From positions 1 to 39,862 of the forward strand of contig CANRJC010000015.1 in NCBI GenBank assembly GCA_947630795.1: DNA of 39,862 nt. The letters are read 5' to 3'. A program made the position numbers and the translations under genes. Each line of letters opens with the position of its first letter. The stretch's first letter is position 1. This stretch comes from an uncultured Phascolarctobacterium sp. GTDB taxonomy: Bacteria; Bacillota; Negativicutes; Acidaminococcales; Acidaminococcaceae. This document shows positions 1-39,862 of the stretch, in pieces. The notes beneath the pieces were generated by a model. That model did no database searches and had not been told where the DNA came from. It was given only the letters and a program-made list of their open reading frames with translations.

Positions 1-14
1 TATTTTGCATGATC

Positions 15-45
15 AGGGAAGGGGAAAACCCTTCCCTTTATTTTA
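15..45 (+). terminator. Rho-independent terminator of an upstream gene
   Basis: A 9-bp perfect stem (AGGGAAGGG / CCCTTCCCT) with a GAAAA loop is followed by TTTATTTTATT. It would end a plus-strand transcript that enters from outside the window. Confidence 0.7.
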
Positions 46-51
46 TTGAGC

Positions 52-110
52 TTGCCAACGAAAATTATACACTAACACAGTGTCAGACAGTGTCAAGTGA
101 TCGTTGGCAA
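52..110. repeat. 10-bp inverted repeat enclosing tandem direct repeats
   Basis: TTGCCAACGA at 52-61 is mirrored exactly by TCGTTGGCAA at 101-110. Between them the minus strand reads TGACACTGT twice in tandem, followed by TATAAT preceded by TG. This resembles an operator-promoter region firing leftwards, but the TTGACA on that strand is 21 bp from the TATAAT, so promoter function is uncertain. Confidence 0.4.
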
Positions 111-128
111 AAATTTGCAAAAAAGCAA

Positions 129-170
129 AGGCCCCCAGCGGCGGAGAAGGTGGAGCAATATTGGAATTGA
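129..170 (+). pseudogene. 3'-end remnant of an Rpn-family nuclease gene
   Basis: The frame ending at the TGA at 168-170 reads AAEKVEQYWN, almost identical to the last residues (AAAKVEQYWN) of the intact Rpn-type nuclease gene ending at 11760. The nucleotide match continues into the stop and the following CGAAAA. Upstream of about 129 the similarity is lost and no start is present. It is a decayed tail of a second copy, about 13 codons long. A hairpin resembling the one after the intact gene follows at about 194-215. Confidence 0.6.
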
Positions 171-222
171 CGAAAACAAAATAAAAAAACAGAGGGGATG
201 CGTAAGAGGCGTCCCTTGTTTA

Positions 223-265
223 GTTTGGAGTGTGGAGTGTGGAGTTTGGAGTGTGGTGTGCGGAG
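223..265. repeat. Short GTGTGGAGT-type tandem repeat, copy 1
   Basis: Imperfect tandem units of about 7-8 bases (GTGTGGA / GTTTGGA) run through this stretch. A second copy lies at 1858-1883, immediately after vapC. Both are close to the A-rich string CGAAAACAAAA. Translated readings of this stretch are low-complexity and are not genes. Confidence 0.6.
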
Positions 266-305
266 CTTTTTCATCGCCTTGATAGGTTCAGCGAGGACGG
301 AAAGC

Positions 306-346
306 GCTAAAAAAGAAAAGCTCCTTCGTTAAAAGCGGAGGAGCTT
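306..346 (-). terminator. Terminator of the higBA operon
   Basis: On the minus strand AAGCTCCT (346-339) pairs with AGGAGCTT (325-318) and is followed by a T-rich run (the A-rich stretch 306-317 on the plus strand). It lies about 30 bases past the antitoxin stop. Confidence 0.75.
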
Positions 347-378
347 GCTCATTTTACGCCATGTTGCGTGCGATCTTC

Positions 379-651
379 TTAAACAAATTCGATCTTGAGG
401 GTCTTGCCCATGGCAGCGGCCAGCCTTTGCAAAGTTCTTACGGAAGGATTGGCGGTGCCGTTTTCCAACTTGCTGATGTCGCCTTGAGCGATGCCGGAGC
501 GGGCAGCCAATTCTTTTTGAGTGAGCCCTTCCCCGGTGCGGGCATCTATGAGAGCCTGTTTCACGGTGAATTCGGGTTCGAGGGCTTCGTACTCTTTGCG
601 AAAAGCAGCGTCTTTAAGTTGTTCGTCGAGAAAAGCGTTGAAATCAGTCAT
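379..651 (-). CDS. higA: HigA-like antitoxin, XRE-family DNA-binding protein
   Basis: A 90-residue helix-turn-helix protein, antitoxin of a type II toxin-antitoxin pair. It should neutralise the upstream-encoded RelE/HigB-type toxin and repress their shared promoter. Residues about 35-85 form a classic Cro/C1 fold: LTQKELAARSGIAQGDISKL contains the HTH, followed by the NPSVRTLQRLAAAMG helix. The ATG at 651 is chosen because AGGAGA lies 7 bases upstream. It overlaps the end of the toxin gene by 8 bases, which implies translational coupling. A longer reading frame to 684 lacks a ribosome site. The toxin-first order is the HigBA arrangement rather than the usual antitoxin-first order. Function is inferred from family and context. 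Confidence 0.85.
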   Translation of the reverse strand: MTDFNAFLDEQLKDAAFRKEYEALEPEFTVKQALIDARTGEGLTQKELAARSGIAQGDISKLENGTANPSVRTLQRLAAAMGKTLKIEFV

Positions 652-1006
652 CGTCGTTCTCCTTTCTGCCGAGATGATCTGCACGGTAGCGTTTGGCCAA
701 TTCGATGGCGGCTCGCGGCGTTTGTTGCGTTTTCTTGATAAAACCGTTGGTAAGGACCGCTTTTCGTCCGACGACGAAAAAGTACAATACTCGCGATATA
801 TCCGTGCCGACTTTTGCTCGAAGTTCCATGATGCCGTCGCCGAGAGCTTTAGATTCGGGCTCGCGCAAGTTATTGCCGTTGTCTCTTAACAGCACAACAG
901 TGCGGAGCATTTTGGCGCGCATTTTGACATCGAGGCTCAAAATGAAATCCTTAGCCGGTTCCGTACCGTCTTTCTTTTTATAGAAAAGTATCTCAAAATT
1001 TTGCAT
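644..1006 (-). CDS. higB: HigB/RelE-type toxin (phage-derived Gp49-like family)
   Basis: A 120-residue protein of the RelE/ParE superfamily, subtype HigB/Gp49. The family are ribosome-dependent mRNA interferases. Recognisable elements are the N-terminal strand FEILFYKKKDGTEPAKDFI, the central LRAKVGTDISRVLYFFVVGRKAVLTNGFIKKTQQTP segment (core beta strands carrying the basic residues Arg and Lys expected of RNA-binding toxins), and the C-terminal helix AAIELAKRYRADHL. The ribosome site AGGGA lies just upstream of the ATG. It is the first gene of a two-gene operon with the XRE antitoxin and is driven by the promoter at 1049-1077. The family assignment is firm; the activity is inferred. Confidence 0.85.
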   Translation of the reverse strand: MQNFEILFYKKKDGTEPAKDFILSLDVKMRAKMLRTVVLLRDNGNNLREPESKALGDGIMELRAKVGTDISRVLYFFVVGRKAVLTNGFIKKTQQTPRAAIELAKRYRADHLGRKENDDD

Positions 1007-1027
1007 CGATCGTTCCCTGTCGGTGGT

Positions 1028-1077
1028 TATAGGACATATTCTGTATCTATCTTATAGGATATAAACTATATCGTCAA
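1028..1077 (-). promoter_or_regulatory. higBA promoter with direct-repeat operator
   Basis: On the minus strand TTGACG (1077-1072) and TAAGAT (1054-1049) are separated by 17 bases. The plus strand shows TTATAGGA[C/T]ATA twice, at 1028-1039 and 1053-1064, flanking and overlapping the -10 box. These direct repeats are a likely binding site for the XRE antitoxin. Confidence 0.65.
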
Positions 1078-1180
1078 GTGTTTTTTCACTCACTCGCTTC
1101 CTCCCTCCTGCACATCCTGCAAAGTCAAATGCCGGTGCCGAGGAAGTGCCTGAAGTTCGGCGAGGGCTGTGCGCAAGTTA

Positions 1181-1210
1181 TTGACAATGATATATATCGC
1201 GATATATACT
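1181..1210 (+). promoter_or_regulatory. vapBC promoter with palindromic operator
   Basis: TTGACA at 1181-1186 and TATACT at 1205-1210 are 18 bases apart. The perfect 18-bp palindrome TATATATCGCGATATATA (1191-1208) fills the spacer and overlaps the -10 box, as expected for autorepression by a VapB-VapC complex. Confidence 0.75.
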
Positions 1211-1230
1211 AAAAATAAGAGGTGATGGCA

Positions 1231-1461
1231 ATGGAAACAGCTAAAGTATTCGAGAGCGGGCGAAGCCAGGCAGTGCGCTTGCCTAAAAAATTTCGCTTCG
1301 ATGCGGAAGAAGTAGTGATACAGCAACTGGGCGCTGCCGTTTTGCTCGTTCCCAAAGAAAAATTGCGGCAAACGTTTGCGGACGGACTGAACAGCTTCAG
1401 CGCCGACATTTTCGAGAACGGAAGAGAGCAGGGCCCCCAGCAGGAGCGAGAGAGCCTATGA
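1231..1461 (+). CDS. vapB: VapB antitoxin, AbrB/SpoVT swapped-hairpin family
   Basis: A 76-residue antitoxin that should bind DNA through its N-terminal swapped-hairpin (AbrB-like) domain and wrap VapC through its C-terminus. The N-terminus [20 protein letters not shown] is the hallmark VapB motif. The C-terminal half ([16 protein letters not shown]) is the toxin-binding segment. The ATG at 1231 is preferred because the AGAGGTG ribosome site ends about 7 bases upstream; GTG 1222 and ATG 1225 overlap that site. The stop overlaps the vapC start (ATGA), so the two are translationally coupled. Autoregulation is predicted from the palindrome at 1191-1208. Confidence 0.88.
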
Positions 1462-1859
1462 CCTACATGCTGGATACCAACATCTGCATCTACATCATGA
1501 AGAAAAAGCCGGAGAGCGTGCTGCGCCGTTTTTGGGAAAAAGCGGACGAGGGCATCTGCATCTCTTCCATCACGTTGGCCGAATTGGAATACGGCATGCA
1601 ACACAGTTTAGAGCCGGCGAGGAACGAGCAGGCGCTGATCCGTTTTTTGGCTCCTATAGGCATTCTGCCCTTTACGGCAGCGGCTGCGACAAAATACGGC
1701 GAGCTGAGAGCTCATCTGCAAAAGAGAGGGCTGCTCATCGGGCCTTTGGATATGTTGATCGCCGGGCACGCACTGGCAGAGGGGCTCACCTTGGTCACCA
1801 ATAATGTCCGCGAGTTTCAGCGGGTGCCGAATTTGAAAATAGAGAACTGGACAAATTGA
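1458..1859 (+). CDS. vapC: VapC toxin, PIN-domain ribonuclease
   Basis: A 133-residue PIN-domain protein. VapC toxins are Mg2+-dependent RNases that cut tRNA or rRNA. The acidic metal-binding residues can be placed: Asp6 in MLDTNICIY, Glu42 in TLAELEYG, Asp98 in [11 protein letters not shown], and the TNN motif at 114-116 near LVTNNVREF. The length is typical. ATGA overlap with vapB gives a coupled operon, and the order antitoxin-toxin is canonical. There is no sign of inactivation. A short GTGTGGAGT repeat begins directly at the stop codon. Confidence 0.92.
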
Positions 1860-1883
1860 GTGTGGAGTGTGGAGCGTGGAGTT
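1858..1883. repeat. GTGTGGAGT-type tandem repeat, copy 2
   Basis: GAGTGTGGAGTGTGGAGCG and flanking bases match the repeat at 223-265. It abuts the vapC stop codon. Confidence 0.5.
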
Positions 1884-1928
1884 GGGTGGTCGGATCCGTC
1901 GAGGGATGAGCGAAAACAAAACAAAAAA

Positions 1929-1966
1929 GACACCGGCTCTTGCGAGCCGGTGTCTGCTGCTTTTTC
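1929..1966. terminator. Bidirectional terminator between vapC and the carbonic anhydrase gene
   Basis: An 11-bp stem GACACCGGCTC / GAGCCGGTGTC with a TTGC loop has a T run on the plus side (1961-1965) and an A run on the other (1923-1928). It can therefore stop vapBC transcripts and the minus-strand gene ending at 1977. Confidence 0.8.
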
Positions 1967-1976
1967 GGAAAAATTT

Positions 1977-2528
1977 TTAAACGATCTTTTCGCCGTGATA
2001 GCTTTCGCCGCCGATGGTGGGCAAAAAGCCGTAGCGTTTGCTCCACAGATCTTTATACTTGATAGCCTGAGCGTGGATGTTGTCCCATTCCTTTTGGCCG
2101 ATGGTCTTCACCACTTTGCCGGGGCAGCCGATGACCAGAGAGTGGGGCGGGATGATGGTGTTCTTCGTCACAACGGCGCCGGCGGCTACGATGGAGCCTT
2201 CGCCGATGACAGCCCCGTCCAAAACGGTGGAGGCCATGCCGATGAGGCAGTTATTTTCTACGGTGCAGGCGTGGAGCAGAGCCAAGTGGCCCACGGTAAC
2301 ATAGTCGCCTACGATGCAGGCGTGGTCGTCGGCCACGTGGAGCACGGCATTGTCTTGGATGTTGCTGTTTTCTCCCACTTCGATGCGGTTCACGTCGCCC
2401 CGCATGGAAACGTTGGGCCAGATGGAGGCGTGTTTTTTCACTTTCACTTTGCCCACCAAAGTTGCGCTGTTAAAAACGTAGGCGGCGGGATCTATTTCGG
2501 GAAATTGACCTTCGAAGCTGTAGAGCAT
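1977..2528 (-). CDS. Gamma-class carbonic anhydrase family protein (YrdA/PaaY-like)
   Basis: A 183-residue left-handed beta-helix protein of the gamma carbonic anhydrase/hexapeptide acyltransferase superfamily, probably a cytoplasmic homotrimer. Hexapeptide turns repeat through residues about 20-140 (for example IVGDYV, LIGMAS, VIGEGS, IVAAGA). The three zinc-type histidines are present: His64 (VLHV), His81 (TVGH) and His86 (LLHA). That supports metal binding; carbonic anhydrase activity in this YrdA/PaaY branch is often low, so the exact role is open. ATG 2528 is chosen because AGGAGA precedes it by about 8 bases; a start at 2552 has no ribosome site. It is transcribed alone from the promoter at 2578-2606 and ends at the terminator at 1929-1954. 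Confidence 0.88.
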   Translation of the reverse strand: MLYSFEGQFPEIDPAAYVFNSATLVGKVKVKKHASIWPNVSMRGDVNRIEVGENSNIQDNAVLHVADDHACIVGDYVTVGHLALLHACTVENNCLIGMASTVLDGAVIGEGSIVAAGAVVTKNTIIPPHSLVIGCPGKVVKTIGQKEWDNIHAQAIKYKDLWSKRYGFLPTIGGESYHGEKIV

Positions 2529-2577
2529 AGCTGATCTCTCCTTTCGCATCACGAAGGATGCTCGTATTTTCGCCTAT

Positions 2578-2606
2578 ATTATAAATTTTCGGCGGTGCTC
2601 TGTAAA
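2578..2606 (-). promoter_or_regulatory. Promoter of the gamma carbonic anhydrase gene
   Basis: On the minus strand TTTACA (2606-2601) and a perfect TATAAT (2583-2578) are 17 bases apart. Confidence 0.7.
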
Positions 2607-2646
2607 GAGGCAAAATGAAATTTCACCGAGGCAGCAGGCGAGAGGG

Positions 2647-2680
2647 TTTACAGGGCAGCGGCAAGGCGGTATCATATAAT
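2647..2680 (+). promoter_or_regulatory. Promoter abutting the TVP38-family start codon (possible leaderless mRNA)
   Basis: TTTACA 2647-2652 and TATCAT 2670-2675 are 17 bases apart, and TATAAT lies at 2675-2680. Transcription from the former would begin at about 2682, which is the A of the ATG. No Shine-Dalgarno sequence lies between. Confidence 0.5.
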
Positions 2681-2681
2681 C

Positions 2682-3401
2682 ATGAAAGCAACGGCAGCCA
2701 CCACCGACAAAAAAGCATTGCTCCGCTGCGGCCTGAGCGCGGCCGTCGCGGCGGCCCTTTGTTACGCTTTTCTCACGTCGCCCTACGTTCCCCGCCTGCG
2801 CAGCACGGAAGACGTGCGGCTCTTCGTGGCGGGCTACGGGGCCGTGGCCCCTTTGGCCTATGTGCTGCTCTACACGCTGCGGCCGCTTTTATTTTTCCCC
2901 ACGCTGCTTTTGAATCTCAGCGCCGGCGTGCTCTTCGGCCCGGCGGCGGGGACAGGGCTGGTGCTGGCGGGGGGCCTGGGCTGCGCCACCACCTGCTATC
3001 TTTTAGGCCGCTTCGGCGGAGGCAGTTGGCTTTTAACTGCTTTCGGCGGGCGCTGGGGAGAAAGAGTGAGGCACTTTCTGGCGGGGGAAGACTGCTTTGC
3101 GAAAATGCTGTGGCTGCGGACGGTGCCCATCTTCCCCTACGACCCGGTGAGCATTTTGGCGGGAAGTTTGGAACTGCCCTTCGGCCTTTATGCCGGGGCC
3201 ACGCTGCTGGGGATGGTGCCCGGGGCAGTGGCCTACAATCTTTTGGCGGACGGCGTGGGGAAAGGCCGCTTTTATATCGCTCTTATAGTTGCGGCGCTGG
3301 CCTTCGGCCTGCCCCTTTTCCTGTGGCGGCGCAAAAAGGGCCGCTTTTGGCCTCGCAAAGAAGAAAAGGCAAGAGAGGATGAAGAAAATGGCGCAAGATA
3401 A
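2682..3401 (+). CDS. TVP38/TMEM64 (DedA-like) family membrane protein
   Basis: A 239-residue integral membrane protein of the TVP38/TMEM64 (SNARE-associated/VTT domain) family. These proteins are related to DedA and are linked to lipid scrambling and envelope homeostasis; the substrate here is unknown. The sequence shows hydrophobic segments at about 15-32, 48-75 (YVLLYTLRPLLFFPTLLLNL), 80-105, and 190-215. The conserved loop is LSAGVLFGPAAGTG, with a second half-motif RTVPIFPYDPVSILAGSLELPF and a basic C-terminal tail. It overlaps the following CYTH gene by 14 bases, so the two are probably co-transcribed. No ribosome site is seen before the ATG; the gene may be read from a leaderless message. 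Confidence 0.85.
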   Translation: MKATAATTDKKALLRCGLSAAVAAALCYAFLTSPYVPRLRSTEDVRLFVAGYGAVAPLAYVLLYTLRPLLFFPTLLLNLSAGVLFGPAAGTGLVLAGGLGCATTCYLLGRFGGGSWLLTAFGGRWGERVRHFLAGEDCFAKMLWLRTVPIFPYDPVSILAGSLELPFGLYAGATLLGMVPGAVAYNLLADGVGKGRFYIALIVAALAFGLPLFLWRRKKGRFWPRKEEKAREDEENGAR

Positions 3402-4035
3402 AAAAGAGATCGAGATCAAAGCCATAGTGGACCGCGCCGAGCTGGACTTTTTACTGCGGCAGCCGTGGCTGCAAAAGCTCTTGCGGCCGGGAGGAGGCAG
3501 AGTGCTGCACATCGTCAGCACTTATTACGATACACCAAGCGGCGCTTTTCGCCGCAACGGCGTGGCCTACCGAGTGAGAGACAAGGGCGACGGCACATAC
3601 GAAGCCACCGCCAAGAGAACTTTGAAAAAAGAGGGGGGCTTGAGCCGCCGTTTGGAATTGAACCGAGCGCTTTTAGATCTCACGCCTCTTTTGACGGGTT
3701 TTGCCGAACTGGGGCTGGGGCTCGACCTTTCAGAGCTGGCCGCAAAAGAGGGAGGGATAGAGCCTCTTTTCACCGTGGAAGTGGACAGGACCCTTTACGT
3801 GATAGAAGAAGGAACTTTGACAGCGGAATTGGCGGTGGACAGGGGGAGCATCACCACACCTGCGGGGCAGCGAGAAGCGATCGACGAAGTGGAGCTGGAA
3901 CTGATGAAGGGCAGCGAAGAAGACTTGCAAAAACTTTTTGCGCGCATAGCGGAAACGGTGCCTCTAAAAGAAGAAGAGCGGAGCAAATTCGCTCGGGGGC
4001 TGACCTTGAGAGAAAAAGAGAAAAGCGCGAAGTGA
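3388..4035 (+). CDS. CYTH-domain protein (triphosphate-tunnel metalloenzyme)
   Basis: A 215-residue CYTH (CyaB/thiamine triphosphatase) superfamily protein. The N-terminal signature ExExK is visible as EIEIK within the first ten residues, followed by the family pattern YYDTPSGAFRRNGVAYRVR and ATAKRTLKKEGGLSRRLEL, which supply the basic lining of the tunnel, and C-terminal acidic strands VDRTLYVIEEGTLTAELAVD and EVELELMKG. Bacterial members are commonly inorganic triphosphatases; adenylate cyclase activity is less likely. The start at 3388 has GAGAGGA about 8 bases upstream; ATG 3379 sits too close to it. It overlaps the upstream membrane-protein gene and probably forms an operon with it. Confidence 0.85.
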   Translation: MAQDKKEIEIKAIVDRAELDFLLRQPWLQKLLRPGGGRVLHIVSTYYDTPSGAFRRNGVAYRVRDKGDGTYEATAKRTLKKEGGLSRRLELNRALLDLTPLLTGFAELGLGLDLSELAAKEGGIEPLFTVEVDRTLYVIEEGTLTAELAVDRGSITTPAGQREAIDEVELELMKGSEEDLQKLFARIAETVPLKEEERSKFARGLTLREKEKSAK

Positions 4036-4071
4036 CGTAGGAAAAACTCTGCGAAAAACGCTAAATATAAG

Positions 4072-4091
4072 TCTCTGCTCAGGAGCAGAGA
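4072..4091 (+). repeat. Short perfect hairpin containing a ribosome-site sequence
   Basis: TCTCTGCTC (4072-4080) is exactly complementary to GAGCAGAGA (4083-4091). The AGGAG in it would serve an ATG at 4094 in frame with the downstream lyase gene. If folded, the hairpin would hide that ribosome site, which is one reason the start at 4160 is preferred. Confidence 0.4.
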
Positions 4092-4159
4092 AAATGCCGC
4101 AACTTTCGGACAAGGCTGAGAGGCAGTTAAAAAAAGCAGTGGAGAAGGAAGAAGAAACG

Positions 4160-5374
4160 ATGTGGGCATCGAAAGACAAATATTTTGAGATCATCCGGCC
4201 GCCGCGGCAGAAAGAAAAGGCCGAAACGGCCGCCTTATTGAAAAAATTTTCGCCCGCAGAAGAGGAGAAAGTGAGAAACTTTCATCGCTCGCTGCCCGGC
4301 TTCGCCCCTACGCCGCTGCTCTCTTTGCCGGGCTTGGCCCGGCAGCTGGGAGTGGGGGCCCTCTATATGAAAGACGAGAGCCGCCGTCTGGGTCTGAACG
4401 CTTTCAAAGCATTGGGCGCCGGCTATGCGGTGGCCGCCTATTTGGCGAAAGAGGCCCGGGCGGAGGAAGTGAGCTTCGCCGCTTTGCAAAAGGCGCTGGA
4501 GAAAAGGCCCGAGCTGCGCCGCCTTCCCCTTTTTTCCGCCACCGACGGCAACCACGGCCGGGGCCTTTCTTGGTTCGCTGCTCTTTTGGGGCTGCCCTGC
4601 CGTATCTACATGCCCCAAGGCACGGTGACCGAGCGTTTGGAAAAGATCAGAGCCTTGGGGGCTCGGGCGGAAATTTTTCCCGGCAATTACGACGAGTGCG
4701 TGGCGGAGGCCGCTAAGGCCGCCGCCGAGGCCGGAGGCCTTTTGGTGCAGGACACCGCTTGGCCCGGCTACGTAGAAATCCCTTTGGCCATCATGCAAGG
4801 CTACGGCACTATGGCGGCGGAAATCACGGAAGAAATGGGCGAGCAGTGGCCCACCCATGTTTTCTTACAGGCGGGAGTGGGCTCCATGGCGGCGGCGGTG
4901 ACCGCCTGCTTGGTGAACAAAGCCAGGCGGGAAGCTTTGCCTCTGCCCAAAATAATAATAGTTGAACCCACCGATGCCGCCTGCCTTTTCGCCACGGCTG
5001 CAGCCGGCGACGGCCGCCTGCATCAGGTGACGGGCAAATTGGAGAGCATGATGGCGGGGCTGTGCTGCGGCCTCCCCTGCAGCTTGGCTTGGCAGCTGCT
5101 GGCCCCCTTCGCTTCGGCTTATTGCGCCATGGGCGACTTTTTTGCCGCCGAGGCTATGCGCCGTTTGGCCCGCCCTGCGGCCGGCGATGCGGCAGCGGAA
5201 GGAGGAGAGAGCGGAGCCGCCGGCTTGGGCTGTCTCATCGCTTTGGCGGAAGAAAAAAGCTTAGAGGGCGAGAAGAAAAGTTTAGGGCTCGATCGCAAAA
5301 GCATCGTCCTCTGCCTTTTGACGGAAGGCGCCACCGACAGAGCCAATTACGAAAAGATCGTCTGCGGCCGCTGA
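4160..5374 (+). CDS. dpaL: Diaminopropionate ammonia-lyase (PLP-dependent, YgeX/DpaL family)
   Basis: A 404-residue fold-type II PLP enzyme that converts 2,3-diaminopropionate to pyruvate and two ammonia. Family marks are the lysine motif KDESRRLGLNAFKALGAGYA (Schiff-base Lys in NAFK), the SATDGNHGRGLSWFAALLG segment, the substrate region NYDECVAEAAKAAAE and QDTAWPGYVEIPLAIMQGYG, and the glycine-rich phosphate loop LQAGVGSMAAAV. ATG 4160 has AAGGAAG about 9 bases upstream and gives a length close to the E. coli YgeX protein (about 398 residues, from memory). An alternative ATG at 4094 (426 residues) also has a ribosome-like site, inside a hairpin. No partner genes of purine or carbamoyl metabolism are adjacent, so it probably serves amino-acid catabolism. 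The codon use is GC-rich like its neighbours. Confidence 0.92.
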   Translation: MWASKDKYFEIIRPPRQKEKAETAALLKKFSPAEEEKVRNFHRSLPGFAPTPLLSLPGLARQLGVGALYMKDESRRLGLNAFKALGAGYAVAAYLAKEARAEEVSFAALQKALEKRPELRRLPLFSATDGNHGRGLSWFAALLGLPCRIYMPQGTVTERLEKIRALGARAEIFPGNYDECVAEAAKAAAEAGGLLVQDTAWPGYVEIPLAIMQGYGTMAAEITEEMGEQWPTHVFLQAGVGSMAAAVTACLVNKARREALPLPKIIIVEPTDAACLFATAAAGDGRLHQVTGKLESMMAGLCCGLPCSLAWQLLAPFASAYCAMGDFFAAEAMRRLARPAAGDAAAEGGESGAAGLGCLIALAEEKSLEGEKKSLGLDRKSIVLCLLTEGATDRANYEKIVCGR

Positions 5375-5484
5375 GGAAAAATTTTTGCGCCGTCTGCTGC
5401 GAAAAAGCTTGCGGCCGCGGCGGAAAAAGGGCCGAGAAGCGCCCTCGGCAAGGGGAAAGGCCCCTTCGGGAAAATTTTTGCAAA

Positions 5485-5538
5485 ACACAAGATGTAGATG
5501 TAAGCCCCCTTGACAAGGGGGATATATTGTGCGAAAAT
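5485..5538 (+). promoter_or_regulatory. nrdDG promoter with two NrdR-like boxes
   Basis: ACACAAGATGTAGATG (5485-5500) and GGGGGATATATTGTGC (5517-5532) each match one half of the NrdR box consensus (acaCwAtATaTwGtgt) and start 32 bases apart, the three-helical-turn spacing usual for tandem NrdR boxes. TTGACA (5510-5515) and GAAAAT (5533-5538), 17 bases apart, lie among them. The palindrome CCCCCTTGACAAGGGGG (5505-5521) covers the -35 region. A GC hairpin (GCGCCGGC / GCCGGCGC, 5562-5580) sits in the leader. Confidence 0.55.
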
Positions 5539-5645
5539 GAAAGAAGCCTGCGAAGACGAGAGCGCCGGCCGCGCCGGCGCAGGCAGATAAAAAAGAATTT
5601 ATCGCTTTGAGCGTTGAAACGAAATACGAAGGAGGAAGACGGAGC

Positions 5646-7772
5646 ATGAAGGTGATCAAGAGAGACGGGACCACCGTAGATTTCGACGGCAGTAAGATAG
5701 TGAATGCCATCCGCAAGGCCAACGCGGCCGTGGAGCCTCAATTCCGCATCGAAGAGGAAAAGATCAAAGGCATCGCCGACAGCGTGCAGCACCAGCACCG
5801 GATGCGCCTTTTGGTGGAAGACATCCAAGACATGGTGGAGCACTCTCTGATGGACGCCAATAAATTCGAATTGGCCAAGGCCTACATCATCTACCGCTAT
5901 CAGAGAGCGCTGGTGCGCAAGGCCAACACTACCGACGAATCCATCCTCTCTTTGATCCGCAATCACAATAAAGACGTGATGGAGGAGAACAGCAACAAGA
6001 ACGCCGTCATGGCCGCCACTCAGCGGGACCTGATCGCCGGCGAGGTATCCAAAGACCTGACCCGGCGCCTCATCCTGCCGGAGAAGATATCCAAGGCCCA
6101 CGAAGAAGGCGTGCTCCACTTCCACGACGCCGATTATTTCATCCAGCCCATCTTCAACTGCTGCCTCATCAACATCGGCGACATGCTGGACAACGGTACC
6201 GTGATGAACGGCAAGCTGATCGAGAGCCCCAAGAGCTTCCAGGTGGCCTGCACCGTCATGACCCAGATCATCGCCTCCGTGGCTTCCAGCCAATACGGCG
6301 GCCAGTCGGTGGATATCTGCCACTTGGGCAAGTACCTGCGCCGCAGCTACGAAAAATTCAAAGAGAACATCATCGCCAACGGCGGAGGCAAACTGGACGA
6401 CGCCACCGTGGAGCGGCTGACCGACGAGCGGCTGCGCTACGAATTGAAGGGCGGCGTGCAGACCATCCAGTATCAGATCAACACTTTGATGACCACCAAC
6501 GGCCAGTCTCCCTTCGTCACCCTCTTTTTGAACCTGAAAGAGGACGACCCCTACCTGAAAGAGAACGCCATGATCATCGAAGAGATCCTGCGGCAGCGGT
6601 TGCAGGGCATCAAGAACGACAAGGGCGTTTACGTCACCCCTGCCTTCCCCAAACTGGTCTATGTGCTGGACGAGCACAACTGCCTGAAGGGAGGCAAGTT
6701 CGACTACCTGACCCGGCTGGCGGTGAAGTGCAGCGCCAAGAGGATGTACCCCGATTACATCAGCGCCAAAAAGATGCGGGAAAATTACGCAGGCAACGTG
6801 TTCTCCCCCATGGGCTGCCGCAGTTTCCTCTCTCCTTGGAAGGACGAGAACGGCAATTACAAGTTCGAAGGCCGCTTCAACCAGGGCGTGGTCTCCATCA
6901 ATCTGCCTCAGGTGGCCATCGTGGCCCAAGGAGACGAGAAGAAATTCTGGAAGCTGCTGGACGAAAGGCTGGAGCTATGTCATCAGGCCCTGCTCTGCCG
7001 GCATGAAGCCTTGAAGGGCGTGAAGAGCGACGTGAGCCCCATCCACTGGCAGTACGGCGCCATCGCCCGCCTGAAAAAGGGCGAGACCATCGACAGGTTC
7101 CTGATGAACGGCTACTCCACCCTTTCTTTGGGCTACATCGGCGTCTACGAGATGACCAAGTTGATGAAGGGCGTGAGCCACACCACCCCCGAAGGTGAGA
7201 AATTCGCCGTGAAGGTGATGGAGTACCTGCGGGCCACCTGCGAAAAATGGAAGGCCGACAGCGGCTTGGGCTTTGCCCTCTACGGCACTCCGGCAGAGAG
7301 CCTGTGCTACCGCTTCGCCCGCATCGACAAAGAGCGCTTCGGCAGCATCGAAGACGTCACCGACAAAGGTTACTACACCAACTCCTACCATGTGGACGTA
7401 AGGGAGCCTATCGACGCCTTCCGCAAGTTCACCTTCGAGAGCCAGTTCCAGAAGATCTCTTCCGGCGGCGCCATCAGCTATGTGGAGATACCCAACCTGC
7501 GCCACAACACCGAGGCCATCGAAGAGCTGGTGAAATTCATCTACGACAACATCCTCTACGCCGAGTTCAACACCAAGAGCGACTATTGCCACGTGTGCGG
7601 CTTTGACGGCGAGATCATCATCAACGACGACAACGAGTGGGAGTGCCCCAACTGCCACAACAAAGACCACGCTTTGATGAACGTTACCCGCCGCACCTGC
7701 GGCTACTTGGGCGAAAACTTCTGGAACGTAGGCAAGACCAAGGAGATCAAGGCCCGGGTGCTGCACCTGTAA
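5646..7772 (+). CDS. nrdD: Anaerobic (class III) ribonucleoside-triphosphate reductase
   Basis: A 708-residue glycyl-radical enzyme that reduces ribonucleoside triphosphates to deoxy forms without oxygen. The N-terminal ATP-cone domain (about residues 1-95, starting MKVIKRDGTTVDFDGSKI) gives allosteric control. The catalytic barrel follows, with the FHDADYF and CHLGKYLRRSYEKF segments. The C-terminal zinc site has CHVCG and CPNCH, and the radical loop is RRTCGYLGENFW with the Gly at about 686. The length matches the E. coli enzyme closely. The start is set by AGGAGG 12 bases upstream; an in-frame upstream ATG-like codon at 5607 lacks support. It is followed after 12 bases by nrdG, so the two form an operon. 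Tandem NrdR-like boxes upstream predict repression when dNTPs are plentiful. Confidence 0.97.
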   Translation: MKVIKRDGTTVDFDGSKIVNAIRKANAAVEPQFRIEEEKIKGIADSVQHQHRMRLLVEDIQDMVEHSLMDANKFELAKAYIIYRYQRALVRKANTTDESILSLIRNHNKDVMEENSNKNAVMAATQRDLIAGEVSKDLTRRLILPEKISKAHEEGVLHFHDADYFIQPIFNCCLINIGDMLDNGTVMNGKLIESPKSFQVACTVMTQIIASVASSQYGGQSVDICHLGKYLRRSYEKFKENIIANGGGKLDDATVERLTDERLRYELKGGVQTIQYQINTLMTTNGQSPFVTLFLNLKEDDPYLKENAMIIEEILRQRLQGIKNDKGVYVTPAFPKLVYVLDEHNCLKGGKFDYLTRLAVKCSAKRMYPDYISAKKMRENYAGNVFSPMGCRSFLSPWKDENGNYKFEGRFNQGVVSINLPQVAIVAQGDEKKFWKLLDERLELCHQALLCRHEALKGVKSDVSPIHWQYGAIARLKKGETIDRFLMNGYSTLSLGYIGVYEMTKLMKGVSHTTPEGEKFAVKVMEYLRATCEKWKADSGLGFALYGTPAESLCYRFARIDKERFGSIEDVTDKGYYTNSYHVDVREPIDAFRKFTFESQFQKISSGGAISYVEIPNLRHNTEAIEELVKFIYDNILYAEFNTKSDYCHVCGFDGEIIINDDNEWECPNCHNKDHALMNVTRRTCGYLGENFWNVGKTKEIKARVLHL

Positions 7773-7784
7773 GAGGTAGAGCAG

Positions 7785-8327
7785 ATGAATTATGCGAAGA
7801 TAAAAAAGATGGACGTGGCCAACGGCCGCGGCATCAGGGTGAGCCTCTTCGTCAGCGGCTGCACCCACCACTGCAAGGGTTGCTTCAACCCGGAGGCTTG
7901 GGACTTCGAATACGGCGAGCCGTTCACGGAAGCGACGGAGGAGGAGCTGTTAAAAGATCTGGAGCCTGATTATATCGCAGGGCTGAGTCTTTTGGGGGGC
8001 GAGCCCTTCGAGCCGGTCAATCAGGCGGCGCTGCTGCCGTTCGTGCGGCGGGTGAAAGAGCGATTCCCCGAAAAGAGCATTTGGGCCTACAGCGGCTACC
8101 TCTTCGATGCGGACATGCTCACCGGCAAGCTGGGGCCTTACGAGATCACCAGGGAGCTGCTGAGCTACATCGATATCTTGGTGGACGGAGAATTCGTCAT
8201 CGAGAAGAAGAATCCTCAGTTGCGCTTCAGGGGCAGCGAGAACCAGCGGGTGATAAGGGTGCAGGAGTCATTGGCGAGCGACAATGTGGTGCTGTGGGAC
8301 GACGCCGAAGGGTTGGTGCCGGACTGA
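7785..8327 (+). CDS. nrdG: Anaerobic ribonucleotide reductase-activating protein
   Basis: A 180-residue radical-SAM activase that generates the glycyl radical on NrdD. The cluster-binding motif is Cys26, Cys30 and Cys33 (CTHHCKGC). SAM-binding and family marks are LSLLGGEPFEPVN (GGEP) and IWAYSGYLFD, followed by the C-terminal DGEFVIEKKNPQLRFRGSENQ. Its start lies 12 bases after the nrdD stop, with GAGGTAG as the ribosome site. It ends at the strong terminator at 8366-8393. Length is somewhat above the E. coli protein (154), as in many clostridial NrdG proteins. Confidence 0.96.
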   Translation: MNYAKIKKMDVANGRGIRVSLFVSGCTHHCKGCFNPEAWDFEYGEPFTEATEEELLKDLEPDYIAGLSLLGGEPFEPVNQAALLPFVRRVKERFPEKSIWAYSGYLFDADMLTGKLGPYEITRELLSYIDILVDGEFVIEKKNPQLRFRGSENQRVIRVQESLASDNVVLWDDAEGLVPD

Positions 8328-8365
8328 AAAAGTCTGTGATAAAAATTTAAAAGTTCACTACCCAC

Positions 8366-8393
8366 GGGGGCGCGCAGGCGCCCCTGATTTTTT
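8366..8393 (+). terminator. Terminator of nrdDG
   Basis: GGGGCGC / GCGCCCC with a GCAG loop, followed by TGATTTTTT. Confidence 0.85.
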
Positions 8394-8397
8394 GCGT

Positions 8398-8640
8398 CAA
8401 AAAGGGCAATAGCACTCGATCTTAAGTCCGCAGTAAAAAGCGCAAGGCTCTCTCTGCGGGAAAAAGAGAAAGGCTCTCGACCATAAGTCCGTAAAAAAGC
8501 TAAAGCTCCACGAGCATGAGTCTGCGAGAAAAAGCGAAAGGCACACGAACTTGAGCAAAAATAAAAAAGCAAGAGGCCTCGGTCTTGAGTCGGGGAGAAA
8601 AAGCGAAGGCCTTGCAGCTATGAGGACGCAGAGAAAGCAA
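8398..8640. repeat. Degenerate tandem repeat array, units about 28-40 bp
   Basis: About seven imperfect units each begin with an A5-7 G C-type string such as AAAAAGCGAAAGGC, continue with a CTCGANCTTGAGTC-like segment and end with a G-rich stretch. Clear starts are near 8398, 8434, 8462, 8493, 8529, 8560 and 8597. Reading frames through it are low-complexity on both strands and carry no ribosome site. Similar A/T-string plus GCGA material occurs, as the complement, at 17640-17880. No gene is seen here. Confidence 0.5.
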
Positions 8641-8813
8641 AGTTTTCTATGTTGCGGGTAATCTAGCTCCGCATTCAAGTGCGACCTTCTCCTGCTTTTT
8701 GAAAAAGACAGCGGCGACGGCGGCCAAGGATGAAGGCCGCTTATTTTTTTTGCGCGCTGAGCGCAGATAGGAGCGGGCTTTTCATAAAATTTTTAAGAAA
8801 ATTCACAAAAGTC

Positions 8814-8841
8814 TTGTGGGGGGGTACAAGCATGCTATAAT
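8814..8841 (+). promoter_or_regulatory. Promoter of the SLH porin gene, with a long leader
   Basis: TTGTGG (8814-8819) and TATAAT (8836-8841) are 16 bases apart, and TG at 8833-8834 makes an extended -10. The leader runs about 130 bases to the start codon. It can form a small hairpin (ACGAAG / CTTCGT) and a long-range pairing of GCAAAAC (8883-8889) with GTTTTGC (8953-8959) just before the ribosome site. Confidence 0.65.
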
Positions 8842-8982
8842 TACCGTAACGAGGACGAAGTTTTCTCTTCGTTCGGTAAAATGCAAAACTCTCCGCTGCC
8901 GGGCGATGCGCAAAGGGAACACGGATACTTTGGCGGGGACCGGCGGCTTTGGGTTTTGCAAAAGCAAAAAAGGAGCAAGATG

Positions 8983-10380
8983 ATGAAGAAAAGTCTTATC
9001 TTTGCCATGGCTATGGCTTTGGGCGTGAGCGCCTCTGCCTATGCGGCCAACCCCTTCAGCGATGTGCCCGCCGGCCATTGGGCTTATGACAGCATCGAGA
9101 AATTGGCCGCGGCCGGCGTCATCGACGGCTATGGCGACGGCACTTTCGGCGGCGACAAATTGATGACCCGCTACGAGATGGCGCAGATCGTGGCCAAGGC
9201 CATGGCCAACGGCGCCAACGTAGATAAACTGGCCGCAGAATTTGCCGACGAGCTGGATGCACTGGGCGTGCGCGTCGCCAATTTGGAGAAGAAGGCCGAC
9301 GCCGTGAAGATCGCCGGCGAGATCAGGCTTCATTATGCCGACATCAAAAACAACAAGTTTAATAATTCCAAATGGCCTGAAGAGAGTGCTTCGAAAGGCT
9401 CTATGGACGATTCTACCTCTGCGTTGCGTAGCCGAATTTGGTTACAAGGGCAGATCAACGACGACTGGACCTACACCGGGATGTTGGAGAACATCCAAGA
9501 CTTTGCTCACAGCGACACCGGGGATGAGAGAGTAGACTTCCAGCGGGCCTACGTGCAAGGCCGTATCGGCGGTGTGGAGATCACGGCCGGTCGTCAGAAT
9601 CTCATTTTGGTGAACGGCAATCTTTATGATGAACGGGCAGACATGATACAAGCTTCTTACGGTAAAGATGTGAAGCTGATCGTTTTCGGCGGCAAGCCTA
9701 CTGGGCAAGATGACTCCTTTAGGGCAACTGAACTTTTGAGTAATGGAAAGTATAGTTCAACATCTTTTAACTATAAGGAATTCTACGGAGCCAATGTGGC
9801 AGGAAAATGGGGAGCGTTGAGCGCCAATGTGGGCTATACGGTATTTAAAGACGGAGATGTAGTTGATGATGCCAATGCAGGTATAACAAGAACGGCCTTG
9901 GACGACAACAAAGTGTGGAGCGTAGGGCTGAGCTACGACATAAGCGAAGATCTTATAATTACTGCCGATTATATAAAGTCCAGTTTAGATACAATTACAG
10001 AAGGAGACAATCATTACGATTTTGATGATGATGGCATCATCGTGGGTCTCGATTATAAGGGGGCCAAAGCCAATAAACCTGGCAGCTGGGGCGTGTACGG
10101 CAAATATTACGATCAAGGCAGAGGCACTGAAGTGGCTCACACCATGAATGGAAATTATAAATGGCAGGGACATTATCTTTATAATGGTAACGAAGAGTGT
10201 TCTGCTACATTCAACAGTGGCTTCAAAGGCTGGATGATAGGTGCCAACTATGCCTTTGCCAAAAACATCGTGGGCGCCGTGGAGTACTACGATCTAAAAA
10301 CCAAGGCCGATGGAGGCACTACATTTGTAGCAGAGCAAAAAGTAAAAACTTTGTGGTCCGAGCTGGTGTTCACTTTCTAA
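8983..10380 (+). CDS. Outer-membrane porin with SLH domain (OmpM-like)
   Basis: A 465-residue protein with a signal peptide (MKKSLIFAMAMALGVSASAYA, cleavage probably after AYA), one S-layer-homology domain at about residues 22-70 (NPFSDVPAGHWAYDSIEKLA ... GDGTFGGDKLMTRYEMAQIV), a short coiled coil (ELDALGVRVANLEKKADAV) and a beta-barrel of about 360 residues rich in alternating aromatic strands. It ends in Phe (ELVFTF), the usual outer-membrane insertion signal. In Negativicutes such proteins (OmpM, Mep45) tether the outer membrane to peptidoglycan-linked polyamine through the SLH domain and act as porins. ATG 8983 is preferred over the adjacent ATG 8980 because AGGAG is then 7 bases upstream. 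The 9700-10230 segment is more AT-rich and variable, as expected of surface loops. Confidence 0.92.
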   Translation: MKKSLIFAMAMALGVSASAYAANPFSDVPAGHWAYDSIEKLAAAGVIDGYGDGTFGGDKLMTRYEMAQIVAKAMANGANVDKLAAEFADELDALGVRVANLEKKADAVKIAGEIRLHYADIKNNKFNNSKWPEESASKGSMDDSTSALRSRIWLQGQINDDWTYTGMLENIQDFAHSDTGDERVDFQRAYVQGRIGGVEITAGRQNLILVNGNLYDERADMIQASYGKDVKLIVFGGKPTGQDDSFRATELLSNGKYSSTSFNYKEFYGANVAGKWGALSANVGYTVFKDGDVVDDANAGITRTALDDNKVWSVGLSYDISEDLIITADYIKSSLDTITEGDNHYDFDDDGIIVGLDYKGAKANKPGSWGVYGKYYDQGRGTEVAHTMNGNYKWQGHYLYNGNEECSATFNSGFKGWMIGANYAFAKNIVGAVEYYDLKTKADGGTTFVAEQKVKTLWSELVFTF

Positions 10381-10416
10381 AAAGTACCGCAACAGGATAA
10401 GCCGCAAAAATTTTCG

Positions 10417-10446
10417 AGGGACGCAGGAATGCGTCCCTTATTACTT
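10417..10446 (+). terminator. Terminator of the porin gene
   Basis: AGGGACGCA / TGCGTCCCT with a GGAA loop, followed by TATTACTTTC. The same stem sequence recurs at 11790-11812. Confidence 0.7.
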
Positions 10447-10521
10447 TCTTATGACACTCTGCCTATCACGCTTTTTTCTCTCCGAGGGTGAATGAAGTCG
10501 CTCGCATGAAAATTTAAAACA

Positions 10522-10550
10522 TTGACTTTCGGTAGCGTCCTTGTTACAAT
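10522..10550 (+). promoter_or_regulatory. Promoter of the candidate ncRNA
   Basis: TTGACT (10522-10527) and TACAAT (10545-10550) are exactly 17 bases apart. No open reading frame with a ribosome site follows before the terminator at 10697-10724. Confidence 0.7.
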
Positions 10551-10556
10551 GAAGGT

Positions 10557-10726
10557 ACTTTCTTCATCGCCGATGTCTTGATAGGAGCGGCGGGACCGCA
10601 AGGGATCAGCCCCGTTGTTTGCGGACAAACGAATAGAGCAGTGATCTAGCCGCTGACCGACAAGCGGGATATAAACAGTCGGACCGAAGTGAGCACGTCC
10701 TTCGCCAATGGCGAGGGACTTTTTGT
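10557..10726 (+). ncRNA. Candidate structured RNA of about 170 nt, family unknown
   Basis: This segment is bounded by a strong promoter and a rho-independent terminator (GTCCTTCGCC / GGCGAGGGAC, AAT loop, then TTTTTG). Inside, several helices can be drawn: AGCGGC (10586-10591) with GCCGCT (10649-10654) enclosing CCGCAA (10596-10601) with TTGCGG (10619-10624), then CCGAC (10657-10661) with GTCGG (10678-10682). The size and free-standing arrangement would fit a 6S-type RNA, but I cannot match the 6S bubble by eye. I see no known riboswitch signature. The downstream gene starts 170 bases after the terminator, so an attenuator role is less likely. Confidence 0.5.
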
Positions 10727-10899
10727 TTTCTGTCGCACGCCTAACGCTTCGACAAGCTCAACGGGCGGGCGCTATGTGCCCGGCGCAGCAGCTAAGTCGT
10801 AAGTTTTTCTTCTCATTTTGTCCCTGAAAATGTATAATAAAAGTACGGTCACATCGGGGGCAAGGTGAGTAAAATAAAAAAGCAAAAGGAGGAGACCCG

Positions 10900-11760
10900 A
10901 TGCCTCAGATGAAAAGGACCGTAAAAGGCAGCGTTTTCACTTATCTTTTCCAAGACCCGCAGTACACGCTGCAGCTCTATAAGTCGCTGCACGGCGATGA
11001 CGACGACGTCGAAGAGAAAGACATCGAATTGGTCACGCTGGCCAACGTCATGACCAACGACCTCTACAACGATTTGGGTTTCATGGTGAAAGACAAGCTG
11101 ATCATTTTGGTGGAAGCCCAATCGACTTTTTCCCCAAATCTTGCGTATCGCATGCATTTATACTCGGCGCTCACTTTCAAGAATTATGCGGATGAAAACA
11201 AACTGGACTCATTCGCTTTCAAGAAGATGCCCCTCCCCTTGTTCGAGCCCTACGTTATCTACACCGGCGACCAAGAAGTTCCCGACACTCTGCGTCTTTC
11301 CGATCTGTACATAGTAAAGGGCAGAGCGCGGGTAGAAACGGAAGTGCAAGTGCTGCGGGGAGATGCTGCCGACAAAAACGACATCGTGAACCAGTACGTG
11401 CGCTTTTGCAAGATCGCTGACGAAGAGCGGCGCAAAAGCGGCTCCACAGTTGAAACCGTAAAGGCGATCATAGACCGTTGCATCGAAGAGAATGTGCTGG
11501 CAGACTTTTTGGCGTCGCGGCGGAAGGAGGTAGAAGACATCATGGTAGTTTTATACGATGAAGCAAAGGTAAGAGAGATCCACGAATACAATGTCAGGAA
11601 GGATGCCTTAGAAGAGGGAACTGAAAAAGGCATCTCTGCAGTTGTCGATCTGATGAAAAGATTTACCGCAGAAAAAAGCGTAGCGGCACGGGAAGTTGCG
11701 CAGCGCTTCGACCTTACGCTCGAGGCAGCGGCGGCGAAGGTGGAGCAATATTGGAACTGA
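10900..11760 (+). CDS. Rpn-family recombination-promoting nuclease / PD-(D/E)XK transposase-like protein
   Basis: A 286-residue member of the Rpn/YhgA-like family (PD-(D/E)XK nuclease fold). Such proteins are multi-copy, mobile-looking nucleases that promote RecA-independent recombination in E. coli; some are now linked to phage defence. The start MKRTVKGSVFTYLFQDPQ and the TNDLYNDLGFMVKDKLIILVEAQS core show the catalytic pattern (Asp in NDLGF, then ExQ in VEAQS). ARVETEVQVLRG and the C-terminal EEGTEKGISAVVDLMKRF repeat-like tail are typical. A strong ribosome site (AGGAGG) precedes the ATG. The extreme 3' end is duplicated as a remnant at 129-170, which shows that copies have been lost or moved. 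No terminal repeats are visible. Confidence 0.85.
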   Translation: MPQMKRTVKGSVFTYLFQDPQYTLQLYKSLHGDDDDVEEKDIELVTLANVMTNDLYNDLGFMVKDKLIILVEAQSTFSPNLAYRMHLYSALTFKNYADENKLDSFAFKKMPLPLFEPYVIYTGDQEVPDTLRLSDLYIVKGRARVETEVQVLRGDAADKNDIVNQYVRFCKIADEERRKSGSTVETVKAIIDRCIEENVLADFLASRRKEVEDIMVVLYDEAKVREIHEYNVRKDALEEGTEKGISAVVDLMKRFTAEKSVAAREVAQRFDLTLEAAAAKVEQYWN

Positions 11761-11789
11761 CGAAAATTTGAACAAGTGAGCAAAAAAGT

Positions 11790-11820
11790 AGGGACGCACA
11801 AACTGCGTCCCTCGTTGTTT
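11790..11820 (+). terminator. Hairpin after the Rpn-family gene
   Basis: AGGGACGCA / TGCGTCCCT with a CAAAC loop, then CGTTGTTT. The stem is the same as in the porin terminator at 10417-10438. Confidence 0.6.
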
Positions 11821-11824
11821 ACAT

Positions 11825-11860
11825 AAAAAGAAAAAGGCGGAGGCTGCATCAGCCTCCGCC
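11825..11860 (-). terminator. Terminator of the PNPOx-fold gene
   Basis: An 11-bp stem GGCGGAGGCTG / CAGCCTCCGCC with a 3-base loop. On the minus strand it is followed by TTTTTCTTTTT. Confidence 0.85.
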
Positions 11861-11884
11861 GGCGGTCCGCACTTTGCGGGAAGA

Positions 11885-12280
11885 TCAAAATTCGTAAGGC
11901 GGCTTGCCGGAGAAATCGGCAATGACACCGTGAGGATCGGCGATATAAAAAACTTTGAAGATGGGGTTGGAGGCATCGCCGTACTGCCCTTTGACGATGG
12001 GGTTGCCCATGGCCTTCTCTTTCACCGCTGCATTCTCTTAGAAAACGGCGCTGCCGTGCAGGCGCAGCCAAGCGTAGGCGGGACTGGCGATGCAGAGCTC
12101 GACATTGGGGTTGGCCTGCATGTCTTTGTAAACGTCTTTGTTGCAGTTGGTGGAGAACCACAGCTTTCCTTCCGCCTCGAACAGGAACATGAAGGGACGG
12201 CACTTGGCCTTGCCGTCGCGGCCCACGGTCGCCAGATACTGAACGGGATTGGCCTGTAAAAATTCGATAGCTTTCTTCAT
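11885..12280 (-). pseudogene. Pyridoxamine 5'-phosphate oxidase-fold protein, interrupted by an in-frame TAA
   Basis: Read through, this is a 131-residue PNPOx-like flavin-binding protein (split-barrel fold): MKKAIEFLQANPVQYLATVG at the start, then RPFMFLFEAEGKLWFSTN, NPNVELCIASPAYAWLRLHG, and a C-terminal FKVFYIADPHGVIADFSGKP. The TAA at 12040-12038 falls at codon 81, between GSAVF and ENAAVKEK, and the frame continues unchanged on both sides to the TGA at 11885. Many relatives have Glu here, and GAA to TAA is one G-to-T change. GGAGGT lies 7 bases before the ATG at 12280. The promoter at 12361-12389 carries an inverted repeat suited to the neighbouring Rrf2 regulator. Only the N-terminal 80 residues would be made without readthrough, so it is probably inactive. 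Low-coverage sequencing error is an alternative. Confidence 0.8.
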
Positions 12281-12360
12281 GGTGCATACCTCCGGGAAAA
12301 AACTGGCGGCGCAAAACTTTTTTGCCGCCCATTTGCCGTGACCTTCGCGGCCACAAGAAG

Positions 12361-12399
12361 AGCATAACACCGATCAGTTGTAATGTCAATAGTTACAAC
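12361..12399 (-). promoter_or_regulatory. PNPOx-gene promoter with inverted-repeat operator
   Basis: On the minus strand TTGACA (12389-12384) and TATGCT (12366-12361) are 17 bases apart. GTTGTAA (12377-12383) and TTACAAC (12393-12399) form an inverted repeat centred on the -35 box, a likely binding site for the Rrf2 protein encoded next door. Confidence 0.65.
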
Positions 12400-12404
12400 A
12401 AAAG

Positions 12405-12438
12405 AAAAAAGAAAAATGCTCCCGCGTTGCGAGGAGCA
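12405..12438 (-). terminator. Terminator of the Rrf2-family gene
   Basis: On the minus strand TGCTCC pairs with GGAGCA around a 10-base loop and is followed by TTTTTCTTTTTT (the A-rich stretch 12405-12416 on the plus strand). Confidence 0.7.
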
Positions 12439-12446
12439 CGGAAGCA

Positions 12447-12887
12447 TCAGGACCGGGCGGCGATGATGGCGCGGGTCTCGCCGATGATGTCGGCCATGGT
12501 GATGCGTTGCATCTCCGCCTCCATGGCCTGTTGCACCCGCAGCAATTTGCCGTCCAAAACAGCGTGGATATTGCGGCCCACGGGGCAGTCGGGGTTGGGA
12601 TGTTCGTGGAAGTGAAAGAGGTCTCCCCCTTCCACGCAGTCTACGGCAGTGAAAAGATCCAGCACGGTGATCTCGTTCAAAGGCCGGGCGATCTCCGCTC
12701 CGCCGGTGCCTCGCGCCACTTTCACGATGCCGGCTGCTTTCAGCTGCGAGAGCAGCCGCCGGATCACCACGGGATTGACGTTGATGCTCCCCGCCAAAAA
12801 ATCGCTGGTCACTTTGCGGGTGCTCTTAAAAGTGTCGATGCAGGCCAACATGTGGATGGCAATGGTAAGACGGCTGGAGATGCGCAC
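12447..12887 (-). CDS. Rrf2-family transcriptional regulator (YwnA-like)
   Basis: A 146-residue winged-helix regulator of the Rrf2 family. The N-terminal MRISSRLTIAIHMLACI and the recognition region SDFLAGSINVNPVVIRRLLSQLKAAGIVKVARGTGGAEIA are diagnostic. It has one cysteine at VDCVEGG and one at PDCPVG rather than the three-Cys iron-sulfur cluster motif of IscR/NsrR, so it fits the YwnA/HypR-like branch that senses thiol or electrophile stress. It starts with GTG 12887, supported by GAGGTG 7 bases upstream. A clear promoter lies at 12907-12935. The neighbouring minus-strand PNPOx gene, whose promoter carries an inverted repeat, is the probable target; that link is inferred. Confidence 0.88.
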   Translation of the reverse strand: MRISSRLTIAIHMLACIDTFKSTRKVTSDFLAGSINVNPVVIRRLLSQLKAAGIVKVARGTGGAEIARPLNEITVLDLFTAVDCVEGGDLFHFHEHPNPDCPVGRNIHAVLDGKLLRVQQAMEAEMQRITMADIIGETRAIIAARS

Positions 12888-12906
12888 GCTTTTTCACCTC
12901 GCCTTA

Positions 12907-12935
12907 ACTATAGCGCAAGGGATGCAGGCTGTCAA
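12907..12935 (-). promoter_or_regulatory. Promoter of the Rrf2-family gene
   Basis: On the minus strand TTGACA (12935-12930) and TATAGT (12912-12907) are exactly 17 bases apart. Confidence 0.7.
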
Positions 12936-12963
12936 CAGCAGAGGCGTCCGTCCTTCCGCTCGC

Positions 12964-13041
12964 ACGAGGCCAACATAGGCAGGCACAGCAGCCGGCGCAG
13001 GCAAAGGGCAAGCTCTATATCATTGCGCCGGGCCGTGAGGA
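12964..13041 (-). pseudogene. Decayed duplicate of the 3' end of the DUF2284 gene
   Basis: This stretch matches the last ~80 bases of the intact DUF2284 gene (13272-13763) at most positions, for example the shared ACGAGGCC, GCACAGCAGCCGGCG, GCAAGCTCTAT and GGGCCGTGAGG. It has lost one base near the AGCTTGC segment, which shifts the frame, and the stop codon is gone. Upstream similarity ends abruptly at AAAAATATT. It is a remnant of a former tandem copy. Confidence 0.65.
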
Positions 13042-13080
13042 AAAATATTAAATTATGATCCTCATCCGCGAAAAATACAA

Positions 13081-13127
13081 GTTAACGCGGCAAATTTTGC
13101 TTTTTTTGCAAAAACTGCCTCGTTAAC
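13081..13127. repeat. Large palindromic hairpin element
   Basis: GTTAACG (13081-13087) pairs with CGTTAAC (13121-13127). Inside, GGCAAATTTTGC pairs with GCAAAAACTGCC around a T-rich loop. Nearly the whole 47 bases fold into one hairpin. It lies between the decayed copy and the intact DUF2284 gene; its function is unknown. Confidence 0.5.
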
Positions 13128-13183
13128 TCCTGAATAACTCGGCTCTATGGTGAAGCGACGGACAGTCTGTTTTTAAAGCAAAG

Positions 13184-13219
13184 CAAAAAAATATCCCGCG
13201 TCCTATAAAAAATGCGGGA
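13184..13219 (-). terminator. Terminator of the DUF2284 gene
   Basis: On the minus strand CCCGC and GCGGG form a short stem around an AT-rich loop, followed by ATATTTTTTT. Confidence 0.55.
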
Positions 13220-13271
13220 GAAAAGAGCAAACTTTGTATCCGCCGAAAAAGCACAACAGCAGCGGCGACAA

Positions 13272-13763
13272 CTATTCAACCAGCACGAGGCCCACGTAGG
13301 TGGGCACAGCAGCCGGCGAAGGCAAAGGAGCAAGCTCTATGCCGTTGAGTCGGGCCGTGAGGAAGACATCGATGCCGCAGGCCTCCATGGCAGGTGCTGT
13401 CTTTCCGGGAAAATTACAGCCCTTGGGATTGCAGGCAGTACATTTTTTGCAGGGGCCGGCGCCGAAGGCCAGGGCTTTGTAATAACCGTCGATAAAAAGT
13501 TCTCGTGCCGTTTTCACCGCCAAAGGAGTGACGTTGTTTTCCGGGCGGCAAGTGAAGAGAAGGCCGTAAGAAAAAGAGTCTAAAATAGCTCGGGTCTCCT
13601 GCCAAGAGGGCGTGTTGGGCGGGCAGCAGTGGCTCTTGCCGTAGGTGTCGCAGCCAAAGCGGCAGCGATAGACGGTCCAAGGGGCGGTAACTATCTTTTC
13701 GGTGGGTACCTTGCGCACTTCTTCGGCTCCTTCCGCTTTCAGCAGCTCGATATATTTTTTCAT
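13272..13763 (-). CDS. DUF2284 family predicted metal-binding protein
   Basis: A 163-residue cysteine-rich protein of the DUF2284 family, described as a predicted metal-binding protein; the function is not known. The cysteine pattern is visible as CRFGCDTYGKSHCCPPNTPSW (about residues 34-54), then CKKCTACNPKGCNFP (about 105-119) and MEACGIDVF, suggesting two or more iron-sulfur or zinc sites. ATG 13763 is supported by GGAGGT 8 bases upstream, and the promoter at 13806-13834 fits. It is a single-gene unit with a terminator at 13184-13219. A frameshifted duplicate of its 3' end lies just downstream at 12964-13041. Confidence 0.82.
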   Translation of the reverse strand: MKKYIELLKAEGAEEVRKVPTEKIVTAPWTVYRCRFGCDTYGKSHCCPPNTPSWQETRAILDSFSYGLLFTCRPENNVTPLAVKTARELFIDGYYKALAFGAGPCKKCTACNPKGCNFPGKTAPAMEACGIDVFLTARLNGIELAPLPSPAAVPTYVGLVLVE

Positions 13764-13805
13764 GACAGGCTGACCTCCGTCGAAAAAATTTTGCGTTGTT
13801 CTTTC

Positions 13806-13834
13806 ATTGTATAGCGAAGAAAAAAACTTTGCAA
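13806..13834 (-). promoter_or_regulatory. Promoter of the DUF2284 gene
   Basis: On the minus strand TTGCAA (13834-13829) and TACAAT (13811-13806) are 17 bases apart. Confidence 0.6.
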
Positions 13835-13855
13835 CCGCGAACGGTCCTAAGGTTG

Positions 13856-13898
13856 AAAAAAGAAGAAGCCCCGCAAAAGCAACACGCTCCTGCGGGGC
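13856..13898 (-). terminator. Terminator of the M23 peptidase gene
   Basis: On the minus strand GCCCCGCA (13898-13891) pairs with TGCGGGGC (13875-13868) and is followed by TTCTTCTTTTTT. Confidence 0.8.
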
Positions 13899-13912
13899 CG
13901 TTATGTTTTTCT

Positions 13913-14416
13913 TTAATTGACGAAGCGGAGAGGATTGCGGAAACTTTCGCCGTCGATCACTTCGTAGTGGACGTGGGGGCCGGTGCTGTAACCGCTGCTG
14001 CCCACATAGCCGATGATGTCTCCCTTTTCCACATAGGCTCCCTCATAGGTGGCGATGGAGCTCATGTGGCCGTAGGCGGTATCATAACCGGAGTCGTGGC
14101 CGATGCGCACGTAGCGGCCGTAGCCCCCGTACCAGCCGGCCTGCCGTACATAACCGGTGGCAGTGGCGTAGATGGGAGCGCCGTAGTAGGTGGCGATATC
14201 CACGCCGGGATGAAAATCGCTGCTGTAGCCGTCGAAAGGATTGCTGCGGTAGCCGAAGTAGGAAGTGATCTCGCCGCCGTCGGTGGGCCACAGAGAGGGA
14301 GTGACCTCCTTGCGGTAATTTTCCTGTTTCATGGCGGTGAGAAGTTTATCGAAGTCGGCTTTTTTAGCCTTGGCGCTCCAATTTACGTTGCGGGTCTGAG
14401 CGTAGGTGACGCTCAA
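13913..14416 (-). pseudogene. M23-family peptidase, C-terminal catalytic part after an in-frame TAA
   Basis: This carries the LytM/M23 zinc metallopeptidase domain: SYFGYRSNPFDGYSSDFHPGVDIA supplies the first His and Asp ligands (HPGVD), and GPHVHYEVIDGES gives the HxH ligand motif. The domain cuts peptide cross-links in peptidoglycan. The frame is continuous with the upstream part at 14429-15043: only the TAA at 14431-14429 and four codons (GTTK) separate them. A start at TTG 14416 or elsewhere has no good ribosome site, so this half is probably not made on its own. Intact relatives in this class are one protein of about 300-380 residues with an N-terminal membrane anchor. Confidence 0.8.
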
Positions 14417-14428
14417 TTTGGTGGTGCC

Positions 14429-15043
14429 TTACACGGGGCCGCCCTGGGCGCTGGCGGCAGAGTCGGTCTTGGGGGGCAGAGAGATGCCGCTCTTGGCCAT
14501 TTGCTTGCGCATCTCTTCTTCCAACTTATGGATCTGAGCCAGTTCCTGCTGATTTTTCTCGGCCATCTGCTCCAAACGCCGGATGGTCTCTTCCTGAGCC
14601 TGTTTGACCTGTTTGAACTCCGCCAGCTCCCGCTTCTCTTCGGCGGTGAGGATGGCTTGTTTGGCCGTGAAGCCGAAGCCGCCGATCAAGACGGCCAGCA
14701 AGGCGCCGGCACAGATGAAACTGCGCTGCAGATGCTTGCGGGCTACGTGTTTTTTGGCTACGTTGCGGCCGTTGGCGGGGATGAAGAGCAGAGTGAAGTG
14801 CTGGTTGTCCTGCCAGGCCCTGTTGACCTTGGTCCAAGACGCAGTCACTTCGGCCCGTTTGTTCGTCAGATCGGCAGCGATCTTTTGCAGCACCGCCTGC
14901 CTGCGGCGCAGGCAGTCCAGCCAAAACTTTTCGATATGAGCAAAACAGGACGCCGAAGCGGCCTTGCAACAAGTTGCGAGCTGAGCGAAAAATGTGCGGA
15001 TCGAGGTAAGAGTGCGGCGGCTTTCCGCCGAGGGTAAATACAT
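14429..15043 (-). pseudogene. M23-family peptidase, N-terminal membrane and coiled-coil part before an in-frame TAA
   Basis: Residues 1-204 of what should be a 376-codon gene. ATG 15043 has GGAGG about 5 bases upstream. It shows a basic cytoplasmic segment, one transmembrane helix (SFICAGALLAVLIGGFGFTA) and a long coiled coil (AEEKRELAEFKQVKQAQEET and following heptads) that normally positions the peptidase domain over the cell wall. It stops at TAA 14431-14429 after AQGGPV. The sequence on both sides shows no other damage, so the nonsense change looks recent. A single G-to-T change from GAA would explain it; readthrough or sequencing error are alternatives. The promoter is at 15132-15161. 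Confidence 0.78.
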
Positions 15044-15131
15044 AAAGCCTCCGAAAATGGGCACTGCATGAAAGGTGAGAGAGAGGCGCTTTACAATTTG
15101 AAGATAGTTATAGCGCCGATAATACAAAACC

Positions 15132-15161
15132 ATTTTACCTTATATAAAGGGTATTTGTCAA
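15132..15161 (-). promoter_or_regulatory. Promoter of the M23 peptidase gene
   Basis: On the minus strand TTGACA (15161-15156) and TAAAAT (15137-15132) are 18 bases apart. Confidence 0.6.
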
Positions 15162-15293
15162 CGCAAGGACGGGCTCACTTGTGAAAAGTGTGTGGCGAAG
15201 AGAAAAGTTCGCGCAAAAAAAGAGCAGATCGAAGGTCTAAGCGGTGCGAAAAAAGAAAAAGCGGCGAGGGCCGCCGCCCGAGCTGCGGTAAAA

Positions 15294-15371
15294 ACAGTGC
15301 AAAAACTTCGCAAAAACAAAAGTTTTTGCAATACAGTGCAAAAACTTGAAAAATTTTAAAGTTTTTGCACT
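15294..15371. repeat. Tandem hairpin pair with 15-bp direct repeats
   Basis: ACAGTGCAAAAACTT occurs exactly at 15294-15308 and 15333-15347. Each copy is followed by its complement: AAGTTTTTGC at 15320-15329 and AAGTTTTTGCACT at 15359-15371. This gives hairpins with 10- and 13-bp stems. A third partial motif (GCGCAAAAAGTT) follows. The 15162-15657 gap contains no gene that I can support; besides this array it holds only the weak promoter at 15591-15619. Confidence 0.6.
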
Positions 15372-15590
15372 CCGGCGCAAAAAGTTAAGACCTGAATAAG
15401 TATCAAATCGACCCTATCTGCTGTCGATCTAAAATCCGTCGATAAACTTTACTCTCGGTCTTTGATCGTGATCAGTCCCCCGTTTAGGATGAGTACGGCA
15501 CGCAACTTTCGCAGAGCTCGGCCGTCGTTTTCGTTTGCTCAAGAGGTTCGCTCATCGATGCTCTCAACCCTTCGTCCCTCTCTTTGCTCC

Positions 15591-15619
15591 TTGACAGCAT
15601 CCCCTTTTTTTGGTAGCCT
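15591..15619 (+). promoter_or_regulatory. Possible promoter of the cation antiporter gene
   Basis: TTGACA (15591-15596) and a poor TAGCCT (15614-15619) are 17 bases apart. A hairpin GCAGGC / GCCTGC follows in the leader. Confidence 0.4.
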
Positions 15620-15657
15620 TAACAAGGCAGGCCGAAGCCTGCGGGAAGGGGTGCAGG

Positions 15658-16572
15658 ATGGCAGTACTCACGGAACTTTTCTTTTTGGCGGCGGGCTTCT
15701 TCATTTTGGTGAAAGGAGCCCAATATTTCGTAGACGGGGCCTCGGCTCTGGCCGCCCGCTTCAACGTCAGCCAATTGGTCATCGGCCTCACCATCGTGGC
15801 CATGGGCACCTCTTTGCCCGAAGCTTCGGTGAGCATCATCGCCGCTCTCAGAAACAGCGCCGATGTGGCGGTGGGCAACGTGCTGGGCAGCAACAGCATC
15901 AACATCATGGTGATCTTGGGGCTGACGGCGGTGCTGGCGCCTTTAAGAGTGGAAAAGTCGACCCGCACTTACGAACTGCCCTTCACCGTGTTCATCACCG
16001 GCGTCCTCATCTATATGGGCCGCAGCGGCAGCCTCGGTTTTTTGCAAGGCTGTATCCTGTGGCTGCTCTTCATCGGTTATTTGTTCTATCTAAGATACAC
16101 CGGAAAAGAGGATGGTACGGCAGACGAGGTGCAATTGCCTCTGTGGCGGCTCGCCCTTTATATCTTAGTCGGCCCGGCTCTGCTCCTTTTGGGCAGCAAT
16201 CTGGCGGTGAAGGCGGCGGTGGAGATCGCCCTGCTGCTCGAGATCAGCCAGCGTTTCATCGGCCTCACCATCGTAGCCTTGGGAACTTCTTTGCCGGAAC
16301 TGGTCACCTGCCTGGTGGCCGGGCTGGAAGGCAAGGACGACATCGCCGTAGGCAACATCGTGGGCAGCAATATTTTCAACATTCTCTTCGTTTTGGGCAG
16401 CAGCGCCCTCATCATGCCCGTAACTTTTCAAAAAGCCTTCATCTTCGACGGTTGGGTGTCTTTAGGTGCGGCGGTGCTGCTTTTAGTGTGCGCATGGCGG
16501 GGTAAACTGGGCCGCAGCGGCGGGCTGGTGCTGCTGGCGGCCTACGCTTGTTATTTTTACACGCTGCTTTGA
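15658..16572 (+). CDS. Calcium/sodium antiporter, CaCA family (YrbG-like)
   Basis: A 304-residue inner-membrane antiporter of the Ca2+:cation antiporter superfamily. The two inverted alpha repeats are clear: VIGLTIVAMGTSLPEASVSI with GNVLGSNSINIMVILG (about residues 39-95), and FIGLTIVALGTSLPELVTCL with GNIVGSNIFNILFVLG (about 200-255). The Glu in each SLPE and the GSN motifs line the ion site. About ten hydrophobic helices span the length. The start at ATG 15658 has GAAGGGG about 8 bases upstream; a longer frame to GTG 15610 crosses a hairpin and has no ribosome site. It is probably monocistronic and exports Ca2+ (or exchanges it for Na+/H+). The tRNA-Ser promoter begins right after the stop. 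Confidence 0.93.
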   Translation: MAVLTELFFLAAGFFILVKGAQYFVDGASALAARFNVSQLVIGLTIVAMGTSLPEASVSIIAALRNSADVAVGNVLGSNSINIMVILGLTAVLAPLRVEKSTRTYELPFTVFITGVLIYMGRSGSLGFLQGCILWLLFIGYLFYLRYTGKEDGTADEVQLPLWRLALYILVGPALLLLGSNLAVKAAVEIALLLEISQRFIGLTIVALGTSLPELVTCLVAGLEGKDDIAVGNIVGSNIFNILFVLGSSALIMPVTFQKAFIFDGWVSLGAAVLLLVCAWRGKLGRSGGLVLLAAYACYFYTLL

Positions 16573-16583
16573 AAGCGCCGCTC

Positions 16584-16612
16584 TTGACGCAGGCGCTCTT
16601 ATCTTATAAAAT
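16584..16612 (+). promoter_or_regulatory. Promoter of tRNA-Ser(UGA)
   Basis: TTGACG (16584-16589) and TAAAAT (16607-16612) are 17 bases apart; the tRNA begins 11 bases later. Confidence 0.65.
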
Positions 16613-16623
16613 GATAGATACTT

Positions 16624-16711
16624 GGAAAGGTGGCCGAGCGGTTGAAGGCTCTAGTCTTGAAAACTAGCGAGGCGCAAGTCTCCGTGGGTTCGAATCCCAC
16701 CCTTTCCGCCA
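16624..16711 (+). tRNA. tRNA-Ser, anticodon UGA
   Basis: The acceptor GGAAAGG pairs with CCTTTCC. The anticodon stem CTAGT / ACTAG carries a CTTGAAA loop, giving anticodon TGA. A long variable arm (GCGAGGCGCAAGTCTCCG) marks a class II tRNA. The T-arm GTGGGTTCGAATCCCAC is canonical and CCA is encoded at 16709-16711. Confidence 0.95.
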
Positions 16712-16730
16712 GAAAATTTGCCGAAAGCCC

Positions 16731-16759
16731 TTGCACGGCGTACGGCTTTTTGCTATAAT
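16731..16759 (+). promoter_or_regulatory. Promoter of tRNA-Ser(GCU)
   Basis: TTGCAC (16731-16736) and TATAAT (16754-16759) are 17 bases apart, with an extended -10 (TGC before TATAAT). Confidence 0.75.
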
Positions 16760-16776
16760 GAAAAAACGGCAGACAT

Positions 16777-16868
16777 GGAGTGGTACTCAAGTAGGCTGAA
16801 GAGGACGGTTTGCTAAATCGTTAGACGGGTTACACCGTGCGTGGGTTCGAATCCCACCCACTCCGCCA
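16777..16868 (+). tRNA. tRNA-Ser, anticodon GCU
   Basis: The acceptor GGAGTGG pairs with CCACTCC. The anticodon arm ACGGT-TTGCTAA-ATCGT gives anticodon GCT. There is a long variable arm, the T-arm is GTGGGTTCGAATCCCAC, and CCA is encoded at the end. It has its own promoter and is followed by a terminator, so it is independent of the tRNA-Ser(UGA) gene 66 bases upstream. Confidence 0.95.
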
Positions 16869-16875
16869 CACTGCC

Positions 16876-16907
16876 GGGCCCCTGCGAGCGGGGGCCTTTT
16901 CTTTTTG
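16876..16907 (+). terminator. Terminator of tRNA-Ser(GCU)
   Basis: GGGCCCC pairs with GGGGGCC and is followed by TTTTCTTTTT. Confidence 0.8.
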
Positions 16908-17018
16908 CGAAAATTTATCCGCCCTCACCTTGCGTCGGAAACTCCTTTGTGCTATGGTGACAGTGAAGGCAGCAAAATATGCGCTGCGTTCTTCAAATTT
17001 CAAGAAGAGGCGATCGAT

Positions 17019-17438
17019 GTGACCAATGAACAGATCAAAGAAAAAATGAAAGCCTTTCAGGCTATGATCAACACGGCGGACGAAAAGGCAGCGGCGGAGC
17101 TGGTAGCCGACGATGCGCCTTTTTATACACCTGCCAGCCCGGCACCTTTATACGGGGGCAAGGGCTATTTGGCCATCGTCTATTGGCTGCGCAAAGGCTT
17201 CAGCGATGTGCAGTGGCAGCTTGAAGAGATGGTGGCGGAAAACGACACCGCCGCCGTCCGTTGGACCAGCACCGGCACTCACGACGGAGAATTCATGGGG
17301 CTGGCGGCCACCGGCAAAAAATTCAAGATCTCCGTCATGAATTTCTACAAGTTCAACAAAGAAGGCAAGATCGTCTCCGACATCGCCGCGGAAGGGATGA
17401 TCGGCATTTTGCGGGCCATCGGCCTGTGCAATGTGTGA
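17019..17438 (+). CDS. SnoaL-like / NTF2-fold protein, probable ester-cyclase family
   Basis: A 139-residue protein of the NTF2-like superfamily (SnoaL-like polyketide cyclase branch). The pattern is N-terminal helices (EKMKAFQAMINTADEKAAAELVADDAPFYTP), a central WLRKGFSDVQWQLEEMVAENDTAAVRWTSTGTH and strands FKISVMNFYKFNKEGKIVSDIAAE. The family includes cyclases, dehydratases and small-molecule binding proteins, so the substrate cannot be named. The start is GTG 17019, preceded by AAGAGG; longer in-frame extension upstream runs through the promoter-like TTGCGT / TATGGT (16930-16958). No partner genes adjoin it. Confidence 0.8.
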   Translation: MTNEQIKEKMKAFQAMINTADEKAAAELVADDAPFYTPASPAPLYGGKGYLAIVYWLRKGFSDVQWQLEEMVAENDTAAVRWTSTGTHDGEFMGLAATGKKFKISVMNFYKFNKEGKIVSDIAAEGMIGILRAIGLCNV

Positions 17439-17552
17439 GCAGAAGCTCTTAGGCGCCTGCGGCTGCGGGCCTTAGCTTCGGCAAAGATGAGAACGAAAAA
17501 ACAGAGAGGAGAAAATGCTACAATAATTTTTAAAAAGTATAGCCTAAAACCC

Positions 17553-17581
17553 TTGCTTTTCTCTTTTTTCTGTGCTATACT
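17553..17581 (+). promoter_or_regulatory. Strong promoter of a possible very short RNA
   Basis: TTGCTT (17553-17558) and TATACT (17576-17581) are 17 bases apart, with an extended -10 (TGC before TATACT). Confidence 0.65.
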
Positions 17582-17587
17582 CAAAGC

Positions 17588-17639
17588 ATCAAAACAGCCC
17601 CTCATTTGGCCCTTCTCGTAAGGGCTTCTTTTTTTGCCT
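17588..17639 (+). ncRNA. Candidate small RNA of about 50 nt
   Basis: About seven bases after the promoter at 17553-17581 a transcript would start and, within 50 bases, meet a terminator (GCCCTT / AAGGGC with a CTCGT loop, then TTCTTTTTTT). No start codon with a ribosome site lies between. It could be a stand-alone small RNA or a prematurely ended leader. Confidence 0.45.
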
Positions 17640-18085
17640 TTTTTTATCCTGAAGAGAGCGATCTCCGCTTTTCGGAAAAAGCAACGTCGGCGAGCGCTGT
17701 CATGTTTTTCGAAAAAGTTCGCAGGGAAAAGCTTGGCATTTTTTCAGACGACTGCCTCTTTTAAAGTGCGTGCTCTTTCGATATTTCACCGCCGCTCTGT
17801 CTTCGGCTTTGTTTGCGAGGAGCTTTTTTCTTTTACTGTGCGAGACAGCACCTCTTTCGTTTTCGGCGCAAAAGAAAATACAGAAGGACCGCCATGCGCT
17901 TTATCGGGATCTTCCCAGAGGTCACGCAAGCGAAAGATGCAGAAGAAGAAAACGTTTTTGCATTTTGAGAGCGGCGAGCTGTCGATCAAAGAAGGAAAGG
18001 TTAAAGGTCTCTTTGAAGTTTTACTATTTCGCAAAATTTCGCCGACTATCGCCCGACATCGTCCATCGATCGTCGCACAAGGCGT
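17640..18085. other. Gene-free stretch with low-order T/A strings
   Basis: No reading frame here has a ribosome site or recognisable protein sequence. The 17640-17880 part alternates C/T-rich strings (CTTTTT, CTCTTT) with GCGAG-type words and, as the complement, resembles the degenerate repeats at 8398-8640. Confidence 0.4.
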
Positions 18086-18091
18086 TTTACC

Positions 18092-18120
18092 TTGACGTTG
18101 GGGCGAAAATGCGATAAAAT
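18092..18120 (+). promoter_or_regulatory. Promoter of the tagO/wecA-like gene
   Basis: TTGACG (18092-18097) and TAAAAT (18115-18120) are 17 bases apart. The 80-base leader is very G+C-rich, with repeated GGCCG and CCGCGGC words that can form hairpins ahead of the start. Confidence 0.65.
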
Positions 18121-18200
18121 CAACACAGAAGGCCGCAGGCCGAGGCCAGAGGGCCGAGGTCAAAGGCCGGGAAGCCGCGGCAGCGGACCGCGGCAAAGAG

Positions 18201-19214
18201 ATGTTGAGCGCATACGGCTTTCCTTTTCTGCTTGCCGCATTGGTAAGCTACATTCTCACCCCTTATATCAAGAAATTGGCCTTTCGCATAGGGGCCGTGG
18301 ACGTGCCGGACAACCGCAAGGTGCATAAGTTGATTATGCCTCGCTTGGGCGGTCTGGCTATTTCTGTTGCCTTTTTGACGGCGGTGCTGGCCAGTTTAGA
18401 ACTGACCGCCGACATCGTCGGCATTTTGCTGGGAGGCTGCCTCATAACTGCCGTGGGTATTTTGGACGATAAGTACCAACTGCCGGCCAAGGTGAAATTG
18501 GCGGGGCAGATCGCCGCGGCCGCCGTGCTGCCTCTCTTCGGCATCCAGATCGAATGGATCAACAATCCTTTCGGCGGCTATCTTTACACCGATCATTTGG
18601 CAGTGCCCCTCACCATCTTTTGGGTGATCAGCTTCACCAATGTGGTGAACTTGATGGACGGCTTGGACGGTTTGGCGGCGGGAGTGAGCGCCATCGCTTC
18701 CGTGACGGTGATTTTGGTGGCCGTGCACATGGGCTACTACTATGTGGCGGTGCTTACCTGCGCCTTGGCGGGGGGCATCATCGGCTTTTTGCGTTATAAT
18801 TTCAATCCGGCAACTATCTTTATGGGAGACACCGGCAGCATGTTCATCGGTTACATGCTGGCGGCTGTTTCTGTTTATGGGGCAGTGAAGACCGCCGCCA
18901 CGGTGGCCCTCATCGTGCCTTTCATCGCCTTGGCCCTGCCCATCATGGACACGGCCTTCGCCATCATGCGCCGCTACAGCCACGGGCGGCCCATCTTTCA
19001 ACCTGATAAGGGCCACTTCCATCATCGGTTGCTGGCCATGGGCATGAGCCAGAAGAAAGCGGTGCTCGTCATGTATCTGATCAGCGCAGTGCTGGGCATC
19101 GTGGCGGTGTTGTGGGCCGAATTGGACGGTTTCTACGCATCGGTGATCATCGCGGTGATCATCACGGCAGTGGCGGTGTGCGCCAAACGGATCGGCATCC
19201 TCAACGACAGATAG
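18201..19214 (+). CDS. Undecaprenyl-phosphate N-acetylglucosaminyl 1-phosphate transferase (TagO/WecA/MraY superfamily)
   Basis: A 337-residue polytopic membrane enzyme that moves GlcNAc-1-phosphate from UDP-GlcNAc to undecaprenyl phosphate, the first membrane step of O-antigen, enterobacterial-common-antigen-like or teichoic acid synthesis. About ten transmembrane helices are predicted. Family motifs are VPDNRKVHKLIMPRLGGLAI, the catalytic NVVNLMDGLDGLAAG (Asp pair), FMGDTGSMFIGY, and the HFHHRLLAMG loop of the WecA/TagO branch. The ribosome site is weak (GCAAAGAG directly before ATG 18201), yet the reading frame begins naturally with a hydrophobic helix. Next comes the UDP-GlcNAc 2-epimerase gene, so the pair probably starts the same surface glycan pathway. 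Confidence 0.93.
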   Translation: MLSAYGFPFLLAALVSYILTPYIKKLAFRIGAVDVPDNRKVHKLIMPRLGGLAISVAFLTAVLASLELTADIVGILLGGCLITAVGILDDKYQLPAKVKLAGQIAAAAVLPLFGIQIEWINNPFGGYLYTDHLAVPLTIFWVISFTNVVNLMDGLDGLAAGVSAIASVTVILVAVHMGYYYVAVLTCALAGGIIGFLRYNFNPATIFMGDTGSMFIGYMLAAVSVYGAVKTAATVALIVPFIALALPIMDTAFAIMRRYSHGRPIFQPDKGHFHHRLLAMGMSQKKAVLVMYLISAVLGIVAVLWAELDGFYASVIIAVIITAVAVCAKRIGILNDR

Positions 19215-19274
19215 GAGTTTGCGGCAAGTCATCGATTTTTTGAGATCGCGTACATTCTGAGGGAGTAGGGGAAA

Positions 19275-20432
19275 ATGAAAAAATTGAAACTGATGACGGT
19301 CTTCGGCACCAGACCGGAGGCGATCAAGATGTGCCCCTTGGTGCTGGAGATGCGCCGCTATCAGGACTACATCGAGCCCATCGTGGCCGTGACCGCCCAG
19401 CATCGGGAGATGCTGGATGTGGTGCTGGAGCTTTTTGCCATCAAGCCCGACTACGATCTGAACATCATGACCAAAGAGCAGACCTTGCACGACGTTACCT
19501 GCCGTGTGCTGCAGGGCCTGAAGGGCGTGCTGGAGGAAGCACGGCCCGACATGGTGTTGGTGCACGGCGACACCACCACCACCTTCGCAGGCTCGTTGGC
19601 TGCTTTTTATGCCCAGATCCCCGTGGGCCACGTGGAAGCGGGGCTGCGCACCGGCAACAAGTATTCTCCCTATCCCGAAGAGATGAACCGCAAACTGACC
19701 ACTGCCATAACAGAGCTCCATTTTGCGCCCACGGCCACCAGCAAGGCCAACTTGCTGAAAGAAAATGTGGACCCCGCCAACATCGCGGTGACGGGCAACA
19801 CGGTCATCGACGCTCTGCAGACCACGGTGCGGTCCGACTATCGTTTCGAAGACCCGGAACTGAACAAGGTGCTGAGCAGCGGCAAAAGATTGCTTTTGAT
19901 GACCACTCACCGACGGGAAAATTTGGGTGAGCCTATGCGCCACGTTTATCAGGCAGTAAAAAAAGTATTGGAGCTCCACCCCGACGTAGAAGCCATCTTC
20001 CCGGTGCACAAAAATCCCAAGGTACGGGAAGTGGTGGATGCGGAGCTGGGCGGCATGGAGAGAGTGCATTTGGCGGAGCCCATGGATTATGAACCCTTCG
20101 CCAATTTGATGGCGAAGGCGGACATCGTCCTCACCGACAGCGGCGGCATCCAAGAAGAAGCCCCCGCTTTAGGCAAACCGGTGCTGGTGCTGCGCGACAC
20201 CACGGAGCGGCCGGAGGCAGTGGCGGCTGGAACGGTGAAGCTGGCGGGCACCGCTTACGAAAACGTGCTGCGGGAACTTTTGGCCCTTTTGGAAGACGAA
20301 GAGCACTACCGGGCCATGGCGGAGGCGGCCAACCCTTACGGCGACGGCCGAGCCTGCCCCCGCATCATCCGCTCCATCTTGGCCCGCTACGGCTATCCCG
20401 TGGAAATTTTGCCGGAATTTTCCCCCAAATGA
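19275..20432 (+). CDS. wecB: UDP-N-acetylglucosamine 2-epimerase (non-hydrolysing)
   Basis: A 385-residue cytoplasmic epimerase that interconverts UDP-GlcNAc and UDP-ManNAc. Signature elements are the N-terminal VFGTRPEAIKMCPLV, then VAVTAQHREMLDVVLELF, LVHGDTTTTFAGSLAAFY, VGHVEAGLRTGNKYSPYPEEMNR, the TTHRRENLG segment and the C-terminal LTDSGGIQEEAPALGKPVLVLRDTTERPEA. Length and all motifs are intact. It follows the tagO/wecA-like gene after 60 bases, with GGGAGTAGGGG as the ribosome site, and probably shares its promoter. UDP-ManNAc is used for surface polysaccharide linkage units. Confidence 0.97.
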   Translation: MKKLKLMTVFGTRPEAIKMCPLVLEMRRYQDYIEPIVAVTAQHREMLDVVLELFAIKPDYDLNIMTKEQTLHDVTCRVLQGLKGVLEEARPDMVLVHGDTTTTFAGSLAAFYAQIPVGHVEAGLRTGNKYSPYPEEMNRKLTTAITELHFAPTATSKANLLKENVDPANIAVTGNTVIDALQTTVRSDYRFEDPELNKVLSSGKRLLLMTTHRRENLGEPMRHVYQAVKKVLELHPDVEAIFPVHKNPKVREVVDAELGGMERVHLAEPMDYEPFANLMAKADIVLTDSGGIQEEAPALGKPVLVLRDTTERPEAVAAGTVKLAGTAYENVLRELLALLEDEEHYRAMAEAANPYGDGRACPRIIRSILARYGYPVEILPEFSPK

Positions 20433-20442
20433 GAGATTAGAG

Positions 20443-20471
20443 TAGACAATAAGACAAAAATATTTTACAAT
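20443..20471 (+). promoter_or_regulatory. Promoter of the ATP synthase operon
   Basis: TAGACA (20443-20448) and TACAAT (20466-20471) are 17 bases apart, about 50 bases before the first gene of the operon. Confidence 0.6.
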
Positions 20472-20518
20472 TAAAAGAGGGTTGTCGCTATATAGACAGC
20501 CTTAACAGGCGGTGAGGC

Positions 20519-20773
20519 ATGGGCAAGGACAGCGATGAAAAAGGAAGGCTCAGGATGCTCAGCGCCTTGGCTACCGTCAGTTCTCTGGGCATGATGATCG
20601 TAGGCGATTTCATGCTGGCTTACTACGGCGGCAACTGGCTGGACGAATACTTCGCCACCGGCGATCACCGCATCCGTCTTTTTTGCATCTGCTTGGCCAT
20701 CGTAACGGTGTTTTTGACTTTTTTTCGATTGATCCGGACTGCTTTGCCGCAGTCCGATAAGGATGAGCAGTGA
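20519..20773 (+). CDS. AtpZ/AtpI-like small membrane protein of the ATP synthase operon
   Basis: An 84-residue protein with two transmembrane helices (LSALATVSSLGMMIVGDFMLAY and FCICLAIVTVFLTFFRLI) separated by a short polar loop. It matches the AtpZ-type putative F0F1-ATPase subunit that precedes subunit I in many Firmicute operons. AtpZ/AtpI proteins are implicated in c-ring assembly or Mg2+/Ca2+ handling, but the role here is inferred from position. GGTGAGG before the ATG is the ribosome site. The next gene starts 3 bases after its stop, so they are coupled. Confidence 0.8.
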   Translation: MGKDSDEKGRLRMLSALATVSSLGMMIVGDFMLAYYGGNWLDEYFATGDHRIRLFCICLAIVTVFLTFFRLIRTALPQSDKDEQ

Positions 20774-20776
20774 GTC

Positions 20777-21184
20777 ATGAGCAAAAAGTTCGATTTGACT
20801 CCGCTCCTGAAAAAAGGGTACGGACCTTTTCTCAAGTTGCCCTTAGCGGCAGGGCTCATCGTCTGCGCCGGGGTCTGGGGCTTGGGCTGCGGTGGCGTTG
20901 CCTTTTCCCTCTTGCGGGGCTGTGTGCTGGGGTTGGCCGACGGCGCCATCATGCTGAAGGGCATCAAAAAGGCGCTGCCCTTTAAGGACGAGCCGCAAAA
21001 AGGCTTGGCCATCATGCGGCGCTACCGCTGGTACCGAGTGGCTGCAGCGTCCGCCGTCATCATTTTGTTGTTGAAACAGGGCTCTGCCGTAACAGGCGTC
21101 TTCATAGGGCTCCTGCTGATGCATATTTTTTTCATCATCAACATGATATTTATCGCGTACCGACTGGATAAGGAGGAGACGTGA
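20777..21184 (+). CDS. atpI: ATP synthase subunit I
   Basis: A 135-residue membrane protein with about four hydrophobic segments (LPLAAGLIVCAGVWGLG, VAFSLLRGCVLGLADGAIML, VAAASAVIILLL, FIGLLLMHIFFIINMIFIAY). Position, size and composition fit AtpI, which assists c-ring assembly. It lies between the AtpZ-like gene and atpB, with an overlap-like spacing of 3 bases to the former and 18 bases to the latter. Sequence conservation of AtpI is low, so the name rests mostly on context. Confidence 0.8.
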   Translation: MSKKFDLTPLLKKGYGPFLKLPLAAGLIVCAGVWGLGCGGVAFSLLRGCVLGLADGAIMLKGIKKALPFKDEPQKGLAIMRRYRWYRVAAASAVIILLLKQGSAVTGVFIGLLLMHIFFIINMIFIAYRLDKEET

Positions 21185-21202
21185 AGAAAGGAGAGAGAAA
21201 GA

Positions 21203-21919
21203 ATGGGAACTGAAGCAGCTGCAATGGCGCAAGGTGCCGAACATGCCGGCGAGATAGTCCATTACTTTCCCACGGAAGTGCTGCCGGGCGTAGTCATCAA
21301 TATGCAGACCATGTACATGACCTGGATCAGCATGGCAGTAGTGCTGGTGCTCTTCCTGGCGGCGGCCCGCAGCCCCAAACTGATCCCCTGCGGTCTGCAG
21401 AACGTAATGGAATTTTTCATCGACTTCCTCAACGGTTTGATGGAAGGCACCCTGGGTATCAAAGGGCGCAAATATATGGCCCCCTTTATTATTACCCTCT
21501 TCATGTTCATCCTGATCAGCAATGAACTGGGCATGTTGCCTCAGGTAGGAGTGCACTGGACCAGCCCCACCAACGACGTGAACACCTGTTTCGGCCTGTC
21601 GCTGACGGTGGCCATCGGCGTTTACATCGTAGGCGTGTGCCAGCACGGTCTGGGCCACTTCAGGCACTTTGTGGAACCCTCCCCCGCATTCCTGCCCCTA
21701 CATTTGCTGGATCAGATCACCAAGCCCATGACCATGGCCCTTCGTCTATTCGGTAATATACTGGCAGGCGAGATCCTGCTGATAGTGCTCTATCGGCTGG
21801 CTCCGTGGGTCGTTCCTGAACTGTGGGTGATGTTCAGTTTGTTCATCGGCTTCCTGCAAGCCTTTATCTTCACCATGCTGACCCTGACCAGTTTTGCCGT
21901 GGCCTTTGCCCATCATTGA
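21203..21919 (+). CDS. atpB: F0F1-ATP synthase subunit a
   Basis: A 238-residue membrane subunit that forms the ion half-channels against the c ring. The essential arginine lies in the conserved stretch MTMALRLFGNILAGEILLIVL, and the final helix motif is LFIGFLQAFIFTMLTLTSFAVAF. Other helices include FIITLFMFILISNELGMLPQ. Length is normal for Firmicutes. Ribosome site GGAGAGAGA precedes the ATG at 21203. The gene order a-c-b follows the classic operon. Confidence 0.97.
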   Translation: MGTEAAAMAQGAEHAGEIVHYFPTEVLPGVVINMQTMYMTWISMAVVLVLFLAAARSPKLIPCGLQNVMEFFIDFLNGLMEGTLGIKGRKYMAPFIITLFMFILISNELGMLPQVGVHWTSPTNDVNTCFGLSLTVAIGVYIVGVCQHGLGHFRHFVEPSPAFLPLHLLDQITKPMTMALRLFGNILAGEILLIVLYRLAPWVVPELWVMFSLFIGFLQAFIFTMLTLTSFAVAFAHH

Positions 21920-21975
21920 CCGGGACGGCGTCACCGCATAGCTAACAATCGTGTGATTAGAAAGGATGTAAAGAA

Positions 21976-22230
21976 ATGACTGAAAACGCCATCATTATCG
22001 CAGCTTCCATGTTTGCTGTAGCCTTCATCTGCTTGGGTGCCGCCCTGGGCGCCGCTCTGGGCAACGGCAACCTGACCGGCAAGAGCATCGAGTCCATGGC
22101 CCGTCAGCCGGAAGAAGCCAGCTCTCTCTTCACCAACATGCTGGTATCCGTAGGCTTGGTAGAGTCCATGCCTATCCTCTGCTACGTTATCGCAGTTGTT
22201 CTGGTATTTGCCAACCCCTTCGCTAAATAA
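21976..22230 (+). CDS. atpE: F0F1-ATP synthase subunit c
   Basis: An 84-residue hairpin proteolipid of two transmembrane helices joined by the polar loop ARQPEE. The ion-binding carboxylate is Glu63 in LVESMPIL, followed by Ser64. In the first helix Asn30 (LGNGN) sits where Na+-binding c subunits such as that of Ilyobacter carry Gln. The Ser after the Glu is a Na+-type feature, but the Tyr of the Na+ set is replaced by Leu68, so the coupling ion cannot be decided by eye. Ribosome site AAAGGATG. Confidence 0.97.
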   Translation: MTENAIIIAASMFAVAFICLGAALGAALGNGNLTGKSIESMARQPEEASSLFTNMLVSVGLVESMPILCYVIAVVLVFANPFAK

Positions 22231-22275
22231 GCAGTCCAGCGGTATTTAAGAAAACAATAAAGGAGCGTGCAATAA

Positions 22276-22755
22276 TTGATCGACTTCAACGCAACACTTA
22301 TCGCACAAGTCCTGAACTTCCTGGTTCTTGTTTTCGTTCTTGCCAAGTTCGCCTATAAGCCTTTACTGAAGATGATGGACGAACGCAAGAATAAGATAGC
22401 CGGGGATCTGGCTGCGGCAGAGCAGGCCAAGACCGATGCAGAAGCGGTAAAGGCCGAGTATGCTGCCAAACTGGCCGCTGCCAGACAGGAAGCCCAGGTC
22501 ATCATTGACAATGCCCGCAAGGCCGCGCAGGCTGCTCACGACAAAGCACTGGCCGACACCAAGGCCGAGCAGGAGCAGATCATCGCCGCCGCCAAAGAGA
22601 CCATCGCCATGGAGAAGAAGAAATCTCTGGGCGAAGTTCGCGATCAGGTGATCGCCCTCTCTATGGCCGCCGCAGGCAAGATCATCGAACAAAAGCTGAG
22701 TTCTGACGAAGATAAAAAATTAGCGGGCGAAATCGTCGACTCCATCCTCAAGTAG
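22276..22755 (+). CDS. atpF: F0F1-ATP synthase subunit b
   Basis: A 159-residue peripheral-stalk subunit: one N-terminal transmembrane helix (TLIAQVLNFLVLVFVLAKFA) and a long charged coiled coil rich in Ala, Lys and Glu, typical of the b dimer. It begins with TTG 22276; AGGAG lies 10 bases upstream and no ATG or GTG fits. Its C-terminus would normally bind the delta subunit, but no free delta gene follows: the next reading frame is an alpha subunit with a delta-like domain at its N-terminus. Confidence 0.95.
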   Translation: MIDFNATLIAQVLNFLVLVFVLAKFAYKPLLKMMDERKNKIAGDLAAAEQAKTDAEAVKAEYAAKLAAARQEAQVIIDNARKAAQAAHDKALADTKAEQEQIIAAAKETIAMEKKKSLGEVRDQVIALSMAAAGKIIEQKLSSDEDKKLAGEIVDSILK

Positions 22756-22818
22756 TTTCGCCGCTTTCCCACTAGGCCCGAAAGGCTGAAGTGGTATTCG
22801 GAGGTGAATTGATCCAAT

Positions 22819-24642
22819 ATGAAGCAAGAAGAAAATATTGCTTTGCTAAAGCAAGATTTATCCAACTTCAATATTGATCTGGGTTCCATCAGAGAGTTGC
22901 TGGACGTGAAGGTCACTACGGCCAAAAAATTGACCAGCAGCGAGTATCAATCCATTTCTGCTATTCTCACTGAAAAGCTGGGGCGGGATATCTTCCTGAA
23001 CAAGGTAGTTGATCCTGCTATATTAGGCGGTATTATCGTACAGGTAGGCGACAAAGTTTTCGATGCTTCCGCAGCCCGGAAACTGAACAAAGTCAAAGAT
23101 ATCTTCTCCGGAGTCGATATCCACGACTACGAACCTGCCAAGATAGTAGACGACCTGCAAGCTCAGTTGGAGAAGAGCACCGTTGATGCTAACCTGGAAG
23201 AAGTTGGTATCGTAGACAAGATCGGCGACGGCATCGCCAACGTTATCGGCATGAAGAACGCTATGGCCGGCGAGCTGGTAGAGTTGCCTCACGGCATTTC
23301 GGGCATGGTGCTGAACCTGAACCCCAACGACGTGGGCATCGTGCTGATGGGCGGCGAGACCGTCATCAAAGAAGGTGACCAGGTACGGCGTACCGGTCGC
23401 ATCATGGAAGTGCCCGTGGGCGAAGCATTGCTGGGCCGTGTAGTCAGCGCCATCGGCGCCCCCATCGACGGTAAGGGCGAGATCGCCGCAGCCGAGTATC
23501 GGCCGGTAGAATCTCCCGCTCACGGCATCGCCGACCGGCAACCGGTAGACACTCCCTTGCAGACCGGTCTGAAGTGCATCGACGCCCTCGTTCCCATCGG
23601 CAGAGGCCAGAGGGAACTTATCATCGGCGACCGCGGCACCGGCAAGACCGCTCTGGCCATCGACACCATCATCAATCAAAAAGGTCAAGATGTTATCTGC
23701 ATTTACGTGGCCATCGGCCAAAAGGCCTCCAATGTGGCCCGTATCGTCCGCACTTTGGAGCAGCACGGCTCCATGGAATACACCATCATCGTAGCCGCTA
23801 CCGCCGCAGACAGTGCTCCGTTGCAGTATCTGGCCCCTTACAGCGGTGTGACCATGGCCGAGTACTTCATGGATCAGGGCAAGGATGTGCTCTGCGTTTA
23901 CGACGACCTTTCCAAACACGCCGTCGCTTACAGGGCCATGTCTCTGTTGCTGCGCCGTCCTCCCGGACGCGAAGCTTATCCCGGCGACGTATTCTATCTC
24001 CACTCCAGACTGTTGGAGCGGGCTGCCAAGCTCAACTCCATCCCGCCGCTGAAAGGCGGTTCCATCACGGCTCTGCCTGTGATCGAAACTCTGGCCGGCG
24101 ACGTGGGCGGCTTCATCCCCACCAACGTCATCTCCATCACCGACGGCCAGATATTCTTGGAGTCCGAGCTCTTCTATTCCGGTATCCGTCCGGCTATCAA
24201 CTCCGGTCTTTCGGTATCCCGTGTAGGCGGCGCCGCTCAGATCAAAGCCATGAAACAAGTAGCCGGCACACTGCGTTTGGATCTGGCTCAGTACCGTGAG
24301 TTGGCCGCGTTCTCTCAGTTTGCTTCCGATCTGGACAAGGCCACCAAGGCTCAGTTGGACAGAGGCATGCGCCTTACGGAAATGCTGAAGCAAGGCCAGT
24401 ACATGCCCTTGCCGGTAGAAAAGCAGGTAATGGCTATCTATCTGGGCACCAAGGGTTATCTGGACGACGTAGCCGTTAAGGACGTTACCCGTTGTGAAAA
24501 AGAGTTCTTGGACTTTATGGATGCCAACCACCCCGAAGTGGGCGCAGACATCGTTAAGACCAAGAAGATCACCGATGAGAACGAAAAAGCGCTGAAGGAA
24601 GCTATCACCCAGTTCAAAGACGTGTTCAACGGAGCGAGGTGA
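22819..24642 (+). CDS. atpA: F0F1-ATP synthase subunit alpha with an N-terminal delta C-terminal-domain fusion
   Basis: A 607-residue protein, about 100 residues longer than normal alpha. Residues about 22-97 ([20 protein letters not shown] ... [20 protein letters not shown] ... LNKVKDIF) align by eye with the C-terminal domain of the delta/OSCP subunit, the part that binds b. Alpha proper begins at about 100 ([17 protein letters not shown]) and keeps the P-loop GDRGTGKT near residue 270 and the visible catalytic-interface motifs ([22 protein letters not shown]). The N-terminal six-helix domain of delta is absent: only 63 bases separate atpF from this start, and an in-frame TGA (22810-22812) bars any extension. 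GGAGGT lies 13 bases before ATG 22819. If translated as one chain, each F1 would hold three delta-like domains. The family calls are firm; the assembly consequence is inferred. Confidence 0.93.
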
Positions 24643-24648
24643 TAACTG

Positions 24649-25533
24649 ATGGCTACGGCACGGGAAATCAAGAGCCGTATGAAGAGCGTCAGCAGTATCG
24701 GCAAGATCACCAAGGCCATGAAGATGGTGGCCGCCGCCAGGATGCGGCGGGCCCAGGAAAGGGCAGCGGCCAGCCGCCCCTACGCTTTGAAGATCAAAGA
24801 GGTCTTGTCATCTGTTGTCAGCGATCCGTCGTTGCTCGGCGATCTGCAGGCCAAAGCTCATCCGCTGCTGCAAAAAAGGGAAGTCAAAAAAGTGGGCTTC
24901 CTGGTTATCTCTTCGGATAAAGGCCTGGCCGGAGCATACAGCTCCAACGTGCTGAAGCGGGCTGTCGCCGAGATCTCTGCCACAGAAGGCGAAGCGGTGA
25001 TCATAGCCAGCGGTCGCACGGCCAGAGACTTTTTCCAGCGCAGAGGCTATAAGGTGATCAGCGAGCACCTGGGTTTTTCCGACAAACCATCTTACGAGGA
25101 TGCGCAGGAATTGGCCAAGGTAGCCGTTGCCCGCTTCGCCGCAGAAGAAATCGACCAACTCTATGTGGTCTACACCATCTTCAAGACCGCACTTTCTCAA
25201 ATACCTACCTGCGAGCAGATATTGCCGGTAGAACCTCCCGCCCGGGAGGAGGGAAAGGCCGAGGCCGCCTTTATCTTCGAGCCTTCCGAGGACGAAGCAC
25301 TGAAGGTGCTGGCCCCCAGATATTTGGAGACGGTGATCTATGCGGCGTTGGTGCAGGCGGCGGCCAGTGAGCTGGGCGCCCGCATGACGGCCATGACTTC
25401 TGCCACCGATAATGCCGGCAAGTTGGGACAAAAATTGCTGGTGGGCTACAACAAAGCCCGTCAGGCCGGCATTACCAGAGAATTGACAGAGATTTGCGGC
25501 GGCGTGGAAGCGCTGAAGCAAGCACAAAATTGA
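24649..25533 (+). CDS. atpG: F0F1-ATP synthase subunit gamma
   Basis: A 294-residue central-stalk subunit. The N-terminal helix (MATAREIKSRMKSVSSIGKITKAMKMVAAARMRRAQ) and the C-terminal helix (MTAMTSATDNAGKLGQKLLVGYNKARQAGITRELTEI) form the coiled-coil shaft; the Rossmann-like core lies between (VGFLVISSDKGLAGAYSSNV). Length is typical. It starts 6 bases after the alpha stop, with GGAGCGAGG as the ribosome site. Confidence 0.97.
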   Translation: MATAREIKSRMKSVSSIGKITKAMKMVAAARMRRAQERAAASRPYALKIKEVLSSVVSDPSLLGDLQAKAHPLLQKREVKKVGFLVISSDKGLAGAYSSNVLKRAVAEISATEGEAVIIASGRTARDFFQRRGYKVISEHLGFSDKPSYEDAQELAKVAVARFAAEEIDQLYVVYTIFKTALSQIPTCEQILPVEPPAREEGKAEAAFIFEPSEDEALKVLAPRYLETVIYAALVQAAASELGARMTAMTSATDNAGKLGQKLLVGYNKARQAGITRELTEICGGVEALKQAQN

Positions 25534-25558
25534 CGAAAGATTTCATAGGGAGGCATAA

Positions 25559-26974
<1,416 letters not shown>

Positions 26975-26985
26975 AGGGATAACAG

Positions 26986-27405
26986 ATGGCTACCCCCTTC
27001 ACATTCGAAATCGTAACGCCGGATAAGATGCTTTTTGCCACGGAAGAAGCTGCCTATGTGGGCTTCAAAGCTCTTTCGGGCAACTTGGGTCTGGAGGCCA
27101 AGCACCTGCCCATCATCGCCACTATGGATATCGCACCTCTCAAGGTGCGCTTCACCGACGGCAGCGAAAAATGTTTCGCTGTTTGCGGCGGCTTCTTGGA
27201 GATGAAGGACAACAAGTGCACCGTTTTGGCCACTAAGGCCGAGCCGGGCGAGGCCATAGACCGGGCTCGGGCGCAGGCTTCTAAGGAAAGAGCCGAGCAC
27301 CGGCTGGCCGCCAAACAGGAAGGGCTGGACGTGCAAAGGGCCAGTCTGTCCCTGAAACGGGCTCTGGCCAGGCTGAAAGCCAGCGAATACAGCGGCAAAA
27401 ATTGA
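26986..27405 (+). CDS. atpC: F0F1-ATP synthase subunit epsilon
   Basis: A 139-residue subunit with an N-terminal beta-sandwich (FEIVTPDKMLFATEEAAYVGFKALSGNLGLEAKHLPIIATMD) and a C-terminal helical pair (DRARAQASKERAEHRLAAKQ) that can inhibit hydrolysis. It is the last gene of the operon, 11 bases after atpD, and is followed by a strong terminator at 27426-27455. Confidence 0.95.
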   Translation: MATPFTFEIVTPDKMLFATEEAAYVGFKALSGNLGLEAKHLPIIATMDIAPLKVRFTDGSEKCFAVCGGFLEMKDNKCTVLATKAEPGEAIDRARAQASKERAEHRLAAKQEGLDVQRASLSLKRALARLKASEYSGKN

Positions 27406-27425
27406 TGCCCTTGACGGGGAAAGTA

Positions 27426-27455
27426 GCCCTGCCGGCACGACCGGCAGGGCTTTTT
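27426..27455 (+). terminator. Terminator of the ATP synthase operon
   Basis: A 10-bp GC stem (GCCCTGCCGG / CCGGCAGGGC) with a CACGA loop followed by TTTTT. Confidence 0.9.
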
Positions 27456-27552
27456 ACGCGGAAAATAAAAGAACGCCTGCTTCTTTCTTCAAAGCGGGTC
27501 CTTCGTTATAATACAGTCGCCGCAAGGCGATGAGGCAAGGGAGTGAGGAACG

Positions 27553-30213
27553 TTGCCTAAGTTCAAAGGTCTGGAGCCGGAAGAAGTGCTGGCGGCGAGA
27601 GCCGCTTACGGCGACAATTCTTTGCCGGAGACGCCGCCTAAAACTTTTTGGCAGGAGTTTCGCCGCACTTTTAAGGATCCTCTCATCAAAATTCTGCTTT
27701 TCATCGCCGTCTTGATGCTGGTGATGTGGGGTTGCGGCTATGCAGAGCTCTACGAGCCCAGCGGCACCGTGGTCGCCATCCTCATCGTGGCCTACGTTTC
27801 TGCCAGGACCGGCGTGGCCGGGGACAGCAAGTTCAGAGAATTGCGGGAAGAGGCCGCCAAAAAAGAGATCAGCAAAGTGTACCGCTCCGGCAGCGTGTGC
27901 CTTTTGCCCAACAGTGAGATCGTAGTGGGGGATAAGGTGCTGCTGCAGGCAGGGGACGGTGTGGCCGCCGACGGCGTGCTGGCGGACGGCAGCCTGAAGG
28001 TAGACAATTCCACCTTAAACGGAGAAGCTGAAGAATGCACTAAAGAAGCGGCGCCGGCAGGGACTCATCTCGCGGAAAAGATCACCGGCGAAAACTTTGT
28101 TGACAAGCACAGCCTCTTTCGGGGAGCAGTGGTCTTCGACGGAGAAGGCGTGCTGGACGTGCAGCGGGTGGGCAGGGCAACGGTGATGGGCCAATTGGCC
28201 GCCGAACTGAACGCCGAAGAGCCGCTCTCGCCGTTAAAAGTGAAATTGCAGAAACTGGCGGGGCAGATATCTCGGCTGGGCTATCTCAGCGCCGTGGTCA
28301 TAACTCTGCTTTATTTGAGCTTTTTCGTCTATCAGGCGGGAGGGTTGGCCCTTTATTTCGCTTCCGACTGGTCCCGCATCATGCACGATATCACACGGGC
28401 GGTTTCGCTGGCGGTAGTGATCGTGGTGTGTGCGGTGCCGGAAGGGCTGCCTTTGATGATCTCATTGGTCTTGATGCAAAACACCTCCCGCATGCAGGAG
28501 CACAACGTTTTGGTGCGCAAGGCCGAAGGCATCGAGACCGCCGGCAGTCTCAACATCATCTTCAGCGATAAGACCGGCACTTTGACCAAGGGCTTTTTGG
28601 AAGTGACGGAAGTTTTCACTGCCGCAGGAAAAACTTTGGCTCCGGCCAAGATCGATGGCACCCCGCTGGGCCGCCTGTTGCAGTTGGCCATAGGCTGCAA
28701 CACCGCCGCCCTTTTCGACGGGGAGCACCGGCTCATCGGAGGCAATGCCACCGATCAGGCCCTGCTGCGCTTTCTCGGCGAAGAAAGCTACACACAGCTG
28801 AAGCAAGACGAAGCCAATGCCGTTACCGCCGCACAAAGTTTCAATTCAGCCAATAAATTCAGCCAAACTTATTTAGGCGCCCGCCGGCTCATATTATATA
28901 AAGGAGCGCCGGAAGTGCTGCTCGCTCACACTCATAAAGCTCTCGACGAAGAAGGCAAAGAGACGGGCATCGAACGGCGGGCTCTGGAAGAAAAAATGGA
29001 AGAGCTCTCCCGCAAGGCCATGCGCCTTTTGGCCTTCGCCTATGCCGAAGGGCCCATGGAAAAAGACCGCATCAAAGAAGGAGCGGTGCTTTTGGGCTTG
29101 GCGGCCATTCGCGACGAAGTGCGGCCCGAAGCAGCTACCGCCATCAAAGCGGTGCAGGGGGCAGGGGTGCAGGTGGTGATGATGACCGGCGACCGCCTGT
29201 CTACCGCCGCGGCCATCGCAAAGGATATCGGCCTCTTGCAAAACAAAGACGATCTTTCTCTCACCAGTGCCGAGCTGTCGGCTTTGAACGACGCAGAGAT
29301 CAAAAAGCTCATCCCTAGGCTGCGGGTGCTGGCCCGAGCCTTGCCTACGGATAAGTCGCGGCTGGTGCGCCTCTGCCAAGAAGAAAATTTGGTGGTGGGA
29401 ATGACCGGGGACGGTGTGAACGACACTCCCGCTCTCAGCCGGGCCGACGTGGGCTTCGCCATGGGCAGCGGCACAGAAGCTGCCAAAGAAGCGGGCGACA
29501 TCGTGGTGCTGGACGACAACTTCCGCTCCGTCAAGGCCGCCATCCTCTACGGCCGTACCATTTACCGCAATATTTTAAAATTCTGCAGCTTTCAGCTCAC
29601 CATCAACGTAGCGGCGGTGCTGGTCAGTGCCGTGGCGCCTTTTTGGGGCATCGAAGAGCCTTTGAAGGTTACCCATCTCCTCTTCGTCAATTTGGTGATG
29701 GACAGTTTGGGGGCCATCATGCTGGGGAACGAACCGGCACTGGAAAAATATATGAAGGAGCCGGCCCGCCGCCGGGACGAGAACATCATCAGCCGCAAGA
29801 TGCTGGAGCAGATCGTTTGGATGGGGCTCTACCTCCTTCTTGCCGCTTACATCTTTCTCAAAGCGCCTTGCTTCGTCGCTCTTTTCTCCGGCAAAGAGCA
29901 GCATCTCACCGCTTTCTTTGTCTTTTTCATCGCCGCTTCTCTTTTTAACGGCTTCAACGTGCGGGACGAGGGCACGGCTATTTTTAGAGGGTTGAAAGAG
30001 AATCCGGATTTTTGGAAAATGTTCGCCGCCATCCTTGCGGTGCAGGCGGCCATCGTCAATGCACCGCTCCTGCCTTGGCGAGGAGCAGCCGTCATCGGCC
30101 GCATGTTCAGTTGCGAACCCTTCTCCTTGGCCGGCTGGCTCGCCGCTCTTCTTTTGGCGGCCACCGCAGTGCCCGCCGATCTGTTGCGCAAGCTGCTCTT
30201 CAAAAGAAAATAA
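27553..30213 (+). CDS. PMCA-type calcium-translocating P-type ATPase
   Basis: An 886-residue P2B-type ATPase that exports Ca2+ across the inner membrane. The phosphorylated Asp339 lies in SDKTGTLTKG; the hinge motif TGDGVNDTPALSRADVGFAMG is intact. The M4 calcium motif is VPEGLP and the M6 motif NLVMDSLGAIML, both of PMCA type. The actuator-domain loop reads LNGEAEE instead of the usual TGES, with the catalytic Glu kept. About ten transmembrane helices are visible. The start is TTG 27553, with GTGAGG upstream; the -10 box TATAAT is at 27507-27512. It is probably monocistronic, and no cytoplasmic calmodulin-like tail is present. Confidence 0.95.
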   Translation: MPKFKGLEPEEVLAARAAYGDNSLPETPPKTFWQEFRRTFKDPLIKILLFIAVLMLVMWGCGYAELYEPSGTVVAILIVAYVSARTGVAGDSKFRELREEAAKKEISKVYRSGSVCLLPNSEIVVGDKVLLQAGDGVAADGVLADGSLKVDNSTLNGEAEECTKEAAPAGTHLAEKITGENFVDKHSLFRGAVVFDGEGVLDVQRVGRATVMGQLAAELNAEEPLSPLKVKLQKLAGQISRLGYLSAVVITLLYLSFFVYQAGGLALYFASDWSRIMHDITRAVSLAVVIVVCAVPEGLPLMISLVLMQNTSRMQEHNVLVRKAEGIETAGSLNIIFSDKTGTLTKGFLEVTEVFTAAGKTLAPAKIDGTPLGRLLQLAIGCNTAALFDGEHRLIGGNATDQALLRFLGEESYTQLKQDEANAVTAAQSFNSANKFSQTYLGARRLILYKGAPEVLLAHTHKALDEEGKETGIERRALEEKMEELSRKAMRLLAFAYAEGPMEKDRIKEGAVLLGLAAIRDEVRPEAATAIKAVQGAGVQVVMMTGDRLSTAAAIAKDIGLLQNKDDLSLTSAELSALNDAEIKKLIPRLRVLARALPTDKSRLVRLCQEENLVVGMTGDGVNDTPALSRADVGFAMGSGTEAAKEAGDIVVLDDNFRSVKAAILYGRTIYRNILKFCSFQLTINVAAVLVSAVAPFWGIEEPLKVTHLLFVNLVMDSLGAIMLGNEPALEKYMKEPARRRDENIISRKMLEQIVWMGLYLLLAAYIFLKAPCFVALFSGKEQHLTAFFVFFIAASLFNGFNVRDEGTAIFRGLKENPDFWKMFAAILAVQAAIVNAPLLPWRGAAVIGRMFSCEPFSLAGWLAALLLAATAVPADLLRKLLFKRK

Positions 30214-30215
30214 TA

Positions 30216-30244
30216 TTGCCATCGGCTTATAAATGTAGTATGCT
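30216..30244 (+). promoter_or_regulatory. Promoter of the 60-residue ORF
   Basis: TTGCCA (30216-30221) and TATGCT (30239-30244) are 17 bases apart, 25 bases before the start codon. Confidence 0.55.
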
Positions 30245-30269
30245 TAAACAAAAGGGAGGAGGGAGCTCC

Positions 30270-30452
30270 ATGACCGATCTGGCGGAGACTCTGGCCGGCA
30301 ACAAGATGGCTCAATTGCGGCAGGAGTTGGTTTTTTTGCGGCAAAGGCTGCGGGAAGCAACAGCCGAAGAAGAGAAGCAACTCATCCGCAAAGAGTTGCG
30401 AGAGAAAGAGACCTATTACAATATTTTGGCGGAACGCCAGCGCTTACAGTGA
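30270..30452 (+). CDS. Small coiled-coil protein of unknown function
   Basis: A 60-residue, strongly helical, highly charged protein (MTDLAETLAGNKMAQLRQEL and QRLREATAEEEKQLIRKELR). I do not recognise the family. It has an excellent ribosome site (AGGGAGGAGGG), its own promoter and its own terminator, so it is very likely expressed. Heptad-like spacing of Leu suggests a coiled coil. It stands between the Ca2+ ATPase and murA; no functional link is evident. Confidence 0.7.
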   Translation: MTDLAETLAGNKMAQLRQELVFLRQRLREATAEEEKQLIRKELREKETYYNILAERQRLQ

Positions 30453-30455
30453 GAG

Positions 30456-30479
30456 ACCGGCCGTCCTTGCCGGTTTTTC
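30456..30479 (+). terminator. Terminator of the 60-residue ORF
   Basis: ACCGGC / GCCGGT with a 7-base loop, followed by TTTTC and TTTTG. Confidence 0.75.
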
Positions 30480-30567
30480 TTTTGCAAAATGTTGAAAAGA
30501 TAAAAGGAAAAATGGTAAAATAAAAGTTGGCATAAAAGCAAGTACGGGAGCGATAGGGAGGTTCGGC

Positions 30568-31827
30568 ATGGAGAAACTAGTGGTAAGAGGAGGCCGCCCT
30601 TTGCGGGGAACGGTGAAGACCAGCGGCGCGAAGAACGCCGTGCTGCCCATTATCGCAGCCTCGATCCTGGGCCTCACCCCCAGCCGCATCAACGACGTGC
30701 CCATGTTGGAAGACGTGCGCACCATCAGCGCGGTCTTGGAGCATTTAGGTGTCAAAGTAAAAGTGTGCGGTCCCAACGAGCTTGCGATCGACAGCTGCAA
30801 AGTGACCGGTTGGGAAGCACCCTATGAATTGGTGCGCACCATGCGGGCTTCCTTCTTGGTGATGGGCCCGCTGCTGGCCCGCGTGGGACAAGCGAAGATC
30901 TCTCTTCCCGGCGGCTGCGCCATCGGGGCCCGGCCCATCGACATCCATCTGAAAGGTTTCGAAGCTTTGGGCGTGAAAGTGAAGCAAGGCCACGGCTACA
31001 TCGAAGCTACGGCGGAGAACGGGCTGAAAGGCAGTACCATCTATTTCGACTTCCCCAGCGTAGGCGCCACGGAAAATGTTTTGATGGCGGCGGTGCTGGC
31101 TCAAGGCACCACCATCATCGAGAATGCGGCCCAAGAGCCGGAAATAGTGGCCTTGGCCAACTATCTGAACAAGATGGGAGCCGAAGTGAGGGGCGCCGGC
31201 ACCGATACCATCAGGGTGGAGGGCGTGAAAGAGCTCCACGGTGCGGAATATACGGTGATCCCGGATAGGATAGAAGCCGGCACCTATATGGTAGCCGCAG
31301 CTATGACCGGCGGCGACGTGCTGATCGAAAACGTCTTGCCGGAGCATCAAAAGCCCCTCATCGCCAAACTGCGGGAAGCGGGGGCCACGGTGCTGGAAGA
31401 TATCGACAGGATCAGAGTGAAGGCGGACAGACCGTTGCAAGGAGTCAGCGTCAAGACACTGCCCTACCCGGGCTTCCCTACCGACATGCAGCCTCAGATG
31501 ATGGCCATGATGGTGATCTGCCAAGGGCGCAGCAAAGTGACGGAAACGGTGTTCGAGAATCGTTTTATGCATGTTATCGAATTGATCCGCATGGGCGCCC
31601 AGATCTCCACCGAAGGCCGCAGCGCCACCATAGAAGGGCCGGCCAAATTGACGGGCTGCGATGTGCGGGCAACAGACCTGAGAGCAGGGGCGGCCATGAT
31701 ATTGGCCGGACTGGTGGCGGAAGGGACCACCACCATCGGCGATCTCCATCACATAGACAGAGGTTATGAAAACATCGTGGCCAAGCTGAGGCAGTTGGGC
31801 GCGGATATCGAAAGGACAGATGTGTAA
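30568..31827 (+). CDS. murA: UDP-N-acetylglucosamine 1-carboxyvinyltransferase
   Basis: A 419-residue enolpyruvyl transferase that performs the first committed step of peptidoglycan synthesis (phosphoenolpyruvate plus UDP-GlcNAc). The catalytic Cys117 lies in [20 protein letters not shown], so the enzyme should be sensitive to fosfomycin. Other motifs are [16 protein letters not shown] at the N-terminus and [11 protein letters not shown] near the C-terminus. The start has a GGGAGG ribosome site; a TTGAAA / TAAAAT promoter lies just upstream (about 30492-30520). The stop codon directly abuts the mreB start, implying coupled expression of two cell-wall functions. Confidence 0.96.
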
Positions 31828-32853
31828 ATGTTCAGAAGTCTGGATGTAGGTATAGATTTGGGCACCGCCAACATTTTGGTGTATGTGCGGGGCAAGGGCG
31901 TGGTGCTGAAAGAGCCTTCCGTGGTGGCTATCGACAAGCACCGCAATAAGATCTTGGCCGTGGGGGACGAAGCCCGGGAGATGCTGGGCCGGGCCCCCGG
32001 CAGCATCATCGCCATCAGGCCCCTAAAGGAAGGGGTCATCGCCAATTATACGGTCACCCAAAAACTGCTGGCCTATGTCATCGCCAAAGTGGCGGGCAAG
32101 AGCCTTTTCTTCAAACCCAGAGTGATGACCTGCGTGCCCATCGGCATCACCTCCGTGGAAAAACGGGCGGTGATGGAAGCTACCATGCAGGGGGGAGCCA
32201 GCAAGACCTATCTCATCGAAGAACCGCTGGCCGCTGCTTTGGGTGCAGGGCTGGATATCTCTGTGCCCCGGGGCAACATGGTGGTGGATATCGGCGGCGG
32301 CACCACCGATATCGCCGTCCTCAGCTTGGGAGGCATCGTGGTGGATGCATCGGTGCGGATCGGCGGCGACCACTTCGACGAAAGTATCGCCCGCTATGTG
32401 AAGAAGATCCACAACGTGCAGATCGGCGAGCGCACGGCGGAAGAGATCAAGATCAAGATCGGCACCGTCAGCGTCAACGGCCGTAAAGAAGAATTGACGG
32501 TGCGGGGCAGAGACTTGGTAGGCGGCCTGCCCAAAACTTTTACCGTGTGCAGCGAAGACTGCCGCTTGGCTTTGGAGGACAGCGTGGCCTCTTTGGTCAG
32601 CGCAGTGAAAGGCGTTTTGGAGAGGACCCCGCCGGAATTGGCCAGCGACATCGTGGATAACGGCATGTATCTGACCGGGGGCGGCGCCCTTTTGGACGGA
32701 TTGGCGGAGATCGTGGAAAAAGAGACCGGCATCACCGTCCATGTGGCCGACAATCCGCTGGACTGCGTGGCCTTGGGCACCGGCAAAGCTTTGGAAAATT
32801 TGGACAAGTTGCATCCCGGCAGCTTCTACAGTTCTTCCAATCTGACGGAATAA
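31828..32853 (+). CDS. mreB: Rod shape-determining protein MreB (actin-like)
   Basis: A 341-residue actin-fold protein that polymerises under the membrane and guides lateral wall synthesis. Motifs are the phosphate-1 loop DVGIDLGTANILVYV, the phosphate-2 loop NMVVDIGGGTTDIAVLSLGG and the adenosine motif GMYLTGGGALLDGL. The ATG comes immediately after the murA TAA with no separate promoter. mreC and mreD are not next to it, so this copy may be an Mbl/MreB paralogue outside the main mre cluster. A terminator follows at 32861-32896. Confidence 0.95.
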   Translation: MFRSLDVGIDLGTANILVYVRGKGVVLKEPSVVAIDKHRNKILAVGDEAREMLGRAPGSIIAIRPLKEGVIANYTVTQKLLAYVIAKVAGKSLFFKPRVMTCVPIGITSVEKRAVMEATMQGGASKTYLIEEPLAAALGAGLDISVPRGNMVVDIGGGTTDIAVLSLGGIVVDASVRIGGDHFDESIARYVKKIHNVQIGERTAEEIKIKIGTVSVNGRKEELTVRGRDLVGGLPKTFTVCSEDCRLALEDSVASLVSAVKGVLERTPPELASDIVDNGMYLTGGGALLDGLAEIVEKETGITVHVADNPLDCVALGTGKALENLDKLHPGSFYSSSNLTE

Positions 32854-32860
32854 AGGTGTG

Positions 32861-32896
32861 AGCAAAAATACACAGCTGTCGCTGTGTATTTTTGCT
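32861..32896 (+). terminator. Terminator of murA-mreB
   Basis: A 15-bp perfect stem GCAAAAATACACAGC / GCTGTGTATTTTTGC with a TGTC loop, containing the T run. It lies upstream of the next gene's start and rules out a start at 32858. Confidence 0.85.
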
Positions 32897-32932
32897 TGCC
32901 CGCCGGCTATAGATAAAGAGGTGGAGACGACA

Positions 32933-34315
32933 GTGAAAATATTAGGGGGCCTCATCGCGGCCCTGCTGCTCACGGTGAGCGCCGAAGCAGGCACGATCAC
33001 CGACCTGCGGTGCAGCAACAGCCCCGCCAAGACCCGCATAGTGGCGGAGAGCGACGAAGCCATCGAGTTCACAGCGGAAAAAGACGGGAAGAAGCTAGTT
33101 TTGCAGCTGCCGGAGAGCAGCACCGTGCCCCGCAGGTTGCGGCCGGGGGGCGACTGCGTGAAGGACATCGCTCTGGAAAGAGAGGGGAGGAGCGCCTCCC
33201 GCCTCACTGTGCAGCTGCGGCAGGATCGCCAATATAAAATTTTTCGCCTCACGCAGCCGGAGCGGCTGGTCATCGATATCTACCGCATCGAGATCGCCAG
33301 CTTCAAACGACAATTGGCCAAAGGCGTGGACTATACATATTATCAGGACGAATTGAACGGCCGGCCGGTGCAAGCCTATACGGTGACGGTGGCTCCCGCC
33401 GCTCCCTATGAAGTGCGGCCTTTTTCCGCCGCCGGCACCTATAACGGCCGGGGGCTGGTGTCCCGCTACGCCAAAGAGCGGCACTTGGTGTGCGCTGTCA
33501 ACAGTTCATATTTCGACACGGACGGCTGGGTCATCGGCACCACAAAGTATAAAGACATGATCATCAGCGGCGACGGCACTCCCCGCAGCGCCTTGGCAGT
33601 GAAAGACGGCCGCCCCTTCATCGTCAAAGACGTGGCTTGGAGGGCCCGGGCAAGTTTGCCCGACGGTACTGTGCTGCCCATCAAAGGTCTGAATAGAGCG
33701 CGGATCACCGATGACGTGGTCCTCTTCAACGAACACTACGCCCCTGCCACCAAGACCAATCAATGGGGCGCAGAGGCGGCGATAGAGCGCTCCACCGGCA
33801 AGGTGACGGCAGTGTCTTTAAAGGGCAATATGCCTATCCGCCCCGGCACCTTCGTGCTGTCGGCCCACGGTAAATTTAAAAATAAAGTAGCGGCCCTCAA
33901 AGCAGGGGATAGAGTGGAAGTGCTGGAGACTTTGAGCAGTGCAGTTGCCAACACCGCCGACGTTGTGGTGGGCGGCGGCCCTCTCCTCATCGAGAACGGG
34001 CAGGTGAGAGTGCGCAGCGCCGAAGAAAAGATGGCTGGCGATATCGCCAAGGGCAGGGCCCCGAGGACGGCGGCGGGCATCATGAAGGACGGCAGCCTGC
34101 TTTTGGCGGTGGTGGACGGCCGCAGCCTGTTCTCCGCCGGGCTGACCTTGGAAGAATTGGCCGAGTATCTGCAGCGCTTGGGCGTGCGGGAAGCGGTGAA
34201 CTTCGACGGGGGCGGCAGCAGCGTGATGACCGTCAACGGCGGCAAGATCATGAACAGACCTTCCGACGGTAGAGAAAGAGCCGTGAGCATGGGCCTCGGT
34301 CTTTTCAAGAAATAG
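32933..34315 (+). CDS. Secreted phosphodiester glycosidase (NAGPA domain) with N-terminal AMIN-like domain
   Basis: A 460-residue exported protein. A signal peptide (VKILGGLIAALLLTVSAEA) is followed by an AMIN-like beta domain at about 25-130 (ITDLRCSNSPAKTRIVAESD ... VIDIYRIE), which in other proteins binds peptidoglycan. The rest is a phosphodiester alpha-GlcNAcase (NAGPA) domain: AVNSSYFDTDGWVIG, GDGTPRSALAVKDGRPFI, ... RAPRTAAGIMKDGSLLLAVVDGR, and the conserved end VREAVNFDGGGSSVMTVNG. The family removes GlcNAc from phosphodiesters; in bacteria some act on wall or teichoic-acid-type phosphates. The start GTG 32933 has GAGGTG about 9 bases upstream. No terminator is seen right after the stop. 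Confidence 0.88.
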   Translation: MKILGGLIAALLLTVSAEAGTITDLRCSNSPAKTRIVAESDEAIEFTAEKDGKKLVLQLPESSTVPRRLRPGGDCVKDIALEREGRSASRLTVQLRQDRQYKIFRLTQPERLVIDIYRIEIASFKRQLAKGVDYTYYQDELNGRPVQAYTVTVAPAAPYEVRPFSAAGTYNGRGLVSRYAKERHLVCAVNSSYFDTDGWVIGTTKYKDMIISGDGTPRSALAVKDGRPFIVKDVAWRARASLPDGTVLPIKGLNRARITDDVVLFNEHYAPATKTNQWGAEAAIERSTGKVTAVSLKGNMPIRPGTFVLSAHGKFKNKVAALKAGDRVEVLETLSSAVANTADVVVGGGPLLIENGQVRVRSAEEKMAGDIAKGRAPRTAAGIMKDGSLLLAVVDGRSLFSAGLTLEELAEYLQRLGVREAVNFDGGGSSVMTVNGGKIMNRPSDGRERAVSMGLGLFKK

Positions 34316-34913
34316 AAAAGTTTTTCGCAGCGACGTTGAAGCAGAGGGCTCCCGGAAAGTTGCTGTCGCAAAAGCAGTACAGCCATGGTTTAAGGGCAAC
34401 AGTGGTCTCAGCCGTTGCACCGTTTGCAAAGTTTTTCGGGTTCGAGAAAAGGTGGGGGAGGGTCTTGACAACGATGAGCGGCAGCCGAACGATCTTCGCA
34501 GACCGACAGACGAACAGCTTAGGTCTGTCCCTTTGGCAAAAAGACCCCACGAGAGCGGACACAGGCTTTTCAGGTAACTGAGAGGCTTGCATCCGCCTTT
34601 TCTTTTTTTGCGAGCGATCTTTTGCGAACACTATTGCGGATCGCATCTGAAGAGCTTCGAATGTACCGACGCCGACATAGAAAGATGCAAAGTTGCGGGA
34701 GAGCGGGCCGTCGAAAAGTTCGCACCCGGAGCACTCGAAGCATTTTCGAACGCCGCTCGCTCAAAAAAGCAAACGCACAAAAAGGGCTTGAACGTCTTTC
34801 TAAGTTAGGCAATGTCGCAGAACAAAAAAGGAAATGAGCGAGAGCCGACGGCAGAAGCATTCGCCGGACTATCTCGGATATATAAAAACATAAAGAACGG
34901 AGGCAAAAGGTAA
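34316..34913 (+). other. 600-base gap before the Ycf46 operon, no supported gene
   Basis: No frame here has a ribosome site and recognisable protein sequence. Short frames at 34587-34808 and 34622-34837 overlap each other in different frames and look like chance. The stretch again mixes AAAAG strings with TTCGCA/TCGCAG words. Near its end, TATATA (about 34878-34883) and GGAGGCAAAAGGT lie just before the ATG at 34914 and probably belong to the operon's promoter and ribosome site. Confidence 0.4.
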
Positions 34914-35603
34914 ATGAGTGACTACAAGATCAGTTATGCCAATCTATGTGCTATCGAAAACAGTTTGACGGCCATCGGCAACAATCTCCAAGCGATCGAC
35001 AACAATGTCGAGCAAGTGAACGACAATGTTAAGATCGTTTACGACGAATTAGGCGCTTTGGCCCGCGACTTTCACAGTTTTGTGCAGATCCAGCTCAGGG
35101 CTAATGCTCTGTCCAAAGCACAGCAGAGAGTCATCCAGATCAGACAGGAACTGGAGAAGCGCTTCGGGCACTACGATATCGTAAGAAGGACCACTACCGG
35201 CATCCTTCAGGCAGATGACCTCGGCATCGTCAAAAGGAACACCATCAGCAATGCTACCGAAGAACTTATGATCTCCACTCCCGGCTATTGGTTGGCTCCT
35301 TGTTTGGTGGCTCTTGCCGCTTGGATCAACGACCAGCCCGAATTGGCCGAGCGGGCTCTCAAGGAAGGGCTCAAGAGGAACGACGAAAAGACCTCTCTCT
35401 TCTTTGCATTGATCTGCAGAAGAGCCGACAGAAAGAGCGCCGCTCTCAAGTGGACTAGGCGGTATCTCGCCGACCAGGACGAGGAAAATATCGACAGAAA
35501 GACAGTCATCGTACTCGATGCTTTCGCAAGCGGTCTGCTGGGCCCCGACACGGAAGGCGTAGTTTCCGAGCAGATCGGCGAATGGCTGGAACGGCTTGCC
35601 TAA
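34914..35603 (+). pseudogene. First gene of the Ycf46-like operon, N-terminal part before an in-frame TAA
   Basis: A family I do not recognise. Residues 1-60 are predicted coiled coil (YANLCAIENSLTAIGNNLQA and VEQVNDNVKIVYDELGALAR), followed by a helical repeat-like region (WLAPCLVALAAWINDQPELAERALKEGLKRND) reminiscent of TPR-type pairs. The frame ends at TAA 35601-35603 after GEWLERLA, and the same frame then continues as sensible protein (RPGFVEQQTKQWSDAINLKR) into the next part with no gap. The complete gene would be 575 codons (34914-36641). A Glu codon (GAA) would restore the gene by a single G-to-T reversal. Ribosome site GGAGG lies upstream. Whether the truncated 229-residue product functions is unknown. 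Confidence 0.7.
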
Positions 35604-36641
35604 AGGCCCGGCTTTGTCGAACAGCAGACCAAGCAGTGGTCCGACGCTATCAACCTCAAGAGAAAGCCCTTCGGTACCGATGATTATACCTATCTTCGCA
35701 AGTACAGCAAAACTTGGCCCGTCCTGCAGGATATCATGGAGGGGGCCATGCTCCATGCTGAAATTTTGGCTTACTTCACGGCCATCTTCGAACAGGAGAC
35801 TTCCAACGATACGTTGAAGGCACAGTTGGACGAGATCCTGAACACATTGGTCTCGGAATTCGACGAAGAAGAAGTCCCCCTGCGGAAAGAAGAAAAATAT
35901 AACCAGTTCGTCATTGATTTTGACGGCGATGAGGATCGCGCCCGCCGCAATATGGCTATCGAGCAGACGACTTTCGAGGAGCGCAAAGACTTTACCCAGT
36001 TGCTCACCGATGCGGCAATGAAGCCTCAAAGCTCTCACGCAAGTGCTTCTGCCCAAAAGTTCGCTCTCGCTCTTTCCAAAGATTGGGTCAGCAACGCCTA
36101 CAACGACGTCGTTGCTCAAAACAGGATGAAGATCCCCAACGAGATCGAGATCAATGTCGACACTTTCAACGACAAGACGACCGACGGGCAGAACGAGACC
36201 GAACTCATCGAAAGGTTCACTGCCTTGGTAGATAAGGAAAAAGAAAGCGCGTTGGCACCGATCGTGCTCACCGCATTCAATAAGTTCTGTAAGTGGGGCG
36301 GCTGCGCCATCGGCGTTATCGGCTTGCTCATGATGCTCACCGGCAGCATCTTCCTCGGCCTGATAGCGGTCATCGCCGGTATCGGTATGGTCATCAACCA
36401 CTATTCCAAAAAGAAAGCGGTGGAACAGCTCCGCCGGGAGTTGGAAGCTAAGTTCGAAGAAAAACGGGAGACCGGCACGCAGATCATCAGAGCTGTTCTG
36501 GCCGAAGTAGTGGACTTTAGAGCCGAATTTGCGGAAAAAGACGCCGAGAGCCAAAAGGTCATCGACTTCCTCGAGCAACTCAGCCCGGAACAATATGTAA
36601 GAAAACAGGCCGATTCGAGCCGTAGGATCAAGGTCCGCTGA
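35604..36641 (+). pseudogene. First gene of the Ycf46-like operon, C-terminal membrane part after the TAA
   Basis: Continuation in frame of 34914-35603. The first ATG in it is at 35736, but the 44 codons before that are protein-like (PFGTDDYTYLRKYSKTWPVL), so the real gene includes them. It shows long charged helices, then one hydrophobic hairpin at about 36295-36400 (WGGCAIGVIGLLMMLTGSIF, then LGLIAVIAGIGMVIN), probably two transmembrane passes, then a coiled-coil tail (KKKAVEQLRRELEAKFEEKR). A membrane-anchored scaffold or channel-like partner for the AAA+ protein encoded downstream is plausible but unproven. The next gene starts 15 bases later. Confidence 0.7.
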
Positions 36642-36656
36642 AGGGGGTAAAGAAAA

Positions 36657-36944
36657 ATGGATGCTAAAAGCAAAGCAAAATTTATAAATTCTGTCGATGC
36701 CGGGACCGAGGTGCCTCGCCCCGACTGCGGTGCAAGCGAAACGGTCGGCAGCAGCCTTTGCGATCCCTGCACCGAAACGCCGGCGGCTCCCGCGGCCGAC
36801 GCCGCACCTCTGTTTGCGCCGATGAAAGAGAGGATCGTCGCACCCGCAAGGGCGAAAAAATATATTGAACACCGGAGCGCTTTTGCGGAAGGGCTGCCCG
36901 AGTGGAGCATCGAGCCCCCTCAGGTGCCGATAAGGAGGCACTGA
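36657..36944 (+). CDS. Small zinc-ribbon-like protein with a missing first cysteine
   Basis: A 95-residue protein of unknown function. Residues about 20-40 read VPRPDCGASETVGSSLCDPC, close to a double-knuckle zinc ribbon (CPxCGA ... CxxC), but the first Cys is Arg (CGC where TGC would be expected). The rest is Pro/Ala-rich and probably disordered, with a basic segment ERIVAPARAKKYIEHRSAF. The strong ribosome site AAGGGGGT precedes the ATG, and the gene is spaced 15 bases from the preceding and 4 bases from the following gene, so it belongs to the operon. Coding is supported by context rather than by a family match. Confidence 0.65.
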   Translation: MDAKSKAKFINSVDAGTEVPRPDCGASETVGSSLCDPCTETPAAPAADAAPLFAPMKERIVAPARAKKYIEHRSAFAEGLPEWSIEPPQVPIRRH

Positions 36945-36948
36945 TCGT

Positions 36949-37410
36949 ATGGCGAGCGCAGCTATCGCCCCTCCGAAAACATATTATGAGTGGGCCGCCG
37001 TTTTAGATAGGCTCAAAGTCAAAGAGGATGACGATGCGGTCCTTGCCGCTATGCAAAAAGGCACCATACAGTGGCAAGCAGGCGTCGCCGAACGGTTCGC
37101 AAAAAAGCTGATCGATGCTATCAATTGGCGAATGAATGCCGCTTCCGACAGATTTCGCAAGGAAATGACTCGTTCCAACGGACAGGAGAGAGCCATCGTG
37201 CAGGCTCTTCTTGCCCTCCGCAAGGAGCTGTGTTTTTTGGCTAAAGCCATCGATCTTCCGGCTATCCCGGAGAAGGATCGGCAGCAGTATCGCCGCTTGG
37301 TGCTCGAACAGGCGAACAGCATGCAGTCTTCTCTTGAAGATTCTGCGAAGAAAGACCGCAGCGGCAAACTGGCAAGTATCGTGAGAAATAATAGAGTGAA
37401 CGCATTTTGA
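36949..37410 (+). CDS. Helical protein of unknown function in the Ycf46-like operon
   Basis: A 153-residue, mostly helical, charged protein with no signal peptide or membrane segment (WAAVLDRLKVKEDDDAVLAA, AERFAKKLIDAINWRMNAAS, ERAIVQALLALRKELCFLAK). I do not recognise the family. The ribosome site AAGGAGG lies 7-8 bases before ATG 36949, only 4 bases after the previous stop, and the next gene begins 15 bases after its stop. It is probably a soluble partner of the AAA+ ATPase. Confidence 0.75.
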   Translation: MASAAIAPPKTYYEWAAVLDRLKVKEDDDAVLAAMQKGTIQWQAGVAERFAKKLIDAINWRMNAASDRFRKEMTRSNGQERAIVQALLALRKELCFLAKAIDLPAIPEKDRQQYRRLVLEQANSMQSSLEDSAKKDRSGKLASIVRNNRVNAF

Positions 37411-37425
37411 AGGGAGAGATGATAC

Positions 37426-39000
37426 ATGAGTGATGTGGCAAAGAGCAAAGAACTTTTGAAAAGATACTCTATCGCTCGCATCCCTTTCATAGCTATCAAC
37501 ACGATCGAAAGAGCAAGGACATTGCAGATCTTGAAAGAGATCTCCGAGGAACTGTCGCTGACTTTTTATGTCCATACGCTGTCCAAGGGCCTCTGCGATC
37601 TGGGTACGGATAAGTCGATCAACGATGACAAATCCGTATACGGGGCTATCGACTTTATGAGTGAGCAAATGAAGCGCAAACAGTATATGACGCTCATTTT
37701 GACCGAAGTCCCCGATATCAGCGGCGATAACAGCGATGCAAGACAGATCTTGGACTTGGTCACCTTGGCCAATGAATCAGGCGGCGTGGTGATGGTCCTC
37801 ACCAATAACGCCGTTTGGAGCCAGCTGCAAAGATCGGGCATGGTCATCAAGATCGACCTGCCTAACGAAGACGAGATGTATTCCATCATCAAAGAATACA
37901 TAGACGATTATCGGTCTGAGATCCCCATCGAATGGGATAACGGCGATATTCGCGAAGCCGCCTCCATGTTGGCCGGCGTGACCCGCATCGAAGCCGAAAA
38001 CGTGATCGCTGCTTTGATAGCGAATAAAAGCATCAAAAAATCCGATATGGACGAGATCAGATATGCGAAAGACAGACTGTTTTCCGATATCTCCGGCTTG
38101 GAAAAGATCGAGGTGGACGAGAGCGTAAAAGATGTCGGCGGCTTGGCCGGTCTCAGAAAATGGTTAGAGGAAAAGAAAGCGCTCCTTACCCCCGAAAAAC
38201 GCGACAAATTACGTGCGAAAGGCTTGCAGCCGCCCAGGGGGATCCTGCTCGTCGGTGTTCCCGGCTGCGGCAAATCTCTCTCCGCAAAGTCGATCGCCGC
38301 CAACTGGAAGTTGCCGCTCTATCGTTTGGATTTCGCTACGGTCCAAGGCAGTTACGTCGGTCAGTCCGAGCAGCAATTAAAGGATGCTTTGACTACGGCA
38401 GAGAATGTATCGCCTTGTATCCTCTGGATCGACGAGATCGAAAAAGGTCTGTCCGGCGCAGGCAGCTCCAACGACGGCGGCGTATCCACCCGTATGGTGG
38501 GACAGTTCCTGTTCTGGCTCCAGGAGTGCAAAAAGCAAGTGTTCGTCGTAGCGACCGCCAATGATGTTTCCATGCTCCCCTCCGAACTTTTGCGCAGAGG
38601 CAGATTCGACGAGCTGTTCTTCATCGATCTGCCGACGGCCGAAGAACGCAGAGAGATCCTAACGCTCTACATGCGTAAATATTTGGAACTTGCTTTCACC
38701 GGGCCGTTTGCAGACAAGATCGTAGAACTCACCGACGGATTTACGGGCGCCGACCTTGAATCCACCGTGAGGGATCTGGCTTATCGTTTCATCGCCAACA
38801 GCAATTTTGCGCTCAACGAAGAAAATATGATCACGGCATTCAACAATGTCGTGCCTCTTTCGCAGACCAGCCCCGAAAAGATCGAAGCGATCCGCGATTG
38901 GGGCAAAGAGCGGGCTGTGCCCGCTTCCGGCAAACCCATCGGCGGCGAGGAGCTCTCTCAGAAAAAGAGCGGTCCCAAGACACGCAAAGTGTTGGTGTGA
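37426..39000 (+). CDS. Ycf46-like AAA+ ATPase
   Basis: A 524-residue AAA+ protein whose layout matches the Ycf46 family of cyanobacteria and plastids. Residues about 1-165 form a degenerate ATPase-like domain without Walker motifs (RIPFIAINTIERARTLQILK; VVMVLTNNAVWSQL). The active AAA+ domain begins near 240 (VKDVGGLAGLRKWLEEKK). Walker A is GVPGCGKSLSAKS (Lys283), Walker B is ILWIDEIEKG (Asp336, Glu337), sensor 1 is VVATANDVSMLP, and the arginine-finger region is LLRRGRFDELFFIDLP. Such ATPases are thought to remodel protein complexes. Its operon partners include a membrane coiled-coil protein, so membrane-associated remodelling is a reasonable guess. All catalytic residues are intact, unlike the first gene. 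Confidence 0.9.
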   Translation: MSDVAKSKELLKRYSIARIPFIAINTIERARTLQILKEISEELSLTFYVHTLSKGLCDLGTDKSINDDKSVYGAIDFMSEQMKRKQYMTLILTEVPDISGDNSDARQILDLVTLANESGGVVMVLTNNAVWSQLQRSGMVIKIDLPNEDEMYSIIKEYIDDYRSEIPIEWDNGDIREAASMLAGVTRIEAENVIAALIANKSIKKSDMDEIRYAKDRLFSDISGLEKIEVDESVKDVGGLAGLRKWLEEKKALLTPEKRDKLRAKGLQPPRGILLVGVPGCGKSLSAKSIAANWKLPLYRLDFATVQGSYVGQSEQQLKDALTTAENVSPCILWIDEIEKGLSGAGSSNDGGVSTRMVGQFLFWLQECKKQVFVVATANDVSMLPSELLRRGRFDELFFIDLPTAEERREILTLYMRKYLELAFTGPFADKIVELTDGFTGADLESTVRDLAYRFIANSNFALNEENMITAFNNVVPLSQTSPEKIEAIRDWGKERAVPASGKPIGGEELSQKKSGPKTRKVLV

Positions 39001-39166
39001 TGATGCTGCGCAGAGTTGCGGCGGAGGCAAGAACGCATCCGAACACGCTCTTTCGACATTGAAAGACAACGCTTTCGAAGAGGAAGCCCGAAAGATCGGG
39101 TCGAATCTTTGCGAACATCGACGCGATCATGAAAAGCGGGGAAAAGGAGGGACCGTCGAATGCCTA
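39000..39166 (+). other. Possible small or broken gene between the AAA+ gene and the last gene
   Basis: ATG 39000 overlaps the AAA+ stop (TGATGATG) and reads MMLRRVAAEARTHPNTLFRH before TGA 39060-39062. The same frame then runs on as sensible sequence (RIFANIDAIMKSGEKEGPSNA) to a TAG that overlaps the next gene's ATG. A second frame gives ALSTLKDNAFEEEARKIGSN in the middle, so a frameshift is also possible. The start and end overlaps suggest a real 55-codon gene with damage, but coding is not certain. Confidence 0.35.
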
Positions 39167-39663
39167 GACCTATGTTGAGACAGCCCCAAAGCCAACAGCA
39201 AACGAACACTATCCTAAGCGCAGCCCCAACACAGCGGCAAACGCAACAGACTCGGCAAACGGATAAAATGAAATTGGACAGGCTGCTTCGCAAAACACGC
39301 TCGAAAGAATATATGGAAGCGATGCACAGACTGGATGCCGGCGGACATGTACACAATCGTCACAAGGTAGAGGAGCTCATAGATATCATAGGAAAGGAAT
39401 TTCCCGAAGTCGAAATGAGCGACCTCACCGACATCATGCTGGGCATCGTTTCCGTTTGCTATTTGGGCAGACCCTACGAAGTCCATACTCTGGATATGAC
39501 CGGTCAGATAATCGAACATTACAAGAGCGGGCAGACCCTTCCCGGCGGACTTGAAAAGGCTCGTTCTATCGCTTTGCGCGGCGGTTATGATTTTATCGAG
39601 GTCTATACGGATTGCTGCAGATGCGTAAGCTCTACCGGCACAGTCTCGGTAGTCAACATATGA
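39160..39663 (+). CDS. Last gene of the Ycf46-like operon, unknown function
   Basis: A 167-residue protein with a low-complexity, Gln/Thr-rich, probably disordered N-terminus (residues 1-36), then a basic helix (KMKLDRLLRKTRSKEYMEAM) and a folded alpha/beta part (HNRHKVEELIDIIGKEFPEV, ... LPGGLEKARSIALRGGYDFI) ending in a cysteine cluster YTDCCRCVSSTG. I do not recognise the family. AGGAGGG lies 8 bases before the ATG. The terminator at 39671-39709 directly follows, so this closes the operon. The cysteines could bind metal together with those of the zinc-ribbon-like protein, but this is speculation. Confidence 0.72.
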   Translation: MPRPMLRQPQSQQQTNTILSAAPTQRQTQQTRQTDKMKLDRLLRKTRSKEYMEAMHRLDAGGHVHNRHKVEELIDIIGKEFPEVEMSDLTDIMLGIVSVCYLGRPYEVHTLDMTGQIIEHYKSGQTLPGGLEKARSIALRGGYDFIEVYTDCCRCVSSTGTVSVVNI

Positions 39664-39670
39664 GCAAAAG

Positions 39671-39709
39671 GCAACACCGGCCGTTTTTCACGGATCGCCG
39701 GTGTTTTGC
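39671..39709 (+). terminator. Terminator of the Ycf46-like operon
   Basis: CACCGGC (39675-39681) pairs with GCCGGTG (39697-39703), with an inner CCGT / ACGG stem, followed by TTTTGCTTTATT. Confidence 0.8.
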
Positions 39710-39725
39710 TTTATTGTATGAAGAA

Positions 39726-39777
39726 AACCCCCACTTTTAGTGGGGGTTCTAAAAACTTATAGTTATGGACAGTCCAT
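39726..39777 (+). mobile_element. Left end of an IS200/IS605-family element
   Basis: A 10-bp hairpin (AACCCCCACT / AGTGGGGGTT, TTT loop) at 39726-39748 and a small palindrome ATGGACAGTCCAT at 39765-39777 lie about 100 bases before a transposase start. Subterminal hairpins recognised by TnpA are the mark of IS200/IS605 ends, which lack terminal inverted repeats. The exact outer boundary cannot be set without the right end, which is outside the window. Confidence 0.6.
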
Positions 39778-39844
39778 TCGGCAATCCTATGCTAAAATGG
39801 TTAAAGGCCAGCCAGCCACACCAGAGCGGAAAGGAGAAGAACGA

Positions 39845-39862
39845 ATGGACAAGAATAGTCTA
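39845..39862 (+). CDS. tnpA: IS200/IS605-type transposase TnpA, first six codons only
   Basis: ATG 39845, with AAAGGAGAAG upstream, reads MDKNSL before the window ends. This matches the usual start of IS200-type Y1 HUH transposases, and the hairpin at 39726-39748 upstream agrees. Six codons alone are weak evidence, so the call rests mostly on the combination. Confidence 0.6.

Follow-up and report, generated by a model that had tools for sequence, protein, structure and literature searches.

We suggest that five plus-strand genes, g1-g5, at 34914-39663 of the window (the whole analysed stretch of 39,862 nucleotides, from an uncultured Phascolarctobacterium sp.) form a horizontally acquired, self-contained and accessory AAA+ remodelling machine, whose five proteins would be tethered to the membrane with partners docked through a short tail. 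We give this reading a probability of about 0.5. The genes clearly function as a single unit. The linkage of g1 to the ATPase g4 exceeds chance: among the 49 loci of the g4 clade with full context, g1 is present in all, g3 in 47, g2 in 43 and g5 in 39. None of g1, g2, g3 and g5 stands beside the other Ycf46-type ATPases (0/16 loci), and no credible family was found for these four proteins in Pfam, NCBIfam, PADLOC or PHROG. Hence the partners, placed outside recognised families by the sequence-only reading, are neither unlinked from the ATPase nor a set of known housekeeping proteins.

Layout and inheritance of the cassette

The existence of the cassette is borne out, and the compact gene set described earlier stands in its coordinates, order, strand and single 3' hairpin. 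Intergenic gaps are 15 nt (g1-g2), 4 nt (g2-g3), 15 nt (g3-g4) and 159 nt (g4-g5). The possible sixth, small gene between g4 and g5 is withdrawn: in most relatives of the same arrangement this gap measures from 1 to ~180 nt and holds no conserved ORF. The operon ends in a terminator-like hairpin at 39664-39717 on the plus strand (-22.9 kcal/mol, z -3.8, 1/200 shuffles equally good), which a simple pattern scan missed because of its long loop. Outside the cassette, the left end of the neighbouring IS200-type element lies at 39740-39862 (plus strand), where the contig end cuts it; the element has 8 matches within the genome, and in its second copy a TnpA-like transposase is encoded. On the other side, no convincing gene was found in 34316-34913, in line with the gene-free gap reported before.

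Codon 230 of g1 (35601-35603) is an in-frame TAA, the nonsense change noticed earlier. A sister genome, 96% identical, has this gene intact, and the dN/dS of g1 against the sister is 0.071 before the stop and 0.068 after it. With such equal values on either side, the stop must have arisen very recently or be an artefact of assembly. Purifying selection acts on all parts of the cassette in the same comparison, with a dN/dS of 0.02 for g4, and the distances of the cassette proteins co-vary (r 0.78-0.85, 0/999 permutations).

At least seven phyla are represented in the g4 clade. In Actinomycetota, Pseudomonadota and Bacteroidota alike, the ATPases of each phylum form a single clade, thus inter-phylum transfer is not frequent. 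The cassette is rare: a sample of 397 other genomes from the phylum had it once, and this only other genome with g1 also has g3, g4 and g5. Decayed copies were seen (G001, G005, L050). Carriers include a Streptococcus satellite-phage record, Comamonas and Komagataeibacter plasmids and two viral contigs, the latter being the only viral contigs matched by g1 and g5 as independent queries, and both also have g4. In E. coli genomes nothing matched the Comamonas ATPase at the DNA level. The accessory character proposed by the sequence-only reading holds because the distribution is sporadic with decayed copies, and the set is self-contained because the genes flanking it are not conserved.

Cassette proteins and the proposed mechanism

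g4 (37426-39000, plus strand) is a 524-aa Ycf46-type AAA+ ATPase with the C-terminal tail KTRKVLV. Walker A, Walker B, sensor 1 and the arginine finger are all intact, as the earlier reading had it; the motor motifs are retained in 60/60 ATPases and the pore aromatic Y310 in 54 of them. The C-terminal half is a CDC48/p97-like AAA+ domain (Pfam AAA, 1.4e-29). By sequence the closest solved relatives are VCP-like ATPases (3.9e-70), and g4 has the pore aromatic in common with CDC48/p97 and the proteasomal ATPases. Unlike CDC48/p97, g4 has a single P-loop: the N-terminal half lacks one (G....GK[ST] in 0/60 ATPases), and no solved relative was found for this half. Both halves are shared with plastid/cyanobacterial and bacterial members of the Ycf46 family, which g4 resembles over its whole length at 32-39% identity. 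However, g4 belongs to its own clade, separate from the other Ycf46-type ATPases with a support of 100/100. The other loci carry NrdG-like, DUF1257-like and DUF2997-like genes (read by eye), absent from the cassette, and their ATPases end in different tails, for instance RGGRTLDF in L107 and L111. By its motifs g4 is the motor, and we suggest that it may remodel or unfold a protein through a p97-like pore, probably as a hexamer. Since AAA+ motors of this group act in many processes, little can be read from the motor about the role.

g1 (34914-36641, plus strand) spans 575 codons with an extended N-terminal coiled-coil helix, a helical, TPR-like middle, a membrane hairpin at ~454-500 and a long C-terminal helix. 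The two-helix hydrophobic hairpin is found in 53/53 g1 homologues, which supports the membrane link proposed by the earlier reading. TPR-like folds are the best matches to the middle in VIA-align, with Z of ~10-11.6, short of the 13 below which helical repeats call for caution; a structure search of BFVD returned nothing convincing. The hairpin itself is read from sequence; g1 would use it to tether g4 to the inner membrane face, a proposed topology and contact, and may supply a coiled-coil/TPR-like scaffold.

In g2 (36657-36944, plus strand, 95 aa) conservation is limited to the C-terminal FAEGLPEWSIEPPQVPIRRH peptide. A peptide of the form [LF]PxW[DSN]xxP(P) lies between g1 and g3 in 43/49 full-context loci, and LPxWxxxPP is the conserved part of g2. 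The zinc ribbon once proposed for this protein is rejected, its Cys residues falling in a stretch that the sister and the other aligned relatives lack. g3 (36949-37410, plus strand) is, as described before, a helical protein of 153 aa; it bears a near-invariant Y..W motif close to its N-terminus and gave weak matches to helical segments only. g2 may be a mostly variable carrier of a single conserved peptide, and g3 a helical adaptor.

g5 (39160-39663, plus strand, 167 aa) combines a variable, Gln-rich N-terminus, beginning with MPRPML, with a compact alpha+beta domain at the C-terminus, predicted with a pLDDT of ~95. C100, H109, H120 and E147 are invariant. Of the earlier description the Gln-rich part remains; the terminal Cys cluster is absent in relatives outside Bacillota, C100 being the sole invariant Cys. 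Kinship with the DUF1257-like proteins was tried and rejected (hhalign probability 0.5%). No proteasome-like sequence match was found for g5, and no fold in the PDB matched it above Z 3.2.

The tail motif R[RK]x[IVL][LIV] terminates the ATPase in 36 of 37 loci with g5 and in 0 of 10 without it, against 2.4 expected by shuffling. On the ATPase tree this association reflects only one or two changes, and a Fisher p of 2e-9 exaggerates its strength. The motif recurs on g5 itself and, loosely, on g1; on g3 it is present in part of the family, only in the g5-first arrangement (22/28 versus 0/9). In logic, a tail tied to a partner resembles the way in which the proteasomal ATPases dock on the 20S proteasome by their tails; however, proteasomal ATPases end in HbYX, and R[RK]xVL, which has no tyrosine, is not HbYX. 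By analogy with the 20S proteasome, g5 would dock on the short basic-hydrophobic tail of the ATPase, and with the motif repeated on the other proteins, one receptor could gather the whole complex.

Role of the cassette and rival explanations

We suggest that such a machine has an accessory role at the membrane, in stress or in conflict. Anti-phage or mobile-element conflict is a tentative assignment, as is something else altogether, and envelope maintenance a doubtful one.

In a defence system against phages or other mobile elements the motor would sense or unfold an invader protein, the g1 hairpin would kill or arrest the cell, and g5 or g3 would act as trigger or brake; we regard this as rather unlikely. 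It agrees with the sporadic distribution, with decay and transfer among gut Bacillota, with AbiD-like genes adjoining two cassettes, and with the position of the cassette in Javan368, a satellite phage, at whose far end it lies. The cassette adjoins rpsD in genomes of S. oralis, one of which also has an integrase remnant there; in group B Streptococcus, PICIs are known to integrate at rpsD (PMC7487436). Foldseek finds g1 weakly similar to tripartite alpha-pore-forming toxins, which also points this way, but at E 8e-3 and TM 0.17 it is unconvincing, the best VIA-align rows are TPR proteins, and we rejected g1 as such a toxin. Against defence, many cassette copies lie among housekeeping genes, and the cassette is rare on plasmids (4/72,556 records) and phages (1/50,697). 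The enrichment expected of the defence function raised earlier was not seen: at 1e-15 strong PADLOC matches were no commoner among 275 near neighbours of 57 loci than among 140 genes further out, a comparison in which a wider defence island would not show, since the control genes come from the same ~20 kb loci. The PADLOC families listed numbered 9 and 31 near versus 27 further out, many being several models for one protein, and the 2023 version of PADLOC-DB may miss newer systems. Within the cassette PADLOC matches only the generic AAA domain and the C-terminal half of g1. The first is IetA of the anti-phage system IetAS (3e-34); the match is confined to the AAA domain, the NCBIfam IetA model gives 89 bits where its cut-off is 510, and no protease family, such as the subtilisin-like partner in IetAS, was found among g1, g2, g3 and g5. 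The second is LeoBC (2.4e-6), a match that five other intact g1 homologues do not repeat at 0.1; nor does the cassette include a GTPase family like the dynamin-like partner in Eleos (LeoA/LeoBC).

Equally unlikely in our estimate is envelope maintenance, with the motor dismantling or extracting membrane protein assemblies under membrane stress and g1 as scaffold. The hairpin in all g1 homologues fits this, as does the g5-less, most divergent variant of the cassette (variant C; L086, L087, L092, L094), which has three g1-like genes and adds three further proteins: one of the SPFH/Band_7 type that bears a double zinc ribbon (2.2e-31, L087), a small one in the membrane, and one with a zinc ribbon at its N-terminus. 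This set is comparable to a B. subtilis module in which YdjI, an SPFH protein, acts with YdjG/YdjH to bring PspA to the membrane under stress (PMC8581546). However, the SPFH gene is confined to that variant; the window cassette has neither a PspA nor an SPFH gene, and the B. subtilis pspA-ydjGHI operon, unlike the cassette, lacks a gene for an AAA+ ATPase. A generally useful stress system should also be less patchy than 1 in 397 genomes. That the cassette is a degraded leftover of a mobile element, with no current function in this strain, is improbable: the g1 nonsense codon and the decayed copies in related genomes favour it, but selection is equally strong on both sides of the stop and stronger still on g4, and the sister copy is intact. 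An ordinary housekeeping-type Ycf46 ATPase with chance neighbours is hardly credible, for although the ATPase domain falls in the Ycf46/CDC48-like group, the linkage, complete within the clade (49/49) and absent outside it (0/16), where other Ycf46 loci have different partners, refutes this reading unless the sampling of loci was in error.

Significance of the cassette

We note a tentative further possibility, held at well below even odds, that the membrane-tethered machine is a system of an undescribed kind: a five-protein immunity or membrane-stress cassette with four new families, joined by one short linear motif that recurs at the ends of several subunits, with g5 as its receptor, and thinly spread over at least seven phyla. 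We found no literature describing it; the coverage was incomplete and an earlier description is possible. The cassette is a well-defined unknown of bacterial genomes, with cross-phylum linkage, purifying selection and no annotated partner. It links the Ycf46-type ATPases, poorly known in function, to a membrane partner. g1-g5 make a clear minimal unit for expression and testing, and the short docking motif predicted by the proposed model is open to deletion.

Gene layout and selection on the operon

The five genes lie on the + strand across window positions 34914-39663 and are separated, in order, by gaps of 15, 4, 15 and 159 nt. The first, g1 (34914-36641, +), would encode 575 residues if read through, with an in-frame TAA at codon 230; g2 (36657-36944, +, 95 aa), g3 (36949-37410, +, 153 aa), g4 (37426-39000, +, 524 aa) and g5 (39160-39663, +, 167 aa) are intact. 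A strong hairpin with a T-rich stretch follows directly 3' of g5, and beyond it lies the left end of an IS200-type element (39740-39862), within which the contig stops. The element has 8 matches in the genome, and a second copy encodes a TnpA-like transposase. Both contig ends (1-77 and 39740-39862) resemble repeated sequence; bases 1-77 match, in reverse, a contig of the sister genome just past its cassette.

This sister, a close relative (L032/G012, uncultured Phascolarctobacterium sp.), is 95-96% identical over the cassette plus some 15 kb of flank upstream, and has an unbroken g1. A comparison of the two strains gives a dN/dS of 0.07 in g1 both before and after the stop, 0.02 in g4, 0.19 in g3 and 0.23 in g5. 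Hence, selection acted on the operon until very recently, and the g1 stop is either young or an assembly error.

Elsewhere in the window, the ATP synthase alpha subunit gene (22819-24642, 607 codons) encodes a delta-alpha fusion whose N-terminus is the delta subunit's C-terminal domain, and the same fusion is present in the sister genome at 100% identity. A search of the genome revealed no further delta/OSCP gene, which suggests that it lacks the N-terminal domain of delta. Near the window start, 379-1006 and 1458-1859 were read by eye as a HigBA-like toxin-antitoxin pair (minus strand) and a VapC/PIN-like gene.

The cassette as a conserved unit

With the ATPase as bait, 80 loci from species-level genomes were collected and searched with profiles of g1, g2, g3 and g5. 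They split into 64 loci with partners, whose ATPases are 34-99% identical to the window's g4, and 16 other Ycf46-type loci. Flanks sufficient for judging are present in 49 of the 64, and there g1 occurs in 49/49, g3 in 47/49, the g2 peptide in 43/49 and g5 in 39/49; the profiles found none of the four in the 16 other loci. All cassette ATPases form one group in the maximum-likelihood tree (support 100/100). In 51 loci, the pairwise distances of g1, g3, g4 and g5 co-vary with correlations of 0.78-0.85, and 0 of 999 permutations were as high. The g1 and g5 profiles each match exactly two viral contigs in the reverse search, both with g4. Genes flanking the cassette show no conservation across the loci compared. 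Linkage and co-divergence of the sequences thus indicate that the five genes co-operate. The sequence-only reading, which saw a compact uncharacterised operon and asked whether its genes travel as a unit, was right on the former, and they do travel together; several details it gave of the parts were wrong.

Carriers belong to Bacillota, Mycoplasmatota, Fusobacteriota, Pseudomonadota, Bacteroidota and Actinomycetota, with one Eremiobacterota/Vulcanimicrobiota genome. The order g1-g2-g3-g4-g5 (type A) is found in gut Bacillota, Streptococcus, Fusobacterium vincentii and the window, and g5-g1-g2-g3-g4 (type B) in Pseudomonadota, Bacteroidota, Actinomycetota and Paenibacillus with its relatives. 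The ten full-context loci lacking g5 come from two tree groups, one of which, variant C (L085-L088, L092, L094), is the most divergent. Its loci L086, L087, L092 and L094 have three g1-like genes each and an upstream trio: a protein of SPFH/Band_7 type bearing a double zinc ribbon, a membrane protein, and one of 664-668 aa with an N-terminal zinc ribbon and no known family. In one cassette (L043, 11667-12563) a DUF4428 zinc-binding protein gene lies between g4 and g5. On a viral-collection contig (L113, 13752-16848) the cassette is adjoined by a ThiF protein that carries a JAB-like domain (9e-30) and an E2-like prokaryotic protein (1.8e-6), which look like a ubiquitin-like conjugation set.

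The cassette is rare. In a phylum-wide sample of 397 genomes other than the window's own, a single one carries g1, together with g3, g4 and g5; within the order, a few genomes have an intact or near-intact copy, and the copies in genomes G001 and G005 are decayed. Locus L050 is frameshifted. The window's g4 shares 81% identity with the ATPase of Javan368, a satellite-phage record from Streptococcus oralis, and only 64-65% with two copies from the window's own family; these sequences make it evident that the cassette has been transferred among gut and oral Bacillota. In S. oralis the cassette adjoins rpsD, a gene at which PICIs integrate in group B Streptococcus (PMC7487436), and one strain also has an integrase remnant. 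The cassette may be cargo of Javan368 or a mere neighbour. In the ATPase tree the copies of Actinomycetota, of Pseudomonadota and of Bacteroidota each make up a single clade, so transfer between these phyla is rare.

The proteins and the ATPase tail

The AAA domain of g4 (Pfam, 1.4e-29) is nearest to VCP-like ATPases among solved sequences, and its Walker A, Walker B and arginine-finger regions are kept in 60/60 sequences; these motifs show g4 to be a motor. Its N-terminal half has no P-loop in the 60 sequences, and no solved relative of it was found. The AlphaFold2 model of g1 (53 sequences, mean pLDDT 85) has an N-terminal helix of 93 residues, a long C-terminal helix and, between them, a helical middle that matches TPR proteins (Z about 10-11.6); the sequence shows a hydrophobic membrane hairpin at ~454-500, in 53/53 cases. 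In g2 conservation is confined to one C-terminal peptide, LPxWxxxPP, after which come basic residues. An alpha+beta domain is confidently predicted in g5, for which sequence and fold searches returned no relative; R47, D59, C100, H109, H120, E147 and G160 are invariant in 37 sequences, and we would guess that the cysteine and two histidines suit an enzyme or metal site. No credible match to g1, g2, g3 or g5 was found in Pfam, NCBIfam, PADLOC or PHROGs.

The g4 chain ends in KTRKVLV in the window, RRQVLG in Comamonas and KRSIII in Flavobacterium. The pattern [RK]-x-hydrophobic-hydrophobic falls within its last ten residues in 36/37 full-context loci with g5, the exception being the frameshifted L050, and in 0/10 without g5; shuffling gives 2.4 expected. 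On the ATPase tree two changes, perhaps even one, account for the tail, so its statistical association with g5 reflects only one or two events. The case for the tail is its retention across phyla at the terminus of an otherwise variable tail. Similar motifs end g3 in 22/28 type B and 0/9 type A loci and begin g5 (MPRPML, MARSIL) in 28/37; many g1 proteins have a looser form, TxRRIxV, at their end. Since proteasomal ATPases insert their tails into their protease, we suggest by analogy that the g4 tail may be a docking motif. Other Ycf46 ATPases (L097, L098, L100, L107, L111) have a common but different tail (RGGRTLDF and alike); those of L100, L107 and L111 adjoin genes read by eye as NrdG-like, DUF1257-like and DUF2997-like.

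Proposed mechanism and cellular role

We suggest that a g4 hexamer would be held near the membrane by g1. Docked on the ATPase tails, g5 could be a cofactor, gate or enzyme, and g2 and g3 may be adaptors. The scattered occurrence, the decayed copies and the ties to mobile elements favour an accessory function such as defence, a role that the sequence-only reading had considered possible; however, strong PADLOC matches are equally common in genes further out as in adjacent genes, and the neighbours thus give defence no support. Each neighbour set contains one AbiD-like gene. Homologous genes adjoin the cassettes of S. oralis (L040, 12429-13388) and a Bacilli MAG (L076, 2-865), and the AbiD-like matches are most likely these. 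The SPFH/zinc-ribbon trio of variant C points to a membrane-related role, because YdjI, an SPFH protein of B. subtilis, acts with YdjG and YdjH to recruit PspA to the stressed membrane (PMC8581546).

The literature and libraries searched contain no description of the cassette, and one may exist elsewhere. The motor belongs to a known kind and the system surrounding it is uncatalogued; tails linked to partners may occur generally among Ycf46 ATPases.
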